From Mesorhizobium sp. WSM2240 (GTDB lineage Bacteria > Pseudomonadota > Alphaproteobacteria > Rhizobiales > Rhizobiaceae): a DNA stretch of 64,000 bases. Where the stretch lies: positions 5,570,501-5,634,500 of the forward strand of contig NZ_CP159253.1 of assembly GCF_040438645.1 (NCBI RefSeq), written 5' to 3'. Position numbers and translations under genes: made by a program. A model generated the notes under the pieces. It saw only the letters and a program-made list of their open reading frames with translations, was not told where the DNA came from and did no database searches. Positions 1 to 64,000 of this stretch are shown piece after piece (position 1 is the first letter of the stretch; every line of letters begins with the position of its first letter).

Positions 1-108
1 CAGCAGCGCCAGGGCGGCGACGAACATCAGCGTCAGCCCGCCTGACGCCTCGCTGTCGAGGAAGGACCGGAGAATCGATGGAGCACGGATCGGGATTTTT
101 GTCTGCAT
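1..108 (-). CDS. nhaA: NhaA Na+/H+ antiporter, N-terminal fragment
   Basis: The first 36 codons of a gene that runs off the left edge. The ATG is at 106-108 and the peptide begins MQTKIPIRAPSILRSF, followed by LDSEASGGLTLM and a hydrophobic run. That pattern of a short polar N-terminus, an (L/F)-x-SEA-(A/S)-GG motif and then the first membrane helix is typical of NhaA inner-membrane sodium/proton antiporters. Only the start is visible, so completeness cannot be judged. It is transcribed away from the hybrid kinase at 257; the 148 bp between them should hold both promoters. Confidence 0.75.
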   Translation of the reverse strand, partial: MQTKIPIRAPSILRSFLDSEASGGLTLMFVAALALL

Positions 109-256
109 GACCCCACATTCCACAAATCGAGCGGCGCCTCAACCGGAAGTATGAAGATGTACCTGCGTCAAACTGCGGGACCGATAGCGGCATACCGCTA
201 AAATTCGAACGATCGTCCAAAAGCTTCTCTAAGCACTATCTGCCTATGAATGGGCC

Positions 257-2545
257 ATGATCGCGGGATTGGACGAAGACAGGCGGATACGGGGGGTGGA
301 CCGCGCTGCCGGCGGGGGGCAGGCAGCGCAAACACGCAGCCATATCGCCGCACCGCCGCTCGAGCCTGCGCTTCCGCCGAAGCGCTTTCGCGCGCTGGCC
401 TATGCCACCCTTGTCGCCGTCGTGATGCTTGCGGGCCTGGCCCGGTTGACCGGTGCACCGATTTTCATCAGCCTGTGCCTGCTCGCCACCGCCGCAGCCG
501 GTCTTTTCGTTCTGCTGCGCAGCTATCGCGCCGAAAGGGAAACCGCCTCGATCATCGACAAGCGGGTCGCGCAGAGCCGCGCCGAGATCGAGACGCTTGC
601 CGACCAGATGTGGGAGCTGCAGGAAAGCGAGGAGCGCTTTCATGGGCTGATCGACGCGCTCGGCGACCTAGTCGTGCACCGCGACCGCGACGGACGCGTC
701 GTCTACGCCAACAAAGTATTCGCCGAACTGATCGGCATGGAGGCGCGCGATCTCTACGGCCAGACACTGTCGGAGCTCGGCATCGAGGTCGGCGTCGTGC
801 CCGACGCGGCGTTCTCCGACGGCGAGTGCCTGAGTTCGACCGATGTCGCTATCCAGGCGCCGGGCGGGACGCGCTGGTTTTCCTGGATCGAACTCTCTGT
901 GCGCGACAAGGCCAGCAAGAGCGTCTCGCACCGGGCGATCGCCCGCGACATCACCGCGCGCAAACGTGCCGAGACGGCGCTGATCAACGCCCGCGAGCGC
1001 GCCGAGCATGCGAGCCAGGCCAAGTCGCGCTTCCTGGCGACTGTAAGCCACGAGATCCGCACGCCGATGAACGGCATCATGGGCATGGCCAAGCTCCTGG
1101 CCGACACCAAGCTTTCGCCGGAGCAGCGCACCTATGTCGGCGCGGTCTCGACTTCGGCCAGTGCGCTTCTGGCCCTGATCGAAGACCTCCTCGACTATTC
1201 GAAAATCGAGGCCGGGCGATTCGAGCCCGAGCCTCAGCCCATGTCGCCGCGCGATCTCACCGAAAACGTGGTCGAGTTGCTGGCGTCGCGCGCCTTCGCC
1301 AAGAATATCGGTTTGGGCTGCCATGTCGCGCCCGAAGTGCCGCACATGATCACCGCCGATCCCGGACGCGTCCGGCAGGTGCTGCTCAACCTCATCGGCA
1401 ATGCGATAAAGTTCACCGATGCCGGCGGCGTGCTGGTTACCGTTAGCCGTTCCGGCACCGGGCGCTCCGGCATGATCCGCTTTTCCGTCGCCGATACCGG
1501 TCCTGGTCTGCGCCAGGCGGACACCGAGCGGATATTCGAGGAATTCGAGCAGGCCGACGGCACGTCGACCCGTGCCCATGGCGGCGCCGGCCTCGGGCTT
1601 GCCATTTCCAAGCGGATCGTCAATTCGATGGGCGGCTCGATTTCCGTCACAAGCGAATACGGCGCCGGTTCCGAATTCTCCTTCGAGATCCCGGCGGCGG
1701 CGGCCACGGAAGCCCAGCAGGCGCGCGGCACCGTGCTTTCCGGACACCGTGCCGTTATTCTTTCGAAAAACACTGTCGAGGCCGAAGCGATCGCCTGCAC
1801 CATCCGCGCCCATGGCGGCTCGGCCGAGATCGCCGCGACTGTGGAGCAGGCGACCGCCTTCGCCGGCCATTGCGACGCCCTGCTTGTCGACGCCGCTCTC
1901 GAAGCGGGCGACGGCCGCGTGCTCAAGCGCCTGCGTCAGGTGGGGTTTACGGCGGGCGAGGCGATCACGCTGATCGCGCCGACCGACCGAGGCATGCTCG
2001 GGGAATTCCGGGCGAACGGCTATGCGACTTTCCTGGCGCGTCCGGTGCGCGGCGAAACCCTGCTGCGTGTCCTGCTTGCCGGGGCGGCAGCTCCGGCGGC
2101 ACAGGGCCGAGCCCCGGCCAAAGCCGCATCGACGCCGGCGCGGCACGTCAAGCCGCTGGGATTGTCCATCCTGATCGCCGAGGACAACGACATCAACGCG
2201 ATGCTGGCGCGCGCAACGCTGCAGAAGGCAGGCCACAGGGTGGAGATCGTCGGCAACGGCAAGGCGGCCGTCGAGGCGGTGACGGGCGCCGGGCCGAAAC
2301 ACCGCTACGACGTCGTGCTGATGGATTTGCACATGCCGGTCATGGACGGCCTCGATGCGATCGCCGTCATCCGGCGGCACGAGGAGGAAATCGGCGTCGC
2401 ACCGGTGCCGATCATGGTGCTGTCGGCCGACAATCAGGAAAAGACCCGCCATGCGGTTCTGGCCCACGGCGCCAGTGGTTTCGTCACCAAGCCGCTCGAC
2501 CCGGAAGCGCTGGTCGAAGCGGTCGAGGAGCAAGCGGCCGCGTAG
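257..2545 (+). CDS. Membrane hybrid sensor histidine kinase (PAS-HisKA-HATPase-REC)
   Basis: A 762-residue inner-membrane hybrid kinase. Two adjacent hydrophobic segments (about 46-63 and 67-87) are followed by a coiled linker, a PAS domain (about 122-225) and a HisKA dimerisation helix with the motif [10 protein letters not shown], where H265 is the expected phospho-acceptor. The HATPase domain shows [19 protein letters not shown] and [13 protein letters not shown] degenerate receiver-like segment (about 495-610) precedes a true C-terminal receiver (about 635-760) with AEDND, phospho-acceptor D690 in [12 protein letters not shown] and the conserved lysine in TKPLD. The partner regulator and the signal are not evident. 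It stands alone, divergent from nhaA. Confidence 0.93.
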
Positions 2546-2668
2546 ATCGATCATCATTAGCCGGCATTGGTCACCTGTTGCCGCTATTTCGCCGTTCGAC
2601 TAGAGTCACAATCCTGTTGCACTGTCCCGCTAGTTCCGCGGCATGAGGATGCTCTAGGAGAATCACCC

Positions 2669-3553
2669 GTGCAAACAGCGTTGCCCGTGATGGATTGTCC
2701 CCCAGGTCCCAATGGCGGCATGGCCGCTGCGCGCGGCTCGGAGCCAGACATCGAGGTCGCCATTCTCGGCCGGATCGGCACGCTTCAAGTTCGGCTTGCG
2801 CGCAACGAGGCCGAAATAGCCGCGGCGCAGGAGGTGCGCTACCGCGTCTTCTACGACGAGCTCGGCGCCAAGAGCGGCAGCATCCCGTCAGAGCGGCGCG
2901 ATGCCGACCGCTTCGACGCGGCCTGCGACCATCTCCTGGTCTTCGACACCGCGCTTGCCGGCCCCGAGCACCGCCGCATCGTCGGCACCTACCGGCTTTT
3001 GCGCCAGGAAAAGGCGTTGGCGGCCGGCGGCTTCTATTCGGACGGGGAATTCGAGTTCGGGAAGCTCGTCGCGCGTCATCCCGGCCAGCGGTTCCTGGAA
3101 CTCGGCCGCTCCTGCGTGCTGCCGGAATATCGCTCGAAGCGGACGATAGAACTGCTCTGGCAGGGCATCTGGGCGTATATCCGCCATTACCGGATCGGCG
3201 TCATGGCAGGGTGCGCCTCGTTTCCCGGCACGGTGCCTGCGGCCCATGCCGAGGCGCTTTCATATCTGGCGCATCACTGCCGGACGAGCGCCGAATTCGA
3301 TGTGCGGGCGGTGCCCGAGCGCTACCGCAACATGGATTTGATGCCCGCCGAAGCGATCAATGTCAGGTCGGCGGCCATGGCCTTGCCGCCGCTAATCAAG
3401 GGCTATCTGCGTATCGGCGCGAAAGTCGGAGACGGCTGTGTCGTCGACCATGAGTTCGACACGGTCGACGTCTTCGTAGTCATGCCGGTCCGGGAGATCG
3501 GCCAGCGCTACATCAGCTACTATAGCGGGGAGACGCATCGTTTCGCCGCGTGA
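2669..3553 (+). CDS. olsB: OlsB-like L-ornithine N-alpha-acyltransferase (GNAT fold)
   Basis: A 294-residue acyltransferase that in rhizobia N-acylates ornithine with 3-hydroxyacyl groups from ACP to make lyso-ornithine lipid. Family features are the IGTLQVRLARNEAEIAAAQ opening, VRYRVFYDELGA, the GTYRLLR strand and LELGRSCVLPEYR. I chose GTG 2669 because AGGAG (2656-2660) lies 8 bases upstream; the frame is open further up to an ATG at 2567 but without such a site. Its stop overlaps the next gene as GTGA, suggesting coupling. OlsA, which finishes ornithine lipid and often sits beside olsB, is not next to it. A generic GNAT haemolysin-like acyltransferase is the alternative. Confidence 0.8.
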   Translation: MQTALPVMDCPPGPNGGMAAARGSEPDIEVAILGRIGTLQVRLARNEAEIAAAQEVRYRVFYDELGAKSGSIPSERRDADRFDAACDHLLVFDTALAGPEHRRIVGTYRLLRQEKALAAGGFYSDGEFEFGKLVARHPGQRFLELGRSCVLPEYRSKRTIELLWQGIWAYIRHYRIGVMAGCASFPGTVPAAHAEALSYLAHHCRTSAEFDVRAVPERYRNMDLMPAEAINVRSAAMALPPLIKGYLRIGAKVGDGCVVDHEFDTVDVFVVMPVREIGQRYISYYSGETHRFAA

Positions 3554-3917
3554 ATATTTTTCGCCAGCCGAGCTTACTCCTGCTTTCGAAAAGCTGAAGC
3601 AGGCGGCGCGAGGCCTGCCGGAAATAGCCGACAGCAGCTGGTTCAATACGCCATCGCTGAAGGTGCGCACAAAGTCGCTCTGCCGGGTCAAGGATCCGGA
3701 TACCGTGGTGGTGATGTGCCCGCTGGAGGAGAAGGAACTTCTGATCGCCGCGGCGCCTGAAATCTACTACGAAACCGACCACTACAAGGGCTGGCCGGCG
3801 GTCCTCGTCCGGATTCATGCCATCTCAACCGCCGAACTCGCCCTTCGCCTTGAGCGCGCCTTCGCCATGCAGGCGCCGAAGACGGTGCTCAAGGCGTGGC
3901 GGAAACAGAGCGTCTGA
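3550..3917 (+). pseudogene. MmcQ/YjbR-family protein, apparent frameshift in a T run near the start
   Basis: The readable product resembles small MmcQ/YjbR-fold proteins: TPSLKVRTKSLCRV, VVVMCPLEEKELL, then YKGWPAVLVRIHAIS. The only usual start codon in this frame is GTG 3663, which would remove the first third of the fold, yet family-like sequence (SPAELTPAFEKLKQAARGLPE) runs in frame from about 3561. A GTG at 3550, overlapping the olsB stop as GTGA, begins VNIF in another frame and hits a stop within 16 codons. One extra T in the five-T run at 3557-3561 would join VNIF to SPAELT. This is either a sequencing or assembly error or a real frameshift. Confidence 0.6.
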
Positions 3918-4550
3918 TCAGGATATGTCTTCCGGGTTCCTTCCCGGCCGGCTGCGGTAAGCCGGAAACGACCAGCCGAATTTCAGCGCGCCGCCACGTA
4001 CGATGAAGGCAGCCGCGAACGCGATCAAAGCAGAAGCGATGGTAGGAAATCCGGCGAGATCGGCGCCGGTGAATACCGCAGCGCCCGTCACCGCCGCGGT
4101 GACGTAGATTTCCGGGCGCAGCAGGACCGAAGGCTCGCCCGTCAACAGATCGCGCAATATGCCGCCGAAAGTCGCCGTCAGCATGCCCATGATGATCGCG
4201 ACCGTCGGCGAGCCGGTGATCGCCAGCCCCTTGGCCGCGCCCATGACCGAATAGGCCGACAGCCCGACCGCGTCGAGCCAGAGGAGCAGCCTGTAGCGCG
4301 ATTCCACGAAATGCGCGGTGAAGAAGACGATGACCGCGACCGCCGCGCAGACCAGCACATAGCCGCGGTTGCCGACCCAGAATACCGGAACGTCGAGGAT
4401 GAGATCGCGGAAGGTGCCGCCGCCGATGCCGGTGACGCTGGCCAGGAAAAGGAAGCCGATAATGTCGAGCTGCTTGCGCGACGCGGCGAGTGCGCCGGTG
4501 GCGGCGAAGACGGCGACGCCGGCATAGTCGAGAAGCAGGATCGGATTCAT
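3918..4550 (-). CDS. TRIC-type cation channel family protein (UPF0126, YadS-like)
   Basis: A 210-residue, very hydrophobic protein with about seven membrane helices. It has the duplicated layout of the prokaryotic TRIC/UPF0126 family. The first repeat carries GIGGGTFRD and the second carries TFGGILRDLL, the paired glycine-arginine motifs of the two halves. Bacterial members form trimeric monovalent-cation channels in the inner membrane, but the physiological role is generally unknown. It converges on the MmcQ-like gene with no gap. A repeat-rich spacer separates it from grpE. Confidence 0.88.
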   Translation of the reverse strand: MNPILLLDYAGVAVFAATGALAASRKQLDIIGFLFLASVTGIGGGTFRDLILDVPVFWVGNRGYVLVCAAVAVIVFFTAHFVESRYRLLLWLDAVGLSAYSVMGAAKGLAITGSPTVAIIMGMLTATFGGILRDLLTGEPSVLLRPEIYVTAAVTGAAVFTGADLAGFPTIASALIAFAAAFIVRGGALKFGWSFPAYRSRPGRNPEDIS

Positions 4551-4674
4551 GAGTAGGGAGTAGGGAGTAGTAGCTTACCCGGCCTTGCGTCGGCGCAATA
4601 GCTTGAAATGACGGCAAGTCCTACTATCGCAAGGAACTCCTGCCGCTCCTCCTATTCCCTATTCCCTATTCCCC
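4551..4674. repeat. Inverted pair of short tandem TAGGGAG / ATTCCCT repeats
   Basis: Positions 4551-4570 hold three GAGTAGG-type units. Positions 4651-4674 hold CTATTCCC units in the opposite orientation, so a transcript through this spacer could fold into a long hairpin. The same unit recurs at 41453-41566, again as an inverted pair between two minus-strand genes. No gene is visible in the spacer between the TRIC gene and grpE. Confidence 0.75.
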
Positions 4675-4686
4675 ACTGCCTAACCC

Positions 4687-5322
4687 TCACGCGTCCTTCT
4701 CGGCCTGTTCGTTGACCGGCCCCGGCTCGGGCGGCGCATCGTTTGCCGCCTGCTTAGGGCCGCCCTTGGCCACGCCAACCATGGCCGGGCGCAGGACGCG
4801 CTCGCCGATCGAATAGCCGGGCTGAACCACCTGCACGACCGTATTGGCCGGAACGTCGGGATTGTTTACCTCGAACATGGCCTGATGGAAGTTCGGATCG
4901 AATTTCTCGCCTTCGGGCTGCAGTTTCTTGACGCCGTGGCGTTCGAGCGCGGCCAGCATGGCCCGTTCGGTCATTTCGACGCCTTCGATCAGAGCCGTGA
5001 AGCCGGCGTCGCCCGAGGCTTTCGCCTCGGCCGGAATCGCGTCGAGGGCGCGGCGGAGATTGTCCGAAACTGACAGCATGTCGCGCGCAAAATTGGCGGC
5101 CGAATAGGCGCGGGCGTCCTGCAACTCGCGCGCGGTCCGGCGGCGCAGATTCTCCATGTCCGCCGCGGCACGCAAAGCGCGGTCCTTGAGCTCCTCGTTT
5201 TCCTTCAGGAGCCGCACGAGCGCTTCGTAATCGCCATTGAGGCCATCCTCATTGCTCTCCGGCGTCGCATCGGCCGTCTCGTTCTCGTCAGGCGCGCGTT
5301 CGTCTTTTATCTGGTCGCTCAT
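4687..5322 (-). CDS. grpE: GrpE nucleotide exchange factor for DnaK
   Basis: A 211-residue cytosolic co-chaperone that releases ADP from DnaK. The acidic disordered N-terminus ([15 protein letters not shown]) is followed by the long coiled coil ([31 protein letters not shown]) and a C-terminal beta domain with [20 protein letters not shown] and the family signature [20 protein letters not shown]. The frame is open 21 codons further upstream, but the MSDQ start matches family length. In many rhizobia grpE lies close to rph-hrcA; here hrcA is about 22 kb away. Confidence 0.96.
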
Positions 5323-5598
5323 CGCCACATCCCGTCGCTCAGAAAGGGTTGGAAGTTGCGCCCGATATCGAGCTTCGGGTTCCAAAAATCAAGGGCAAAG
5401 GCTTCCGCAGCCTCCGTGGCGAGGCCGTTGGACAACCGTTCCGGGCTGTCCGGACCAGCCTCTGCGCGGCAGCCGTCGAGGCCGTTCGATATTAATTAAA
5501 ACTTTACCGTACCCCTCAGTTGCGCTTGCAGCAGGGCAGAAATGCAGGAACCATTGCTTTGCGCAGGGAGTTTTAAACGCGAACAGACTGGCCCTGAA

Positions 5599-5814
5599 AT
5601 GATGACCCGCGACACGCAGCATCCCGTGAAAAGTTTATCGCCGGAAGTCCGGCGCCAGATGGGCAGCGACTCCATGCGCAGGTTCGTGCGGTCGTTGCCG
5701 CCTTTCGCGGTGAAACCGGATGTGCCGGCGCATTTGCGCGATCTGCTCGATCAACTGGACCGCGCCGAAAAGAAAACTCGGGCCCGCTCGGGCAAGAACA
5801 ACGGCCATTCCTGA
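5599..5814 (+). CDS. Conserved small basic protein of unknown function
   Basis: A 71-residue basic, hydrophilic protein beginning MMTRDTQHPVKSLSPEVRRQ and ending in a Lys/Arg-rich tail. I do not recognise a named domain. The core (SMRRFVRSLPPFAVKPDVPAHLRDLLDQLD) looks like genuine helical coding sequence. The ATG pair at 5599/5602 is the sensible start, since an ATG at 5542 adds an unlikely extension. A weak EcfG-like signal, GGAAC (5547-5551) then AGTT (5569-5572) with a 17-base spacer, lies just upstream; its -10 box is not the consensus CGTT. Confidence 0.6.
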   Translation: MMTRDTQHPVKSLSPEVRRQMGSDSMRRFVRSLPPFAVKPDVPAHLRDLLDQLDRAEKKTRARSGKNNGHS

Positions 5815-5892
5815 CGATTCGCCGCAGGCCGTCCCCACGATTCACCCGCGTCCCGACTTGCACCGGCCTCGAAGCGCTGCCAATGGTCCGGG

Positions 5893-6918
5893 ATGAACAT
5901 GATGCCCCCAAAATTCCCTGCCGGCACGGACGACCGCGCCTGGCTCAAGATCCTCGCGCGCTACCGCAAGCCTGACCGGCTGCGTAGCGCCTTCGAACTG
6001 GCCGTCACGGTCGTCCCCTTCGCTGCGCTCTGGGCGCTGTCATGGGCAGCGGTGGCATACGGCCAATGGTGGGGGCTGGTCTTCACCATCCCGGCCGCCG
6101 GCTTTCTCGTGCGCCTGTTCATGATCCAGCACGATTGCGGCCACGGGTCGTTCTTCGCCCACCGCCATACCGACGACTGGACCGGCCGCGCGATCGGCGT
6201 GCTGACGCTTACGCCTTACGACTACTGGCGGCGTGCGCATGCCGCCCACCATGCCTCGGCCGGAAATCTAGACGAACGCGGCGTCGGCGACATAACCACG
6301 CTGACCGTCGCGGAATACCAGGCGCTGTCGCGCTGGGGCAAGCTTCGCTACCGCCTCTACCGCCATCCCGGCGTAATGTTCGGCATTGGTCCGGCCTGGC
6401 TGTTCCTGATCCAGCAGCGGCTTCCCTTCGGCATGATGCGATCGGGGCTGACCCCGTGGGTCTCGACGATGGCAACCAATCTCGCCATCGCGACGATCGC
6501 GGTCGTCCTGATCTGGCTGGTCGGCCTCGTGCCGTTCCTACTTGTCCACCTGCCCATCGTCATCATCGCCGGCGCCGTCGGCGTCTGGCTGTTCTATGTC
6601 CAGCACCAATTCGAGGACACGCATTGGGCGGAAGACGACCAATGGGAGTTCCAGAAGGCGGCCCTGCACGGCTCGTCGCATTACGATCTGCCGCGCGTGC
6701 TCAGGTGGCTTACCGGCAATATCGGCATTCATCACGTGCATCATCTGTCCAGCAAGGTTCCGCACTACCGGCTCCCGGAAGTGCTGCGGGACTATCCGGA
6801 ACTGCGCGATGTCGGGCGCATAACGATCCCCGACAGCCTGCGCTGCGTCAAGCTCGTGCTGTGGGACGAGAGCCGGCGCAAGCTGGTGTCGTTCCGCGAG
6901 GCGCGCGCCGCCGCCTGA
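5893..6918 (+). CDS. Membrane fatty acid desaturase (delta-12/omega-type)
   Basis: A 341-residue integral-membrane di-iron desaturase that would insert a double bond into a lipid acyl chain. All three histidine boxes are present: HDCGHGSFF near residue 78, RRAHAAHHAS near 117, and IGIHHVHHLSSKVPHYRLPE near 280. Paired hydrophobic segments lie between boxes at about 35-75 and 195-235. The HDCGH plus HHVHH pattern points to acyl-lipid omega-6/delta-12 types rather than sterol or alkane hydroxylases. It is a single gene. Substrate and electron donor cannot be deduced. Confidence 0.9.
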   Translation: MNMMPPKFPAGTDDRAWLKILARYRKPDRLRSAFELAVTVVPFAALWALSWAAVAYGQWWGLVFTIPAAGFLVRLFMIQHDCGHGSFFAHRHTDDWTGRAIGVLTLTPYDYWRRAHAAHHASAGNLDERGVGDITTLTVAEYQALSRWGKLRYRLYRHPGVMFGIGPAWLFLIQQRLPFGMMRSGLTPWVSTMATNLAIATIAVVLIWLVGLVPFLLVHLPIVIIAGAVGVWLFYVQHQFEDTHWAEDDQWEFQKAALHGSSHYDLPRVLRWLTGNIGIHHVHHLSSKVPHYRLPEVLRDYPELRDVGRITIPDSLRCVKLVLWDESRRKLVSFREARAAA

Positions 6919-7017
6919 CGGTCCAGCCACGTCCGGATCGGCGATCCAGACGGACGTCCGCATCTATTTGATAGTTTTGTTGCCGGGATTGCAGATACGC
7001 TATGCTGCATTTCTGAT

Positions 7018-7347
7018 CGGAGAGGCGGCAGCACCTTCGGCCGCGCAGGCTGGAGCCTGACGACCGAAAGGGTGGTCAAGAACGCCGATGGCCTCGACCT
7101 CGATGCGCTGCTCGATCAGATCGAGAAGGAGATGAAGCAGGCGCCGGAGCAGAAACAGTGGGCCATGAACCATTGCCTGGCCGAGATCGGCATCCGTCAT
7201 CCGGAATTTCGCAAGCGGGCAATCGGGATCGGTGAGCGGCTCGCTGTCCTCATCGACTACCCCGCATCACCCGGCTGCACGCCTCCCTATGCACCGGTCT
7301 GGATCACCGAGATGGTTCGCCGGCGCGAGGAGACGGGACGCCCATGA
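7018..7347 (+). pseudogene. 3' remnant of an AlkD-like DNA alkylation repair gene
   Basis: The reading frame encodes only the C-terminal part of a HEAT-repeat alkylpurine glycosylase-like protein: TFGRAGWSLTTERVVKNADG, then QWAMNHCLAEIGIRHPEFRKRA, then DYPASPGCTPPYAPVWITEM. The first usable start, GTG 7072, lies inside the conserved region. Family-like sequence extends upstream to about 7018, where no start or ribosome site is seen. The family is normally over 200 residues, so at least half is missing. A fragment resembling the downstream PfpI-like gene follows at about 7400, suggesting local rearrangement. Confidence 0.65.
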
Positions 7348-7399
7348 GGGCGCCCAAGCGCCCATACCCTTGGCAATTAACAAGGCTGCATAGGCGAGC

Positions 7400-7460
7400 T
7401 GCCAGGCTTGCCGATACGAGGTTCGTCGACATGCGCGTTGGGCGCAATCGATCGAGCCGA
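7400..7460 (-). other. Degraded duplicate of part of the PfpI-like gene
   Basis: The segment CCGATACGAGGTT followed by GTCGACATGCGCG (7411-7436) matches 8043-8071 inside the PfpI-like gene apart from a three-base gap, with weaker similarity on both sides. It has no open frame of its own. It appears to be a vestige of a duplication in the 7348-7576 spacer, which otherwise shows nothing coding. Confidence 0.5.
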
Positions 7461-7576
7461 TGAGGAATTCTTATCGGGCAGCTAAAAATTTCTCATTTGC
7501 TAAATTGTGCGGCGCACCATAGCTGAATGTTGCAATGCAACAATCAATGAAAGTGGCTTCGGCCAACGGAAAGAAA

Positions 7577-7864
7577 ATGAAGAACGCAATCGTATCGTCT
7601 TTGGCCGCCGCGGCGGTTATCGCCGCCGCAGTTTCGGCAACCGCCGTAGCACTCGCCTCCCAGGCCGACAACCACGTCGAAAACAGGTTTTCGGTCGGCA
7701 TGCCCGTGCGTCCGCAAATGTTTTACGGACAGGATCAGACCGCCTCGGATTTGCGCCCCACCAACAATGGCTATGTGTTCACGGCCACGCTTGAAGACGG
7801 CAAGCTTCGCCTTTTCCCCCACAGCGGCGCAGGCCGTTTCCCGCGGGAAGCGCCCTCGAACTGA
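7577..7864 (+). CDS. Small exported protein of unknown function
   Basis: A 95-residue protein with a clear signal peptide (MKNAIVSSLAAAAVIAAAVS then ATAVALASQA). The predicted cleavage is near ALA-SQA, giving a short mature polar domain (NHVENRFSVGMPVRPQMFYG and later GYVFTATLEDGKLRLFPHSG). I chose ATG 7577 because GGAAAG lies three bases upstream and the signal peptide begins there, although the frame is open to 7535. I do not recognise the mature domain. It is convergent with the PfpI-like gene. Confidence 0.65.
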   Translation: MKNAIVSSLAAAAVIAAAVSATAVALASQADNHVENRFSVGMPVRPQMFYGQDQTASDLRPTNNGYVFTATLEDGKLRLFPHSGAGRFPREAPSN

Positions 7865-7929
7865 TGCTTGACGTTTGGGTGGCTGGCAAAGCCATCCGAA
7901 CGTCCAGGTTTCGGCTTACAGCCGGAACG

Positions 7930-8553
7930 CTACTCGGCAGCCTGCCTCGTTTCGCGCATCAATGTCTGGCCATGCGAGATTTCGGTGCCGAGCACTTTCA
8001 GGCATTCGCGCATGAACGCCGCCAGGCCCGGCCAGCCCTTGGCCGATACGAGGTTGCCGTCGACATGCGCGCCATTGGGGGCCACGTCGATATAGATGCC
8101 GCCGGCAAGCCGGACCTCAGGTTCGCAGTATTGAAGCGCGGCGACTTCCCTGCCACGAACCACACCGTCGACCGCGATCAGGATCTGCACGCCATGACAG
8201 ATGGTGAAGATCGGCTTTCCAGTCTCGTGGAAATGGCGGACGATCGCCTGCACGCCCTCGTCGATGCGGATATATTCCGGGCCGCGGCCGCCGGCGCAAT
8301 AGACTGCGTCATAGTCAGCCGGGTTCACATCGGAAAAAGTCTTGTTCACGTAATAGTCGTGGCCGAGCTTCTCAGTGTAGGTTTGGTGCCCCTCGAAGTC
8401 GTGTAGGGACGTCTTGATCATCTCGCCCGCCTTCTTGTCCGGGCATACGACGTGCACCGCATGGCCTACTGCGTGCATCGCCTGCTCGAAAACGAAAATC
8501 TCGTATTCCTCGCTGAATTCGCCGACCAGCATCAGGATCTTCTTGCCAGGCAT
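7930..8553 (-). CDS. DJ-1/PfpI superfamily glutamine-amidotransferase-like protein
   Basis: A 207-residue DJ-1/PfpI-fold protein. The N-terminal strand KKILMLVGEFSEEYE carries the conserved acidic residue next to the active site. The nucleophile elbow is the cysteine in TICHGVQILIAV, about residue 125. CAGGRGPEYIR forms the glycine-rich loop. Members act as glyoxalases, chaperone-like deglycases or isonitrile hydratases, and the substrate here cannot be assigned. It is monocistronic. Confidence 0.88.
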   Translation of the reverse strand: MPGKKILMLVGEFSEEYEIFVFEQAMHAVGHAVHVVCPDKKAGEMIKTSLHDFEGHQTYTEKLGHDYYVNKTFSDVNPADYDAVYCAGGRGPEYIRIDEGVQAIVRHFHETGKPIFTICHGVQILIAVDGVVRGREVAALQYCEPEVRLAGGIYIDVAPNGAHVDGNLVSAKGWPGLAAFMRECLKVLGTEISHGQTLMRETRQAAE

Positions 8554-8695
8554 TTCGCTTCTCCTCCCAGAGTTAGATTAATTTCGGCGGTCGAAATAAT
8601 CCCGCGCATCCTATGGCGGAAACTCTGAAAGGAAAAGATGGAAATGCGGCGCGGCGTTGGCAGCGCGGATCAAACTTCGGTTGACGGCGGCTAGA

Positions 8696-9232
8696 CTAAG
8701 CTGCCGGAACCCGGCGCCAGGAATATTTCGCGCTCTTGCCGGCCGGCTTGGCCGTCGGCTGATAGTAGAGCGGGATGCCTCCGGTGCGCCCAGCCTCGAG
8801 GCGGGCGATCAATGTCGGATGCGACACCTCGAACTCGGTGAAGCCCAGCCGCAGCATGTGCGGCAGTTGGTCGATCAGCACCTGGCCGGTGGCCCGCACC
8901 GCGCCCTCGAAGCCGTAGCGGCTGCGCAAAAGTTCGCCCTTGGAAAAGCTGCGGCCGTCGTTGAATGCCGGGAACGCCAGCGCCACCAGTGAGATATTGT
9001 CGAGCAGATCCGCGATTTTCTCCAGCGCATCGCCTGGCAGCAGGAGCACCCCGAGCCGCTCCTTCGCGGACTTCCGCACCTCCGGGTCGAGATCAAGAAA
9101 GGCCTGCAGCGGCAGGATGAAGCGGCCATTGCCGGCGAGCGCATCGGCGCTCTCGGCATGGATCCACTCATCCTCGCGAAAGCCTTGCGGCGTCCACAGG
9201 CGCGTGGCGATCTGCGCGTTCGGTTCGGACAT
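8696..9232 (-). CDS. DUF934 protein of the sulfate assimilation operon
   Basis: A 178-residue DUF934 protein, last gene of the operon cysG-DUF2849-cysI-cysH-DUF934. The sequence shows LLLPGDALEKIADLLDN, LVALAFPAFNDGRSFSKG and LLRSRYGFEGAVRATGQVLI, typical of this family, which is nearly always beside cysH or cysI. The biochemical role is unknown, though context implies a helper of sulfite or APS reduction. ATG 9232 starts 10 bases after the cysH stop; a longer in-frame extension overlaps cysH and is unlikely. Confidence 0.85.
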   Translation of the reverse strand: MSEPNAQIATRLWTPQGFREDEWIHAESADALAGNGRFILPLQAFLDLDPEVRKSAKERLGVLLLPGDALEKIADLLDNISLVALAFPAFNDGRSFSKGELLRSRYGFEGAVRATGQVLIDQLPHMLRLGFTEFEVSHPTLIARLEAGRTGGIPLYYQPTAKPAGKSAKYSWRRVPAA

Positions 9233-9242
9233 CGAAAATTTC

Positions 9243-9995
9243 CTAGTGTGCCGCGTTGGCGAGCGACCGGTCGAGCTCGGGCAGGTGAATGCCACACTCG
9301 GTTTTGGCCTGTCCAGCCCAGCGGCCGCTGCGCGCATCCTCGCCCGGCTGGACGATCGACGTGCAGGGGAAGCAGCCGATCGACAGGTAGCCATAGGCGA
9401 CCAGCGGATTTTCCCGGAGCGCATGCGTTTTCATGTAGTCGGCCAGGTCGGCGGTGGTCCAGCGCGCGAGCGGATTGATGCGGATGCGTGTTCCGACCGC
9501 CTCGAACACCGACAGCGCCTGTCTGGTCGCGGCCTGGAAGCGCTTGCGGCCGGTGAACCAGGCACGGAACGGCTCGACGCCCCGCGCCATGGGTTCGACC
9601 TTGCGTATGGCGCAGCAGGCATCGGTATTGGTAAGATGTAGCTTACCATCCGGATCGTCGCGGTTGAGCGCCGCTTCCTCGGGCGTAATGATACGGATGT
9701 CGGTCAGGCCGAGGTCGGCGGCCAGCGCATCACGGTAATCGAGCGTCTCGCCGAAGTGTTTTCCGGTGTCGAGAAAGATGATCGGCAAGCCGCTGTCGAT
9801 CTCAGCGATCATGTCCAGCAGCACTGCCGAATCCGCGCCGAAGGACGATACCGCGGCGATCTCGCCGGCGCCGAAAATCTCCACCGCACGCGCGATGATC
9901 TCGGCTGGCGGGAGATGGCCGTAGAGCGCGTCGAGACGCGCGGCTTCAGCCTGCGTCTCAGCTTCCAGGTCAGGCAGCTTTGGCTTCGCTTCCAT
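9243..9995 (-). CDS. cysH: Assimilatory APS-type reductase CysH
   Basis: A 250-residue cytosolic reductase that converts activated sulfate to sulfite. The PP-loop-like motif AVSSFGADSAVLL is near the start. The Cys pair in DACCAIRKVEP and the CFPC motif supply four ligands for the 4Fe-4S cluster of APS-reducing enzymes, as opposed to cluster-free PAPS reductases. The C-terminal ECGIH carries the catalytic cysteine. ATG 9995 lies within the last 26 bases of cysI, so the two genes overlap and are probably coupled. Confidence 0.94.
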   Translation of the reverse strand: MEAKPKLPDLEAETQAEAARLDALYGHLPPAEIIARAVEIFGAGEIAAVSSFGADSAVLLDMIAEIDSGLPIIFLDTGKHFGETLDYRDALAADLGLTDIRIITPEEAALNRDDPDGKLHLTNTDACCAIRKVEPMARGVEPFRAWFTGRKRFQAATRQALSVFEAVGTRIRINPLARWTTADLADYMKTHALRENPLVAYGYLSIGCFPCTSIVQPGEDARSGRWAGQAKTECGIHLPELDRSLANAAH

Positions 9996-11640
9996 AGAGC
10001 GCCTCCTTGAACGGCGCGGCGCCGACGCGGCGGTAGGCATCGAGGAATTTTTCGGAGCGGTCGGTGCGAACGCGCAGATAAGTCGCTACGACCGTCTCGA
10101 TCGCGTCCGTGATATCTTCCGGGCCGAAGCCGCGGCCGATGATCTCGCCGACCGACGTGTTCTCGTCGCCGGAGCCGCCGAGCGTCACCTGGTAGAGCTC
10201 AGCGCCCTTCTTCTCCACGCCGAGGATGCCGATATGGCCGACATGATGGTGGCCGCAGGCATTGATGCAGCCGGAGATCTTCAGCTTCAGTTCACCGATT
10301 TCGCGCTGCCGCTCAAGCGAGGCGAAGCGGCGCGAAATCTCCTGCGCGACCGGGATCGAGCGGGCATTGGCCAGCGCGCAATAGTCGAGGCCGGGGCAGG
10401 CGATGATATCGGTGATCAGCCCGGAATTGGCAGTCGCCAGATCGATCTCCACCAGTGCGTCATAGACCGCCCGCAAATCGGCGCGAGCGACATGCGGCAG
10501 CACCAGATTCTGCTCGTGGGTGACGCGGATTTCATCGAAGCCGTATTTTTCAGCGAGGTCGGCGACCGCTTCCATCTGGCTGTCGGAAGCGTCGCCGGGA
10601 GCCTCGCCGATACCCTTCAGCGAGATGGTGACGGCGGCATAGTCGGGATGGCGGTGGGTGACGACGTTCTGGTCCAGCCATTCGCCGAAGCTGCGGCTGT
10701 CGAGCCGCGCCAGCCGCACAGCCTCGTCGCCCTCGGGACGTGCGACAAGCTTCGGCGGCGCGAAATAGGCCTCGATCGCGCGGATGTCGGCTTCGGGAAG
10801 CTTCAGCTCGGTGTCCTTCAGCGCTTCCCACTCGGCCTCGACCTGCCGGGCGAATTCCTCGGCGCCGGTCTCATGGACGAGGATCTTGATGCGCGCCTTG
10901 TACTTGTTGTCGCGGCGGCCATAGAGATTATAGACCCTCAGAATGGCCGTGCAGTAGGACAGAAGCTCGTTCTCCGGCAGGAAATCGCGAATTTTCTTGG
11001 CAATCATCGGCGTGCGGCCCTGCCCGCCGCCGACATAGACGGCGAAGCCCAGTTCGCCGGTGGCGTTCTTCTTCAGATGCAGGCCGATGTCGTGCGTTTT
11101 GATGGCGGCGCGGTCGCGCTCCGCACCTGTCACCGCGATCTTGAACTTGCGCGGCAGGTACGAGAATTCCGGATGGACCGAAGACCACTGGCGCAGGATC
11201 TCGGCATAAGGCCGCGGATCGGCGACCTCATCGGCGGCCGCACCGGCGAAATGATCGGCAGTCACGTTGCGGATGCAGTTCCCCGAGGTCTGGATCGCGT
11301 GCATCTCGACCGAAGCGAGGTCGGCCAGGATCGCCGGCACGTCGGAAAGCGCCGGCCAGTTGAACTGGATGTTCTGCCGCGTCGTGAAATGGCCGTAGCC
11401 CTTGTCGTATTTGCGGGCGATGTGGGCGAGCATACGCAATTGCCGCGGGTGCAGCGTGCCGTAGGGGACGGCAATCCGCAGCATGTAAGCGTGAAGCTGC
11501 AGATAGACGCCGTTCATCAGCCGCAGCGGCCGAAACTGATCCTCGGTGATCTCGCCGGCCAGCCGCCGGTCGACCTGGTCGCTGAATTCGGCGACGCGGG
11601 CATTCACGAAATCCTGGTCGAACTCGTCGTAACGGTACAT
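9970..11640 (-). CDS. cysI: Sulfite reductase hemoprotein subunit CysI
   Basis: A 556-residue siroheme and 4Fe-4S enzyme that reduces sulfite to sulfide. Nitrite/sulfite reductase half-domain signatures are seen: YGHFTTRQNIQFNW, TSGNCIRNVTADHFAG and VYVGGGQGRTP. The cluster and siroheme ligands lie in ACPGLDYCALANA and SGCINACGHHHVGHIG. No flavoprotein CysJ gene is adjacent, so the electron donor may be ferredoxin or a distant flavoprotein. It lies between DUF2849 and cysH in the operon. Confidence 0.95.
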   Translation of the reverse strand: MYRYDEFDQDFVNARVAEFSDQVDRRLAGEITEDQFRPLRLMNGVYLQLHAYMLRIAVPYGTLHPRQLRMLAHIARKYDKGYGHFTTRQNIQFNWPALSDVPAILADLASVEMHAIQTSGNCIRNVTADHFAGAAADEVADPRPYAEILRQWSSVHPEFSYLPRKFKIAVTGAERDRAAIKTHDIGLHLKKNATGELGFAVYVGGGQGRTPMIAKKIRDFLPENELLSYCTAILRVYNLYGRRDNKYKARIKILVHETGAEEFARQVEAEWEALKDTELKLPEADIRAIEAYFAPPKLVARPEGDEAVRLARLDSRSFGEWLDQNVVTHRHPDYAAVTISLKGIGEAPGDASDSQMEAVADLAEKYGFDEIRVTHEQNLVLPHVARADLRAVYDALVEIDLATANSGLITDIIACPGLDYCALANARSIPVAQEISRRFASLERQREIGELKLKISGCINACGHHHVGHIGILGVEKKGAELYQVTLGGSGDENTSVGEIIGRGFGPEDITDAIETVVATYLRVRTDRSEKFLDAYRRVGAAPFKEALYGSEAKAA

Positions 11641-11671
11641 TTTCGTCCTTCAGGGCCATCCGGCCCTCTCC

Positions 11672-11980
11672 TCATGCCGCCTGCGGAACAGCCGGCCGGG
11701 CCTGCTTGCCCAGATCGTTGCGGTTGGTCGGCCCTTTCGCCCTGATCTGTTCGCGCAACCGGGTCGGGCGAATAGCGCCATCGACCAGCTGGACATCGAT
11801 CAGGTCGACGTCGACGACCTCATTGTTCAAAAATGCCGCCTTGCCGATCGCTTCCAGCCTCTCCTCACCCGCCTTGCCTTGGGCGAGTTCAGCGTGGTCG
11901 ATCGTCTCGGCCCAAGCATGGCCCGTCGAGAACCAGACGGCCTCGCCGTCGGTCAGCCGGTTTGCGGTGAGTATCTTCAT
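11672..11980 (-). CDS. DUF2849 protein
   Basis: A 102-residue protein starting MKILTANRLTDGEAVWFS and containing GKAAFLNNEVVDVDLIDVQL. This is the DUF2849 family, typically encoded between cysG and cysI in alphaproteobacteria. The start overlaps the cysG stop by four bases (ATGA), a clear sign of translational coupling. No enzymatic motif is visible; context suggests a role with sulfite reductase or siroheme supply. Confidence 0.85.
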   Translation of the reverse strand: MKILTANRLTDGEAVWFSTGHAWAETIDHAELAQGKAGEERLEAIGKAAFLNNEVVDVDLIDVQLVDGAIRPTRLREQIRAKGPTNRNDLGKQARPAVPQAA

Positions 11981-13425
11981 GCCTCTGCTCCCAGATTCTC
12001 TTTTGCCGCGGCAATTCGGTTCTGCGCGGAAAGCGGCGTCGAGCGTGCGAAGTTTGCGCCGGCGACGGCGTCGCCGATGAGTGTCATGACCGGCCCGGTA
12101 AGTTCATCGCGGTCCTGAAGCGCGGGAAGATCAGCGATGGTGCCGTGGAAAAGCCGGCGCTCGGCCAGGCTGGCGTTCTCGACCACCGCGACCGCAGTGT
12201 CCGGCGACAGGCCGGCCTCGATCAGCCGCGCGGCGACATCGGCTGCGACCGAGCGGCCCATGTAAACTGCGACCGTTGCGCCCGAAATCGCAAGCTTTGC
12301 CCAGTCGGGAAGCGTGCCGCCCTTCAAATCGTGGCCGGTCGTGAACACCATCGACGAGGTCACGCCGCGCAACGTCAGCGGCAGCTCGCAATCGGCGGCG
12401 GCTGCGAACGCTGCGGTCACGCCCGGCACGACCTCATAAGAGATGCCTGCATCGCGCAGCGCCTGCATCTCTTCGCCGGCGCGGCCGAAAACCAGCGGAT
12501 CGCCCGACTTCAGGCGCACCACGCGCTTGCCTTCGCGGCCGAGCCTGACAAGAAGGACGTTGATCTCTTCCTGCGACTTGGAATGGCAGCCCTTGCGCTT
12601 GCCGACCGGCAGCCGCTCGGCGTCGCGGCGGCCCATGGCGACGACCGCCTCCGGCACAAGCGCGTCATACATGATCACATCGGCTTCCATCAGATGCCGC
12701 TGCGCCCGCAGCGTCAAAAGGTCCTCGGCGCCCGGTCCGGCCCCGACCAAGGCGATATGGCCCGAGGCAGGCGCGTTGCGCGCGAGCAATTCGGCGGCAG
12801 CCGCACGGGCCTCGGAAGCATGACCGATCTCCATCGCCCGCGCCGGTGCGCCGGTGAAGAAATCGTTCCAGAACCTGCGGCGGCGGCTGCCCTTGGGCAA
12901 AACCTTGTCAGCCATTTCGCGCAGCGAATTGCCGAGCGCGGCGAGCGGACCGAGCGAGGGCGGCAGCATGCGATCGATCTTGGCCCGCACCATCTGCGCC
13001 AGAACCGGGCCCGCCCCTTCGGTGCCGACAGCGACCGCCAGCGGCGCGCGGTTGACCAGAGCGGGCGTGAAGAAATCGCAGAGTTCGGGGCGGTCCACCG
13101 CATTGACGGCAATGCCGAGCCGGCGGGCGTCGTCCGACACCTGCCGGTCGAGCGCCTCGTCGCCGCTTGCGGCAAAAACCAGCACCGCACCTTCGAGATG
13201 CGACGGCTCATAAGGGGCATTCACATGCGTCGCGCCATTGGCGGCAATCCATGCAGCGAGAGCAGGTTCGGCACGATCCGCAACGATCGTGAGGCGGGCG
13301 CTCGACTGCCCGAGCAGCCGCGCCTTCGCCAGCGCCTCATCGCCGCTGCCGACAACAACAACAGTTTCGCCTTCCACCCGCACGAAGACGGGGAATGCAT
13401 TGAGTTTCGTGGCGCCGTTGGTCAC
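11977..13425 (-). CDS. cysG: Siroheme synthase CysG (dehydrogenase/ferrochelatase plus SUMT)
   Basis: A 482-residue trifunctional enzyme that converts uroporphyrinogen III to siroheme, the cofactor of CysI. The N-terminal half is the precorrin-2 dehydrogenase/ferrochelatase (VRVEGETVVVVGSGDEALAK, NAVDRPELCDFFTPALV). The C-terminal half is the methyltransferase (GHIALVGAGPGAEDLLTLRA, VIMYDALVPEAV, RLKSGDPLVFGRAGEE, EVVPGVTAAFAAAA, FTTGHDLKGG). It is the first gene of the sulfate operon. An 18-base palindrome at 13527-13544 lies about 100 bases upstream and may be its operator. Confidence 0.95.
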   Translation of the reverse strand: MTNGATKLNAFPVFVRVEGETVVVVGSGDEALAKARLLGQSSARLTIVADRAEPALAAWIAANGATHVNAPYEPSHLEGAVLVFAASGDEALDRQVSDDARRLGIAVNAVDRPELCDFFTPALVNRAPLAVAVGTEGAGPVLAQMVRAKIDRMLPPSLGPLAALGNSLREMADKVLPKGSRRRRFWNDFFTGAPARAMEIGHASEARAAAAELLARNAPASGHIALVGAGPGAEDLLTLRAQRHLMEADVIMYDALVPEAVVAMGRRDAERLPVGKRKGCHSKSQEEINVLLVRLGREGKRVVRLKSGDPLVFGRAGEEMQALRDAGISYEVVPGVTAAFAAAADCELPLTLRGVTSSMVFTTGHDLKGGTLPDWAKLAISGATVAVYMGRSVAADVAARLIEAGLSPDTAVAVVENASLAERRLFHGTIADLPALQDRDELTGPVMTLIGDAVAGANFARSTPLSAQNRIAAAKENLGAEA

Positions 13426-13526
13426 TTCAGGCAGGCTCCTGGATCCGGATTGGAATTGTCGGCGAAAGTCGCCCTCTTAAGAAGGTATGACCTCGCGCCG
13501 CGTCACATACTAGGCGATGCATTTTC

Positions 13527-13544
13527 CGGATTGCAGGCAATCCG
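13527..13544. promoter_or_regulatory. Perfect palindrome upstream of the cys operon, candidate operator
   Basis: Arms CGGATTGC and GCAATCCG are separated by AG. It lies between cysG and the divergent stress genes, about 102 bases before the cysG start and 48 bases before the EcfG -35 box of the opposite genes. The symmetry suits a dimeric repressor or activator. No regulator has been identified from the window. Confidence 0.5.
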
Positions 13545-13591
13545 CAGAAAATAATTCTTGACCGCAGACCTTGGTCCCAACTCGAAAAAGC

Positions 13592-13616
13592 GGAACATCG
13601 CTGCGGAGCCGGCGTT
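13592..13616 (+). promoter_or_regulatory. EcfG-type general stress response promoter
   Basis: GGAAC at 13592-13596 and CGTT at 13613-13616 are separated by exactly 16 bases. This matches the established consensus for the alphaproteobacterial EcfG/SigT general stress sigma factor (GGAAC, 16-17 bases, CGTT). It lies 34 bases before the ATG of the small protein at 13650, and that pair of genes fits a stress regulon. Confidence 0.7.
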
Positions 13617-13649
13617 TAGTGACGACAGCCACTATGAGGAGATGACGGC

Positions 13650-13862
13650 ATGGAACGCAAGAAGGGCGAACGCGACAAAAAGCTCGAAAGCGCCGAACAT
13701 CTCGGCACGGAGGGCAGCATGGAAGGGGGCGCCAGCGGCGGCGGCGTGGCCCGTGACGTGGGCAGTCAGGACGACATGAAGCGCGGCTTTGAGCGGCCTG
13801 CCGGCGCGACCCGCGTGCAGAAGGAAGAGAAAAGCAAAGCCCGCCTTAATTCAAGCCGTTAA
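13650..13862 (+). CDS. Small charged Gly-rich protein, stress-regulon candidate
   Basis: A 70-residue hydrophilic protein, Lys/Glu-rich at both ends with a Gly-rich centre (MEGGASGGGVARDVG), probably disordered. GAGGAG precedes the ATG by 8 bases. It follows an EcfG-type promoter and leads directly into the host-attachment-like gene, with only 17 bases between stop and start, so the two are probably cotranscribed. I do not recognise a domain and propose no function beyond stress-linked expression. Confidence 0.65.
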   Translation: MERKKGERDKKLESAEHLGTEGSMEGGASGGGVARDVGSQDDMKRGFERPAGATRVQKEEKSKARLNSSR

Positions 13863-13879
13863 CAATGAGGAAGCGTCCG

Positions 13880-14329
13880 ATGAGCGATGTCAGGCTGAAG
13901 CACGGCCTATGGATACTGGTGGCCGATGGCGAGAAAGCGCTGTTCCTGAAGAATGATGGCGACGCCCGAACCCCCGACCTGAATGTCGTACGCGAAGTGC
14001 GCGACGACAATCCGGCGACACGCGAGCAGGGCACCGACCGCCCCGGACGCTTCAGCGACGGACCGAACATACACAAGAGCGCGGTCGCCGACACGGACTG
14101 GCACCGGCTCGGCAAGGAACGCTTCGCCGACGAGATCGCCGAGCGGCTCTACAAGATGGCGCATCGCGGGGATTTCGAGGAGATCGTGCTGATCGCCCCA
14201 CCATTGGTGCTGGGCGAAATGCGCAGGAAGCTGCACAAGGAAGTTACCGACCGCATCCTGGCGGAAGTTCCGAAGACGCTGACCAATCATCCGGTTCCGG
14301 AAATCGAGCGGATTCTTCAGGCGGCGTAA
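13880..14329 (+). CDS. Host attachment protein family (baeRF-like) protein
   Basis: A 149-residue protein of the host attachment protein family, related in fold to archaeo-eukaryotic release factors. Visible features are the opening KHGLWILVADGEKALFLKN, then RPGRFSDG, then VLIAPPLVLGEMRRKLHKEV and the C-terminal KTLTNHPVPEIERIL. The family name comes from an Agrobacterium annotation; the molecular role is not established. ATG 13880 is preferred over 13865 because GAGGAAG lies at the right distance. It is likely under the EcfG promoter at 13592. Confidence 0.8.
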   Translation: MSDVRLKHGLWILVADGEKALFLKNDGDARTPDLNVVREVRDDNPATREQGTDRPGRFSDGPNIHKSAVADTDWHRLGKERFADEIAERLYKMAHRGDFEEIVLIAPPLVLGEMRRKLHKEVTDRILAEVPKTLTNHPVPEIERILQAA

Positions 14330-14409
14330 GAGCGCCTTCTACACCGCGGCGACTTCGCCCAGCGCCTGCGCCTTCCCTCCCGCCGTCCCGCAGGACGGCA
14401 AATTAAGAA

Positions 14410-14725
14410 CTATCCAACAACTATGCCGGCTGCCTCAAAGCATCCAATTGTCCGTCTATGTTTTCGGGGTAGCAGAACGGGCTGCTATCCTTGATCCGGA
14501 CGGTGCGGTATTCACCGGCCCAGTCGGAAACATCCTGAAACAGGTGTCGGTGGATGGCTCGCAGTTGAGAGGCGAAAGATCGCCGTCGGGTAGCGGCTCG
14601 TCGCCGCGCTGCGTTATCGCGTCAGCCTCGAACGCCTCCAATTCGTCGGCGGTGCGAAGATCGAGCTTGTTCTTGAGAACGCTGGTTTCCGGATAGCAGT
14701 ACGGATCGGGCTGGGCGTCGTACAC
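14410..14725 (-). pseudogene. Fic/DOC-family toxin, frameshifted and 3'-truncated
   Basis: From GTG 14725 the frame reads VYDAQPDPYCYPETSVLKNK, DLRTADELEAFEAD and DEPLPDGDLS, the usual N-terminus of Fic/DOC proteins. Near 14580 the frame breaks. A different frame then continues the same family with RAIHRHLFQDVSDWAGEYRT and SSPFCYPENIDGQL, ending at TAG 14410-14412. The catalytic HxFx(D/E)GNGR motif that should follow is absent, so the adenylyltransferase cannot be active. The start lies 8 bases after the stop of the intact small partner gene, the usual toxin-antitoxin arrangement. Confidence 0.8.
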
Positions 14726-14732
14726 AGGGGCG

Positions 14733-14936
14733 TCAGTCCCGTTTGCGGTGCTTTGCGACGATTGCCTCGCGCCGCTGGTCGTGCGGCACATTCCTCTTAT
14801 CGAAATCGGCGAACATTGCCTTGGATGAGGGCGACTGGCGAATGCCCTCCATAGCATTCAGCTTTGATATACCCTCCCGGCCGACAATGAACTTGCCGGT
14901 TCGGCTGTCACGTTTGATGAACGTTCCCTTGGTCAT
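14733..14936 (-). CDS. Small partner of the Fic toxin (putative antitoxin)
   Basis: A 67-residue protein (MTKGTFIKRDSRTGKFIVGR, then KLNAMEGIRQS and a basic C-terminus) placed directly upstream of the broken Fic gene. Small proteins opening with TxIKRDxRTGxFxVGR are commonly encoded just before Fic/DOC genes and are presumed antitoxins. The canonical class I inhibitory motif (S/T)xxxE(G/N) is not clearly met, because the residue four before the glutamate is Leu. The gene is intact although its partner is dead, so it may be an orphan on the way to loss. Confidence 0.65.
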   Translation of the reverse strand: MTKGTFIKRDSRTGKFIVGREGISKLNAMEGIRQSPSSKAMFADFDKRNVPHDQRREAIVAKHRKRD

Positions 14937-15015
14937 GAAATTTATCCTAACATGGCCTCAGTGTCCCGTCAGCGCAAACAATAACCCGCCGCATTATCGA
15001 CGCTTCGGAAACCGC

Positions 15016-17478
<2,463 letters not shown>

Positions 17479-17758
17479 CTATGCCGAAAGAAAGCGCGCG
17501 AAAAACAACCGAATCGCGCGCGCTGAGATACCGAAGATATAGGCGTTCCAGGCGGTTTTTCCAAGGTTTGCGGGCGTTTTGATGGCGAGAGCCAACCGCC
17601 TCGAATTTTCCCCTGGGATCGGTTGGTCGACGGCGGACGGCATCACATTCGGGTGACCCAACACTCGCAGCCGCGAAAGTACGAAACGGACCGCCGCTTC
17701 TCCCGTTGTCTGGTCAGAATCGAGGCGGCCCGCTCATCCCATACAGGAGGAATATTCC

Positions 17759-19138
17759 ATGTTTTCCATACTCCGACTGACAGCGGCGACCGCGCTGGCG
17801 ACCGCCGCATCCACTGTCGTCCAGGCGCAGGACGCCCAGTCTCCCATGGCCGATCAGGAACTCGGCAAACGCTTCGAGGTAAGGGTTGAGGACCTGCCCG
17901 AACCCTATGCCGACGAGGCGGTGCGCAACGCGCCGAAAGTGATTGCCCGCAATGGCGAGGAACCCCAGGCTCCGCAAGGCTTCTCGGTCTCGCTCTTCGC
18001 CCAGGACCTGAAGCATCCGCGCAAGCTGCTGGTGCTGGAGAATGGCGATGTGTTGCTGGCCGAACAGGACGCCGGCTACATCACCTTCCTGCGCGACGAG
18101 GACGGCGACGGCAAGGCCGACACTGTGTCGCGCTTCGCAGACGGCTTTGAGGAACCTTACGGCATGGCCGTCGTGCCCGACGGCGAGCACAAAGGCCATA
18201 TCCTGGTCGCGGACGCGCAGGGAATATGGCGCGTGCCGTTCAAGATGGGCGGCATCAGACCCGATATGGGCAATCTGCTCAAGCAGGGCGGGGAAGCGAC
18301 GGGCCCGCAGACGCCTGCCGACCATATCGCGGTAACGGAACAGGGCGTGTTCGGCCCGGTTCAAGGCCACACTTCGCGCGCGCTCGCCGTCGATCCGAAG
18401 GACGGCTCCCTCTATGTCGGTGTCGGCTCCATGGGCAACATCGCCGAGGAGCCGGAGATGAAAGCCTCGATCCAGGCGTTCGATGCGGACGGAAAGAACC
18501 AGCGGACATTCGCATCGGGAATGCGCAATCCGACGGGCATCCATTTCCATCCCGATACGGGCGAATTGTGGGCTGTCGTGCAGGAGCGGGACGGGCTCGG
18601 CGACCGGTTGGTACCAGACTACATGACGCGGGTGGCTGAAGGCGATTTCTACGGCTGGCCATACGCCTATCTGGGCGGCAAGCCGATGCCGGATTTCGCC
18701 GAGCGCGCGCCTAACAAGGTCGAGCAGACGAAAATGCCAGACCTCTTGTTCGAGGCGCATTCCTCGGCCATGGACTTCGCCTTCGTGCCGAACAGCTGGC
18801 CCGAGGAATATCGCGGCGACGCGATCGTCGTTCTGAAGGGCTCGTGGAACCGCGCCGACCCGACCGGCTACAAGCTGGTGCGCGCAGCGTTCAGCGAAGG
18901 CGCGCCGGAAGGCTGGTACGACAATTTCCTCACCGGCTTCTGGACCGAGGGAGACAGCAGGGCAAATGTCTGGGGCCGCCCCGCCAGCGTGGCCTTCCTG
19001 CCTGACGGCGGCCTGCTCGTGGCGGACGATAGTGGCGGCACGATCTGGAAAGTGAGCCCGTCCGATCAGCTCGAGACAGGCGCGACCGCGCCGGAAATGC
19101 CGGCCGGCGAAACGCAGCCTGAATCGCCGGCCGAGTAA
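17759..19138 (+). CDS. Exported PQQ-dependent sugar (sorbosone-type) dehydrogenase
   Basis: A 459-residue periplasmic beta-propeller protein. The signal peptide (MFSILRLTAATALATAASTV, VQAQDAQ) is followed by blades with repeated LxNGDVLLAEQ and DxxGHILVADAQG-like motifs, GMRNPTGIHFHPDTGELWAV, WPYAYLGGKPMPDF, and the closing SVAFLPDGGLLVADDSGGTI. This is the family of soluble PQQ glucose and L-sorbosone dehydrogenases, which oxidise sugars in the periplasm. No PQQ biosynthesis genes are in the window. AGGAGG precedes the ATG. A strong terminator follows at 19152. Confidence 0.85.
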   Translation: MFSILRLTAATALATAASTVVQAQDAQSPMADQELGKRFEVRVEDLPEPYADEAVRNAPKVIARNGEEPQAPQGFSVSLFAQDLKHPRKLLVLENGDVLLAEQDAGYITFLRDEDGDGKADTVSRFADGFEEPYGMAVVPDGEHKGHILVADAQGIWRVPFKMGGIRPDMGNLLKQGGEATGPQTPADHIAVTEQGVFGPVQGHTSRALAVDPKDGSLYVGVGSMGNIAEEPEMKASIQAFDADGKNQRTFASGMRNPTGIHFHPDTGELWAVVQERDGLGDRLVPDYMTRVAEGDFYGWPYAYLGGKPMPDFAERAPNKVEQTKMPDLLFEAHSSAMDFAFVPNSWPEEYRGDAIVVLKGSWNRADPTGYKLVRAAFSEGAPEGWYDNFLTGFWTEGDSRANVWGRPASVAFLPDGGLLVADDSGGTIWKVSPSDQLETGATAPEMPAGETQPESPAE

Positions 19139-19151
19139 CGGCCCGCGGATG

Positions 19152-19179
19152 AAAGCCGGGCCGCGGGGGCCCGGCTTTT
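19152..19179 (+). terminator. Rho-independent terminator
   Basis: AAAGCCGGGCC pairs with GGCCCGGCTTT in an 11-bp stem with a 5-base loop, and the transcript ends in a short T run. It lies 13 bases after the stop of the PQQ dehydrogenase and before the P450 gene, so the two are separate transcription units. Confidence 0.85.
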
Positions 19180-19219
19180 CGCCGTGACGGGGCCGAGAGG
19201 TAGGCCTATATTCCCGGCC

Positions 19220-20590
19220 ATGGACATCAAGCCTGCCCCCTTCATTCCGCCCGCGCCGAAGCCGCGAACGAAGCCGCCTTCGACGCTGGAGATGATCCGC
19301 ATCGTCTACCGCAACCCGCTCGAATTGTGGGGTGAGCCTTCCTACAACGAGCCATGGATTTCGGTCACCGGCATCGGCGGCCCGCTGGTCATAGCCAACG
19401 ATCCGGGCCTCATCCGCCACGTCCTCGTCGACAATGCGAAGAACTACAAGATGGCGACGGTGCGCCAGATGATCCTGCGGCCGATCCTGCGCGATGGGCT
19501 GCTGACCGCCGAAGGCGATGTCTGGAAGCGTTCGCGCAAGGCGATGGCGCCGGTGTTCACGCCGCGCCACATTTTCGGCTTCGCCAAGCCGATGCTCGAT
19601 TGCAGCCTCGATTTCGTCACGCGCTACGAGGAGGTCGACACGACCGACATCTCGCACGACATGACGCAACTCACCTACGACATCCTCGCCGAGACGCTGT
19701 TTTCAGGCGAGATCGCCGGCACGCCAGGCGGCTTCAACGCCGAGATCGACCGCCTGTTTGAGACGATGGGCCGCGTCGACCCACTCGACCTCCTGCGCGC
19801 GCCGGAATGGCTGCCGCGCATCACCCGCTTGCGGGGGCGCAAGACCATGGCCTATTTCCGCAAGATCGTCACCGACACGGTGGCGATGCGCAAGGAGAAG
19901 ATCGCCCGCGATCCCAAGGCCGCGCCGGAGGATTTCCTGACGCTGCTGTTGCGCGCCGAAGGGCCGGAAGGCCTGTCGCGCGCCGAGATCGAAGACAACA
20001 TCATCACCTTCATCGGCGCCGGCCACGAAACGACGGCGCGTGCGCTCGGCTGGACCATCTATTGCCTCGCCGAAGCGCCGTGGGAGCGTGACAGGGTCGA
20101 AGCCGAGATCGACGCGGTGCTGGCCCGCGAGCCCGACCCGGTAAAATGGCTCGACGCCATGCCCTACACCCGCGCCGCCTTCGAGGAGGCGCTGCGGCTC
20201 TATCCGCCCGCGCCCTCGATCAACCGCGAGCCGATCGAGCCGGAGACCTACAAGGGCCTGTACATACCGAAGCGCGCAGCTGTCCTGATGATGCCCTGGA
20301 CCGTCCACCGGCACCGCAAGCTTTGGGACCAGCCCGACGCCTTTATGCCCGAGCGCTTCCACCCCGGCAATCGCGAGAAGATCGATCGCTACCAGTATAT
20401 CCCATTCGGCGCAGGCCCGCGTGTCTGCATCGGCGCGAGCTTCGCCATGCAGGAAGCGGTTATCGCGCTTGCCGTCCTGCTTTCGTGCTTCCGCTTCGAC
20501 ACGATGGCCGAGACGAAGCCTTGGCCGGTGCAGAAGCTGACGACGCAACCACAGGGCGGCCTGCCGATGCGGGTTACGCCGCGGCGGTAA
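19220..20590 (+). CDS. Cytochrome P450 monooxygenase
   Basis: A 456-residue soluble P450 without a membrane anchor. The I-helix oxygen-activation motif is FIGAGHETTARALGW. The K-helix ExxR is in FEEALRLYPPAP. The PERF-like element is DAFMPERFHPGN. The heme loop is YIPFGAGPRVCIGASFA with the cysteine thiolate ligand. ATG 19220 is chosen; a 12-codon upstream extension starts inside the terminator. No redox partner gene (ferredoxin or reductase) is adjacent. The overall pattern resembles CYP4-like or fatty-acid-type bacterial P450s, but the substrate is unknown. Confidence 0.93.
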   Translation: MDIKPAPFIPPAPKPRTKPPSTLEMIRIVYRNPLELWGEPSYNEPWISVTGIGGPLVIANDPGLIRHVLVDNAKNYKMATVRQMILRPILRDGLLTAEGDVWKRSRKAMAPVFTPRHIFGFAKPMLDCSLDFVTRYEEVDTTDISHDMTQLTYDILAETLFSGEIAGTPGGFNAEIDRLFETMGRVDPLDLLRAPEWLPRITRLRGRKTMAYFRKIVTDTVAMRKEKIARDPKAAPEDFLTLLLRAEGPEGLSRAEIEDNIITFIGAGHETTARALGWTIYCLAEAPWERDRVEAEIDAVLAREPDPVKWLDAMPYTRAAFEEALRLYPPAPSINREPIEPETYKGLYIPKRAAVLMMPWTVHRHRKLWDQPDAFMPERFHPGNREKIDRYQYIPFGAGPRVCIGASFAMQEAVIALAVLLSCFRFDTMAETKPWPVQKLTTQPQGGLPMRVTPRR

Positions 20591-20616
20591 GGATGGACAT
20601 TGACGGTCCCAAGCGC

Positions 20617-20846
20617 CCTCGTGGTTCGACAGGCTCACCATGAGGGCTACTGTTGCGCCTCCAGATTTTGCCCTCGTCGGTGTGAGCGACCTACCCATTG
20701 CCTCATGGTGAGCCTGTCGAACCACGAGGCAACGCACAACCGGCCAACCGCATCAGCCCACAACCCGTGAGCTTTGAGGATTTGGCGCGACCTGCCCCAA
20801 ACCCCCATGGCGAGCCGCGAGCCTGTCGAGCGGTCGAACCGCGGGG
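20617..20846. repeat. Inverted 29-bp repeats plus a third diverged copy in a gene-free spacer
   Basis: The spacer 20591-20904 carries no gene. Positions 20617-20645 and 20701-20729 are perfect 29-bp inverted copies built around GTGAGCCTGTCGAACC. A third, diverged copy lies at 20802-20846. The core GAGCCTGTCGAA is shared with the cluster at 61274-61365, so this is a dispersed intergenic repeat family rather than a one-off hairpin. It separates the P450 gene from the convergent cyclase gene. Confidence 0.85.
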
Positions 20847-20904
20847 GGTTGGGCCAGTGCCCTGCCTGTTCTCGGTCAGCCCTGACGGATAGGCCAATCA
20901 ACCC

Positions 20905-21732
20905 TTACACCATCGCGAAGATGCGTGCCGGACCGCCGGTGCCGCCCCTGATCTTCGGCGCTCCGACCACGATCGTCGCGCCTTTTGCCGGCAGCTTGTC
21001 CAGATTGGCTACGGCCTCGATGCCGTAGCGGCCGGTCGGTAGCCAGGTGTTGTGGACGATGAAGTCTGGCGATGGGCCATGGTCGAGCGACAGCGTGTCG
21101 ACCGCGATCGCCTTCACCGAAGGCTGTTCGATCAGAAACTGCGCCGCCTCGACGTGAAATCCGGGGAAGTGCAGCGTCTTGCCGTCATCGCCGACATTGC
21201 GGAACTTTTCGGTCGCCACATGCTGGCCCCAGCCCGACAGCATCGCCACCACAGCGCCTTCGGGCAGGTCGCCGTTGGCGGCGGTCCACGCCTTGATGTC
21301 GTCAGGCGTAACCTGCGCGTCGGGGTCATTGTCGGCCTTGGCTCGGATGTCGATGACGACCAGCGGCGCGATCAGGTCCTCCACCGGCAGTTCCGCCACC
21401 GACCTGCCGTCGGCGGTGAAATGCAGCGGCGCGTCGATATGGGTGCCGGTATGCTCGTTGATGCGCCACTCATTGAGGTTGAAAGTGTCCTTGGCGAAGC
21501 TGAACTTCTGTTCGATGAAGAGTTGCTGGCCGCCGAAATAGGTCGGGAAATTCTCCCAGATCTCGTGGGTGAGGTCTTCGGCCTTGACCGGGTTGTCGGC
21601 CGCGAGAAGCGGCTTTGGCGCGGCGGTCGCCGCCAGCGCTGCGGCTCCCGCGGCAACAATGCCTCCCTTGAAGAAATCGCGGCGGCTGAGCATGCCCGCC
21701 TTCACGGATTCGATGACGCAATGATGGCACAT
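20905..21732 (-). CDS. Tat-exported cyclase family (kynurenine formamidase-like) hydrolase
   Basis: A 275-residue protein. A twin-arginine signal (SRRDFFKGG, R17-R18, then a hydrophobic AAGAAALAATAAP) implies export of the folded, probably metal-loaded enzyme. The cyclase-family metal motif is INEHTGTHIDAPLHF. VVIDIRAKADNDPD and SLDHGPSPDF are further family motifs. Members hydrolyse N-formylkynurenine, isatin or related amides using Mn or Zn, and the substrate here is unknown. ATG 21732 is preferred because AAGGAGAG sits just upstream. The N-terminal CHHC before the Tat motif is unusual. Confidence 0.85.
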   Translation of the reverse strand: MCHHCVIESVKAGMLSRRDFFKGGIVAAGAAALAATAAPKPLLAADNPVKAEDLTHEIWENFPTYFGGQQLFIEQKFSFAKDTFNLNEWRINEHTGTHIDAPLHFTADGRSVAELPVEDLIAPLVVIDIRAKADNDPDAQVTPDDIKAWTAANGDLPEGAVVAMLSGWGQHVATEKFRNVGDDGKTLHFPGFHVEAAQFLIEQPSVKAIAVDTLSLDHGPSPDFIVHNTWLPTGRYGIEAVANLDKLPAKGATIVVGAPKIRGGTGGPARIFAMV

Positions 21733-21806
21733 GACGCTCTCTCCTTCTGGCATCCAGGCGAACAGAATGTTGCCAGGATGACGTTAGGGCAAGTCCGATT
21801 CGCGCT

Positions 21807-22181
21807 CTAATTCCGCCCGTGGAAGGCGTTCGGCACGTGCACCGGCCAGCGCCATGGCAGCACCGCCACCATGTCGAACCGCACCGACAATTTCCCGTAA
21901 TCCGGCTGCCGCGACAGCCACAAATCGGCACAGCCCTCGATGCGCCGCTCCGACTCGCGACCTAGCGCCTCCATCGCCGCCATCAGCGTCGGCCGCGCCT
22001 TCACCTCGACGATCAGCACGAGGTCGCCGCGCCTTGCGATCAGGTCGATCTCGCCGAGTTTTGTCCGGTAGCGCCGCGCGACGATGCGAAAACCCTTCGC
22101 CATCAGCGCGAGCGCAGCCAGCCACTCACCGCGATGGCCGCGCCGGTACGCCTTGAAGCGTTTGGCCGCGGCGTCGGTCAC
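21807..22181 (-). CDS. yraN: YraN family (UPF0102) nuclease-fold protein
   Basis: A 124-residue protein with a restriction-endonuclease-like core: [20 protein letters not shown], then [15 protein letters not shown], then [14 protein letters not shown], which places the D and ExK residues of the PD-(D/E)xK fold. GTG 22181 is the start; its GTG shares bases with the rsmI stop (GTGA), giving a four-base overlap. In many proteobacteria yraN follows rsmI. The cellular function is not established. Confidence 0.9.
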
Positions 22182-23074
22182 CCCGTGCTGTCCTTGAGTT
22201 CCAGCAGCCGGCGATAGAGCGCCGGCTTCTGGCCGCCAGTCATCCGCGCCGCTTCGGCCGCCGCCTTCGACGCCGGCATTTCCTTGGCCAGCGACAGAAG
22301 CAGCCGGTCGACGTCTTCCGGCTCGGCGGCGGCGTCTTCCGGCGGGCCTACGCATATGACGATCTCGCCCTTCGGCGTCGGCGCCTCTGCGTAATGCGCC
22401 GACAGCGCGCTCAATGTTCCGGTGCGCATTTCTTCGAACGTCTTTGTCAGCTCGCGCCCGATGGCTGCCGGCCTGTCGCCGAAGACCTCGGCCATGGCCA
22501 CAAGCGTATCGGTGAGCCGTCGCGGCGATTCGAAGAAGATCAGCGTCGCCGGCACTGCCGTCAGCACCGATAGCCGCGACCGCCGCTGCCCATCCTTGAC
22601 CGGAAGAAAGCCGGCAAACATGAAGGCGTCGGAGGGCAGGCCGGATGCGGTCAGCGCCGCCAGCACGGCCGACGCGCCCGGTATCGGCACGACGCGAATG
22701 CCCGCCTCCAGCGCCTGCCCGACCAGCCGGAATCCCGGATCGGAAACCAGCGGCGTGCCGGCGTCCGAAACCAGCGCGACGCTTTTTCCGGTTTTCAGCG
22801 CCTCGATCAGCCGCGGCCCCGCTTCGCCGGCATTGTGCTCGTGGTAGGGCGTCGGCCGCTGCCGGATGCCGTAGCGGCCGAGCAGCACGCGTGTCACCCG
22901 CGTATCCTCGCAGGCCAGGATGTCGGCGCCGGCAAGCGTCTCCAGCGCCCTCAACGTGATGTCGCCGAGATTGCCGATCGGCGTGGCGACGAGATAGAGC
23001 GCGGGCTCCAGCGGACGGGCGGCGATTTCCGCCTGTCCGACCACGAACGTCCTGGCTTTCTCTTCTTTCTGCAC
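22178..23074 (-). CDS. rsmI: 16S rRNA (cytidine 1402-2'-O)-methyltransferase RsmI
   Basis: A 298-residue SAM-dependent tetrapyrrole-methylase-fold enzyme that methylates C1402 of 16S rRNA. Signatures are [76 protein letters not shown] and [18 protein letters not shown]. It is followed by yraN with a GTGA overlap, a common pairing. The small gene at 23204 is divergent. Confidence 0.94.
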
Positions 23075-23203
23075 GCCAAACCCCGGTTCCGTTCACGCTC
23101 TTCTGCCATGGCGGCGCGACCGTTGCAAAAAGCGTTCGCCGCACGCGGAATTTGCGGAACCAAACCGCCACTGCCGTATTGTGTGGAGCTAACGGAGGTC
23201 CAG

Positions 23204-23401
23204 ATGGCCGGTATTGAATTCCAGGACGTGTTCGAACCCTATTATGCGGGCCGGAAGAACCCGATGCCGCATGAATCGGTCGCCAAGGACAAGGATGCGA
23301 ACCGCGAGGAGATGGAGCATCAGCTCGCCGATCGCGCCAAACGGTCGAAGATGCTGAAGTCGGCTGCGACTGCCGTCAAACGCCCCAAGCCGCAGCGGTA
23401 G
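23204..23401 (+). CDS. Small conserved hydrophilic protein, unknown function
   Basis: A 65-residue protein ([20 protein letters not shown], then [20 protein letters not shown] and a basic C-terminus). The ribosome site GGAGG sits five bases before the ATG, which strongly supports expression. No known domain is recognised. It is divergent from rsmI and convergent with the EamA-type gene. Confidence 0.7.
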
Positions 23402-23418
23402 GACCACGGACCGTCCGG

Positions 23419-23856
23419 TCACACTTTGTAGCCGATCAGCACCGCACCCGCTGCAATCAGCAAAACGCCGAGCCAGTTCGCGCCGCTCAGCCGCTCACCC
23501 AGAAAGATGACGGCGAACACCGCGACCAGAACGACGCTGAGCTTGTCGATCGGTGCAACCTGGGCGGCGCTGCCGAGTTTCAGCGCGCGAAAATAGCACA
23601 GCCAAGATGCGCCGGTGGCCAGACCCGACAGCGTCAGGAATCCCCAGGTCTTCATCGAGATATCGCCGAGCGGCTGAAACTGCCGGGTCGCGACAATCAT
23701 CACTCCTAGCACAGCGAGGATGATTGCGGTTCGGATCAGCGTGGCGAAATCGGAGTTGATATTTTCCACCCCGACCTTGGCGAAAATCGCCGTCAGCGCG
23801 GCGAATGCGGCGGAGAGCAGCGCCCATAGCTGCCATGAGGCCAAGGCGGAATTCAT
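23419..23856 (-). CDS. Half-size EamA/DMT-family membrane protein
   Basis: A 145-residue membrane protein with one EamA domain of about five helices, opening SWQLWALLSAAFAALTAIFA and ending with the conserved FLGERLSGANWLGVLLIAAG. Standard transporters of this superfamily carry two copies and about 300 residues; single-domain members are thought to work as dimers. ATG 23856 has GGGAG upstream and gives the normal single-domain length. Its substrate is unknown. Confidence 0.85.
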   Translation of the reverse strand: MNSALASWQLWALLSAAFAALTAIFAKVGVENINSDFATLIRTAIILAVLGVMIVATRQFQPLGDISMKTWGFLTLSGLATGASWLCYFRALKLGSAAQVAPIDKLSVVLVAVFAVIFLGERLSGANWLGVLLIAAGAVLIGYKV

Positions 23857-23881
23857 TTGAGGACTCCCGGAAAGCTTCCTT

Positions 23882-24205
23882 TCAACCGAGATACCTTGGA
23901 ACACGTGCTTCGAGAAGGCGGACCAGGGCCGGATCCATGAATTCGTAGTTGTCCGGAATGTCGAGGCAAACAATTCGCGCCTTCTTCAGGCTTGTCTTGA
24001 ATCTCTTCTGCAGCTTGGCCCGGTGCACCTTCTCCATCACGAAGATGATGTCAGCCCACGATACAAGATCGGCTGTCAGCGGAGTGTCGGCGTCGTGATT
24101 GGTGCCGGCCGAAGCCACTTCGATATCCCTTCGGTTGGAAAATATCTACTCGGCGGTAGGGCTCCGCAGGCAGTTCCGGCTGCAGACGAACAGGATGTTC
24201 TTCAT
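23882..24205 (-). pseudogene. Low-molecular-weight phosphotyrosine phosphatase, amber codon at position 20
   Basis: From ATG 24205 the peptide reads MKNILFVCSRNCLRSPTAE, which holds the CxxxxxR(S/T) phosphate loop of LMW tyrosine phosphatases. A TAG codon follows at 24146-24148. The same frame then continues IFSNRRDIEVASAGTNHDAD, WADIIFVMEKVHRAKL and CLDIPDNYEFMDPALV to a normal stop. A glutamine CAG is expected at the TAG, so a single change broke the gene. The downstream part alone lacks the catalytic loop. Suppression of the amber codon cannot be excluded from sequence. Confidence 0.85.
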
Positions 24206-24221
24206 GCGCTGCCCACGCCCC

Positions 24222-25391
24222 TCACCGCGCCAGGTCGGCCACCACCGCATCGAGCACGATCATGCCCGATTGGGTCGCGCGCAGTCGTGAATTGCCGACC
24301 GGCGCCACCAGCCCTTCGCCCTGCAGGATCGACATGCGCGCCGAAGACAGCGAGCGGCCGGAAAGCTGCTCGTAGCGGGCGAGGTCGATGCCTTCGGCCA
24401 ACCTCAGACCCATGAGCAGGAACTCGTCGGCCTCTTCCGAACGCGTCAGCAGTTCGCCGCCCGTGACGCCATGGCCCTTGGCCTCGACCAGGTTCGCCCA
24501 GGTCTCCGGCATTTTTTCAGTCATCGTCACCACGCGCCTGCCGCTCTCGATGAAGCGGCCATGCGCGCCGGGGCCGACGCCGACATATTCGCCGTAGCGC
24601 CAGTAGGTGAGGTTGTGCCGGCTTTCCGCGCCCGGTTTTGCGTGATTTGAAATCTCGTAGGCCGGCAGACCGTGCGCCGCCGTCACCTCCTGCGTCACCG
24701 CATAGAGTTCGGCGGCGTGGTCGCCGTCCGGGATCGCGAATTTTCCCGCCGCATAGAGCGTGTGGAAGCGCGTGCCTTCCTCGATCGTCAGCTGGTAGAG
24801 CGACAGATGGTCGGCGGCGTGGCCGATCGCCTGCTCGAGTTCGGAGCCCCAGGCTTCCGGCGTCTGGCCAGGCCTCGCATAAATCAGATCGAAGGACAGC
24901 CGCGGAAAGATTTCCCGCGCGAGTCTGATCGCGTGCAGCGCTTCCGGGACATTGTGCAGTCGCCCGAGAAACCTGAGATCGGCATCGTTCAGCGCCTGCA
25001 CGCCGAGCGAAACCCGGTTGACGCCGGCTGCACGATAGCCGCGGAAGCGCTCGGCCTCGACCGACGATGGATTCGCTTCGAGCGTGATCTCGATGCCGTC
25101 CGGCACGGTCCAGTGCTTCGCTACCGATTCCAGCACGGCGGCCACCGTCTCGGGCTTCATCAGCGACGGCGTTCCGCCGCCGAGGAATATGCTGGTCACC
25201 TCGCGCGGCCCGGTGCGGGCGCGCATCGTCTTCAGTTCTATGTCGAAGGCGCGTGCGAAGCGCTCCTGGTCCACCGGCTGGTGGCGGACATGGCTGTTGA
25301 AGTCGCAGTAGGGGCATTTGGCCGCGCAGAACGGCCAATGGACATAGACGCCGAAACCCGGATCGCGGCCCGTCAACGCGCTCTCCGTCAC
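24222..25391 (-). CDS. hemW: HemW heme chaperone (radical SAM, formerly oxygen-independent coproporphyrinogen oxidase-like)
   Basis: A 389-residue radical-SAM protein. The CxxxCxxC cluster motif is in [38 protein letters not shown] and [11 protein letters not shown] are standard HemW/HemN motifs, and the C-terminal winged-helix region closes the protein. The HemN-specific features for oxidative decarboxylation are not apparent, so HemW is the better name. GTG 25391 overlaps the rdgB stop as GTGA. The operon order VOC-rdgB-hemW is tight. Confidence 0.93.
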
Positions 25392-26035
25392 GCCGCGCCG
25401 AGCATGCGCTGAGCGAATTTCTGGAAGGCGCGGGCGCGGTGCGACAGCGCCTCGGCCTGGCCCGGCTTCCAGCCGTGCTTCTGTTCGGCGTCCATCTCGC
25501 CGAAGGTCTTGTCGTAGCCGTTCGGCTGGAATACCGGATCGTAGCCGAAACCCTTGTCGCCGCGCGGCGGCCACACCAGCGTGCCTTCCGCCTCGCCGCG
25601 GAAATACTCGGCATGGCCGTCCGGCCAGGCGAGGCAGATCACGGCGACGAACTTGCCGGTGCGGCGTGCGGGATCGGACGCGCCCACTTCATGCAGTGCG
25701 ATTTCGGTGCGTTGCATGGCGATTGCGAAGTCGCGCCCCCCTTCGGGGGTTTCGGCCCAGTTGGCGGTGTAGATTCCGGGCTGCCCGTCCAGCGCGTCGA
25801 CGCAGAGCCCGGAATCGTCGGAGAGCGCCGGCAGGCCGGTCGCCTTGGCTGCCGCGAAAGCTTTGATGTAGGCATTCTCCTCGAAAGTCGTGCCGGTTTC
25901 GTCCGGCTCGGGCAGTCCAAGTTCCGCAGCCGACTTGGCCTCGAAGCCGAACGGCGCCATCAGTTGGGCGAATTCGCGCAGCTTTCCGTCGTTATGGCTC
26001 GCGACGACGATTTTTTTGTCTTCCAGCGGCCGCAT
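25388..26035 (-). CDS. rdgB: RdgB/HAM1 dITP/XTP pyrophosphatase
   Basis: A 215-residue enzyme that removes non-canonical purine NTPs (ITP, XTP, dITP) from the nucleotide pool. Signatures are [35 protein letters not shown], and [23 protein letters not shown] 26035 is part of GTGATG, overlapping the stop of the VOC gene. It lies next to rph, as in many alphaproteobacteria. Confidence 0.95.
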
Positions 26036-26445
26036 CACATTCCCCAGATTCTCGGCTCGGCGAATTCCAGCGAATTGCCGGATGGATCGCGGAAATAGAT
26101 TGAGCGGCCGCCATTCGGCCACTCGAAATCGGCTTCGATATCGATATTCCGCGCCCCGAGATGCGCTTTCCACCGCGCGATCTCCTCCGCAGTCGCGGCA
26201 AAGCAGAGATGCCCCTGGCCAACCGTGCCGTGCGGCGGCACCGGTAGTTTCGCATCCGGCGGCGGCGCCTGCCGCGTCGCCTCGGCGTTGAACAGCAGAA
26301 GCACGCCCGTCCCGCAGCGGAAGAAGACGTGGCGGCCCTCCACCTTGGCAATCACCTCCAGCCCCAGCACCTCGCCGTAAAACGCCTCCGCCGCATCGAG
26401 GTCGGCGACGTAAAGCGCGGATTCGAGGACTGCGGAGGGGGTCAT
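26035..26445 (-). CDS. VOC/glyoxalase-family protein
   Basis: A 136-residue single-domain vicinal oxygen chelate protein ([40 protein letters not shown], and the closing [17 protein letters not shown]). Members bind a divalent metal with His/Glu residues and act as glyoxalases, dioxygenases or resistance proteins; the substrate is not deducible. It is sandwiched between rph and rdgB on the same strand with gaps of 8 bases and overlap, so it is cotranscribed. Confidence 0.88.
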
Positions 26446-26453
26446 GATTGCCT

Positions 26454-27170
26454 CTATGCCACCGCCATCTGCTGCAGGCTGACCAGCCGCGAAATGCCCT
26501 TCTTGGCCAGAGCCATCAGCGCCGCGAATTCTTCCTCGGTGAAGGGCACGCCCTCGGCCGTGCCCTGGATTTCGACGATGCCGCCCTTGCCGGTCATGAC
26601 GAAATTGGCGTCGGTGCCGGCCGACGAATCCTCGAGATAATCGAGATCGAGCACCGGCTGGCCGTCATAGATGCCGCAGGAGATCGCGGCGACATGGTCC
26701 TTCAGCACTTTCGACACGCTTGTCATCTGGCGCGCCTCCATCCAGCGCAGGCAGTCGTGCAGCGCCACCCAGCCGCCGGTGATCGCCGCCGTTCGCGTGC
26801 CGCCATCTGCCTGGATCACATCGCAGTCGACGGTGATCTGCATTTCGCCGAGCGCCTCCAGATCGACGACGGCGCGCAAGGATCGCCCGATCAGACGCTG
26901 GATTTCCAGCGTGCGCCCGCCCTGCTTGCCGGCCGAGGCCTCACGGCGCATGCGCTCGCCGGTCGAGCGCGGCAGCATGCCGTATTCCGCCGTCACCCAG
27001 CCCTTGCCGGAATTGCGCATCCAGCCCGGCACGCGCTCCTCCAGGCTCGCCGTGCACAATACGTGCGTGTCGCCGAATTTCACCAGGCACGAGCCTTCGG
27101 CGTGCTTGGAAACGTTGCGCTCGAAGGAAATTGCGCGCATTTCGTCATATTGGCGTTTTGAGGGGCGCAT
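26454..27170 (-). CDS. rph: Ribonuclease PH
   Basis: A 238-residue phosphorolytic exoribonuclease that trims tRNA 3' ends. Motifs include [56 protein letters not shown], the [17 protein letters not shown] segment and [21 protein letters not shown] 27170 is the family start. It is divergent from hrcA, the classic rhizobial rph/hrcA arrangement, and heads the operon rph-VOC-rdgB-hemW. Confidence 0.96.
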
Positions 27171-27340
27171 CAGGCACTTTCTTCTCGAATTCGAAAACGG
27201 AGGCCGGCTTTGAGCGGTCTCTTTGCCGGCGGCTTGTAACCCCTGTGAGTCGCCTGCGCAAAGGAAAACCGGCCGGCCGCGGCGCAAGGTTGTGTTCGCG
27301 CCGGCCACGTCTATATTTTGGGCTGAGGTGTGGAGACCCG

Positions 27341-28411
27341 ATGACCAAACCGGTTCTGGATCAGAATCTGCAATCGCTTGACACGCGTTCCCGCGAAATC
27401 TTCCGGCGCATCGTCGATTCCTATCTTCTCGACGGCGAGCCGGTTGGTTCGCGCAACCTGTCGCGCATGCTGCCTTCGTCGCTGTCGCCGGCCACCGTGC
27501 GCAATGTGATGAGCGATCTCGAACATCTCGGACTCGTCTATGCGCCGCATATTTCGGCCGGCCGCCTGCCTACCCAGAAGGGGCTGCGCTTCTTCGTCGA
27601 CGCCTTCATGGAGCTCGGCGACCTGTCGGACGAAGAGCGCCGCTCCATCGAGGCGCAGCTCAAGGCTTCCGGCAGCGGCGCCACGCTGGAGCACATGCTG
27701 ACCGAAGCCAGCCAGATGCTGTCCGGCATGTCGCGCGGCGCCGGCCTCGTGCTCGCCGCCAAGAACGAAGTGCCGCTGAAGCATATCGAGTTCATCCAGC
27801 TCGAGCCCGAGCGCGCCTTGGCAATCATGGTCACGCAGAACGGCGACGTCGAAAACCGCGTGGTCGAGTTGCCGGCCGGCGTCACCAACTCGCAGCTTCA
27901 CGAAGCTTCGAACTTCCTCAACGCTCATATACGCGGCCGCACGCTTGCAGAGGCTCGGGCGGAGATTGCGCGTCTCAAGGAGGAGACAAGGGCCGCCCTG
28001 GACACGCTATCGCAGGACCTGGTGGAAAAGGGTCTTGCCATCTGGGCCGGTTCCGAAAGCGGGCTGCCTTCGCGACTGATCGTGCGCGGCCGCGCCAATC
28101 TTCTGGAAAACGTCACCGCCCAGGCCGACCTCGAACTGCTCCGGCATCTTTTCGAGGATCTCGAGACCAAGGAGGGCATGGTTCAGCTCCTCGACCTCGC
28201 GGAGGCAGGCTCCGGCGTGCGCATCTTCATCGGTTCCGAGAATAAGCTGTTTTCGCTGTCCGGCTCCTCGCTGGTGGTCGCGCCCTACCGCGACAAGGAC
28301 GCCCGCGTCGTCGGCGCGCTCGGCGTCATCGGCCCGACCAGGCTGAACTACGCCCGCATCGTGCCGATGGTCGACTACACCGCCCAGCTCATCTCGCGCA
28401 TGCTGCGTTGA
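27341..28411 (+). CDS. hrcA: HrcA heat-inducible transcription repressor
   Basis: A 356-residue repressor of class I heat shock genes that binds CIRCE elements. The N-terminal winged helix is seen in [31 protein letters not shown] and [16 protein letters not shown]. The GAF-like and dimerisation parts include [19 protein letters not shown], and the end is [20 protein letters not shown] see no CIRCE palindrome (TTAGCACTC, 9 bases, GAGTGCTAA) at its own promoter. In many rhizobia grpE follows; here a small gene does. Confidence 0.96.
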
Positions 28412-28485
28412 GCCGCTCTGGCGGCCCCGGTGGCGGCCTTCACGCATTCGGTGTAAGCTTGGAGCTTGAGCAAAGGGGGTCCGCC

Positions 28486-28683
28486 ATGGCGCTCGAACAG
28501 ATCAAGGCCCAGATCAGTCTGCTTTTGGAAGGGATGGTCAACCAGCCCGCCGACGATCATGAAGTGCGTGAGCAATTGCGCGAAAAGCTCAACGAATTGC
28601 GCGCCATGGGCATGCCGCTGCCGGACGACCTCGTGGCGCTGGAAAAAAGTCTCGACGAGGGCCTATACGCCGGCGGCAACTAA
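28486..28683 (+). CDS. Small helical protein of unknown function
   Basis: A 65-residue amphipathic helical protein (MALEQIKAQISLLLEGMVNQ, DDHEVREQLREKLNELRAMG, then LPDDLVALEKSLDEGL). A purine-rich AAAGGGGG lies six bases before the ATG. No named domain is recognised; the lone conserved feature is heptad-like spacing of leucines. It may be in the same transcript as hrcA, 74 bases upstream. Confidence 0.65.
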   Translation: MALEQIKAQISLLLEGMVNQPADDHEVREQLREKLNELRAMGMPLPDDLVALEKSLDEGLYAGGN

Positions 28684-28804
28684 GCGTGCCATCACCGTCA
28701 TCATGAGAGCCGCGCACGGTTGCGCCAAGCCATGGAAGCTGCTGCCGTATTCCCGCAGCGGCGCGCCTGTGCGATAGGGGCGCGACACCAATGAGACTCA
28801 ACCC

Positions 28805-29422
28805 ATGACCCTTGCCGGCTTTCTCGCTTATAGCCTTGCGCTCGCCATTGCCGCCGCCATTCCCGGGCCGGGTGTCACCGCGCTCGTCGCCCGCGCGCTC
28901 GGCTCCGGCTTCCGTTCGGCGCTGGCAATGTCGTTCGGGCTGGTCGTCGGCGATTTGACCTATCTTACCGCCGTCGTGCTCGGCCTGGCGCTGGTGGCCC
29001 AGACCTTCGGCACCGTGTTCCTGGTCATCAAGTGGCTCGGCGTCGCCTATCTCGCCTGGCTGGCCTGGAGCTTCTGGAAGAGCGGCATCACGCCGGAAAA
29101 CGTCGAGGCGCGGAAGGGCAAAGGCGGGCTCGCGGCCAGCTTTCTCGCCGGGCTCGCCGTCACGCTCGGCAACCCCAAGACTATGATCTTCTATCTGGCG
29201 CTGACGCCGACGCTGGTCGACCTGCGCACCATCACTTTCGCCGATTACGCGATCCTGGCTGCGTTGACCGTGGTGGTGCTGCTCGTCGTGCTGGTGCCCT
29301 ATCTGGCGCTTGCCGCCAAGGCGCGCTGGTTCCTGAAGACGCCGCGCGCGCTGAAGGCGCTGAACCGCACGGCGGCTGCCTTCATGGCGGGCGCGGCGCT
29401 CGCCATCGCGTCTCGCCAGTAG
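28805..29422 (+). CDS. LysE-family amino acid/metabolite exporter
   Basis: A 205-residue membrane protein of the LysE/RhtB superfamily with about six helices. Signatures are AAAIPGPGVTALVARALGSG near the N-terminus and LGNPKTMIFYLALTPTLVD in the middle. Members export lysine, threonine, homoserine lactones or similar small molecules. The 144-bp gap to cysK could hold a separate promoter. Substrate unknown. Confidence 0.9.
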   Translation: MTLAGFLAYSLALAIAAAIPGPGVTALVARALGSGFRSALAMSFGLVVGDLTYLTAVVLGLALVAQTFGTVFLVIKWLGVAYLAWLAWSFWKSGITPENVEARKGKGGLAASFLAGLAVTLGNPKTMIFYLALTPTLVDLRTITFADYAILAALTVVVLLVVLVPYLALAAKARWFLKTPRALKALNRTAAAFMAGAALAIASRQ

Positions 29423-29566
29423 GCTCGTCGCGCCAAACGATTCTGCGAGCAGCCCGTTTTCAGAAACCGTTTTCCGCGCGAAAGACCATTTCAGCATGCC
29501 GCCCACTCGGTTTTTCCGGGACGCAGGACTATCCTGCGCGGTGAAAATCCAGCGGGAGCGAAATCG

Positions 29567-30547
<981 letters not shown>

Positions 30548-30557
30548 GGAGGTCTAT

Positions 30558-30593
30558 CCCTCCCCCTGCGGGGAGGGTGTCGGCGTAGCCGAC
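30558..30593. repeat. Two adjacent intergenic palindromes (rhizobial type)
   Basis: CCCTCCCC/GGGGAGGG (8-bp stem, 4-base loop) is followed two bases later by GTCGGC/GCCGAC (3-base loop). Such CTCCCC plus GTCGGC mosaics are widespread intergenic elements in rhizobial genomes. It sits right after cysK and may also end its transcript. Confidence 0.7.
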
Positions 30594-30764
30594 GGGTGGG
30601 GGTGGAGACGAAATGCTCATTCTTCCTGTCCTGTCATCTGCAGGCGAGGAAGCGCCCCGCCAATAAACCCTTTGCATTTCCGCCCCAGCCGCTAAAACAG
30701 TCTTCCCAGCCCGCGCCGCCGCCAGACGGCGCGATCCATGAAAAGACTGTCCGGGAGGAACCGC

Positions 30765-31724
30765 ATGCTCAATCTGAAAACCAGGATGCTTGCTGTCGGC
30801 GCCGTTGCGCTGTCGCTCGGCTTTGGCGCTGTGTCGGCCAAGGCGCAGGAATTCATCAACGTGCTCACCGGCGGCACTTCCGGCGTCTATTATCCGCTCG
30901 GCGTCGCGCTGTCGGAGATCTACGGCAAAGGCATCGAAGGCGCGCGCACCCAGGTTCAGGCCACCAAAGCGTCGGTCGAGAACCTGAACCTCCTGCAGCA
31001 GGGCAAAGGCGAGATCGCGTTTGCGCTCGGCGATTCGGTGAAGCTCGCCGCCGAGGGCAACACCGAGGCCGGCTTCCCTGGCAAGCTCGACAAATTGCGC
31101 GGCATCGCGGCCATCTATCCCAATTACATCCAGATCGTCGCCAGCCAGGAATCCGGCATCAAGACGCTGGAGGATTTGAAGGGCAAAAGCCTGTCGGTCG
31201 GTGCGCCGGCTTCCGGCACGGAGCTCAACGCCCGCGCCATCTTCGCCGCCGCCGGCATGAAATATGAGGATCTCGGTAAGGTCGAATATCTGCCCTTCGC
31301 CGAATCGGTCGAACTCATCAAGAACCGCCAGCTCGACGCGACGCTGCAGTCGGCCGGCCTCGGCGTCGCATCGATCCGCGACCTTGCCACTTCGCTGCCG
31401 ATCAATGTGGTTGCCGTACCCAAGGACGTCGTCGAAAAGATCGGCTCGCCCTACATGTCCGTCGTGATCCCTGCCGGCACCTATGACGGCCAGACGGCCG
31501 ATGTCGAAACCGCCGCGGTGGGCAATTTCCTCGTCACGCATGACGGCGTCTCCGACGAGATCGCCTATCAGATGACCAAGCTGCTGTTCGAAAATCTCGA
31601 CCAGCTGACCGCCGCCCACGCCGCCGCCAAGGCGATCGACCCGGCCAAGGCGCTCGACGGCATGCCGATCCCGCTGCATCCCGGCGCCGAGCGCTACTAC
31701 AAGGAAGCCGGGCTGCTGAAGTAG
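30765..31724 (+). CDS. TAXI-family TRAP transporter solute-binding protein
   Basis: A 319-residue periplasmic binding protein. The signal peptide MLNLKTRMLAVGAVALSLGF ends near VSAKA-QEF. The TAXI signature is FINVLTGGTSGVYYPLGVAL, followed by QATKASVENLNLL and LKGKSLSVGAPASGTELNAR. ATG 30765 is chosen because GGGAGGA lies five bases upstream; an ATG at 30738 has no such site. It forms an uptake system with the fused permease at 31971. TAXI ligands are usually glutamate, 2-oxoglutarate or fatty-acid-like; this one is unknown. Confidence 0.93.
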   Translation: MLNLKTRMLAVGAVALSLGFGAVSAKAQEFINVLTGGTSGVYYPLGVALSEIYGKGIEGARTQVQATKASVENLNLLQQGKGEIAFALGDSVKLAAEGNTEAGFPGKLDKLRGIAAIYPNYIQIVASQESGIKTLEDLKGKSLSVGAPASGTELNARAIFAAAGMKYEDLGKVEYLPFAESVELIKNRQLDATLQSAGLGVASIRDLATSLPINVVAVPKDVVEKIGSPYMSVVIPAGTYDGQTADVETAAVGNFLVTHDGVSDEIAYQMTKLLFENLDQLTAAHAAAKAIDPAKALDGMPIPLHPGAERYYKEAGLLK

Positions 31725-31864
31725 TCTAATTGGAGAGGCGCGGGCGCCGCCCGTCATCCCGCTGCCGCGACCTTCTCCCCGTGGAGGACGGCGAGAAGGG
31801 AGATGCTGCGCCCGTGACGCTTATCCTGCAAAGCTGGAGATTGCTTCGCCATAACTGAAGTCTT

Positions 31865-31895
31865 CCTTCTCCCCCGTCTCTATGCGGGGAGAAGG
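31865..31895. repeat. Intergenic hairpin CCTTCTCCCC/GGGGAGAAGG
   Basis: Perfect 10-bp arms with an 11-base loop lie in the spacer 31725-31970 between the binding protein and permease genes. A related but imperfect copy (CTTCTCCCC with GAGAAGG) lies near 31780. This may reduce read-through, letting the binding protein be made in excess of the permease, which is common in uptake operons (inference). Confidence 0.65.
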
Positions 31896-31970
31896 TGCCG
31901 TCAGGCGGGGCAGCGCATAGTCTGCCGGAATGGAATGCCCGGACGATTCAGCCGAGCCTCGGAACCCACG

Positions 31971-34073
31971 ATGACCAACGCCCATCCCGAAACCACCACC
32001 GTCCTCTCCCCTGCCGTGGAAGAACCCATCGAGGGCCTACCGCCGGGCTTCGGCGAGGGCGTGGCGGGCCGCATCGTCTTCTGGATCGCCGTGTCCTTCT
32101 CCGCCTTCCAGCTCTACACCGCCGCCTACGGCAATCTGCCGAGCCAGGTGGTGCGCGCCATGCATGTCGGTTTCCTGCTGCTGCTCGGCTTCGCGCTCAT
32201 CGCCACGCTCCGCGCCCGGACGCCCATCGGCAAGGCCTGGTTCTGGGCGCTTGCCATCCTCGGCTTCCTCACCGGCGTCTACAATTGGGTGTTCTATAAC
32301 GACATCATCCAGCGGTCCGGCTTCCTCACAACCGCCGACCTGGTCGTCGGCACAGTCCTGATCGTCCTGGTCTTCGAGGCCGCGCGCCGCGTCATGGGCC
32401 TGCCGCTGGCGATCATTGCCGGCCTGTTCCTCGCCTATTGCTTTTTCGGCAACTACCTGCCCCCGCCCTTCATCCACCGCGGCTATGATTTCGCGCAGAT
32501 CGTCGAGCATTTCGGCTTCGGCACCGAGGGCATATACGGCACCCCGGTCTATGTGTCGGCGGCCTACATCTTCATCTTCGTGGTCTTTGCCGCCTTCCTC
32601 GAACGCGCCGGCATGATCGCCTTGTTCAACGATTTCGCGCTCGGCCTGGTCGGCGCCTGGCGCGGGGGCCCGGCGCAGGTCTGCGTGCTCTCCTCGGCGC
32701 TGATGGGCACCATTTCCGGCTCCGGTGTGGCCAATGTCGTGGCCTCGGGCCAATTCACCATCCCTTTGATGAAGAAGTTCGGCTTCCGCTCCGCCTTCGC
32801 CGGCGGCGTCGAGGCGACCTCGTCCATGGGCGGCCAGATCATGCCGCCGGTCATGGGCGCCGTCGCCTTCATCATGGCCGAGACGCTGAACGTTCCCTAT
32901 GCCGACGTGGTAAAGGCCGCGATCATCCCGGCCGCACTTTATTTCGCCGCCTGCTTCTGGATGGTGCATCTCGAATCCGGCAAGTTTTCCCTGCAGGGCA
33001 TGGACAAGGCGACGCTGCCCAATCCGTGGGACGCGGTGAAAAAACACTGGCCGCTCGTGCTGCCGCTAGCAGCGCTCGTCTACCTACTGTTTGCCGGCTA
33101 TACGCCGATCTTCGCCGGCACGATGGGCCTGGCGCTGACCATAGTGCTCATTCTCGGGACGCCGCTTGCGGCGCTTATCGGCCCCTTCGCCTTCCGCATG
33201 GTGTTCTGGATCGCGCTCGGCCTGGCCGCCGCATCCTTCATGAGATACGGCGTCGACATTCTGGCGCTGGTCCTCGGCGCACTGGTCGCCGCATGCATCT
33301 TCTTCAAGGGCGGTCGCGAAACGCTGGTCATCTGCATCGAATCTCTTGCTGAAGGGGCGAAAAACGCACTGCCGGTCGGCATCGCCTGCGCCATCGTCGG
33401 CATCGTCATCGGCACGCTGACGCTCACCGGCATAGCTTCGACCTTCATCGGCGCCATCATCGCCATTGGACAGAACAATCTGTTCCTGTCGCTGGTGCTG
33501 ACCATGTTGACCTGCCTGGTGCTCGGCATGGGCATCCCGACCATCCCCAACTACATCATCACCTCGTCGCTCGCCGGCCCGGCGCTGCTCGAGCTCGGCG
33601 TGCCGCTGCTGGTCAGCCATATGTTCGTCTTCTATTTCGGCATCATGGCCGATCTGACGCCGCCGGTGGCGCTCGCCGCCTTCGCCGCCGCGCCGATGGC
33701 TAAAATCTCGGGCATGAAGATTGCTATGCAGGCCTCCAAGCTCGCCGTTGCCGGTTTCGTGGTGCCGTTCATGGCCGTTTATACGCCGGCGCTGATGCTG
33801 CAGGACGCCGGGCCAATGGCAGCGAGCTACGGCTATCCGGTCGAGGTCGTCTATATCCTCGCCAAGGCCTGCATCGCCATTGGCTTGTGGGGCACCGCCG
33901 TGGTCGGCTTCCTGTTTGCCCGCATGGCAATTTGGGAGAAGCTGCTGGCCGCCGCCGCCGCCCTCAGTCTGGTGCTGGCCTTGCCCTACACGGACGAGAT
34001 CGGCTTCGCGCTTGCGGCGGCTGTCATCGGCCTGCACTGGTGGCGGGCGCGGAACGTTACCGCTACGGCATAG
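31971..34073 (+). CDS. TRAP transporter fused permease (small plus large membrane subunits)
   Basis: A 700-residue membrane protein with about 16-18 helices that fuses the DctQ-like and DctM-like subunits, as is normal for TAXI-type TRAP systems. GTISGSGVANVVASGQFTIP, SSMGGQIMPPVMGAVAFIMA and LVLGMGIPTIPNYIITSSLA are the conserved sodium and substrate regions of the large subunit. ATG 31971 (MTNAHPETTT) is preferred over 31935. It works with the TAXI binding protein upstream and is followed by DUF1850. Confidence 0.93.
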   Translation: MTNAHPETTTVLSPAVEEPIEGLPPGFGEGVAGRIVFWIAVSFSAFQLYTAAYGNLPSQVVRAMHVGFLLLLGFALIATLRARTPIGKAWFWALAILGFLTGVYNWVFYNDIIQRSGFLTTADLVVGTVLIVLVFEAARRVMGLPLAIIAGLFLAYCFFGNYLPPPFIHRGYDFAQIVEHFGFGTEGIYGTPVYVSAAYIFIFVVFAAFLERAGMIALFNDFALGLVGAWRGGPAQVCVLSSALMGTISGSGVANVVASGQFTIPLMKKFGFRSAFAGGVEATSSMGGQIMPPVMGAVAFIMAETLNVPYADVVKAAIIPAALYFAACFWMVHLESGKFSLQGMDKATLPNPWDAVKKHWPLVLPLAALVYLLFAGYTPIFAGTMGLALTIVLILGTPLAALIGPFAFRMVFWIALGLAAASFMRYGVDILALVLGALVAACIFFKGGRETLVICIESLAEGAKNALPVGIACAIVGIVIGTLTLTGIASTFIGAIIAIGQNNLFLSLVLTMLTCLVLGMGIPTIPNYIITSSLAGPALLELGVPLLVSHMFVFYFGIMADLTPPVALAAFAAAPMAKISGMKIAMQASKLAVAGFVVPFMAVYTPALMLQDAGPMAASYGYPVEVVYILAKACIAIGLWGTAVVGFLFARMAIWEKLLAAAAALSLVLALPYTDEIGFALAAAVIGLHWWRARNVTATA

Positions 34074-34113
34074 ATGACAGAGGGGCGCAGGTGGAAACAC
34101 AGCCTCGTGATCA

Positions 34114-34488
34114 ATGACCGCCCTTTGCATCCTCGCCGCCGGCAAGACGATCACCTTCGCCGCGACGGCGTTCACCCTTTCCTGGACGCATTCTGTCGAA
34201 CAAACCCGCTGGGAGGAGGATTGGCATATCACGCCCGCCGGCATCGAGATCGTCGAGGCGCGGGTAAAGGGATCCGGGGCGGGCATGGAGCCGCCGGCGG
34301 ATGCTGTTCTAAAGGATGGCTGGTGGGTCTATGCGCCCAAGTTTCTGGCGCGGCCGGAAATCGTGCTTGCCGCTTCAGGTGCGACCGGCGCCGGCTGGAG
34401 GCTTTGCGCGGCGGGTGAATGCATTGAGCTCGGCGCGGCTGCTGGCGAGCCGGCTAGGCTCAAGCCGTGCGGCGAAACCGGTTATTGA
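34114..34488 (+). CDS. DUF1850 protein linked to TRAP-TAXI transport
   Basis: A 124-residue protein containing FTLSWTHSVEQTRWEEDWHI and AGMEPPADAVLKDGWWVYAP, the hallmark of DUF1850. The family is repeatedly found beside TAXI-type TRAP transporters. It has a short hydrophobic start that may be an uncleaved or weak signal. The gap to the permease is 40 bases, so cotranscription is likely. A role in transporter assembly or ligand handling is only suggested by context. Confidence 0.85.
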   Translation: MTALCILAAGKTITFAATAFTLSWTHSVEQTRWEEDWHITPAGIEIVEARVKGSGAGMEPPADAVLKDGWWVYAPKFLARPEIVLAASGATGAGWRLCAAGECIELGAAAGEPARLKPCGETGY

Positions 34489-34637
34489 AACGAGGCGCGG
34501 GCTTCGAATGGGCTTCCGCGGCGACGTGCGCAGGCCGGGCCGGGGCCGCGCATATAATAGCGCTCGGGCCGGTAGGTCGGCGCGACGAATTCGCGGATTG
34601 CGAACGCATAGCTCGTGATGTGATTCCAGATAGTCAT
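34482..34637 (-). CDS. Possible 51-residue basic protein, antisense to the DUF1850 3' end
   Basis: An open frame reading MTIWNHITSYAFAIREFVAP, TYRPERYYMRGPGPACARRR and a short tail. AGGGA precedes the ATG by three bases. The composition (Trp/Tyr-rich start, Arg-rich end) is not that expected of random antisense sequence. It overlaps the DUF1850 stop by a few bases. No domain is recognised; it could be spurious. Confidence 0.35.
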   Translation of the reverse strand: MTIWNHITSYAFAIREFVAPTYRPERYYMRGPGPACARRRGSPFEARASFQ

Positions 34638-34933
34638 TGTCCCTGTCCCAAATCCCTCGGATGTCCCTTCCGATTGGATGTCACCATAGCGCCCGGTCGT
34701 GAATGATCCGTGAACGCGATGTTAATCTTCGCCAGGATTTGTCCCGGTTCGTGGCTGAAATGCGTTTGATTCGCGGCGTTTGAGCGCCAAAGCGCAACAT
34801 TCCACCGCCTGTGCCTTTTCCGTCACACCTGTTTCGCGACGATGCCGCCAGGGATGAATTTCGTTTCCGGGTGCGGTTACACAAAGAACGTTTTTGCTTT
34901 CACAGCGCCGGCGATTTTAGCTGCCGGATTTTG
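34638..34933. other. Gene-free spacer before the stress ferritin-like gene
   Basis: No supported gene is seen here. Short open frames such as one starting at 34842 continue through the EcfG-type promoter at 34934-34958 and look like chance. The only recognisable signal in the 34638-35046 interval is that promoter. Confidence 0.5.
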
Positions 34934-34958
34934 GGAACCGCGCCAAGTGCCGAGCGTT
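34934..34958 (+). promoter_or_regulatory. EcfG-type general stress response promoter
   Basis: GGAAC (34934-34938) and CGTT (34955-34958) are spaced by exactly 16 bases, matching the alphaproteobacterial EcfG consensus. It lies 88 bases upstream of the DUF892 gene. YciE/DUF892 proteins are frequent members of general stress regulons, which supports the assignment. Confidence 0.7.
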
Positions 34959-35046
34959 CGATGTCCAGAGCGGGGACACCCGCCTGGCAGGCCGGCCTGG
35001 GCCGAGCCTGCATTCCCAATCAACACGAACAGGAAGGGCCAAGGCC

Positions 35047-35553
35047 ATGGGCTTTTTTTCGAAGGACATCAAATCGCTGGACGATCTCTTCGTCCACACG
35101 CTGCAGGACATCTACTATGCCGAGAAGCAGATTGAGAAGTCGCTGCCCGACATGATCTCCAAGGCGACCAACCCGCAACTCAAGCAGGGCTTCGAGAAGC
35201 ACCTGGAGGAAACCAAGGGACACATCCAGCGCGTCGAGCAGGTTTTCCAGATGCACGGCGTGCCGGCGAAGGGGGTGGACTGCCCTGCTATCGACGGCAT
35301 CATCGAGGAAGCCGATGAAGTCGCCGGCGACGTCGACGACAAGCAGGTTCTCGACGCCGCCCTGATCGCCGCTGCCCAAGCCGTCGAGCACTACGAGATC
35401 ACGCGCTACGGTACGCTGATCGAATGGGCCAAGCAGCTCGGCCGCGACGACTGCGCCTCGGTTCTGAAGCAGAACCTCGAAGAGGAGAAGGCAACCGACA
35501 AGAAGCTGACCGTGTTGGCCGAAAGCAAGGTCAACCTGCAGGCTGCCCAGTAA
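35047..35553 (+). CDS. DUF892 (YciE-like) ferritin-fold stress protein
   Basis: A 168-residue four-helix-bundle protein. The opening KSLDDLFVHTLQDIYYAEKQ is the DUF892 signature. Carboxylate/His residues suitable for a di-metal site recur in HLEETKGHIQRVEQVFQMHG and AAQAVEHYEITRYGTLIEWA. Homologues are induced by osmotic, desiccation or stationary-phase stress; function is not proven. A strong terminator follows. Confidence 0.92.
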   Translation: MGFFSKDIKSLDDLFVHTLQDIYYAEKQIEKSLPDMISKATNPQLKQGFEKHLEETKGHIQRVEQVFQMHGVPAKGVDCPAIDGIIEEADEVAGDVDDKQVLDAALIAAAQAVEHYEITRYGTLIEWAKQLGRDDCASVLKQNLEEEKATDKKLTVLAESKVNLQAAQ

Positions 35554-35563
35554 GCGCAAGTCG

Positions 35564-35593
35564 AAGGGGCCGGCGAGGAATCGCCGGCCCTTT
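35564..35593. terminator. Bidirectional rho-independent terminator
   Basis: GGGCCGGCGA pairs with TCGCCGGCCC around a GGAA loop, flanked by AAG and TTT, so it can serve both the DUF892 gene and the convergent ArsR-family gene that ends at 35600. Confidence 0.88.
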
Positions 35594-35599
35594 GCGTCG

Positions 35600-36280
35600 C
35601 TATCCCAGAAACGTGTTCTCGAACGCCATCTTGCCCTTCGGCGAGAACACGATGGCGCGGCTGTCGGCATCGCGTCTTGCCCATTTCTCCGCGATGATCT
35701 TGTCGAGGATCGCGGCGCCCAGCGCGCCGGCGAGATGAGACCGCCGCACGCTCCAGTCCAGGCAGGCGCGACAGACCGGGCGGCGCTGCTTGCGGAAGGC
35801 TTCGGTATCGATCCCGACCGCGGCAAAATGCGACGGGCCCGATTCGCCGAGCCGGATCTCGCCGCCCTCGGCTATCAGCACGCCGCGCGCCAGGAAGCCA
35901 TCGAGCATGGCGACGGCGTGATGGCCGGCCAGATGATCGTAGCAGATGCGCGCCTCGCGCATCACCGCTTCGCGCGGACCAGGCCGCGTGCGCTTCGGGC
36001 CGACAGCCGCCGCCACGCCGATGATGGATTCGAGCATCGCTGCAACCTGCGGTCCGGCAAGCGAATAATACCGGTGGCGGCCTTGCGCCGAGAGCGACAG
36101 CAACCCGCCTTCCATCAGCTTTCCGAGATGCGAACTCGCCGTCTGCGCGGTCACGCCGGCTTCCAGCGCCAGCTCGCTCGCGGTCAGCGCGCCGCCGTCC
36201 ATCAGCGCCGTCAGCATGTTGGCCCGGGCCGGGTCGCCGACCAGATTGGCGATGCGCGATATATCTGGACCGTCTCTCAT
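35600..36280 (-). CDS. ArsR-family transcriptional regulator with C-terminal extension
   Basis: A 226-residue regulator. The winged helix is ANLVGDPARANMLTALMDGG, LTASELALEAGVTAQTASSH and LGKLMEGGLLSLSAQGRHRY. Beyond the usual 100-residue ArsR core there is an extra C-terminal domain with CRACLDW and RICYDHLAGHHA, found in a large alphaproteobacterial subgroup. The cysteines could bind metal or sense thiol oxidation, which is inference. A near-perfect palindrome at 36281-36300 directly abuts the start codon, suggesting autorepression. Confidence 0.9.
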   Translation of the reverse strand: MRDGPDISRIANLVGDPARANMLTALMDGGALTASELALEAGVTAQTASSHLGKLMEGGLLSLSAQGRHRYYSLAGPQVAAMLESIIGVAAAVGPKRTRPGPREAVMREARICYDHLAGHHAVAMLDGFLARGVLIAEGGEIRLGESGPSHFAAVGIDTEAFRKQRRPVCRACLDWSVRRSHLAGALGAAILDKIIAEKWARRDADSRAIVFSPKGKMAFENTFLG

Positions 36281-36300
36281 ACTTCGATGCTAATCGAACT
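36281..36300. promoter_or_regulatory. Candidate ArsR-family operator
   Basis: TTCGAT and ATCGAA arms surround GCTA. The symmetry extends one base further, with a single mismatch before the outermost pair. It lies between the ArsR-family gene and the divergent DUF1127 gene, directly before the regulator start, and could control both. Confidence 0.6.
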
Positions 36301-36348
36301 GTCTGCGTAGGGCAAGTGGTATTCTCCACCCATGGAAAGGAGACGACC

Positions 36349-36558
36349 ATGACCGCCCGCCGTACCGTCACCGAAGCCGCAGCGGCCTCTCTGCCTTTGT
36401 TGCGGCGATCACTGCACGCCATCCATGCCGTCATCCTCTGGCTCGAGCGCCGCAACCAGCGTCTTACGCTTGCCGAACTCACCGACGAGCAGCTTGACGA
36501 CATCGGCCTCTCCCGCCGCGACGTCGAGCGCGAGTGCCGGCCCTTCTGGAAGCGCTGA
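36349..36558 (+). CDS. DUF1127 (YjiS-like) small protein
   Basis: A 69-residue protein with the family C-terminus: LAELTDEQLDDIGLSRRDVERE. The N-terminal amphipathic segment is basic. DUF1127 proteins are small Arg-rich regulators; short ones bind RNA and affect phosphate or carbon uptake in Agrobacterium, but this longer type is uncharacterised. AAGGAG precedes ATG 36349. It is divergent from the ArsR-family gene and may share its operator. Confidence 0.85.
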   Translation: MTARRTVTEAAAASLPLLRRSLHAIHAVILWLERRNQRLTLAELTDEQLDDIGLSRRDVERECRPFWKR

Positions 36559-36663
36559 CGGGTATGTCGTCTAGCTCGAAACTTTGCCCGGATGCTTCGA
36601 CGCCGATGGAAGCATTTGCATCGCCGACCTCGATATCGTCGCCGCCTTCGCATGGAGAAAGAA

Positions 36664-36996
36664 ATGACCATCACCTGCTTTATCCGCTACGAGATCGACC
36701 CGTTCGGCAAGGCCGATTTCGAGGAATATGCCCGCAATTGGGGTCAGGCGATCCCGCGCTGCGGGGCCGACCTGATCGGCTATTTCGCCCCGCACGAAGG
36801 TTCGGCCACGACCGCCTACGGAGTCTACAATATCGACAACCTCGCCGCCTACGAGGCCTACCGCGCCCGGCTGGCCGCCGACCCGATGGGCCGGGAGAAT
36901 TTCGAATTCGCGCGGGCGAAAAAGTTCATCCGCAAGGAAGACCGCATCTTCCTGAAGCTCGCTTCCGGCCCGCATGCTGAACTGGTCAAGCCGTGA
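36664..36996 (+). CDS. NIPSNAP-family protein
   Basis: A 110-residue ferredoxin-like (dimeric alpha-beta barrel) protein. Family features are MTITCFIRYEIDPFGKADFE, EEYARNWGQAIPRCGADLIG and YFAPHEGSATTAYGVYNIDN. ATG 36664 has GGAGAAAG upstream. Bacterial NIPSNAP proteins lack a settled function. The next gene encodes another dimeric alpha-beta barrel protein after only 34 bases, so the two probably act together. Confidence 0.85.
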   Translation: MTITCFIRYEIDPFGKADFEEYARNWGQAIPRCGADLIGYFAPHEGSATTAYGVYNIDNLAAYEAYRARLAADPMGRENFEFARAKKFIRKEDRIFLKLASGPHAELVKP

Positions 36997-37030
36997 TCTC
37001 GAAAGGGTGCGGCGTCAAAGGGAGAAAACC

Positions 37031-37378
37031 ATGATCGCGGTTATCTTCGAGGTCACGCCGGCTGCGGGCAGGCGCGACGCCTATCTGGGCATCGCCGCCG
37101 AGTTGCGGCCTCTCCTGGAGACGATCGACGGCTTCATCTCCATCGAGCGCTTCCAGAGCCTGTCCGACCCGGACCGCGTGCTGTCGCTGTCCTTCTTCCG
37201 CGACGAGGAAGCGGTTAAAGCCTGGCGCAACACGGTCGAGCACCGGCAGGCGCAGAAAGCCGGCCGCGGCGGCGTATTTGCCGACTATCGCCTGCGCATC
37301 GCGCATGTCGTGCGCGACTACGGCATGCACGAGCGGGCGGAAGTTCCGGCCGACAGCCTTGAGATTCATGACGGGTGA
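37031..37378 (+). CDS. Antibiotic biosynthesis monooxygenase (ABM) domain protein
   Basis: A 115-residue ABM-fold protein (MIAVIFEVTPAAGRRDAYLG, DGFISIERFQSLSDPDRVLS, LSFFRDEEAVKAWRNTVEHR). Such proteins form dimers and can act as cofactor-free monooxygenases, heme-degrading enzymes or simple ligand binders. The WRNTVEHRQAQKAGR motif is typical of the ABM group close to heme oxygenase-like proteins, but the His/Trp set of IsdG is not clearly complete. It follows the NIPSNAP gene as a likely operon. Confidence 0.83.
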   Translation: MIAVIFEVTPAAGRRDAYLGIAAELRPLLETIDGFISIERFQSLSDPDRVLSLSFFRDEEAVKAWRNTVEHRQAQKAGRGGVFADYRLRIAHVVRDYGMHERAEVPADSLEIHDG

Positions 37379-37454
37379 GCCGATCCGGGTGAAACCATAC
37401 CTGCTCGTCATCGTTGAGCACTGGCGGCGGGCATGATCGCCAAAGGAGCATGCC

Positions 37455-37937
37455 ATGGCGACGGATCATTCGATGCATTCGAGGCCGTACCTCCGACTGT
37501 CGGCGATGGTAGTGCTCTCGTTCATCGCGATGTACATCCTCATGTACGCGATGGTGGACGAACTACCCCACGTCTACAACAATCTTAACCAGGCCTATAT
37601 GGCAGCCCTGATGGCCGCGCCGATGCTGATCATCGAGCTGCTGCTGATGCGGTCCATGTATGCCGACAGGCGGCGCAATGCTTTTTTGATCGTGGTCGGT
37701 CTCGTCGTACTTGCCGGCGCCTGGATGCTGATCCGCCAGCAGACGGCCATCGCCGACCGCCAGTTCCTCCGTTCGATGATCCCGCATCATTCGGGAGCGG
37801 TGCTGATGTGCGAGCAGGCGTCGATCAGCGATCAGCGCGTGCAGGCGCTGTGCGGCCGGATCGTCGAGAGCCAGCTTGCGGAAATCGCCGAGATGGAAGC
37901 GCTGCTGGCGCAACCCCTTGATGGATCCGGTCCTTAA
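37455..37937 (+). CDS. DUF305 protein with N-terminal membrane helices
   Basis: A 160-residue protein with three hydrophobic helices (about 12-34, 44-64, 76-92) and a C-terminal DUF305 segment, ADRQFLRSMIPHHSGAVLMC, followed by LCGRIVESQLAEIAEMEALL. The MIPHH pair suggests a metal or ligand site; DUF305 proteins often accompany copper handling. It ends exactly where the large inverted-repeat element begins. Confidence 0.85.
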   Translation: MATDHSMHSRPYLRLSAMVVLSFIAMYILMYAMVDELPHVYNNLNQAYMAALMAAPMLIIELLLMRSMYADRRRNAFLIVVGLVVLAGAWMLIRQQTAIADRQFLRSMIPHHSGAVLMCEQASISDQRVQALCGRIVESQLAEIAEMEALLAQPLDGSGP

Positions 37938-38203
37938 GCAAGATGAGGCTAGGTATGGTCGGTTCTGTTTCTCGGGCGGTGCGGCGATCCACGCGAAGGG
38001 ACGCGAAGGTCGATGTGGTGCATCGATCGAGCGGCCCGACAAAGTGGGCGTCCGCCGCCCGAAAACCCGAAGGGGCCGGGTGAATTTGCGTCAAATCCGT
38101 CGGGTTCCGGCTCAATCGATGCACCACATCGACCTTCGCCGGACCCCTCGACCTTGCCGCAAATTCCCTCCGGCAGAACGACCAGACCTAATCTCATCTT
38201 GCT
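37937..38203. repeat. MITE-like 267-bp imperfect inverted-repeat element
   Basis: The termini AGCAAGATGAG (37937-37947) and CTCATCTTGCT (38193-38203) are perfect inverted copies and continue as an imperfect match for about 30 bases. A second perfect arm pair, CGAAGGTCGATGTGGTGC with its complement GCACCACATCGACCTTCG, lies further in (near 38004 and 38122). The element fills the space between the DUF305 stop and the mbfA stop with almost no other sequence. It has no coding capacity, so it resembles a miniature transposable element or a bidirectional transcription-ending hairpin. Confidence 0.8.
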
Positions 38204-39187
38204 CTAGGCATTCCCGATCAGAACGCCCGCTGCGAACACCAGCGCGCCGCCGAGCACCACCTGGAACGTTGCACGCCAGAACGGCGTCTCCATGAAGCGG
38301 TTCTGGATATAGGCGATCGCCCAGAGTTCGATGAACACGACGACTGCCGCAATGGTCGTCGCCGTCCAGAAATGCGGGATCAGATAGGGCAGGGCGTGGC
38401 CAAGCCCGCCGACCGTGGTCATGATGCCGGTCGCCAGCCCGCGCTTAACCGGCGAGCCGCGCCCGGAGAGCCTGCCGTCGTCGGAGGCGACTTCCGTGAA
38501 ACCCATCGAAATGCCGGCGCCGATGGAGGCGGCGAGCCCGACCAGAAATGTCTGCCAGGTCTCGTGGGTGGCGAAGGCGGCGGCGAAGATCGGCGCCAAT
38601 GTCGACACCGATCCGTCCATCAGCCCGGCCAGCCCCGGCTGCACATAGGTCAGGATGAACTGCCGCCGCTCACTCTGCCGCTCCTCCTGCCGCACATCTT
38701 CAGGCGTATGCTTCAGTTCAAGCCGCTGCGCGAGCGTTTCATGCGCCTGCTCGGCGGCGGCAAGATCGCCGAGCAGTTTGCGCGTCGAGGCTTCCTCGGT
38801 GCGCTTGGCCGCTTCCAGATAGAAGCGCTGCGCCTGCCGCTCCATTTCCTCGGCCTGGCCACGCACCTTGTCGATGCCGAGCGGCCGCACCAGCCAGTCC
38901 GGCTTGCGCTCATAATAGCCGCGCACATGCTCGCGGCGGATCAGCGGGATGCGCTCGCCGAAGCGCCTGCGATGCAGTTCGATGAGCTGATTGCGATGCC
39001 CGTCCTCCTCGTCGGCCATGCCGTCGAAGACCTTCGCCGATTGCGGAAAGTCTTCGCGCAAGCCGTCGGCATAGGCTCGGTAGATCCGCCCGTCGTCTTC
39101 TTCCGACGAAATCGCCAGCGCCAGTATCTCCTGCTCGCTAAGCGAATCGAAGGAGCGGCGGCCGAAGCCGAAGACGCGCGAAAGCAT
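38204..39187 (-). CDS. mbfA: MbfA-like iron exporter (ferritin-like domain plus VIT1 membrane domain)
   Basis: A 327-residue inner-membrane protein. The N-terminal erythrin/ferritin-like domain carries iron ligands in DGMADEEDGHRNQLIELHRR and LAAAEQAHETLAQRLELKH. The C-terminal VIT1/CCC1 domain has about five helices (LTYVQPGLAGLMDGSVSTLA, GAGISMGFTEVASDDGRLSG). This is the architecture of MbfA, which exports iron in Bradyrhizobium and Agrobacterium and protects against peroxide. Established knowledge has mbfA repressed by Irr through an ICE box, and one is found at 39204-39220. Confidence 0.92.
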   Translation of the reverse strand: MLSRVFGFGRRSFDSLSEQEILALAISSEEDDGRIYRAYADGLREDFPQSAKVFDGMADEEDGHRNQLIELHRRRFGERIPLIRREHVRGYYERKPDWLVRPLGIDKVRGQAEEMERQAQRFYLEAAKRTEEASTRKLLGDLAAAEQAHETLAQRLELKHTPEDVRQEERQSERRQFILTYVQPGLAGLMDGSVSTLAPIFAAAFATHETWQTFLVGLAASIGAGISMGFTEVASDDGRLSGRGSPVKRGLATGIMTTVGGLGHALPYLIPHFWTATTIAAVVVFIELWAIAYIQNRFMETPFWRATFQVVLGGALVFAAGVLIGNA

Positions 39188-39203
39188 TCTCGAACAGTTC
39201 CAG

Positions 39204-39220
39204 TCTAGAATGATTCTAAA
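39204..39220. promoter_or_regulatory. ICE box, candidate Irr binding site
   Basis: TCTAGAATGATTCTAAA matches the rhizobial iron control element TTTAGAA-N3-TTCTAAA at all but one position. It lies 16 bases before the mbfA start codon, where Irr would block transcription under low iron. Confidence 0.75.
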
Positions 39221-39360
39221 TTAAGCCGGGTGTGCGAAGGCGTCAATGGCTGCATTGCGGCCGGCCCAATGCCGGGCGGGCGTCCGGTGTCGAGCCGCCA
39301 TCGCTGTGGCGGTCGGCTTCCTCCGTCATGTTCGTCCTGTCGGAATTGGTTTGAATGGCT

Positions 39361-40512
39361 TCAATCCAGCGTCCGCCTGAACCTGAGCAGCGCCAACCCG
39401 GCAAACAGCGCGACGAATATCGCCAGCGCGCCGATTTCGCCGGCGATGGCGGGAAATTCCGCGCCTTTCAACATAACCGCGCGGGTGATGCGCAAAAAAT
39501 GCGTCAGCGGAAATATTTCGCCAAAAATCTGCGCCCAGTCGGGCATGCCGCGATAGGGGAACATGAACCCCGAAAGCAGGATCGACGGCAGGAAAAAGAA
39601 GAATGTCAGTTGCAATGCCTGCATCTGCGTGCGCGCCATGGTCGAGATGGTGTAGCCGAGCAGCACCAGCGACAGCACGAAGACAAGGATGGCGAAGAGC
39701 AGCAGCGTCAGCGATCCGGTGAAAGGCACCGAGAACAGGAGCTTTGCCGCGATCAGCACCACCACCACCTGCACCGCGCCGACGACGAGATAGGGCAGCA
39801 CCTTTCCGAGCATGATCTCCAGCGGGCTTGCCGGCATGGCGAGCAGGTTTTCCATTGTCCCGCGTTCGGTTTCGCGGGTCAGTGCGATAGAGGTCATCAT
39901 CACCATGGTCATTTGCAGGATCACGCCGAGCAGGCCGGGCACGATGTTGTATTGCGAAATGCTTTCGGGGTTGTAGCGCCGTTGCACCACCACTTCGAGC
40001 TGGGTCTTGGCCTCCTCGGCCGCCACCGCTTCCATTCCCCGTTCGCGCAGCAGCGCCTGGCTGGCCACGGTGCCCAGGGTGGAGATTGCGCCGCTCGCCA
40101 CCGCCGGGTCGGTGGCGTCGGCCTCGATCAGCAATTGCGGATTGTCGCCGCGCTCCACCCGGCGGGCAAAATCGGGCGGGATCGTCACCACGAAAGCGAC
40201 GCTGCCGCTGGCCATCAGCGCTTCGGCCTCCGCGGCGCTCTCCGCGAAATGGTCGAAGCGATAATAGCCGGTCATCTGCAGCGCCGAGACCATGGCGCGC
40301 GTATAGTGATCGTTGCTGGTCGCGACCAGCGCTGCCGGAAGGCTCTTCGGGTCGTTGTTGATGGCATAGCCGAACAGCACGAGCTGCATCAGCGGCACCC
40401 CGAGCATCATGGCGAAGGTGATGCGGTCGCGCCGCATCTGGATGAACTCCTTCAGCAGTAGCGCGCCCAGCCTGGCGAAGGAGAACACGGTGCTGACGCC
40501 GTATCGCTTCAT
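39361..40512 (-). CDS. ABC-2 type efflux permease
   Basis: A 383-residue membrane subunit of the YbhS/YbhR (NodJ-like) type. One N-terminal helix (FAMMLGVPLMQLVLFGYAIN) is followed by a large periplasmic domain (about 60-175) and five C-terminal helices. The conserved ERGTMENLLAMPASPLEIML and FRRTLD end are family features. It overlaps the ATPase gene upstream by four bases (ATGA). The operon TetR-HlyD-ATPase-permease encodes an exporter for an unknown, probably toxic or cell-surface, compound. Confidence 0.92.
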   Translation of the reverse strand: MKRYGVSTVFSFARLGALLLKEFIQMRRDRITFAMMLGVPLMQLVLFGYAINNDPKSLPAALVATSNDHYTRAMVSALQMTGYYRFDHFAESAAEAEALMASGSVAFVVTIPPDFARRVERGDNPQLLIEADATDPAVASGAISTLGTVASQALLRERGMEAVAAEEAKTQLEVVVQRRYNPESISQYNIVPGLLGVILQMTMVMMTSIALTRETERGTMENLLAMPASPLEIMLGKVLPYLVVGAVQVVVVLIAAKLLFSVPFTGSLTLLLFAILVFVLSLVLLGYTISTMARTQMQALQLTFFFFLPSILLSGFMFPYRGMPDWAQIFGEIFPLTHFLRITRAVMLKGAEFPAIAGEIGALAIFVALFAGLALLRFRRTLD

Positions 40513-41426
40513 GCCATATTGTCCTTCGACCCGGCCATGAACTGGATGAACACGTCCTCCAGGCTGGTTTCACCCGGCCTGACGGTTGTGCCGTCGCGTT
40601 TCCTGACATCCGTCAGCGCCGCATCCAGCAGTTTCTGGTCCGACCCGACGACATGCAGCGTCGTGCCGAAGGGCGCCACCTGCTCGACGCCCGGCCGGCC
40701 TTCCAGGGCCCGGGCCACCTGGTCGAGCCGCGGGCCTTCAACCACGAAGGTCGTCAATCCGGCATTCTTCACCACTTCGTCGACGGTGCCGGTGGCCAGC
40801 AGCTTGCCGTAGGAAATATAGCTGATGCGGTGGCAGCGCTCGGCCTCGTCCATGTAGTGCGTCGACACCAGCACGGTCAGCCCGCCTTGCGCCAGTCTGT
40901 GGATCTCGTCCCAGAACTCGCGCCGCGCCTTGGGGTCGACGCCGGCAGTCGGCTCGTCGAGCAGAAGTAGCCTCGGCTGGTGCATGATGCAGGCGGCGAG
41001 CGCCAGGCGCTGCTTCCAGCCGCCCGAGAGCGTGCCGGCGAGCTGGTTGCGCCGCGAGCTCAGCCCCAGATCCTCCAGCGTTCGGCCGACATGTTCGGCC
41101 ACCGGCCTTAGCCGGTAAAGCCGGGCCACGAATTCGAGATTCTCGGCGATGGTCAGATCCTCGTAGAACGAGAATCTCTGCGTCATGTACCCGACTTCGC
41201 GCTTGATCTTCAGGCTCTCGGTCAGGAGGTCGTAACCGAGCACCTGGCCTTCACCTTCGTCGGGGGTCAGGAGCCCGCACATGATGCGGATCGTGGTCGT
41301 CTTGCCCGAGCCGTTCGGTCCCAGGAACCCGACGATCTCGCCCTCGGCGACATTCATCGTGACATGATCGACGACGGTTTTGGCGCCGAAGCGCTTGACG
41401 AGATTGCGGACTTCGATGGCGTTCAT
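40509..41426 (-). CDS. ABC transporter ATPase (efflux)
   Basis: A 305-residue nucleotide-binding subunit. Walker A is FLGPNGSGKTTTIRIMCGLL. The signature is LSGGWKQRLALAACIMHQPR. Walker B is LLLLDEPTAGVDPKARREFW, with the H-loop in VLVSTHYMDEAERC. The C-terminal extension resembles drug-exporter ATPases. E. coli YbhF carries two such domains in one chain; here a single domain would dimerise. A repeat-rich 131-bp spacer separates it from the upstream HlyD-type gene. Confidence 0.94.
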   Translation of the reverse strand: MNAIEVRNLVKRFGAKTVVDHVTMNVAEGEIVGFLGPNGSGKTTTIRIMCGLLTPDEGEGQVLGYDLLTESLKIKREVGYMTQRFSFYEDLTIAENLEFVARLYRLRPVAEHVGRTLEDLGLSSRRNQLAGTLSGGWKQRLALAACIMHQPRLLLLDEPTAGVDPKARREFWDEIHRLAQGGLTVLVSTHYMDEAERCHRISYISYGKLLATGTVDEVVKNAGLTTFVVEGPRLDQVARALEGRPGVEQVAPFGTTLHVVGSDQKLLDAALTDVRKRDGTTVRPGETSLEDVFIQFMAGSKDNMA

Positions 41427-41452
41427 ATTGCGCTCCGCGCAAGGGGAACAAG

Positions 41453-41566
41453 AGTAGGGAGTAGGGGAATAGGGCAGTAGGCAAGATGGGGTTGGCGCAC
41501 TCGTTCACTCTGTGACTTTGATCTACTCCCTACTCCCTACTCCCTACTCCCTACTGCCTACTGCCT
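41453..41566. repeat. Inverted pair of TAGGGAG tandem repeats inside an operon
   Basis: GTAGGGAGTAGGGG-type units (41453-41480) face five CTACTCC/CTACTGCC-type units (41524-41566). Together they could form a long RNA hairpin between the HlyD-type gene and the ATPase gene. It is the same unit as at 4551-4674. The right arm overlaps the last codons of the HlyD-type gene. Confidence 0.75.
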
Positions 41567-42502
41567 CAGACTCACATCCACGATCTGCCCCGGCTGCAGC
41601 GGCGATGCGTCGTCTTCCGGCCGCGCCTCGACGAGGTAGACCAGCTTCTGCCGGGTCTCGAGCGAGAAAATCACCGGCGGCGTGAATTCGGGGTCGGGCG
41701 AGACATAGCTGACGCGCGCCGTCAGGCCGTCGGGGCAGCCGTCGCATCGCACGTCGAGCACGGCTCCGACCTGCACCGACGAAAATTGGGCCTGTGGCAC
41801 GAACACCTTCAGCTTCACCGCGCCGTCGGGCAGCATCGAGATTACCGGCGCCGAAGGCCCGGCGATGTCGCCCGCATTGCGGATGACGTCGTCTATGCGG
41901 CCGGGAGAGGGCGCTTCGAGAACGCGCCTGGAAAGACGCCAGCGTGCCTGCTCGAGTTGCGCTTCGGCCTGCTTCACCTGGTATTCGGCCGCCCTGATCG
42001 TCTCCGCCCGCGCCGCCAGGCCGGCCACGGCCAGATTGGCCTCCGCCTGCCGGACCTCGGAGTCGGCCAGTTCGGCCCTTGTGGAGGCCTCGTCGAGCTG
42101 CGCCTGGGGCGCTATTCCGCGCTTGAAGAGATCCTGGGCTCTCGCCAGCACGCGCTTTGCCTCCGCGGCCTGGGCTTTGGCCGAGCGCACCGCTGCTTCG
42201 AGAACGGCTATTTCCTCCGGGCGCTTTCCGAGCTTCAAATCGGCAAGCTGCGCCTGCGCCCTCGCCAGCCCGGCCTCGGCCTCGGCGACCGCGATCTCGG
42301 CGTCGCCGCTTTCCAGCTCCACGATTGTCTTTCCCGGCATGACGCGGTCGCCGCGGCGAACCGAAACCGTCTCCACCTGCGCCGTCTCGATCGGCGCCAA
42401 AAGCACGAACTCACCCTCGACATAGCCGACGGCCAGCGGCGCTGCCGGCCCGCAGGCTGAAAACAGCAGCGCGGCGAGCGGGATGGCGCAGAGGAGGCTC
42501 AT
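41558..42502 (-). CDS. HlyD/YbhG-type membrane fusion lipoprotein
   Basis: A 314-residue periplasmic adaptor. The signal MSLLCAIPLAALLFSACG ends in a lipobox (LFSAC), so the mature protein should be a lipoprotein. A lipoyl half-motif (VSVRRGDRVMPGKTIVELES) is followed by a long alpha-hairpin rich in Ala/Glu (AEAEAGLARAQAQLADLKLG to QLEQARWRLS), then the second lipoyl half and beta-barrel (EAPSPGRIDDVIRNAGDIAG). It starts inside the end of the TetR gene (ATGA overlap) and couples the ABC exporter to the outer envelope. Confidence 0.9.
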   Translation of the reverse strand: MSLLCAIPLAALLFSACGPAAPLAVGYVEGEFVLLAPIETAQVETVSVRRGDRVMPGKTIVELESGDAEIAVAEAEAGLARAQAQLADLKLGKRPEEIAVLEAAVRSAKAQAAEAKRVLARAQDLFKRGIAPQAQLDEASTRAELADSEVRQAEANLAVAGLAARAETIRAAEYQVKQAEAQLEQARWRLSRRVLEAPSPGRIDDVIRNAGDIAGPSAPVISMLPDGAVKLKVFVPQAQFSSVQVGAVLDVRCDGCPDGLTARVSYVSPDPEFTPPVIFSLETRQKLVYLVEARPEDDASPLQPGQIVDVSLRQ

Positions 42503-43188
42503 GGCTTTTCGCTCTTCCGCTCCGCGATGATCGCTTCGAGGTTGCTCTTGACGACGGAGATCACCGCCTCCGCCTCCGCCGGCCCGATGCCCTGCCACCC
42601 CATCCGCCGCATCACGGCCGGGCCGGCGATCCGGAAATAGACGACCTGTCCGATCATGGTGAAGACGGTGATCTTCGTGCGTTCACTTTCGGCGTCTTCG
42701 CCGGTCGCCTCGGCCCAGATGCGGCAAAGCCGGTTATGGACCGGTTCGAACACGCCTTCATAGATTATGTCGAGCGCCTCGCTCGGCTGTGAAAGTTCGC
42801 GCAGCACGAACTGCACGAACTCGCCCGCTTCCGGGCGCGCCACAATGAAGCCGACCATTGCTTCGAGCACGATGCTCAGCCGCGCGCGCGCCGCTTCGGC
42901 GCCCTTCGCCTCCCCGGCCTCCTCCGCCATTGCCGCCCCGGCAATGCCGCCGATCGTCTCGACGATGTGGTTCGCGCAGGCCGCCCGCAACCCTTCCTTG
43001 CCGCCGAAATGATAGGCGATCGAGCCGATATTGGCTCTCGCGGCTGCCGCAATCTCGCGGGTTGAGGTGGCGTGGAAGCCTTGCCGGCCGAACAGCCGCA
43101 GCGCCGCGTGGATGAGGGCGGCGCGAGTAAGCTCGGCCGAGGACGGCGGCGCTTTCAAGGGCGTGGGATTTTGCGGTGCTTCGATCAT
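42499..43188 (-). CDS. CecR (YbiH)-like TetR-family regulator
   Basis: A 229-residue repressor with helix-turn-helix LIHAALRLFGRQGFHATSTR, EIAAAARANIGSIAYHFGGK and a DUF1956-type C-terminal domain (VGFIVARPEAGEFVQFVLRE, LCRIWAEATGEDAESERTKI). In E. coli CecR controls the ybhGFSR exporter; here the same gene order supports local autoregulation of the exporter operon. ATG 43188 is chosen because the palindrome at 43194-43219 would otherwise lie inside the coding region, and the longer start would be TTG. Confidence 0.88.
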   Translation of the reverse strand: MIEAPQNPTPLKAPPSSAELTRAALIHAALRLFGRQGFHATSTREIAAAARANIGSIAYHFGGKEGLRAACANHIVETIGGIAGAAMAEEAGEAKGAEAARARLSIVLEAMVGFIVARPEAGEFVQFVLRELSQPSEALDIIYEGVFEPVHNRLCRIWAEATGEDAESERTKITVFTMIGQVVYFRIAGPAVMRRMGWQGIGPAEAEAVISVVKSNLEAIIAERKSEKP

Positions 43189-43193
43189 GCACT

Positions 43194-43219
43194 TTTGATT
43201 ATTCAATCGAATGATTAAA
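43194..43219. promoter_or_regulatory. Candidate TetR-family operator
   Basis: Arms TTTGATTATTC and GAATGATTAAA match at 9 of 11 paired positions around a four-base AATC centre. It sits six bases from the start of the CecR-like gene, in AT-rich DNA unlike its surroundings, and about 50 bases before the divergent CYTH gene. Confidence 0.65.
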
Positions 43220-43270
43220 GTCAACTGCCCGTCTTGCCCTGCGCGGCCCGGTGCGCTTTATTCACGCGCC

Positions 43271-43741
43271 ATGGCCAAGGAAGTCGAACGCAAATTCCTG
43301 GTGACGAGCGACGACTGGCGCGGTCAGGCCGACGCGAAGACGGCGATACGCCAGTTCTACCTCGCAGCGGCCGACGGCCGGTCCTTCCGGGTGCGCATAC
43401 GCGACGGCAGTTCGGCGGTCCTGACGCTCAAATTCGGCGCCCACGAGCGCGAAAGAGACGAATTCGAGTATCCAATACCGTTATCCGATGCCGAGGAGAT
43501 GCAGAAATTTGCCGTCGGTCTGGTGATCGAGAAGGTGCGCCACCAGGTCCGGCACAACGGTTACGTCTACGAGGTGGATGTTTTTGCCGGTGCTCTTGCC
43601 GGGCTGGTCATCGCCGAACTCGAGACGCCCGACGATGTCCGGAAGGCGAAGCTTCCCCCGTGGCTCGGCCGCGAGATCACCGGCGAGAGCGCCTTCTACA
43701 ATGCCTCGCTTGCCCGCAACGGTCTGCCGGTGGCGGCATGA
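43271..43741 (+). CDS. CYTH-domain triphosphatase-like protein
   Basis: A 156-residue CYTH tunnel protein. The signature ExExK is in MAKEVERKFLV. Basic and acidic tunnel residues recur (FRVRIRDGSSAVLTLKFG, YEVDVFAGALAGLVIAELET). Family members hydrolyse inorganic triphosphate or thiamine triphosphate with Mg or Mn. The start ATG 43271 places ExExK at the extreme N-terminus, as usual. It is coupled to the CHAD gene by an ATGA overlap. Confidence 0.92.
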   Translation: MAKEVERKFLVTSDDWRGQADAKTAIRQFYLAAADGRSFRVRIRDGSSAVLTLKFGAHERERDEFEYPIPLSDAEEMQKFAVGLVIEKVRHQVRHNGYVYEVDVFAGALAGLVIAELETPDDVRKAKLPPWLGREITGESAFYNASLARNGLPVAA

Positions 43742-44670
43742 GCTACCGCATCGACCCGCGCCTGCCGGTGACCGGCGAGATAAGGCGCATCGCGGCCGAT
43801 GAGATCGGTAAGGCGATCGGCGATCTCACGGCCTCCCGCACCAAGCCCGAAAAAGGGCTGCACGCCTGCCGAAAGCGGTTCAAGAAACTTCGCGCCTTGT
43901 TCCGCCTCGTCCGGCCGGGCAACGAGCAGTTTTGCCGAACCGAAAATGAGCGCTACCGCGACATCTCGCGCAGTCTTGCCGGCGCGCGCGAGGACACCGC
44001 GCTCATCGAGACGATCGACCGCCTGGTCAAGGCGTTTCCCGGCCAGACCTCCGCTGGAGAGCTTGACGCGGTCCGCTCCGCCCTCGTTGCCCGCCGCGAT
44101 GCGCCTGTGCGGGAAAGAATCGGTCTGAAAGAGATGGTCGATGCCGCTGTCGAGGCTTGCGAACAAGGCCGTTCGGCGCTCCCCGGCCTGGTCCTGCCTG
44201 ACCTTCCGGAGGCCGCGGCCGAGGTGCTGGCCGACGGTGCCGGGAAAACCCTGCGCCGGGCCCGGCGCGTGCTTGACGCCGCCGGCAAGCGCGGCCAGCC
44301 AGAGGACTTCCACGAATTGCGCAAATGCGTCAAGGCGCACCGGATACACGTCTTGCTGCTGCATCGTTTCTGGCCGCGCCCGGTCAAGTCGCGCCGCTGG
44401 GCGCTCGATGCGCTCGGCGAGCGCCTCGGCGAATTGAACGATATTTTCGTCATGCGCCAGCTGATCAAGTCCAATAGCGAAGCTCTCGGTTCGAAAGAGC
44501 AGCTAAAGCTCCTTTGCCAGCTGATGAGACGCAGCGAGAAAGCGCTCCGCAAGCAATGCCTTCGCGAGGCGGAACTTCTGTTCGGCAAAGCGCGAAAGCC
44601 AATGGTCAGGAAGATCGCGGATCGCTATCAGGCCGGCGCCTCCCATTCTCAGCCAGGAATCAACCAATGA
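43738..44670 (+). CDS. CHAD-domain protein
   Basis: A 310-residue alpha-helical CHAD protein with His/Lys/Arg-rich helices: LHACRKRFKKLRALFRLVRP, NERYRDISRSLAGAREDTAL, and DFHELRKCVKAHRIHVLLLH. CHAD domains bind polyphosphate through these basic faces and are often fused or linked to CYTH domains. Here the CYTH and CHAD parts are separate but coupled genes (ATGA). The stop overlaps the next start in the same way, making a three-gene operon. Confidence 0.92.
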   Translation: MSYRIDPRLPVTGEIRRIAADEIGKAIGDLTASRTKPEKGLHACRKRFKKLRALFRLVRPGNEQFCRTENERYRDISRSLAGAREDTALIETIDRLVKAFPGQTSAGELDAVRSALVARRDAPVRERIGLKEMVDAAVEACEQGRSALPGLVLPDLPEAAAEVLADGAGKTLRRARRVLDAAGKRGQPEDFHELRKCVKAHRIHVLLLHRFWPRPVKSRRWALDALGERLGELNDIFVMRQLIKSNSEALGSKEQLKLLCQLMRRSEKALRKQCLREAELLFGKARKPMVRKIADRYQAGASHSQPGINQ

Positions 44671-45482
44671 CGGAAGCCGCCGACACGCTGCTGGATCGGC
44701 TGGGCCGCTGGCTGGCGGGCCGGCTGCAGGGGGAATCTTCCGGTTACGAGCCCTACACGCCGTCCGATCCGCAGACGCTCCGCCGCGCGCTGGAGCCCGG
44801 CGATATCCTGCTCATCGAGGGAAATCAGCGGATTTCGGCCACCATCAAATATCTTACGCAATCGACCTGGTCGCACTCGGCGCTCTATATTGGCGATGCT
44901 CTGCCCGAACCCGAGGACGGTTCCGAGCGCCCGCGCCTGATCGAGGTCAATCTCGGCGAGGGCTGCGTGGCCGTGCCGCTGTCAAAGTACCGCACCTACA
45001 ACACCCGCATCTGCCGCGCCCGCGGCCTGACACCGGAAGATCGCGACCACGTGGTGGGTTTCATGGTCGCCCGGCTCGGGCTGAAATACGATCTGAAGAA
45101 CATCTGGGACATGCTGCGCTTGTTCATGCCGGCGCCGCCGATACCGGTGCGCTGGCGCCGGCGCGCTTTGGCCTTCGGCTCCGGCGATCCAACCCGCGCC
45201 ATCTGCTCGTCAATGATCGCAGAGGCTTACGAGGGCATACGCTATCCGATCCTGCCGGAAATCACCCGCGCACCCGGCCGCGCTTCGGCGCAGTCGACCT
45301 ACTCGCGCCGGGAGATCCTGCACATCCGCCATCATTCGCTCTACACGCCGCGTGATTTCGATCTTTCGCCCTACTTCCAGATCGTCAAGCCGACGCTGGA
45401 ATATGGCTTCGATTACAAGACGGTCACATGGGCCGAACAGGAGAAGCTGGATGCGGTTCCGGAGAGCGGCGGCACAGCTTGA
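44667..45482 (+). CDS. YiiX/YebB-like permuted papain-fold (NlpC/P60) cysteine hydrolase
   Basis: A 271-residue protein with the permuted NlpC/P60 layout. The central GDILLIEGNQRISATIKYLT and STWSHSALYIGD supply the His, and DPTRAICSSMIAEAYEGIRY holds the presumed nucleophilic cysteine. These enzymes cleave amide or acyl bonds in lipids or peptidoglycan-related substrates. There is no signal peptide, so it acts in the cytosol or at the inner membrane. The ATGA overlap with CHAD suggests a shared process. Confidence 0.82.
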   Translation: MTEAADTLLDRLGRWLAGRLQGESSGYEPYTPSDPQTLRRALEPGDILLIEGNQRISATIKYLTQSTWSHSALYIGDALPEPEDGSERPRLIEVNLGEGCVAVPLSKYRTYNTRICRARGLTPEDRDHVVGFMVARLGLKYDLKNIWDMLRLFMPAPPIPVRWRRRALAFGSGDPTRAICSSMIAEAYEGIRYPILPEITRAPGRASAQSTYSRREILHIRHHSLYTPRDFDLSPYFQIVKPTLEYGFDYKTVTWAEQEKLDAVPESGGTA

Positions 45483-45487
45483 GGCTG

Positions 45488-47680
45488 CTAGCCCGCCAGA
45501 ACCTGCCGGCTTGAAACCGCGCCGGCTCCGATCTGGCTGCGGCTGAGCGGCGGCGACAGCAGAAAGCCCTGCAACTCCTGGCAGCCCATGGCTACCAGCG
45601 CGTCGCGCTGCTGGACGGTTTCGACGCCCTCGGCAGTGACCTGGATGCCCAGAGCGGCCGCCAGATCGACCAGCGCCTTCACGATCGCCGCCGATTCGTC
45701 CGAGCTGCCAAGCTGGTGCACGAAGGAGCGGTCGATCTTCAGCTTGTCGATGGAATAGTGCCGCAGATAATTCACCGACGAATACCCCGTGCCGAAATCG
45801 TCGAGCGCGATCCGCACCCCGCGGCCACGGAGTTCCTTCAGAACGGCCGTCGTTGCCGGCGTGTTCTCCAGCAGCACGCTTTCGGTGATCTCGAGCTGTA
45901 TGCGGCTCGGCTCCACGCCCGCCGCTTCCATGATTACGAACAGATCGGCCGCGAAATTCTCGTCGCGCAATTGCAGCGGCGAGACGTTGACCGCCAGCCA
46001 TGGCAGATCGCTGGTGGCGGCGAAGCTGCATGCCTCGCGCAGCACCCAGCCGCCAAGCATGCCTATCATGCCGCGCTCCTCCGCGATCCCGACGAAATGC
46101 GACGGCGACAATGCGCCATGAGCGGGATGGTCCCAGCGGATCAGCGCTTCCGCTCCAAGAAGCGTTTTGCCGTCCGCGGCGTAGATCGGCTGGTAGAGCA
46201 GCTTGATCTGGTCCCCCGTTTGCAACGCTGCGCGAAGGTCGCTCTCGACTGTTCGCCGGCGCAGCAGGAGGTCGTCCATATCGCCGGCAAACACCTGGTG
46301 GCGTCCGCGGCCGCCACGCTTGGCCTCGTACAGTGCGATATCGGCCTTGCGCAGGAGATCGTCGGGGTCGGCGCCGAAGTCCGGCGAAATAGCGATGCCG
46401 ATGCTTGCGCCCACGAACACCTGGTCGTCGGCGAGCTGAAACGGCCGGCTGAGTTCCTCCAGCAACTGCCCCGAAACGTCCTCGGCGGTGCGAACATCCT
46501 TTATGCCGACCAGAATGATGGCGAACTCGTCGCCGCCAAGCCGCGCCACCGTATCCACCTCGCGCACCGAATTGCTCAGCCGCAACGCCGTCTGGCGCAC
46601 CAGTTCGTCGCCGGCCGGGTGGCCGAACGTGTCGTTGACATGCTTGAAGCGGTCCAGGTCGAGATAGAGCAGCGCGATCCTGTCTTTTTCACGCTTCACC
46701 GTAACTAGAGCGCGCCTCAGCCTGTCCTCGAACAAAGCGCGGTTGGGCAGCCCGGTCAGCGTATCGTGAAACGCCAGGTACTGCGCCTGATCCTGGCTTC
46801 GCTGCAGCTGCGAGGAGGCGCGCCGCAGCCGCCGGAGCAGGAATACCAGCACGCCCGTCGCCATGAGCGCGCCGCCGATCAGTGCCGGGCTGGCCTTGCG
46901 TATCAGGCTCAGGCCGGGCCTGTCCTGCTGCCAGGCGATGTAGCCGAGCGTCGTGCCTTCCGCATTCCCGAACGCGATCGCGGCGTCCGCCTGCGGCCGC
47001 TCGGTTGCAAGGCGCGCATCCGTAAGCTGGTACTGCTCGGCGATTTTGCCGATCACCTCGCCGTCCAGATATTTCATGGTGACGTGGAGATATTCGGAGC
47101 CGGGCGCCTGCGCGATCTGATCGGTGCTCGGCACGATCGGCATGATGCTGAGAATGACCGGCTGGCCCGCTACTTCCAGCAGATCCCACACGACCGCTTT
47201 CGGCGCGACATCGTCCGGTTCGGCCTCAGCCGGCTCGGCGAGCATGCCGCGCATCCGCTCCACATAAGGCGCCAGCGGGCCGCGGTCCTCGGTGTAGAGC
47301 GCGGGCTCGACCGTCGCGCCGTCCTGCATCACATGTACCGGCTCATCCTGTTCGTCGAGCACGTATATGCGGTCGTGGCCATAATATTCGTGCATCCATT
47401 CGCCGAGATTGTCGCGCATCCAGGGATCGTCGCGTTCCTTGGCCTTCACGACCGCATCGTCCCAGACGGCTATGCTCTCCTGCTCGCGCTGCACGTTTCG
47501 AATTTGCTCTGCCAGCCCGTTGGCCACGAAGGTTTTCTGCTTTTGCAGAGCTTCGCCATCGGCTTGCTGGGTGGCGAAGAACCCGAAACCCACAATCAGC
47601 GCCAGACATAAAAAACCCACGGCCAAGACCGTGGATGTGACTTGATGGGTCAGCTCGTTGTGCCGGGCGTGCAATGTCAT
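45488..47680 (-). CDS. CHASE4-GGDEF-EAL cyclic-di-GMP protein
   Basis: A 730-residue inner-membrane protein. One helix near 15-35, a periplasmic CHASE4-type sensor (about 45-260), a second helix (LIGGALMATGVLVFLLRR), a GGDEF domain with intact RLGGDEFAIILVG, and an EAL domain with LLGAEALIRWDHP, DDFGTGYSS and KIDRSFVHQ. Both catalytic motifs look intact, so it could make and break cyclic-di-GMP, with the balance set by the sensor. A monocistronic gene converging on the CYTH operon. Confidence 0.94.
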   Translation of the reverse strand: MTLHARHNELTHQVTSTVLAVGFLCLALIVGFGFFATQQADGEALQKQKTFVANGLAEQIRNVQREQESIAVWDDAVVKAKERDDPWMRDNLGEWMHEYYGHDRIYVLDEQDEPVHVMQDGATVEPALYTEDRGPLAPYVERMRGMLAEPAEAEPDDVAPKAVVWDLLEVAGQPVILSIMPIVPSTDQIAQAPGSEYLHVTMKYLDGEVIGKIAEQYQLTDARLATERPQADAAIAFGNAEGTTLGYIAWQQDRPGLSLIRKASPALIGGALMATGVLVFLLRRLRRASSQLQRSQDQAQYLAFHDTLTGLPNRALFEDRLRRALVTVKREKDRIALLYLDLDRFKHVNDTFGHPAGDELVRQTALRLSNSVREVDTVARLGGDEFAIILVGIKDVRTAEDVSGQLLEELSRPFQLADDQVFVGASIGIAISPDFGADPDDLLRKADIALYEAKRGGRGRHQVFAGDMDDLLLRRRTVESDLRAALQTGDQIKLLYQPIYAADGKTLLGAEALIRWDHPAHGALSPSHFVGIAEERGMIGMLGGWVLREACSFAATSDLPWLAVNVSPLQLRDENFAADLFVIMEAAGVEPSRIQLEITESVLLENTPATTAVLKELRGRGVRIALDDFGTGYSSVNYLRHYSIDKLKIDRSFVHQLGSSDESAAIVKALVDLAAALGIQVTAEGVETVQQRDALVAMGCQELQGFLLSPPLSRSQIGAGAVSSRQVLAG

Positions 47681-47795
47681 TCAGATGGCGTCCCGCGCTG
47701 AAGTTGCGCGCCATCCAAGCGACTCCGTCTTAACATCACGTTATGCTGAAATATCAGGCCGGCGGGGCAAGCCGCGCCGGCCATTCTGGAGGTAT

Positions 47796-48281
47796 TCAGA
47801 TCTTCGCGGCGAGAGCCGCAAGCTGGTCGGCGCACTGGCCCCAGCCTTCGTGAAAGCCCATCTCCTCATGCGCCTTGCGGTCCTCGACGGTCCAGTGGCG
47901 GGCGACCGCCGTGTAGCGCGTCTTGCCGCCTTCGTCCTCGAAGGTGATGATGCCCGTGAAGAACGGCTTCTCCGACGGCTTCCAGGCCTCGGTGTAGGCG
48001 TCGGTGAATACGATCTTCTCGTTTTCGACGACTTCCAGATAGACGCCCAGGCTCGGGAATTCCTGGCCCTCGGGGCTGCGCATTACGACCTTGCTGCTTC
48101 CGCCGGCCCTGAGGTCGACTTCGGCATGCGACAGCGTCCAGGGCAGCGGCGCAAACCACTGCTTCATCAGTTCCGGCCGCGTCCAGCATTTGAAAAGCTT
48201 TTCGCGCGGTGCGTCGATCAGCCGGGTCAGCACGAGTTCGCGGTCGTTGGCGGGGGCGGCGGTCTGGGCGGTATCGGTCAT
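47796..48281 (-). CDS. SRPBCC (AHSA1-like) domain protein
   Basis: A 161-residue START/Bet v1-like ligand-binding protein (LVLTRLIDAPREKLFKCWTR, PELMKQWFAPLPWTLSHAEV, GGKTRYTAVARHWTVEDRKA). Bacterial AHSA1-type genes usually pair with an ArsR-family regulator. None is adjacent here. The 201 bp to the next gene (48282-48482) holds only an open stretch of 27 codons without a start. Ligand unknown. Confidence 0.88.
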   Translation of the reverse strand: MTDTAQTAAPANDRELVLTRLIDAPREKLFKCWTRPELMKQWFAPLPWTLSHAEVDLRAGGSSKVVMRSPEGQEFPSLGVYLEVVENEKIVFTDAYTEAWKPSEKPFFTGIITFEDEGGKTRYTAVARHWTVEDRKAHEEMGFHEGWGQCADQLAALAAKI

Positions 48282-48482
48282 GGTTTCTCTCCGTTGATTG
48301 GGTGGTTCGGCCTAAGGACGAACCTTGCGACGGAAATCCGACAACGCTGTGATTTTTTATTGAGCCTGTTCTTCCCTTTCGAGCCGCAGCTGCTGCAGCG
48401 CGTTCTCGATTGTCGCCTTGTAGCGGACATGGGGCAGGCTTTATTTCTTTGCGCCTTGCGCACCGACATTAATGATGATGTT

Positions 48483-49202
48483 TCAAGCATCATCCTGCAT
48501 GGTTTCTTCCCCACTCCGGCCGGATCTCCGCCTGAGCACGACGTGCGCCGCCAGCCAGCAGAGCATCGCCCAGGCGGCGCCAGCGCACCAGCCGGCCAGC
48601 ACGTCCGAAGGCCAGTGGACACCGAGATAGACGCGGCTCGCCCCGATCAGGAATGTCGCCAGCACGGCGACGCCAAGGACGTAGATCCTGAGCGCAGTGC
48701 TGGGCATTATCCGGGCCAGCAGCGCCCCGAGCGTCAGATAGGTCACAGCCGACATCATCGCGTGTCCGCTGGGAAAGCTCAGCGTGTGCACATCGGCCAG
48801 ATGCGACACCAGTTCCGGGCGGGGGCGGTCGACACCGAGCTTGAGCACGCTGCTCAGCAATTGACCGCCGGCGACGGAAACGAATACGAACAGGGCGGCG
48901 GCCGATTTGCGGACGATCATCAGGTAGAAGATGACGACCGCCGTGAAGAAGATCAGCACCGCCGCACTCCCCAGGCTGGTCATGTCGCGCACCGCCTCTT
49001 CCATCCAGAACGGACCGATTGGATTGTCGGGCTGGCCCGGTGTTCGGAAGGCGAGCAGGATGCGCGTATCGAATGCGTGCGGTGTTGTCTCGCGCGCGAT
49101 CTCCGTAAGTTCGACGAAGCCATAGGCGCCGCCGGCAATGATCATCGCCGCCAGCAGCACGGAAAACGCGGGCCTCTTTCGAAAATAGGTAAAAAATTGC
49201 AT
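48483..49202 (-). CDS. PAP2-superfamily membrane phosphatase
   Basis: A 239-residue membrane protein with six helices. The three catalytic motifs are KLGVDRPRPE, SFPSGHAM and SRVYLGVHWPSD, the tripartite acid phosphatase signature. Likely substrates are undecaprenyl pyrophosphate or phosphatidic acid/lipid A phosphates; the sequence cannot decide. ATG 49202 (MQFFTYFRKRP) fits better than the 31-codon extension upstream. It is divergent from phoX and may share its phosphate control. Confidence 0.92.
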   Translation of the reverse strand: MQFFTYFRKRPAFSVLLAAMIIAGGAYGFVELTEIARETTPHAFDTRILLAFRTPGQPDNPIGPFWMEEAVRDMTSLGSAAVLIFFTAVVIFYLMIVRKSAAALFVFVSVAGGQLLSSVLKLGVDRPRPELVSHLADVHTLSFPSGHAMMSAVTYLTLGALLARIMPSTALRIYVLGVAVLATFLIGASRVYLGVHWPSDVLAGWCAGAAWAMLCWLAAHVVLRRRSGRSGEETMQDDA

Positions 49203-49298
49203 GGCGTCTCTCGTCGAGGATGTGTGCGGGCGGGCCTTCAACCGCGCTAGACCTATAGGTTCGACGCCTTGGCCGGCAAGTGCGCCAAGGCGCAAAAC

Positions 49299-49316
49299 CT
49301 GTCATCCTCCTGTTAT
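49299..49316. promoter_or_regulatory. Pho box upstream of phoX
   Basis: Direct 7-base repeats CTGTCAT and CTGTTAT are separated by four bases, with 13 of 14 bases matching the PhoB consensus repeat CTGTCAT. The site is 53 bases upstream of the phoX start codon. Confidence 0.75.
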
Positions 49317-49369
49317 AAGACCGCACTAGCCATCGCTCATCTCAAGCCGCCAGCCAGAGGGTCTGCCCG

Positions 49370-51361
49370 ATGAACGAACACGTCTCTCCCGAAACCAAAT
49401 TCCGCACCAGCCTGCTCGAGGATAATGACGGTCCGGGCCACAATCCGACTGGCAACCGCACGATGGGCGAGATCATCGGCGCACGCTTCTCGCGCCGCGG
49501 ATTTCTGAAAGGCTCGCTCGCCGTTTCGGCCATTGCCGCCACGGTCAGTCCGATCGCCCTCATCACAGCCGATCAGGCGCGCGCCGGCGGCGGTTCGGCC
49601 TTCAGCTTCGACGAGGTCGAGGCCGGCATTGACGAGAACCATCACGTCGCCGCCGGCTACGACGCCGATATCCTTTTGCGCTGGGGCGATCCGATCTTTG
49701 CCGACGCGCCGGAATTCGACCCGGCCAACCAGACGCCGGAAGCGCAGGCAAAGCAGTTCGGCTACAACAACGACTATGTCGGCTACATCCCGCTCGACGG
49801 TTCGTCCGAACACGGCCTGCTCGTGGTCAACCACGAATACACCAACGAGCATCTGATGTTCCCCGGCATCGTCACCGTCACGGATGGCAAGGCCGAGGTC
49901 TCGCCGGCCGACCAGAAGCGGGTCGACATCGAAATTGCCGCCCACGGCATGTCGGTCGTCGAAATCCGCAAGACCGATGGTAAATGGCGGGCCGTTCGCG
50001 ACGGCAAGCAGAACCGCCGCATCACCGCGAGCACCGAAATGCTGCTGACCGGTCCGGCCGCCGGCCACGAGCGAATGAAGACCAACGCCGATTCGTCGGG
50101 AACCAAGGTGCTCGGAACGCTCAACAACTGCGCTGGCGGAACCACGCCCTGGGGCACCGTCGTGTCGGGCGAGGAAAATTTCCACGGCTACTTCATCGGC
50201 GAACTTCCCGCCGATCATGCGGAGACGGCGAACTTCAAGCGCTACGGCATCCCTGGTGAGTCTTACGATTGGGGCAAATTCTACGACCGTTTCGATGTCT
50301 CCAAGGAGCCGAACGAGGCCAACCGCTTCGGCTGGATGGTCGAGATCGATCCCATGGACCCGAACTCCGTGCCGAAAAAGCGCACCGCGCTCGGCCGCTC
50401 CAAACATGAAGGCGCCGAATCGATCGTGGCGAAGGACGGCCGAGTCGTCTTCTACCTCGGCGACGACGAGCGCTTCGACTACGTCTACAAATTCGTGACC
50501 GCCGGCAAGTTCAACCCCGACGACCGCGCCGCCAATATGGACCTGCTCGACGAAGGCACGCTCTACGTTGCCAAGTTCGCCGAGGACGGCTCGTTCGAAT
50601 GGCTGCCTCTGGTCCATGGCCAGGGCCCGCTGACCGCCGAGAACGGTTTTGCCAGCCAGGCTGACGTGCTGATCGAAACCCGCCGCGCCGGCGACCTACT
50701 TGGGGCCACCAAGATGGACCGCCCCGAGGACATCCAGCCCAACGCTGCCAACGGCAAGGTTTACGTCATGCTGACCAACAACACCAAGCGCAAGGCCGAG
50801 GCCGTTGATGCCGCCAACCCGCGCGCCGAAAACGCCTTCGGCCATATCATCGAGCTAATCGAGGACGGTGGCGACTTCGCCGCAACCGGGGGCAAGTGGG
50901 AGATCCTGCTGAAATGCGGCGATCCCTCGGTTGCCGAGGTCGGCGCATCCTTCTCGACCTCGACGACAGCCAATGGCTGGTTCGGCATGCCCGACAATTG
51001 CGCGGTCGATTCCGCCGGCCGGCTCTGGGTTTCCACCGACGGCAACGGCCCGAAAGAGACCGGCCGCACCGATGGCCTTTGGGCGGTCGACACCGAAGGA
51101 GAGGCGCGCGCCACCTCGAAACTGTTCTTCCGCGTGCCGATCGGCGCCGAGCTTTGCGGCCCGCTGTTCACGCCCGACGACGAGACGGCCTTCGTCGCCG
51201 TCCAGCATCCGGCCGATGGCGGCGAGGATTGGGAAGGCTTCGGCCGCCCGTCCTACTACGAGGATCTCTCGACCCGCTGGCCCGACTTCAACGATGACAT
51301 GCCGGTGCGCCCCGCTGTCGTGGCCATCACCAGGCAGGGCGGCGGCAAGATCGGGGTTTAG
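49370..51361 (+). CDS. phoX: PhoX-family alkaline phosphatase (DUF839), Tat-exported
   Basis: A 663-residue extracytoplasmic phosphatase. A long N-terminus precedes a twin-arginine signal (ARFSRRGFLKGSLAVS, R42-R43). The mature part has PhoX motifs such as PLDGSSEHGLLVVNHEYTNE, LNNCAGGTTPWGTVVSGEEN and MPDNCAVDSAGRLWVSTDGN. PhoX is a Ca/Fe-dependent monoesterase that frees phosphate from organic esters. Expression control by PhoB is supported by the Pho box at 49299. A nested palindrome follows the stop. Confidence 0.94.
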   Translation: MNEHVSPETKFRTSLLEDNDGPGHNPTGNRTMGEIIGARFSRRGFLKGSLAVSAIAATVSPIALITADQARAGGGSAFSFDEVEAGIDENHHVAAGYDADILLRWGDPIFADAPEFDPANQTPEAQAKQFGYNNDYVGYIPLDGSSEHGLLVVNHEYTNEHLMFPGIVTVTDGKAEVSPADQKRVDIEIAAHGMSVVEIRKTDGKWRAVRDGKQNRRITASTEMLLTGPAAGHERMKTNADSSGTKVLGTLNNCAGGTTPWGTVVSGEENFHGYFIGELPADHAETANFKRYGIPGESYDWGKFYDRFDVSKEPNEANRFGWMVEIDPMDPNSVPKKRTALGRSKHEGAESIVAKDGRVVFYLGDDERFDYVYKFVTAGKFNPDDRAANMDLLDEGTLYVAKFAEDGSFEWLPLVHGQGPLTAENGFASQADVLIETRRAGDLLGATKMDRPEDIQPNAANGKVYVMLTNNTKRKAEAVDAANPRAENAFGHIIELIEDGGDFAATGGKWEILLKCGDPSVAEVGASFSTSTTANGWFGMPDNCAVDSAGRLWVSTDGNGPKETGRTDGLWAVDTEGEARATSKLFFRVPIGAELCGPLFTPDDETAFVAVQHPADGGEDWEGFGRPSYYEDLSTRWPDFNDDMPVRPAVVAITRQGGGKIGV

Positions 51362-51381
51362 CGTAATCCCGCAGCTTGGTG

Positions 51382-51450
51382 CTGCCCCTCACCCTTACCC
51401 TCTCCCCGTGAAGAACGGGGAGAGGATGCCGGCAGGCAGGTGAGGGGCAG
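51382..51450. repeat. Nested double hairpin after phoX
   Basis: Outer arms CTGCCCCTCACC and GGTGAGGGGCAG (12 bp, perfect) enclose inner arms CTCTCCCCGT and ACGGGGAGAG (10 bp, 5-base loop). The two stems together form a cruciform-capable intergenic unit like others in this window. The spacer 51362-51535 holds nothing else. Confidence 0.8.
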
Positions 51451-51535
51451 CGCCGTGCGTCGTACGAAATCCGCAACTCTCCGGAAGTGCGGAATCCGCG
51501 TCAGATACCCGCCGAAGTAAAGTCATCAAACGTCT

Positions 51536-51874
51536 CTACCGTCCGCTCAGCGCGGGCCCAAGCGTAATCAGCCCGACCGCCAGGATCGCCAGCACGATCC
51601 CGCCGCTCTGCAGTGCGTTCAGGCGCTCGCCGAAATAGGCCAGCGCGATCACATTGACCGCGACGAGCTGGATCACCGCAGACAGGCTGAATGCCGAGGC
51701 CATACCGAATTCGCGCACCAGCCTGAGCATGATCAGGTTGCCCAGCGAATAGAGCGCCAACGTCAGAAGCAGCTTGGGGATGCTCGGCGCCAGCGCCCAG
51801 TATTTCGCCACGGTCGCGGCGAGGAGGAAGATCACGGTGGAAAGGCCGAGCTGAAGCAAGCCGGATAAGGTCAA
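51536..51874 (-). CDS. Small four-helix DMT-superfamily membrane protein
   Basis: A 112-residue membrane protein with four helices, similar in layout to small multidrug resistance or half EamA proteins (LAPSIPKLLLTLALYSLGNL, GMASAFSLSAVIQLVAVNVI, and the closing YFGERLNALQSGGIVLAILA). The start is probably TTG 51874, with GGGGAG upstream. The conserved Glu of true SMR drug pumps in helix 1 is not seen. It may be a lipid or metabolite flippase subunit. Confidence 0.75.
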   Translation of the reverse strand: MTLSGLLQLGLSTVIFLLAATVAKYWALAPSIPKLLLTLALYSLGNLIMLRLVREFGMASAFSLSAVIQLVAVNVIALAYFGERLNALQSGGIVLAILAVGLITLGPALSGR

Positions 51875-52085
51875 GGCAGTTTTCTCCCCGTTGCGCCTTA
51901 AGACCCGCAAGCGCAGGCGCGATCTCTCGGGCAAAGCCGGCAAGCCGTCAAGATGCCGCCACGGCCGCAAGCCATGGTCCACGCCGGGCCGAACCGGCTG
52001 CCAGTCATTTACCCGCCGCTGGCTGCTTGCCCTGTCGCGCCTATATGGCTACCGCTCCCCTCCCGATACAGCGATGGAGAATGAA

Positions 52086-52790
52086 ATGGCGGAACTGAAG
52101 ACGGCGATCATCACGGCGGGCGGCAGCGGCATGGGCGCGGATGCGGCCCGCAAGCTCGCCGAGGACGGTTTCCAGGTCGCAATCCTGTCCTCTTCCGGCA
52201 AGGGCGAGGCCCTGGCCAAAAAGCTCGGCGGCATCGGCGTCACCGGCTCCAACCGCTCGAATGACGACCTGAAGCGCCTGGTCGACGCGACAGTCGACAA
52301 ATGGGGCCGCATCGATGCGGTGGTCAACAGCGCCGCCCATGGCCCGCGCGCGCCGGTGCTGGAGATCAGCGACGAGGATTGGCATCTCGGCATGGAGATC
52401 TATCTGCTCAACGCCATCCGCGTCGCCCGTCTGGTCACGCCGGTCATGCAGGCGCAGAAATCCGGCTCGATCGTCAACATCTCCACCTATGCCGCCTTCG
52501 AGCCGGAAGCGCTGTTCCCGACCTCCGGTGTGTTCCGCGCCGGGCTTGCCTCCTTCACCAAGCTGTTCGCCGACAAATACGCGCCCGACAATGTCCGCAT
52601 GAACAATGTCCTGCCGGGCTTCATCGACAGCCTGCCGGAGAGCGGCGACCGCCGCGAACGCATTCCGATGGGCCGCTACGGTCGCGTGGAAGAAGTGTCG
52701 GAGCTTATCGCCTTCCTGGCGAGCGGCCGCTCCAGCTACATCACTGGCCAGAACATCCGCATCGACGGCGGCATCACGAAATCGGTGTAA
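52086..52790 (+). CDS. Short-chain dehydrogenase/reductase lacking the catalytic Tyr-Lys pair
   Basis: A 234-residue Rossmann protein with cofactor motif TAGGSGMGADAARKLAEDG and NSAAHGPRAPV. After INISTYAAFEPEALFPTSGV the expected YxxxK is replaced: the aligned segment reads PTSGVFRAGLASFTK, so neither the Tyr nor the Lys stands at the usual place. It keeps the C-terminal VLPGFIDSLP and YITGQNIRIDGG. It may bind NAD(P) without the usual chemistry or use an altered site. ATG 52086 has GGAGA upstream. Confidence 0.85.
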   Translation: MAELKTAIITAGGSGMGADAARKLAEDGFQVAILSSSGKGEALAKKLGGIGVTGSNRSNDDLKRLVDATVDKWGRIDAVVNSAAHGPRAPVLEISDEDWHLGMEIYLLNAIRVARLVTPVMQAQKSGSIVNISTYAAFEPEALFPTSGVFRAGLASFTKLFADKYAPDNVRMNNVLPGFIDSLPESGDRRERIPMGRYGRVEEVSELIAFLASGRSSYITGQNIRIDGGITKSV

Positions 52791-52874
52791 CCGGGGTTGA
52801 CGTTTCGCCGCCTGCAACAATGTCTCCGGCTGGCGGTTAGGCGTCAGGACCTCATCGGATCGGAGCAGGCGGCC

Positions 52875-53102
52875 GTGAAAAGAATCCTCATCGCCATCCT
52901 CATACTCGCCGTGCTCGCCATTCTGGCCGGCGTCGCCGTTTTCTTGATGACGCGCGAGGAGGCGCCGGTTCCGGTGGAGCAGGGCTACGGCGCCCGCACC
53001 GGCTCGCTCGGCCGGCCGGTCGGCATCGCCATCGACTGGCAGCGCGCGCTGCTTGTCGCCGACAATATCGGCAACAAGGTGTGGCGGGTTGTTCCGCGCT
53101 GA
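52875..53102 (+). pseudogene. Sorbosone-dehydrogenase-like gene with a large in-frame internal deletion
   Basis: A 75-codon frame from GTG 52875. It begins with a membrane/signal segment (KRILIAILILAVLAILAGVA) and the polar EEAPVPVEQGYG that opens membrane-anchored sorbosone dehydrogenases. It then jumps directly to the C-terminal last blade, GRPVGIAIDWQRALLVADNI, GNKVWRVVP. The whole propeller, normally over 300 residues, is missing although the frame is kept. A short membrane peptide could still be made, but no dehydrogenase activity is possible. Confidence 0.7.
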
Positions 53103-53219
53103 ACGCCAGTCAATTTCTCAACCATAGGCTGCGACACTCCGCCCCGCGCCATAGCGCCGCTTTGACGGCGGGCCAGCCGCCGCTTACCTTTCGGTCGCAA
53201 CAGCCGGGAACTACTGGCC

Positions 53220-54596
53220 ATGGAAGCAGACCCGCTCATCCTGTCGCGAATCCAGTTCGCCGCGAACATCTCGTTCCACATACTGTTTCCGTCGATCACC
53301 ATCGCGCTCGGCTGGATGCTCCTCTTCTTCAAGCTCCGCTACAACGCCACGTCCGACGCAGCCTGGATGCGCGCCTACTTCACCTGGGTGAAGGTGTTCG
53401 CGCTGTCCTTCGCCATGGGCGTGGTCTCCGGCGTCACCATGAGCTTCCAGTTCGGCACCAACTGGCCGGGCTATATGGAGAAGGTTGGCAACATCGCCGG
53501 CCCGCTGCTCGCCTACGAGGTGCTCACCGCCTTCTTCCTCGAGGCGGTGTTCCTTGGCATCATGCTGTTCGGCTTCCGCCGTGTCTCCAACAAGGTCCAC
53601 ACCGCCGCGACCTTCCTGGTCGCCTTCGGCACCACCATGTCGGCCTTCTGGATCCTGGCGCTGAATTCCTGGATGCAGACGCCGGCCGGCTTCGAGATGC
53701 GCGACGGCGTCGCCCATGCCACCGACTGGTGGGCGGTCATCTTCAACCCGTCCTTCCCCTACCGCCTCGTCCACATGCTGCTCGCCTCCGGGCTCACCGT
53801 ATCCTTCTTCATTGCCGGCCTTTCCGCCTTGCGTTTCCTCGTCGGCGACCGCTCGGAATCGATGTGGAAGGCGCTGCGCACCGGCGTCTTCGCCGCCGCT
53901 ATCCTGATCCCCATCCAGATCTTCGTTGGCGACCAGCACGGGCTGAACACGCTGGAGCACCAGCCGCAGAAGATAGCGGCCATGGAGGCCAATTGGGAGA
54001 CCGAGGCCAACGTGCCGCTGATCCTGTTTGCCTGGCCCGACGAGGCCGCCCGCGAGAACCGCTGGGAAATCGCGATCCCCAACGCCGGCAGCCTGATCCT
54101 GACCCATCACGCCGCCGGCGTCGTTCCCGGTCTCAACGATTTCGTCGGCAATCACCCACCGGTTGCGCCGATCTTCTTCAGCTTTCGCATCATGGTCGGC
54201 ATCGGCATCCTGATGCTCGTCATCTCCTGGTCAGCCGCATACTTCCTGTGGCGTCGGCAGACCCTGCCTCGGCTCCTGGCCTATCTGCTGGTGCCGATGA
54301 CGCTGTCCGGCTGGGTTGCGGTGCTCGCAGGCTGGTACACGACCGAAATCGGCCGCCAGCCCTGGCTGGTCACCGGCGTCATGAAAACCCACGAGGCGCT
54401 GGGTCCGGTCGCCGGCGGCCATGTCGCGATGACGCTAGCCGGCTATCTCGCGCTCTATCTCGTGCTCATCGTCGCCTATCTCGCCACCTTGGTGCATCTG
54501 GCGCTGAAGGCCGCGAAGGACGGCGACGAGTCGCCGCTGCCTTCGGTGCTCGGCCGGCCCTTGTCGCAACCGCTGCAGCATGAGGGGAAGATCTGA
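53220..54596 (+). CDS. cydA: Cytochrome bd-type quinol oxidase subunit I (CioA-like)
   Basis: A 458-residue inner-membrane oxidase subunit with about nine helices. Heme ligands include H20 (ANISFHILFPS). The quinol site is GDQHGLNTLEHQPQKIAAME, and the Q-loop insertion is short, as in cyanide-insensitive CioA forms. GTNWPGYMEKVGNIAGPLLA is a conserved segment. It reduces oxygen to water with high affinity. The stop overlaps the next ATG (TGATG), so translation to cydB is coupled. Confidence 0.94.
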   Translation: MEADPLILSRIQFAANISFHILFPSITIALGWMLLFFKLRYNATSDAAWMRAYFTWVKVFALSFAMGVVSGVTMSFQFGTNWPGYMEKVGNIAGPLLAYEVLTAFFLEAVFLGIMLFGFRRVSNKVHTAATFLVAFGTTMSAFWILALNSWMQTPAGFEMRDGVAHATDWWAVIFNPSFPYRLVHMLLASGLTVSFFIAGLSALRFLVGDRSESMWKALRTGVFAAAILIPIQIFVGDQHGLNTLEHQPQKIAAMEANWETEANVPLILFAWPDEAARENRWEIAIPNAGSLILTHHAAGVVPGLNDFVGNHPPVAPIFFSFRIMVGIGILMLVISWSAAYFLWRRQTLPRLLAYLLVPMTLSGWVAVLAGWYTTEIGRQPWLVTGVMKTHEALGPVAGGHVAMTLAGYLALYLVLIVAYLATLVHLALKAAKDGDESPLPSVLGRPLSQPLQHEGKI

Positions 54597-55600
54597 TGAC
54601 GCTCGACTGGCCGACCCTCCTCCCGTTCATCTTCGCCGGCCTGATGGGCCTCGCCATCCTGATCTACGTCATCCTGGACGGCTTCGATCTCGGCATCGGC
54701 ATCCTGTTCGCCTTTGCCGGCGGGGAGGAGCAGGACACTATGGTCGCGGCCATCGGCCCATTCTGGGACGCCAACGAAACCTGGCTGGTGCTTGCCGTCG
54801 GCCTGCTGCTCGTCGCCTTCCCGCTGGCGCACGGCGTCATCCTGACGGCGCTTTATCTGCCGGTCTTCGTGCTGCTGTTCGGACTCATCCTGCGCGGCGT
54901 CGCCTTCGATTTCCGCGCCAAGGTGCCGACCCACCGTAAGCAGCGCTGGAACCGAGCCTTCTTCGCCGGTTCTCTGATCGCCTCGCTGGCGCAGGGCTAC
55001 ATGCTCGGCGTCTATGTGCTCGGCCTCGCGACCGGCCTGCCGGCCATGGTCTTCGGCGCGCTGGTGGCGCTCTGCCTCGCCGCCGCCTATGCCGCCATGG
55101 GCGCGGCCTGGCTCATCTACAAGACTGAAGGCGAATTGCAGCAGAAGGCTGTGCTGTGGCTGCGCTCGGCGCTGGTCTTCACTGCGCTCGGCATGGCCGC
55201 CGTGTCGATTGCGACCCCGCTCGCCAGCCCGCGCATCTTCGACCGCTGGTTCGTACTGCCCGACATGATCTATCTGGCGCCGCTGCCCATCCTGTCGGCC
55301 ATTCTCTTTGCCTGGCTCTGGTGGCAGACCTTCCATATGCCCAAGGCCAATGACCGGCACTCGATGCTGCCCTTCCTGACGCTCGCCGCAATCTTCGCGC
55401 TGGGCTTCGCCGGGCTCGCCTGGTCTTTCTATCCCTTCGTGGTGCCGGACAGGCTCACCATCTGGCAGGCCGCGTCCGCCCCCGAAAGCCTGGCGATCAT
55501 TCTTGTCGGCACGCTGTTCGTGCTGCCGGTCATCATCGGCTATTCCTTCTACGCTTACCGCGTCTTCGGCGGAAAGGCGTCCGACCTGCGCTACGATTGA
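54596..55600 (+). CDS. cydB: Cytochrome bd-type quinol oxidase subunit II (CioB-like)
   Basis: A 334-residue membrane partner of CydA with eight or nine helices. Family features are YVILDGFDLGIGILFAFAG, GPFWDANETWLVLAVGLLLV and RGVAFDFRAKVP. No cydX-like micropeptide and no cydDC assembly ABC genes follow. The 3' end overlaps the terminus of an opposite-strand GNAT-like remnant by ten bases. Confidence 0.94.
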   Translation: MTLDWPTLLPFIFAGLMGLAILIYVILDGFDLGIGILFAFAGGEEQDTMVAAIGPFWDANETWLVLAVGLLLVAFPLAHGVILTALYLPVFVLLFGLILRGVAFDFRAKVPTHRKQRWNRAFFAGSLIASLAQGYMLGVYVLGLATGLPAMVFGALVALCLAAAYAAMGAAWLIYKTEGELQQKAVLWLRSALVFTALGMAAVSIATPLASPRIFDRWFVLPDMIYLAPLPILSAILFAWLWWQTFHMPKANDRHSMLPFLTLAAIFALGFAGLAWSFYPFVVPDRLTIWQAASAPESLAIILVGTLFVLPVIIGYSFYAYRVFGGKASDLRYD

Positions 55601-55758
55601 CTGATCAGGAGTTTGCCGCCGGGCTGCGATGCGGCCCGCCTTTCGAGCAGCTTCTCCATGTCCACGCATCCGAAACTCAGGCCGTTGCGAAGTCCGATCG
55701 CCCGGCGCGCGGTTTCCCGGTATCCGAGCTCTTGGTAGAGCGCCACGCCGGCGAGGCG
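55591..55758 (-). pseudogene. 3' remnant of a GNAT acetyltransferase-like gene
   Basis: The minus-strand frame ending at TAG 55591-55593 reads GVALYQELGYRETARRAIGL, RNGLSFGCVDMEKLLERR and a short tail. This resembles the C-terminal strand and helix (ALYxxLGYxE, CVxMEKxL) of GNAT acetyltransferases. Upstream the frame dissolves into a Gly/Ala-rich GCC run with no start or fold. It looks like what is left after deletion of the 5' part. The remaining gene-free stretch to 55969 shows nothing coding. Confidence 0.4.
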
Positions 55759-55969
55759 AAGGTGAGCGCCGCGGCCGCCGCGGCAGCGGCGATGATGTTG
55801 TTCGCTCCTTTCGGTTGGTGTTAAGGCGAGGGGGAGGTTCCCTGCGCGGCCTTGGCGCTCAGGGCCGTGCGGCCGGGCTGTCGGCCCGCCGCGTCATCCG
55901 CCGGGCAGCGCCGCTTGGCAAGGGCGGCCGGTTCAGGATCTGGTCTGGGGTAGAGCGCGGCGAAGGTCT

Positions 55970-56173
55970 TCAGAACCGCATCAGGTGCCGCCGGTGATTG
56001 CCGGACGGACAACGCTGGAGGCCGATGTCGCGCAGCAAATGGTCGTTGAAGGTTTCGAGCCGGGGGAGATCCCGGCCTTCAGACGAACGGCATTCCCGCT
56101 CCGTCAGCCAGCTTCTGATGCGGCCGGTAATGCCGCTGCGCCGCTCAGCGCCGCTATAGGTCGAGATACTCAT
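55970..56173 (-). CDS. DUF1127-like small protein
   Basis: A 67-residue basic protein with the DUF1127-like core LPRLETFNDHLLRDIGLQR, in which HLLRDIGL corresponds to the usual D-x-x-L-x-D-I-G-L motif. The N-terminal part (GITGRIRSWLTERE) is Arg-rich. ATG 56173 is preferred over 56188. It is the second DUF1127 gene in the window. Its function is unknown. Confidence 0.7.
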   Translation of the reverse strand: MSISTYSGAERRSGITGRIRSWLTERECRSSEGRDLPRLETFNDHLLRDIGLQRCPSGNHRRHLMRF

Positions 56174-56242
56174 GGCAATGCTCCGCATCGGCGGGACGAT
56201 CCGTCCCGCTGCAAAGTGGGTTCAAACTTCCAAGTAAGCGCT

Positions 56243-56409
56243 AGATCTGCTGAGATTCAGGTCAGGCCGAGCCTGGAATCGAAGATGGGCGCGCAGCGAC
56301 CAAAATGGCGGGTTTCGAGAACCGGAGCAGAGCGTACTGCAGTACGTGAGCACCGGAAGCCCAGAAAGCCGCCATTTGCAGGCCGGCATCACCTGAATAT
56401 CAACTGATC
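56243..56409. repeat. 167-bp imperfect palindrome centred on CGTACTGCAGTACG
   Basis: The centre (56333-56346) is a perfect 14-base palindrome. From it both arms stay similar out to the ends: AAATGGCGG with its complement, then ATTCAGGT with ACCTGAAT, and GATC-containing termini. The left arm has about 26 extra bases. It reaches the stop codon of the homocysteine methyltransferase gene without a gap and has no coding capacity. It is a large extragenic palindromic element. Confidence 0.8.
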
Positions 56410-57357
56410 CTACGCAGCCTGCGGCACACATGCCTCGCAGATCGCCTCGATGTGCCGGTGGTCGGTGCCGCAGCAACCGCCTAATATCCGCATCGTCGGA
56501 AACGAGGCTCTCAGCCCGCTGTATCGCCGCCCGAGATCGTCCGGGTCGCCCGCATCAAGCGTGATAGATTCGTCCAGTTCGGCATGACTCTTGGCCGAGG
56601 CGTTGGCCTTCACACCATAGACGCGATTGAGCCATTTCTCGCCCTTCTTCAGCGCCTGCATGAAATGCGTCGGATGCGCGCAATTGATCATGAAATAGGC
56701 CGGCGAGCCATCCGTGGCCTGGTCCGTCAGGGTGATCGCCCGTTCAAGCTCCATTCCGGTCGCCAGCTTGCCGTCCGTCTCGACCGTAAACGAGATTGCG
56801 CAGGGCATCCGAGCCGCCTTCGCCGCCCGTGCGATGCCGATCGCTTCCTCGACGGTGTTCATCGTGTAGGCGCCAACCATGTCGGCTTCGCTTTCGACAA
56901 ACGCCGCGATCTGCGCGGCGTGGTAGGCCTCCGCCTCTCCGGCATCCATTCGGCCCGCCTTGTAACCGTCGCCGCGGGGCCCGATCTGGCCACTGATGAC
57001 GATCGGCGTCGTTGAAGTCTCGTACTCGCGGCGCAGCTCGGCGATCACGGCCGCGGCGTCCCTGTTGATCGCCCGAAGCGCTTTCGCATCGAAGCCGAGC
57101 TTCGCGCCCCAATCGGCGCTCGCCCGCCACGTGGCGGTATCGAGAACGATGCCGACTTCGTTCTTCACCGCGACATCGAGATACTTCCGGTAGTAGTTCT
57201 TTATCTGTGTGCGTCCTTCGGGGGTGGCGAGCAGCACGAACGAAGCGAAATGCGGCAGGTCGGCGCCCTCGAGGAAGATCAGCGTCGTTTCCATGCCGCC
57301 GTCATTCAGGAAAGTACTGTTGGCGAGTTGCGGCAGATTCTGGCGGTACTTGGCCAT
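56410..57357 (-). CDS. Homocysteine S-methyltransferase family protein
   Basis: A 315-residue TIM-barrel enzyme that would make methionine from homocysteine using S-methylmethionine, betaine or a similar donor. FLNDGGMETTLIFLEG opens the barrel. Zinc cysteines are in FMINCAHPTHF and RILGGCCGTDHRHIEAI. GQIGPRGDGYKAG is a further motif. GGAGAA is near the ATG. I see no SAM riboswitch upstream. It is divergent from a TetR gene across a 243-bp spacer with a palindrome. Confidence 0.92.
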   Translation of the reverse strand: MAKYRQNLPQLANSTFLNDGGMETTLIFLEGADLPHFASFVLLATPEGRTQIKNYYRKYLDVAVKNEVGIVLDTATWRASADWGAKLGFDAKALRAINRDAAAVIAELRREYETSTTPIVISGQIGPRGDGYKAGRMDAGEAEAYHAAQIAAFVESEADMVGAYTMNTVEEAIGIARAAKAARMPCAISFTVETDGKLATGMELERAITLTDQATDGSPAYFMINCAHPTHFMQALKKGEKWLNRVYGVKANASAKSHAELDESITLDAGDPDDLGRRYSGLRASFPTMRILGGCCGTDHRHIEAICEACVPQAA

Positions 57358-57561
57358 GCTTTTCTCCAGTGATAGGATAATTTCCGCGCCGCTGGGTTGC
57401 GGCCGGTTCGGAATGGCCGTGTTTTATCCGCACGGGCCGCCGTGAACTAGAATGCTTGCGGTCCGGTAGCGCCGCCGAAGCGGGAACTGCTGAAATTACA
57501 GAAGGATAGCCGGACCCGATAGAGCCCGCATCTTTGCCGGTTCATTGTTCGCCGGCCGAAA

Positions 57562-57580
57562 ACTGTACCGCAGGTACAGT
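57562..57580. promoter_or_regulatory. Perfect palindrome, candidate TetR operator
   Basis: ACTGTACC and GGTACAGT arms surround GCA, 20 bases before the TetR-family start codon. The position and symmetry suit autorepression. Confidence 0.7.
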
Positions 57581-57600
57581 AAATTCGAGGGGATTTGGTC

Positions 57601-58254
57601 ATGCGCAAGGGTCAAGAAACCCGCGAACGTATTCTGGAGATCGCCGAGTCCTCGGTTCTCGCCAAGGGATTCGGCGCGACTTCGATCGAGGAGGTGATCG
57701 CCGAGGCCGGCATAACCAAGAGCGGCTTCTTCTACCATTTCAGGGACAAGAACGAACTCGCCCGCGCTTTGCTGCTGCGCTATGTCGAGATGGAGGATCG
57801 CATTTTCGACGAGGCGTTCAATCGCGGCCGGCAATTGTCGGACGACCCGTTGCAAGCCTTCCTGATCACGCTGAAACTGCTGGCCGAGCTCATGAACGAC
57901 CTGCCCAACGGCCATCCGGGTTGTCTGGTCGCTACTTTTGTCTACCAGGAACGGCTGTTCGATCGCGAGGTGCGGGAGATGACCGCTGATGCGGCGCGCA
58001 AGTGGAGCGAGCGCTTCCGCGCAGCCCTTGCCGGCGTAGCGGAAGCCTATCCGCCACAAGATACCGTCGACATCAACGATGTCGGCGACATGTTCTCCTG
58101 CGTGGTCGACGGCGGCATCATTATGTCGCGGGCGCTCGGCGACTCAAGCATCCTGCAACGCCAGATACTTGCCTTCCGCAGCTTCGTGAAGATGCTATTC
58201 ACGCCCGCCGCCCAAGCCGCAATGCCGCGCCCCACCGCGGTCGCCGCCGAATAA
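57601..58254 (+). CDS. TetR/AcrR-family regulator
   Basis: A 217-residue regulator. The helix-turn-helix is RERILEIAESSVLAKGFGAT, SIEEVIAEAGITKSGFFYHF, a standard TetR N-terminus. The C-terminal ligand domain contains LLAELMNDLPNGHPGCLVAT with a Cys in the position common to a subgroup of YxaF/LmrA-type regulators. ATG 57601 has GAGGGG upstream. It is divergent from the methyltransferase gene and convergent with the Cys-rich peptide genes; which target it controls is unclear. Confidence 0.9.
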   Translation: MRKGQETRERILEIAESSVLAKGFGATSIEEVIAEAGITKSGFFYHFRDKNELARALLLRYVEMEDRIFDEAFNRGRQLSDDPLQAFLITLKLLAELMNDLPNGHPGCLVATFVYQERLFDREVREMTADAARKWSERFRAALAGVAEAYPPQDTVDINDVGDMFSCVVDGGIIMSRALGDSSILQRQILAFRSFVKMLFTPAAQAAMPRPTAVAAE

Positions 58255-58397
58255 TCAGGGTCGTCACCCGCGGCATGGCCCGCGACCTGCCGGCCTCGGC
58301 GGTCAAGCGCCTTGTACTTCGCCTGGATTTCGATGCGACGCGGCGGGCGGTGTTGAAACCTCCCGCCGCAGCCGGGTTGGTCGTCGCCTCGTTTACT

Positions 58398-58574
58398 CTA
58401 GCACTGGCCGATATTCGGCACGCACACCCCGGCGCAGCCGCCGCCGAACGGCAGGCACGCGCCGACGCAGCACCGGCCTGGTCCGCAGCAGTCGGAAGGC
58501 GCGATGCCCGCTGTTTCGTCCCGCCCTTTGTTCATCTGTCGGGCGACAGGCTTGGCCTGGATTGGAAACTTCAT
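58398..58574 (-). CDS. Cys-rich RiPP-like precursor peptide A (58 aa, 8 Cys)
   Basis: A 58-residue peptide with a strong ribosome site (AGAGGAGA, six bases before ATG). The N-terminal half (MKFPIQAKPVARQMNKG, then RDETAGIAPSD) is Cys-free and leader-like. The C-terminal half is Gly/Cys-rich with Cys at 29, 30, 35, 36, 40, 47, 51 and 58; CCGPGRCC and GGGCAGVC are visible, and the last residue is Cys. The first 12 residues match peptide B and a third peptide at 58948. It lies on the strand of the subtilase at 59179, the last member of the group. A role as substrate of that protease is inference. Confidence 0.8.
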   Translation of the reverse strand: MKFPIQAKPVARQMNKGRDETAGIAPSDCCGPGRCCVGACLPFGGGCAGVCVPNIGQC

Positions 58575-58672
58575 GGCAGTTCTCCTCTGAACCGGCTCGG
58601 GATGCACGGTTTGCTTCGAGAGACCCTATTGAGGAAGGGTCTGGATATCGCTCCCGCGGCGATACCTTTAAG

Positions 58673-58885
58673 CTAGAGACAATCCATGCAGTCGCTTGCC
58701 CCGATACCTGCGAAGCAGGCGATGCAAGCTGCCGGTCCCGCAGCGCATGCGGTGACGCATGCGGCTACGGAGGCGGCGCACCTGATGCCCTTCCAGATGT
58801 CGCACCCCGACGATCTTACCGCACCATTGAATGGATCGGCACTCCTGCCACGGACGACAGTAGGTGCTTGGTTAGGAAGTCTCAT
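58673..58885 (-). CDS. Cys-rich RiPP-like precursor peptide B (70 aa, 8 Cys)
   Basis: A 70-residue peptide with AAGGAG upstream. Leader-like start MRLPNQAPTVVRGRSADPFN; then a Cys/Ala-rich core with Cys at 28, 36, 43, 47, 54, 57, 66 and 69 (AACVTACAAGPAACIACFAG, SDCMDCL). The N-terminus shares M-(K/R)-(F/L)-P-x-Q-A-x-x-V-x-R with peptide A, while the C-terminal halves are unrelated except in Cys richness. That split between conserved leader and variable core is a hallmark of ribosomal natural product precursors. A 7-bp hairpin (AGACCCT/AGGGTCT) lies between it and peptide A. Confidence 0.8.
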   Translation of the reverse strand: MRLPNQAPTVVRGRSADPFNGAVRSSGCDIWKGIRCAASVAACVTACAAGPAACIACFAGIGASDCMDCL

Positions 58886-58947
58886 GGTCGTTTCTCCTTC
58901 TCGGTTTCATGGCTCATGTAAAATGTGTATGCCGCGGTCGCCACGCT

Positions 58948-59124
58948 TCAGCTGAAGCAGACTGCCGCGCGGAGGCTCTCGCAGATCGACCGCAGGTCGC
59001 CTCTGATACGGCTGCATGCGAGCAGACATCGCGTGCAATCTCCGTTTGATGCGCCCGCCCGCACACGGATTGAGTCGGCAGTGACGCCCCGAAACACCGG
59101 CTGGGATTGGGCGGGCAGCCGTAT
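58948..59124 (-). CDS. Third leader-bearing Cys-containing peptide C, apparent ATA start
   Basis: A 58-codon frame that begins IRLPAQSQPVFRGVTADSIR, almost the same leader as peptides A and B, and ends with a Cys-containing core (Cys at 30, 33, 37, 48, 56; DCTRCLLACSR). The codon where ATG is expected is ATA (59122-59124), and no ATG, GTG or TTG in this frame lies upstream before a stop. Either a rare ATA start is used, or the gene lost its start recently. It begins 55 bases after the protease stop, in a frame different from a meaningless longer ORF covering the same DNA. Confidence 0.5.
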   Translation of the reverse strand: MRLPAQSQPVFRGVTADSIRVRAGASNGDCTRCLLACSRIRGDLRSICESLRAAVCFS

Positions 59125-59178
59125 GGACGGGACGCTTCGCGGCGCGGTCTTGCGTGGCGTGCGCGTTCTGCGCGGACA

Positions 59179-61152
59179 TCACGCCCGCCGCGTCCAGCTG
59201 CGCACTGCGCCGACGGTGACCGGGATGACGTCGCTAACGTCGACGGTGAAGCGGTAGACCCTGTTGGCGACGTTGGTATTGGCCGGATTGAAGAAGGACA
59301 GCTCCACGTCGTAGCAGTCCGAATCCGGGCGGCAGACCGGGCTTTTCTTGACCGCCAGACGGTCGAGGTCGAGCTGATCCCTGGTGGTGCTGCGGATCAC
59401 GTCGGCGATCTGCACCGCATTGGTCGCCGAATAGTTGATCGCCCGTTCCTCGCCGGTGACGCCGAGATTGCGAAGATCGTAATAGACGCGGTCCAGGAAG
59501 TTGGTGAGCCCCGCCGAGGATCGCTCATAGCTCTCGCGCTCGGCCGCGGCCTTCGGGACCGGGCCCAGCACATGCGCGACCAGCGGCTGTGTGGCCCAGC
59601 TGTACATGCCGCGGATCGCCGGAACGATGATCGGCACCACCTGGCCCGATTGCAGGCGCATGCTGCCGGAGATCACGCCCGGCACCGAGATCAGTTCGAC
59701 GCCCTCCACGAGCTGCACCCTGAGCGCTTCGCGCAGGCGGATGTAGGCGTCCGCCCCGAACGGCCCCATCGGCAGGATGGCGTAGATCGGCGTCGCGTCG
59801 AGGTTGAGCGTCCAGATCACCGCGGAGGCGTCATAAGGAGCGGCGTCGAGATAGGCGAGCAACTGGTTGGGCAACTGCGGATTGTTGGCCTCGGCCGGCA
59901 TCGCCTGCGCCAGCGAATCGCGCCGCGCCTCGGTGCCGAAATCGTAGCCGAGCTTGCCCAGCGCATAGACCAGCTGCGGCTTCTTGGCTTCACCGCCCTT
60001 GCCGCCGCAACCGCAGCCGCAGTCCTTGTGATCCTCGCCGGCGCTCTTGCCTTTTCCGCCGCAGCCGCAGCCGCAATCCGAAGGCTCGATCTGCCCGGAC
60101 GCGGTCACGGCCGACGGCTGCGCGAATTCCTCCACCGCTTCGGCCGCTTCGTCGCTCGACATCGCGATGCCGCCGCCTGCCGCTGGATGCGGCATCGCCG
60201 ACGGCCGGAAGGCTGCTTCGGCCGGCGCCTGCGAGACCATGTCCCGCTCAGCGAAAATATTCATCTCGGTTTTCATGTCGTGTCCCCCTCCAAGGTCTCT
60301 GATGGTTCTCTCGATATCGATGCTGCCGGCCAGGAACTTTTCGCAACCCATGGCCGCGCCTTCCGGGCATGGTGTCGCGTTGCGCAGGATCGCGGCGCGT
60401 ATGCCGTGCGGGTCGGGCGTTTCGCCTCTCGCCAATTGCGCTGCCGCGAGCAGGGCGCACACGCCCGGCACGTAGGGCGCGGCGAAGCTCGTCCCGCTCT
60501 TGGCCACCGTGCCGCCGCCGGGCGCCGCGCCCAAAACCTCCATGCCCGGCGCCAGCACCCCCTGGCTCGCATAGGCCGCGCCCCAATTGCTGGAGGCGAG
60601 CGGCGCGCCGTCGTGGCCCATCGCGCCGACCGCCAGAACCGAGGGCGCCGCCGCCGGAATGTGCAGGCACTCGCAGCCGTCGTTGCCTGCCGCCGCCACG
60701 ATCAGCACGTTGCGCCTGAGGCAGGTCTCCACGGCCTGCGCCAGGATCGGCTCCGCCAGGCCAGACGGCGTCAGCTGGCCGCCGCTGATGTTGATGATGT
60801 GCGCGCCGTGCTCGACCGCAAGCAGGATCGCCCGCGCCAGGTCGAGCTGCGAGCAAGTCAGCCCGCTGCCCGCATCGGAGAAGATCGGCGCGATCAGCCC
60901 CCGGCAGGCCGGCGCGATGCCGCGCACCGGGCTGCCCGGCTGGCCGAAGATGACGCTGGCGACATGGGTGCCATGCGCCAGCGCCCGCCCGCCGCCGCTT
61001 CCCGCCGCCAGCGTCGGAAGCTCGGTCAGCTTCGCCCCTGCAAAACACGGATGCGCGAGATCCACCGGCCCGTCCAGCACCGCGATCGTGATCCGCTCGT
61101 CGCCGCCCGGCAGCGCCCTTTCCAGTTCCGCATAGGTCTTCGACCCCTGCAC
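59179..61152 (-). CDS. PatA/PatG-type subtilisin-like maturation protease
   Basis: A 657-residue protein starting at GTG 61152 (GGGGAG seven bases upstream). Residues 20-290 are a subtilase with catalytic D27 (AVLDGPVD), H63 (HGTHVAS), oxyanion N157 (AAAGNDG) and S222 (SGTSFAAP). A linker holds two DCGCGCGGKG copies at 359-368 and 377-386. Residues about 392-657 match the C-terminal domain of cyanobactin PatA/PatG proteases (VYALGKLGYDFGTEARRDSL, IWTLNLDATPIYAILPMGPF, SGQVVPIIVPAIRGMYSW). There is no signal peptide. Peptides C, B and A follow on the same strand, so it probably cuts their leaders. Confidence 0.85.
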   Translation of the reverse strand: MQGSKTYAELERALPGGDERITIAVLDGPVDLAHPCFAGAKLTELPTLAAGSGGGRALAHGTHVASVIFGQPGSPVRGIAPACRGLIAPIFSDAGSGLTCSQLDLARAILLAVEHGAHIINISGGQLTPSGLAEPILAQAVETCLRRNVLIVAAAGNDGCECLHIPAAAPSVLAVGAMGHDGAPLASSNWGAAYASQGVLAPGMEVLGAAPGGGTVAKSGTSFAAPYVPGVCALLAAAQLARGETPDPHGIRAAILRNATPCPEGAAMGCEKFLAGSIDIERTIRDLGGGHDMKTEMNIFAERDMVSQAPAEAAFRPSAMPHPAAGGGIAMSSDEAAEAVEEFAQPSAVTASGQIEPSDCGCGCGGKGKSAGEDHKDCGCGCGGKGGEAKKPQLVYALGKLGYDFGTEARRDSLAQAMPAEANNPQLPNQLLAYLDAAPYDASAVIWTLNLDATPIYAILPMGPFGADAYIRLREALRVQLVEGVELISVPGVISGSMRLQSGQVVPIIVPAIRGMYSWATQPLVAHVLGPVPKAAAERESYERSSAGLTNFLDRVYYDLRNLGVTGEERAINYSATNAVQIADVIRSTTRDQLDLDRLAVKKSPVCRPDSDCYDVELSFFNPANTNVANRVYRFTVDVSDVIPVTVGAVRSWTRRA

Positions 61153-61226
61153 GCGACGGCTCCCCTGGACCGATGTCCAACCCCGCGGCCATGGTGTTCC
61201 TCTCTCAAGGAAAAGTCAACTATAGA

Positions 61227-61249
61227 TTGTATTATCATTTTTGATACAA
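61227..61249. promoter_or_regulatory. AT-rich inverted repeat before the protease operon
   Basis: TTGTAT and ATACAA arms, with inner ATCA/TGAT, flank a T run in an AT-rich patch about 75-95 bases upstream of the protease GTG. This is the only AT-rich stretch between the protease and lepA and probably holds the promoter or an operator of the peptide cassette. The spacer 61153-61406 holds no gene. Confidence 0.5.
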
Positions 61250-61273
61250 CCAATGCGATCTGCGGTTGCCGCT

Positions 61274-61365
61274 TCCCTCATCCTGGCCTGTCGAAGGCCC
61301 CCTCATCCTGAGCCTGTCGAAGGGCTGAGCCTGCCAAAGCGCCTGTCCTGAGCTTGTCGAAGGGC
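61274..61365. repeat. Cluster of CCTGAGCCTGTCGAAGG-type intergenic repeats
   Basis: Four diverged copies in one orientation with the core GAGCCTGTCGAAGG, at roughly 61274, 61298, 61325 and 61343. The core GAGCCTGTCGAA is shared with 20617-20846. It lies in the spacer between the protease and lepA. Confidence 0.8.
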
Positions 61366-61406
61366 CGCGCTTGCCGCACTGCACCGCCCCTGCTACATGC
61401 GCGCGC

Positions 61407-63215
61407 ATGACAACACCCCTCTCCCACATCCGCAATTTCTCCATCGTCGCCCATATCGACCACGGCAAGTCGACGCTCGCCGACCGCCTGATCCAGTCGA
61501 CTGGCGGTCTGGAGCTGCGCGACATGAAGGAGCAGGTGCTCGATTCGATGGACATCGAGCGCGAGCGCGGCATCACCATCAAGGCCCAGACCGTGCGCCT
61601 CAACTACCGCGCCAAAAACGGCGAGGACTATGTGCTGAACCTCATCGACACGCCCGGCCATGTCGACTTCGCCTACGAGGTGTCGCGCTCGCTCTCGGCC
61701 TGCGAGGGTTCTCTCCTTGTCGTCGACGCCTCTCAAGGGGTCGAGGCGCAGACGCTGGCCAACGTATACCAGGCCATCGACAACAACCACGAGATCGTCG
61801 TGGTCTTGAACAAGATCGACCTGCCCGCCGCCGAGCCCGAGCGCATCAAGGAGCAGGTCGAAGAGGTCATCGGCCTCGACGCCTCCCAGGCCGTCTACAT
61901 CTCCGCCAAGACCGGCCTCGGCATACCCGACGTGCTGGAGGCGATCGTCAACCAGCTTCCGCCGCCGCGCGAGGGCGACATCAACGCGCCGCTCAAGGCC
62001 ATGCTGGTCGACAGCTGGTACGACACCTATCTCGGCGTCATCGTTCTGGTCCGCATCATCGACGGCCGCCTGAAAAAGGGCCAGACCATCCGCATGATGG
62101 AGACCGGCGCCAGATATCTGGTCGAGCGCACCGGCGTCTTCACCCCCAAGATGATCACCGCCGAAGAGCTCGGTCCCGGCGAGTTCGGCTTCTTCACCGG
62201 CTCGATCAAGGAGGTGGCCGACACCCGCGTCGGCGACACCATCACCGAGGACAAGCGCCCGACCGCCGCCGCTCTCCCCGGCTTCAAGCCGGCGCAGCCG
62301 GTGGTGTTCTGCGGCCTGTTCCCGGTCGACGCCGCCGACTTCGAGGATCTGCGCGCCGCCATGGGCAAGCTGCGCCTCAACGACGCCTCCTTCTCCTTCG
62401 AGATGGAGACCTCGGCCGCGCTAGGCTTCGGCTTCCGCTGCGGCTTTTTGGGTCTGCTCCATCTCGAGATCATCCAGGAGCGGCTGGAGCGCGAGTTCAA
62501 CCTCGACCTGATCGCCACCGCGCCATCCGTCGTCTACCGGATGAACCTCACCGACGGCACGGTGAAGGAACTGCACAACCCGGCCGACATGCCGGACCTC
62601 GTCAAGATCTCCTCGATCGAGGAGCCGTGGATCCGCGCCACCATACTCACCCCCGACGATTATCTCGGCGGCATTCTGAAGCTCTGCCAGGACAGGCGCG
62701 GCATACAGGCCGACCTCTCCTATGTCGGAAAGCGCGCAATGCTCATCTACGATCTGCCGCTCAACGAGGTGGTGTTCGATTTCTACGACCGGCTGAAGTC
62801 GATCTCCAAGGGCTATGCCTCCTTCGACTACCAGCTCACCGACTACCGCGAGGGCGACCTGGTGAAGATGTCGATCCTGGTCAATGACGAGCCGGTCGAC
62901 GCGCTTTCCATGCTGGTCCACCGCTCGGCGGCGGAAAAGCGCGGCCGCGCCATGTGCGAGAAGCTCAAGGAGCTGATCCCGCAGCACATGTTCAAGATTC
63001 CGATCCAGGCGGCGATCGGCGGCCGCATCGTCGCCCGCGAGACCATTTCCGCCCTGCGCAAGGACGTGACGGCCAAATGTTACGGCGGCGACGTCACCCG
63101 CAAGCGCAAGCTGCTGGAAAAGCAGAAGGAGGGCAAGAAGCGCATGCGCCAGTTCGGCAAGGTCGACATTCCCCAGGCGGCGTTTATTGAAGCGCTGAAG
63201 ATGGGGGACAATTAA
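61407..63215 (+). CDS. lepA: LepA / elongation factor 4
   Basis: A 602-residue translational GTPase that acts on stalled ribosomes and in 30S maturation. G1 is [18 protein letters not shown]3 is [16 protein letters not shown], and G4 is [20 protein letters not shown]. Domains II-IV follow, and the LepA-specific C-terminus reads [43 protein letters not shown] 61407 is chosen because a 12-codon extension has no ribosome site. Confidence 0.97.
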
Positions 63216-63224
63216 GCGCCTTTA

Positions 63225-63245
63225 TCTCCCCCCTTGCGGGGGAGA
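63225..63245 (+). terminator. Hairpin after lepA
   Basis: TCTCCCCC and GGGGGAGA form an 8-bp stem with a CTTGC loop, 10 bases after the lepA stop, and the arms extend outward with TTTA/AAAGG. It resembles the other CTCCCC-type palindromes but is well placed to end lepA transcription. Confidence 0.65.
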
Positions 63246-63322
63246 AAGGGCGCGGCATCGCGTTCCCGGCGGCGCAGGTCTGTTCGCCAGGTTTCGAGAA
63301 GCCGTCGCCGTTCAGGTGTGCC

Positions 63323-63751
63323 TCACGACGTGTCGGGCGCGGGAAGCGCCGGGGCCTCCCGCCACGGGTGGACCGATCCGGCCGGCTCGGCGCGCGACAG
63401 CCCGGCTCGCGGGCCGGCCTCGCCGACGACGCGCCGGGCCTCGGCCAAAAGGACGCCCAGCACCAGCGCCAGCACCCGCAAACCCGCCGCCAGGCGTGCG
63501 GCGTCGTCGAGCGGCGCGGGCTCCGGCGCGACATCGCCGCCGCATGCCGGAGAGCCGGTCGCCATGCCGAGGACAAGAGCGCGCGCCTCGGCCTCGCCGC
63601 GGCCAAGAATTTCGAGCACGGTGCGGCGACGGCGCAAGGGCAGGCCGGCCGCACGGTCGGCCAGCGACGCCATGAGGAGAAGGAGCGCCAGTATGCGCTC
63701 CAGCACGTACCGGTGCCGGTTCACCTCCCTCATCCCCTCAAATCGTCCCAT
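63323..63751 (-). CDS. Conserved hypothetical protein, Arg/Ala/Leu-rich
   Basis: A 142-residue protein (MGRFEGMREVNRHRYVLERI, then LALLLLMASLADRAAGLPLR, then RTVLEILGRGEAEARALVLG). AGGAG lies six bases before the ATG. It has one or two moderately hydrophobic helices and an Ala/Arg-rich tail. I do not recognise a named family. The codon pattern looks coding, but overlapping frames in this GC-rich region make the 3' part less certain. Confidence 0.55.
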   Translation of the reverse strand: MGRFEGMREVNRHRYVLERILALLLLMASLADRAAGLPLRRRRTVLEILGRGEAEARALVLGMATGSPACGGDVAPEPAPLDDAARLAAGLRVLALVLGVLLAEARRVVGEAGPRAGLSRAEPAGSVHPWREAPALPAPDTS

Positions 63752-63964
63752 CACGCACTCCTGTTTCGGACGGACGGAGTATGAGGGCGGCGCGGAGGGC
63801 GTGGATAAATTTGCGCAAAAAAAATTTGGAGGGCTCGGGGCGATCCGAGTCTTGCCGCAATCCCAGGCGTCGGCGACTTGGCGCGGACCGCGCTGCAACT
63901 GGGGACTACAACGCTTAATTGAATGGCTTTAACATGCCGCCGGGTTGTTGAGTCGGGGGGAACG

Positions 63965-64000
63965 ATGGACATCGCAAAATGGGCAGGCATGGTCGGCAAT
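63965..64000 (+). CDS. Start of an unidentified gene at the right edge
   Basis: ATG 63965 is preceded by GGGGGAACG, a good ribosome site. The first 12 codons read MDIAKWAGMVGN and run off the window. The upstream spacer 63752-63964 has AT-rich patches suitable for a promoter. Too short to identify. Confidence 0.45.
   Translation, partial: MDIAKWAGMVGN

Follow-up and report, generated by a model that had tools for sequence, protein, structure and literature searches.

A PatA-type protease paired with cysteine-rich leader peptides in Mesorhizobium: a candidate minimal cyanobactin-type precursor-peptide system

Cyanobacteria use proteases of the cyanobactin maturation kind to make ring-shaped, drug-like peptides. 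A gene for such a protease lies upstream of short cysteine-rich peptides in Mesorhizobium sp. WSM2240, within the 64,000-nucleotide stretch of contig NZ_CP159253.1 that we analysed (the window), and raises the question of what this enzyme could make there. The features of the locus, all on the minus strand, are as follows.

61152-59179, minus strand: cyanobactin maturation-type protease ORF, 657 aa, GTG start
60274..61107, minus strand: PatA-like subtilase catalytic domain, residues 16-293 (D27, H60, S222); TIGR03895; PDB 4h6v, 3zxx, 3zxy, 4h6w
60055..60096, minus strand: substrate-like motif GQIEPSDCGCGCGG, protease residues 353-366, between both domains; linker pLDDT <50
59191..59970, minus strand: PatG_D/PatG_C "DUF" domain, protease residues 395-654; PDB 4uvq, 195 bits
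58948..59121, minus strand: remnant of peptide gene C, with leader RLPAQSQPVFR and a 5-Cys core still readable
58894..58899, minus strand: ribosome-binding-like site of peptide B, AAGGAG
58673..58885, minus strand: candidate precursor peptide B, 70 aa, 8 Cys, ATG start; leader MRLPNQAPTVVR, site AVRSS, putative core starting GCDIWK
58583..58587 (approximate), minus strand: ribosome-binding-like site of peptide A, AGGAG (within AGAGGAG)
58398..58574, minus strand: candidate precursor peptide A, 58 aa, 8 Cys; leader MKFPIQAKPVAR, site GIAPS, putative core DCCGPGRCCVGACLPFGGGCAGVCVPNIGQC

The protease matches the TIGR03895 profile along its full length (675 bits against a cut-off of 421; model positions 1-604 of 606), and Pfam finds Peptidase_S8, PatG_D and PatG_C in it, in agreement with the C-terminal domain of cyanobactin maturation proteases assigned by a first-pass annotation. 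In comparisons with PDB structures, the catalytic domain scores 316-324 bits against PatA and 155-159 against PatG. The macrocyclase insert that PatG carries between the catalytic Asp and His is absent, Asp27 and His60 being 33 residues apart; by pattern measurement this spacing is 83-100 in 7 of 19 PatG-like ORFs, the other 12 giving no value, and nine Cys-rich rows that read 14-19 were taken as cases in which the pattern picked the wrong Asp. Judged by these comparisons, the window protease is PatA-type, not PatG macrocyclase-type, and the earlier label "PatA/PatG-type" is too loose. The triad had been given as D27/H63/S222. By the subtilisin rule, we take the first histidine of HGTH, H60, as the catalytic His. 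H60 is invariant across 42 aligned proteases and H63 is replaced by Glu in three of the loci (L002-L004), so that D27 and S222 stand and H60 takes the place of H63. A TIGR03895 search of the whole genome returned this one match above cut-off, the three others being partial subtilase matches, and no second protease PatG for C-terminal cleavage or macrocyclisation.

Two intact peptide genes follow the protease. For peptide A, the ATG at 58574, preceded by AGAGGAG, is a better start than the GTG at 58607. The leader motif of peptide B reads LPNQAPTVVR, and its site, AVRSS, deviates from GxxPS. The C termini are NIGQC in A and CMDCL in B, and neither peptide has a cyanobactin C-terminal recognition sequence of the AYDG, SYDG or AGDD type after the core. 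Three same-strand peptides with 8, 8 and 5 cysteines had been described; the 8-cysteine pair holds, and the 5-Cys peptide is, to judge from its counterpart at locus L007, a frameshifted remnant of a decayed gene. The L007 gene is intact (80 aa, 6 Cys, with an ATG that overlaps the protease stop); relative to it the window copy lacks 11 nt near the 5′ end and has one Cys changed to Arg, and its leader-core frame has no ATG, GTG or TTG ahead of the leader. No Pfam or NCBIfam family in the sets scanned matched the window peptides above cut-off, and structure prediction for peptide A gave two strands at a confidence too low to base a fold search on (pLDDT 66, pTM 0.33). Rfam and tRNA searches of the window found none, and predicted promoters and terminators did not exceed those of shuffled sequences. 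Disulfides in Gram-negative bacteria require export or an oxidising site; no dedicated exporter was found.

Three neighbouring ORFs were assigned by Pfam, as LepA, a TetR regulator and a homocysteine S-methyltransferase. The earlier observation that no YcaO, LanC or radical SAM (SPASM) enzyme is linked to the protease was borne out, and the genome at large holds one distant YcaO, one distant SPASM match and no LanC. The single YcaO lies on another contig, adjoining an ORF that we read as TfuA-like, and the SPASM match is about 3 Mb away. Among the 12 rhizobial genomes with the system, none contains LanC and seven have no YcaO anywhere; YcaO, LanC and SPASM are all missing from G130 (89% complete), G177 and G234. 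The one LanC in the 20 genomes searched is in G323, and a TIGR04445 search for the PatF prenyltransferase gave zero matches in these 20 genomes and likewise in 14 controls.

A protease followed by Cys-rich leader peptides, and no YcaO in the surrounding sequence (up to 10 kb), occurs in 33 of 79 named loci from six phyla, including near relatives (four Janthinobacterium, several rhizobia). These 33 derive from the 39 of 79 loci that the class rule labelled Cys-rich, a total that already includes L057 and L119, added by hand. Six of the 39 were set aside: L071, L074, L075, L079 and L105, in which a 4-Cys peptide read as PatB-like accompanies precursors free of Cys, and also L115, because its protease falls inside the canonical clade. 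A second, PatG-like protease is present in 19 of 83 loci and in none of the 33. L076 combines a 6-Cys peptide with PatG and a weak YcaO match. The protease itself is in 33/33 Cys-rich loci among the ORF families found in at least four of them. The other shared ORFs are apparent antisense or overlapping ORFs of the protease, ORFs of the lepA region at six rhizobial loci, a set in L044-L047, a set in L044, L047, L049 and L052, numerous ORFs that the four Janthinobacterium loci have in common, a family present in those four and L109 (a sigma-54 activator in L057), and two families, AAA_35 and a protein kinase, each found in four cyanobacteria. No shared transporter was seen among the identified neighbour families of these loci. 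In two clostridial loci, L084 and L109, the protease is fused behind a NifS/IscS-like cysteine desulfurase domain (TIGR03402 at 450 and 471 bits, below the 531 cut-off; Aminotran_5 at 278 and 275 bits, above cut-off).

The peptides share the leader motif LPxQxxPVxR. Across the 79 loci, its strict form has 81 matches in the 230 kb that immediately follow the protease versus 13 in 2,520 kb elsewhere, a 68-fold higher density. Strong as the pairing is, it does not hold everywhere: a broader leader pattern has no match within 5 kb downstream in 20 of the 79 loci. Looser inspection of 13 of these turned up plausible peptides at two loci (L057 and L119) and candidates with a divergent leader at three (L058, L060 and L061), with no convincing linked peptide in the remaining eight (L066, L077, L090, L091, L108, L116, L120 and L122); proteases without linked leader peptides had been named by the first-pass annotation as evidence against its proposal. 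Family A has 33 database homologues, and among 297 genomes of the window's family it occurs in eight, all within the 12 that have the protease above cut-off (Fisher p = 4e-13). The arrangement had been called unusual for a rhizobial genome; the protease is indeed sporadic there (12/297 genomes), yet the system spans six phyla. The same leader pattern is found in PatE-like precursors of YcaO loci, and the motif is shared by a PatB-family protein, which is not a known precursor.

The published PatA consensus, in the portion of PMC10885120 drawn on here, is G(L/V)E(A/P)S. By a loose pattern, a cleavage-like site adjoins the first Cys in 64 of 73 Cys-rich peptides; P2 is P or A in 41. The number of cysteines after the leader is even in all 73 (31/31 clusters, p = 9e-10), as expected of disulfides; this set was kept from 77 peptides, those dropped having no leader match, fewer than three cysteines, a duplicate or an X. 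The peptides of the window and of L002, L003, L004, L012, L057, L119 and L123-L125 were entered into it by hand. Database proteins have an even number in 77 of 80 cases and in 47 of 49 scored new ones, in a set that was found with a profile built from even-Cys peptides and in which at least six of 50 new proteins repeat locus peptides. One peptide, P0054, has 7 cysteines. The divergent-leader peptides of L061, with 5, 7 and 9 cysteines in total, are outside the parity count since the leader pattern fails, and as we read them each has one Cys inside the leader region. Six is the commonest modal count (17/31 clusters), and spacings differ widely among families: C and D have CxxCxxxC...CxxxCxxx(x)C, and A and B differ. 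We take the C and D spacing to be like that of alpha-hairpinin-type stapled helical hairpins, a resemblance of spacing only. In family A, dN/dS is 0.00-0.13 in the core versus 0.05-0.73 in the leader; on these values the core is under strong purifying selection and more conserved than the leader, unlike in cyanobactins. The close pair of family B peptides from the window and L007 (core 0.33, leader 0.06) shows no such core-over-leader contrast.

A site of the same kind lies within the protease. Its linker reads GQIEPS-DCGCGC. A loose pattern, some of whose matches are false, places a copy of the site in the linkers of 72 of 79 proteases; for 5 further ones among 84 the linker was not delimitable. 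The residue at linker P2 (Q, or P/A) varies together with that of the substrates: at the five loci with Q at linker P2, 9/9 peptides have Q at P2 as well, versus 1/64 elsewhere. This co-variation perhaps reflects one event. Residues 290-388 of the predicted protease structure fall below pLDDT 50, indicating a disordered linker, and a pseudosubstrate seated in the active site is unreadable from this model. A flexible linker carrying a substrate-type site would probably allow the protease to cut itself, or keep its active site occupied until a substrate arrives, which provides a direct, testable idea of PatA regulation.

We consider it probable that the locus encodes a minimal cyanobactin-type precursor-peptide system, in which leader-directed PatA-like cleavage would be followed by disulfide formation, without cyclising or heterocycle-forming enzymes. 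The single protease would recognise its precursors by the shared leader and cut after the G[VIL]xPS-like site, freeing a Cys-rich core of 31 residues in A and 44 in B. The even-numbered core cysteines would then pair to give small disulfide-rich peptides without ring closure. The homology, leader, site, linkage, even cysteine number, co-variation and selection are seen in the sequences themselves. From these we infer the cleavage, the self-cleavage or self-inhibition, the disulfides, their export and a biological role. A role for the DUF in binding the leader is not supported by NMR, which detected no binding of the PatG DUF, the only one tested in the available excerpt of PMC4259220, to PatE′. 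We counted against the proposed system this NMR result, the disordered linker, the low-confidence model of peptide A, the failure to find a dedicated exporter, the AVRSS site of peptide B, P0054, L076, selection in family B and the eight proteases without a visible linked peptide. The clostridial desulfurase fusion also counts against it and slightly lowered our confidence, since sulfur chemistry on the peptides is possible at those two loci.

That fusion also bears on the idea of a classical modified RiPP, its cores altered in trans by a YcaO, radical SAM, desulfurase or other enzyme before or after cleavage. The distant YcaO and SPASM matches in the window's genome are compatible with it, as is the order of the canonical pathway, where PatA acts after the PatD cyclodehydratase according to the part of PMC4259220 consulted. 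The missing YcaO in 7/12 and LanC in 12/12 rhizobial genomes, and the three genomes with none of the enzyme types, speak against it; moreover, a strictly even cysteine number would be unexpected for heterocyclised Cys, and precursors of YcaO loci with at least three cysteines have 3, 3, 3, 5, 8 and 8. We regard modification in trans as unlikely. The first-pass annotation had left the choice between cores "only cleaved and oxidised to disulfides" and enzymes elsewhere; the former is the better supported, because Cys is even in 73/73 peptides and YcaO is absent from 7/12 genomes.

The density of cysteines, with CGCGCGG motifs in the protease linker too, would also suit metallothionein-like chelators trimmed by the protease and free of disulfides, and a copper-related role is reported for patellamides in the excerpt of PMC13266932 that we used. 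However, six cysteines, the commonest modal count, are ill-suited to Zn-Cys4 sites, thiolate clusters need no even number, and spacings vary widely among families; such metal-thiolate peptides seem distinctly unlikely. Least plausible, to a degree that we give it very little credence, is that the peptides are conserved small proteins merely travelling with a housekeeping protease. The PatB-family protein and the eight unpaired proteases could be read in that way, but unrelated cores share one leader with a cleavage-like site at the first Cys, linker and substrate co-vary, the co-occurrence is exclusive, and PatE-like precursors have the same leader pattern.

The cleavage-and-disulfide reading has wider implications. 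In a protease tree with seven general subtilases as outgroup, PatG groups with canonical PatA at a position nested well within the Cys-rich systems. An alternative topology that unites the outgroup with PatG is 15 log units above the free quick tree and is not rejected by the AU test (p-AU 0.84); on these trees, protease-only systems may or may not have come first. It is conceivable, though we hold this tentatively, that a large undescribed ribosomal-peptide class of leader, one PatA-type protease and disulfides extends over at least six phyla, that cyanobactin machinery was perhaps built from it by adding PatG and PatD, that the protease is controlled through its own linker site by self-cleavage or self-occupation, and that the clostridial desulfurase may add a sulfur step. 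We found no published description of this system in the literature searched, which mostly left out subscription papers and preprints. The linked protease-peptide system behind the earlier suggestion of an undescribed RiPP survives in its 8-Cys pair, without the third peptide, H63 and the PatG label. That cysteine numbers are even across phyla suggests a pool of bacterial peptides rich in disulfides. Such peptides score above cut-off with none of the Pfam and NCBIfam families in the scanned sets, and genome mining that starts from YcaO would overlook them. The role of the DUF on PatA and PatG is described as open, and PatB and PatC as likewise unexplained, in the consulted part of PMC4259220. 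Since DUF, protease and leader persist here without cyclodehydratase and macrocyclase, a link of the DUF to leader-directed proteolysis, or to some feature that all these systems share, is more likely than one to heterocycle formation or macrocyclisation.

Among known families, NF042906 (Moor_cyan_RiPP, an NCBIfam "cyanobactin class RiPP") gives family A a weak profile match, at 10.4 and 12.9 bits far below its 75-bit cut-off. Heterocycle-free cyanobactins of the sphaerocyclamide and anacyclamide/piricyclamide type likewise need no cyclodehydratase and combine a PatA-like protease with the same leader pattern. Their precursors, unlike those here, end in a follower such as AGDDAE, and the sphaerocyclamide cluster, as given in the excerpted text of PMC6162287, retains PatG, PatB, PatC and a prenyltransferase and yields a prenylated cyclic peptide. 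With the patellamide-type pathway (PatA, PatD, PatE, PatG), the window-type systems share a PatA-family protease with the same DUF, the leader LPxQxxPVxR, the cleavage-like site G(V/I/L)x(P/A)S and the same kind of site in the protease linker. They differ in having no PatD/YcaO, PatG macrocyclase or C-terminal follower and, in place of short, hypervariable cores, carry longer, Cys-rich ones that are strongly conserved in family A, in systems spread over six phyla.

The first-pass annotation described a PatA/PatG-type protease followed by peptides with 8, 8 and 5 cysteines. The genes of this cassette that we consider intact are:

61152-59179, minus strand: PatA-like protease, 657 aa, from the open reading frame and a profile match
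58885-58673, minus strand: peptide B, 70 aa, 8 Cys, downstream of the protease, with a good ribosome-binding-like site
58574-58398, minus strand: peptide A, 58 aa, 8 Cys, downstream of the protease, with a good ribosome-binding-like site

The protease fits the profile of the PatA/PatG family of cyanobactin maturation proteases, TIGR03895, end to end (675 bits, cut-off 421), and contains the Pfam domains Peptidase_S8, PatG_D and PatG_C. The structures closest to its catalytic domain are the N-terminal cyanobactin proteases 4h6v, 3zxx, 3zxy and 4h6w (316-324 bits), with the PatG macrocyclase only a distant match (155-159 bits). Its Asp and His lie 33 residues apart, compared with 83-100 in PatG-like ORFs (7 of 19 measurable by the pattern used), and the macrocyclase insert is therefore missing. 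The family assignment thus holds, but the catalytic domain is of the PatA and not the PatG macrocyclase type. Also borne out are D27 and S222 as triad members and the C-terminal cyanobactin-protease domain, which PatG_D, PatG_C and the PatG DUF structure 4uvq (195 bits) all match. The catalytic histidine, previously given as H63, should read H60, the first His of the HGTH motif, which is the catalytic one in subtilisins; H60 is invariant in 42 proteases, and H63 is replaced by Glu in three relatives.

The 5-Cys peptide proved to be a broken gene. This third copy, C, sits between the protease and peptide B; its counterpart in locus L007 encodes 80 aa with 6 Cys, from an ATG overlapping the protease stop. 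The window copy lacks 11 nt near the 5′ end relative to L007 and has one Cys changed to Arg; owing to the loss, its leader-core frame (RLPAQSQPVFR..., 5 Cys) is out of reach from the L007-type ATG. All three copies carry the leader pattern LPxQxxPVxR (in A, F replaces L; in B, T replaces the second P), and the pattern also occurs in PatE-like precursors of YcaO loci. Searching the window's genome with a profile of 20 diverse peptides gave E < 0.01 only at A, B and C; for further copies there were only two matches at noise level (E 0.7 and 9.7).

Several observations tie such peptides to the protease. Database searching recovered 33 relatives of family A, in which the core hardly varies. Among 297 genomes of the window's family, the protease scores above cut-off in 12 and family A occurs in 8, all of them among the 12 (p = 4e-13); the coordinates put the peptide about 1 kb or less from the protease. 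A single scan of GTDB genomes yielded 79 named loci (best 80 of 242 relatives kept). Inspecting the neighbours of these homologous proteases, we found 81 ORFs with a strict leader and a ribosome-binding-like site in the 230 kb just downstream, versus 13 in 2,520 kb elsewhere, a 68-fold higher density; the leader and site patterns are our own regular expressions, partly fitted to the data counted. At least four cysteines follow the leader in 59 of the 81.

PatA enzymes are described as cleaving after G(L/V)E(A/P)S (PMC10885120). In 64 of 73 peptides a loosely matching site precedes the first core Cys, and in 41 the residue ahead of the Ser is P or A; window peptide A, for instance, has GIAPS-DCC, and L049 has GVEPS-GCN. 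Cys-rich precursors would accordingly be cleaved at this GxxPS-like site by the PatA-like protease. A similar motif lies in the linker between the protease domains, immediately N-terminal to a CGCGG stretch: the window has GQIEPS-DCGCGCGG, canonical PatA VEAS-GCGCGG and L101 GVEPS-GGCGCGG. By a loose pattern, 72 of 79 proteases contain it, some matches being false; for five more of the 84 the limits of the linker could not be set. The structure model shows the linker as disordered; its motif could be cut by the enzyme itself or could occupy the enzyme's own active site. In five loci (L002, L003, L004, L123 and L124) the linker has Q instead of P (L123 has QQ, not QS), and their peptides have Q at that position in 9/9 cases versus 1/64 elsewhere. 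Because these loci form one clade in the protease tree (SH-aLRT 100), the apparent co-variation may represent one evolutionary event. Exact agreement is absent in L125 (linker IMS versus peptide VPS).

The number of cysteines bears on their fate. In 73 Cys-rich leader peptides, 4, 6, 8 and 10 Cys follow the leader in 10, 34, 27 and 2 cases, and none has an odd number; counted by cluster, 31/31 are even (p = 9e-10). Among new proteins scored in a database search 47/49 are even, although six or more of the new proteins duplicate peptides of the loci and the query profile came from peptides with even counts. The figure for all scored database proteins is 77/80; the odd ones are P0054 (7), P0066 (9, one of which immediately follows the leader) and P0026 (9, in a sequence that extends beyond the usual end). 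The only odd-count peptide of the window is broken copy C. YcaO-locus precursors with at least three Cys have 3, 3, 3, 5, 8 and 8, leaving aside the 6-Cys peptide of L076, a locus of mixed type. From these counts we infer that the number is strictly even because the cysteines pair; heterocyclisation and metal binding demand no even number. In a Gram-negative bacterium, disulfide formation needs export or an oxidising site, and no dedicated exporter was found.

A less likely alternative is that modifying enzymes act from elsewhere in the genome: the window's genome encodes one YcaO cyclodehydratase (contig C4:400033-400986), but whole-genome searches found YcaO in only 5 of 12 rhizobial protease genomes, with LanC in none and SPASM in 9. 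Genomes G130 (89% complete), G177 and G234 lacked all three in the same kind of search. None of these enzymes is thus a constant partner of the system. Next to that sole YcaO (L043) is an ORF that we interpret as TfuA-like; the two make up another candidate RiPP locus, distinct from the cassette. Confidence in unmodified cores is lowered by both clostridial loci, whose protease ORFs (L084, 997 aa, 1928-4918, plus; L109, Clostridium senegalense, 1050 aa, 8783-11932, plus) begin with an Aminotran_5 domain of about 380 residues (278 and 275 bits). The domain is nearest to NifS/IscS cysteine desulfurases (NifS equivalog 450 and 471 bits, below the cut-off of 531), and Cys-rich leader peptides adjoin both genes. 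Such a fusion may point to a sulfur step in the clostridial branch and weakens the claim that cores are never modified.

In 15 of 83 loci a YcaO gene is present no more than about 10 kb away, though some contigs stop short of that distance. A simple rule classes 39 of the 79 loci (best 80 of 242 relatives) as Cys-rich without YcaO; we set aside L071, L074, L075, L079 and L105 (PatB-like 4-Cys peptide) and L115 (protease in the canonical clade). The remaining 33, among the same best 80 of 242, comprise 19 Pseudomonadota, 9 Cyanobacteriota, 2 Bacillota and one each of Planctomycetota, Acidobacteriota and Gemmatimonadota. The protease is the sole ORF family common to 33/33; the other families present in at least four loci appear to be ORFs that run antisense or overlap, or neighbours conserved inside a single genus, order or phylum, with one regulator family extending to L109 as well. 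A second, PatG-like protease occurs in 19/83 loci, none among the 33. The mixed Tolypothrix campylonemoides locus L076 has a 6-Cys leader peptide, a PatG-like protease and a weak YcaO match. The cassette adjoins lepA in the window (61371-63215) and in L041, L044, L046, L047, L049, L050 and L052, across several rhizobial genera, which suggests long vertical retention at one fixed ancestral site.

Three further kinds of locus stood out. L071, L074, L075, L079 and L105 form a second new-looking class, with peptides some 2.2-6.4 kb away, measured from where the protease match begins, that carry the same leader (as PKQxxPVER or PKQSAPVIR), a GVEAS-like site and Cys-free, amphipathic-looking cores (for example AWYDTLLEVAKKVAPIATTVLGSL); no YcaO accompanies the PatA-like protease at these loci. 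In L106, a PatB/AcyB/McaB-family protein (TIGR04220, 134 bits) starts with the precursor leader LPxQxxPVxR, which hints that PatA might bind or process PatB itself; other cyanobactin loci have similar proteins. L061 (Komarekiella) has five tandem peptides beside a PatA-like protease, with a degenerate leader lacking the PVxR part and, in some, Cys within it.

When 81 proteases are placed in an unrooted tree, the canonical PatA sequences (from YcaO or follower loci) fall within one 31-row clade (SH-aLRT 100) that also contains L115 and 11 loci classed as 'other', with the Cys-rich systems around it. An outgroup-rooted tree nests PatG inside; an AU test does not reject the alternative that places PatG beside the outgroup, and this alternative has the better score. 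Cyanobactin clusters were described in 2015 as confined to cyanobacteria (PMC4663559). L121 (Bradyrhizobium sp. DOA9) and L117 (a Roseobacter MAG) are canonical-looking cyanobactin loci outside that phylum, with YcaO, PatA, PatG and a PatE-like precursor bearing LAELSEETL or LAEMSEETL.

Full-text literature searches showed no published account of a protease-only Cys-rich peptide system among the matches listed. In family A, the 21 pairwise comparisons among seven sequences give dN/dS of 0.00-0.13 in the core and 0.05-0.73 in the leader, where one value is undefined. Purifying selection acts on family B too, with a mixed contrast (for the close pair window-L007, core 0.33 exceeds leader 0.06). 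Cyanobactin cores, in contrast to the conserved core of family A, are described as hypervariable (PMC4603692, PMC4663559), and this conservation would fit a single, lasting target or role better than an arms race. Lacking PatG, a follower and YcaO, the system falls outside the usual definition of a cyanobactin; its protease belongs to a known family.
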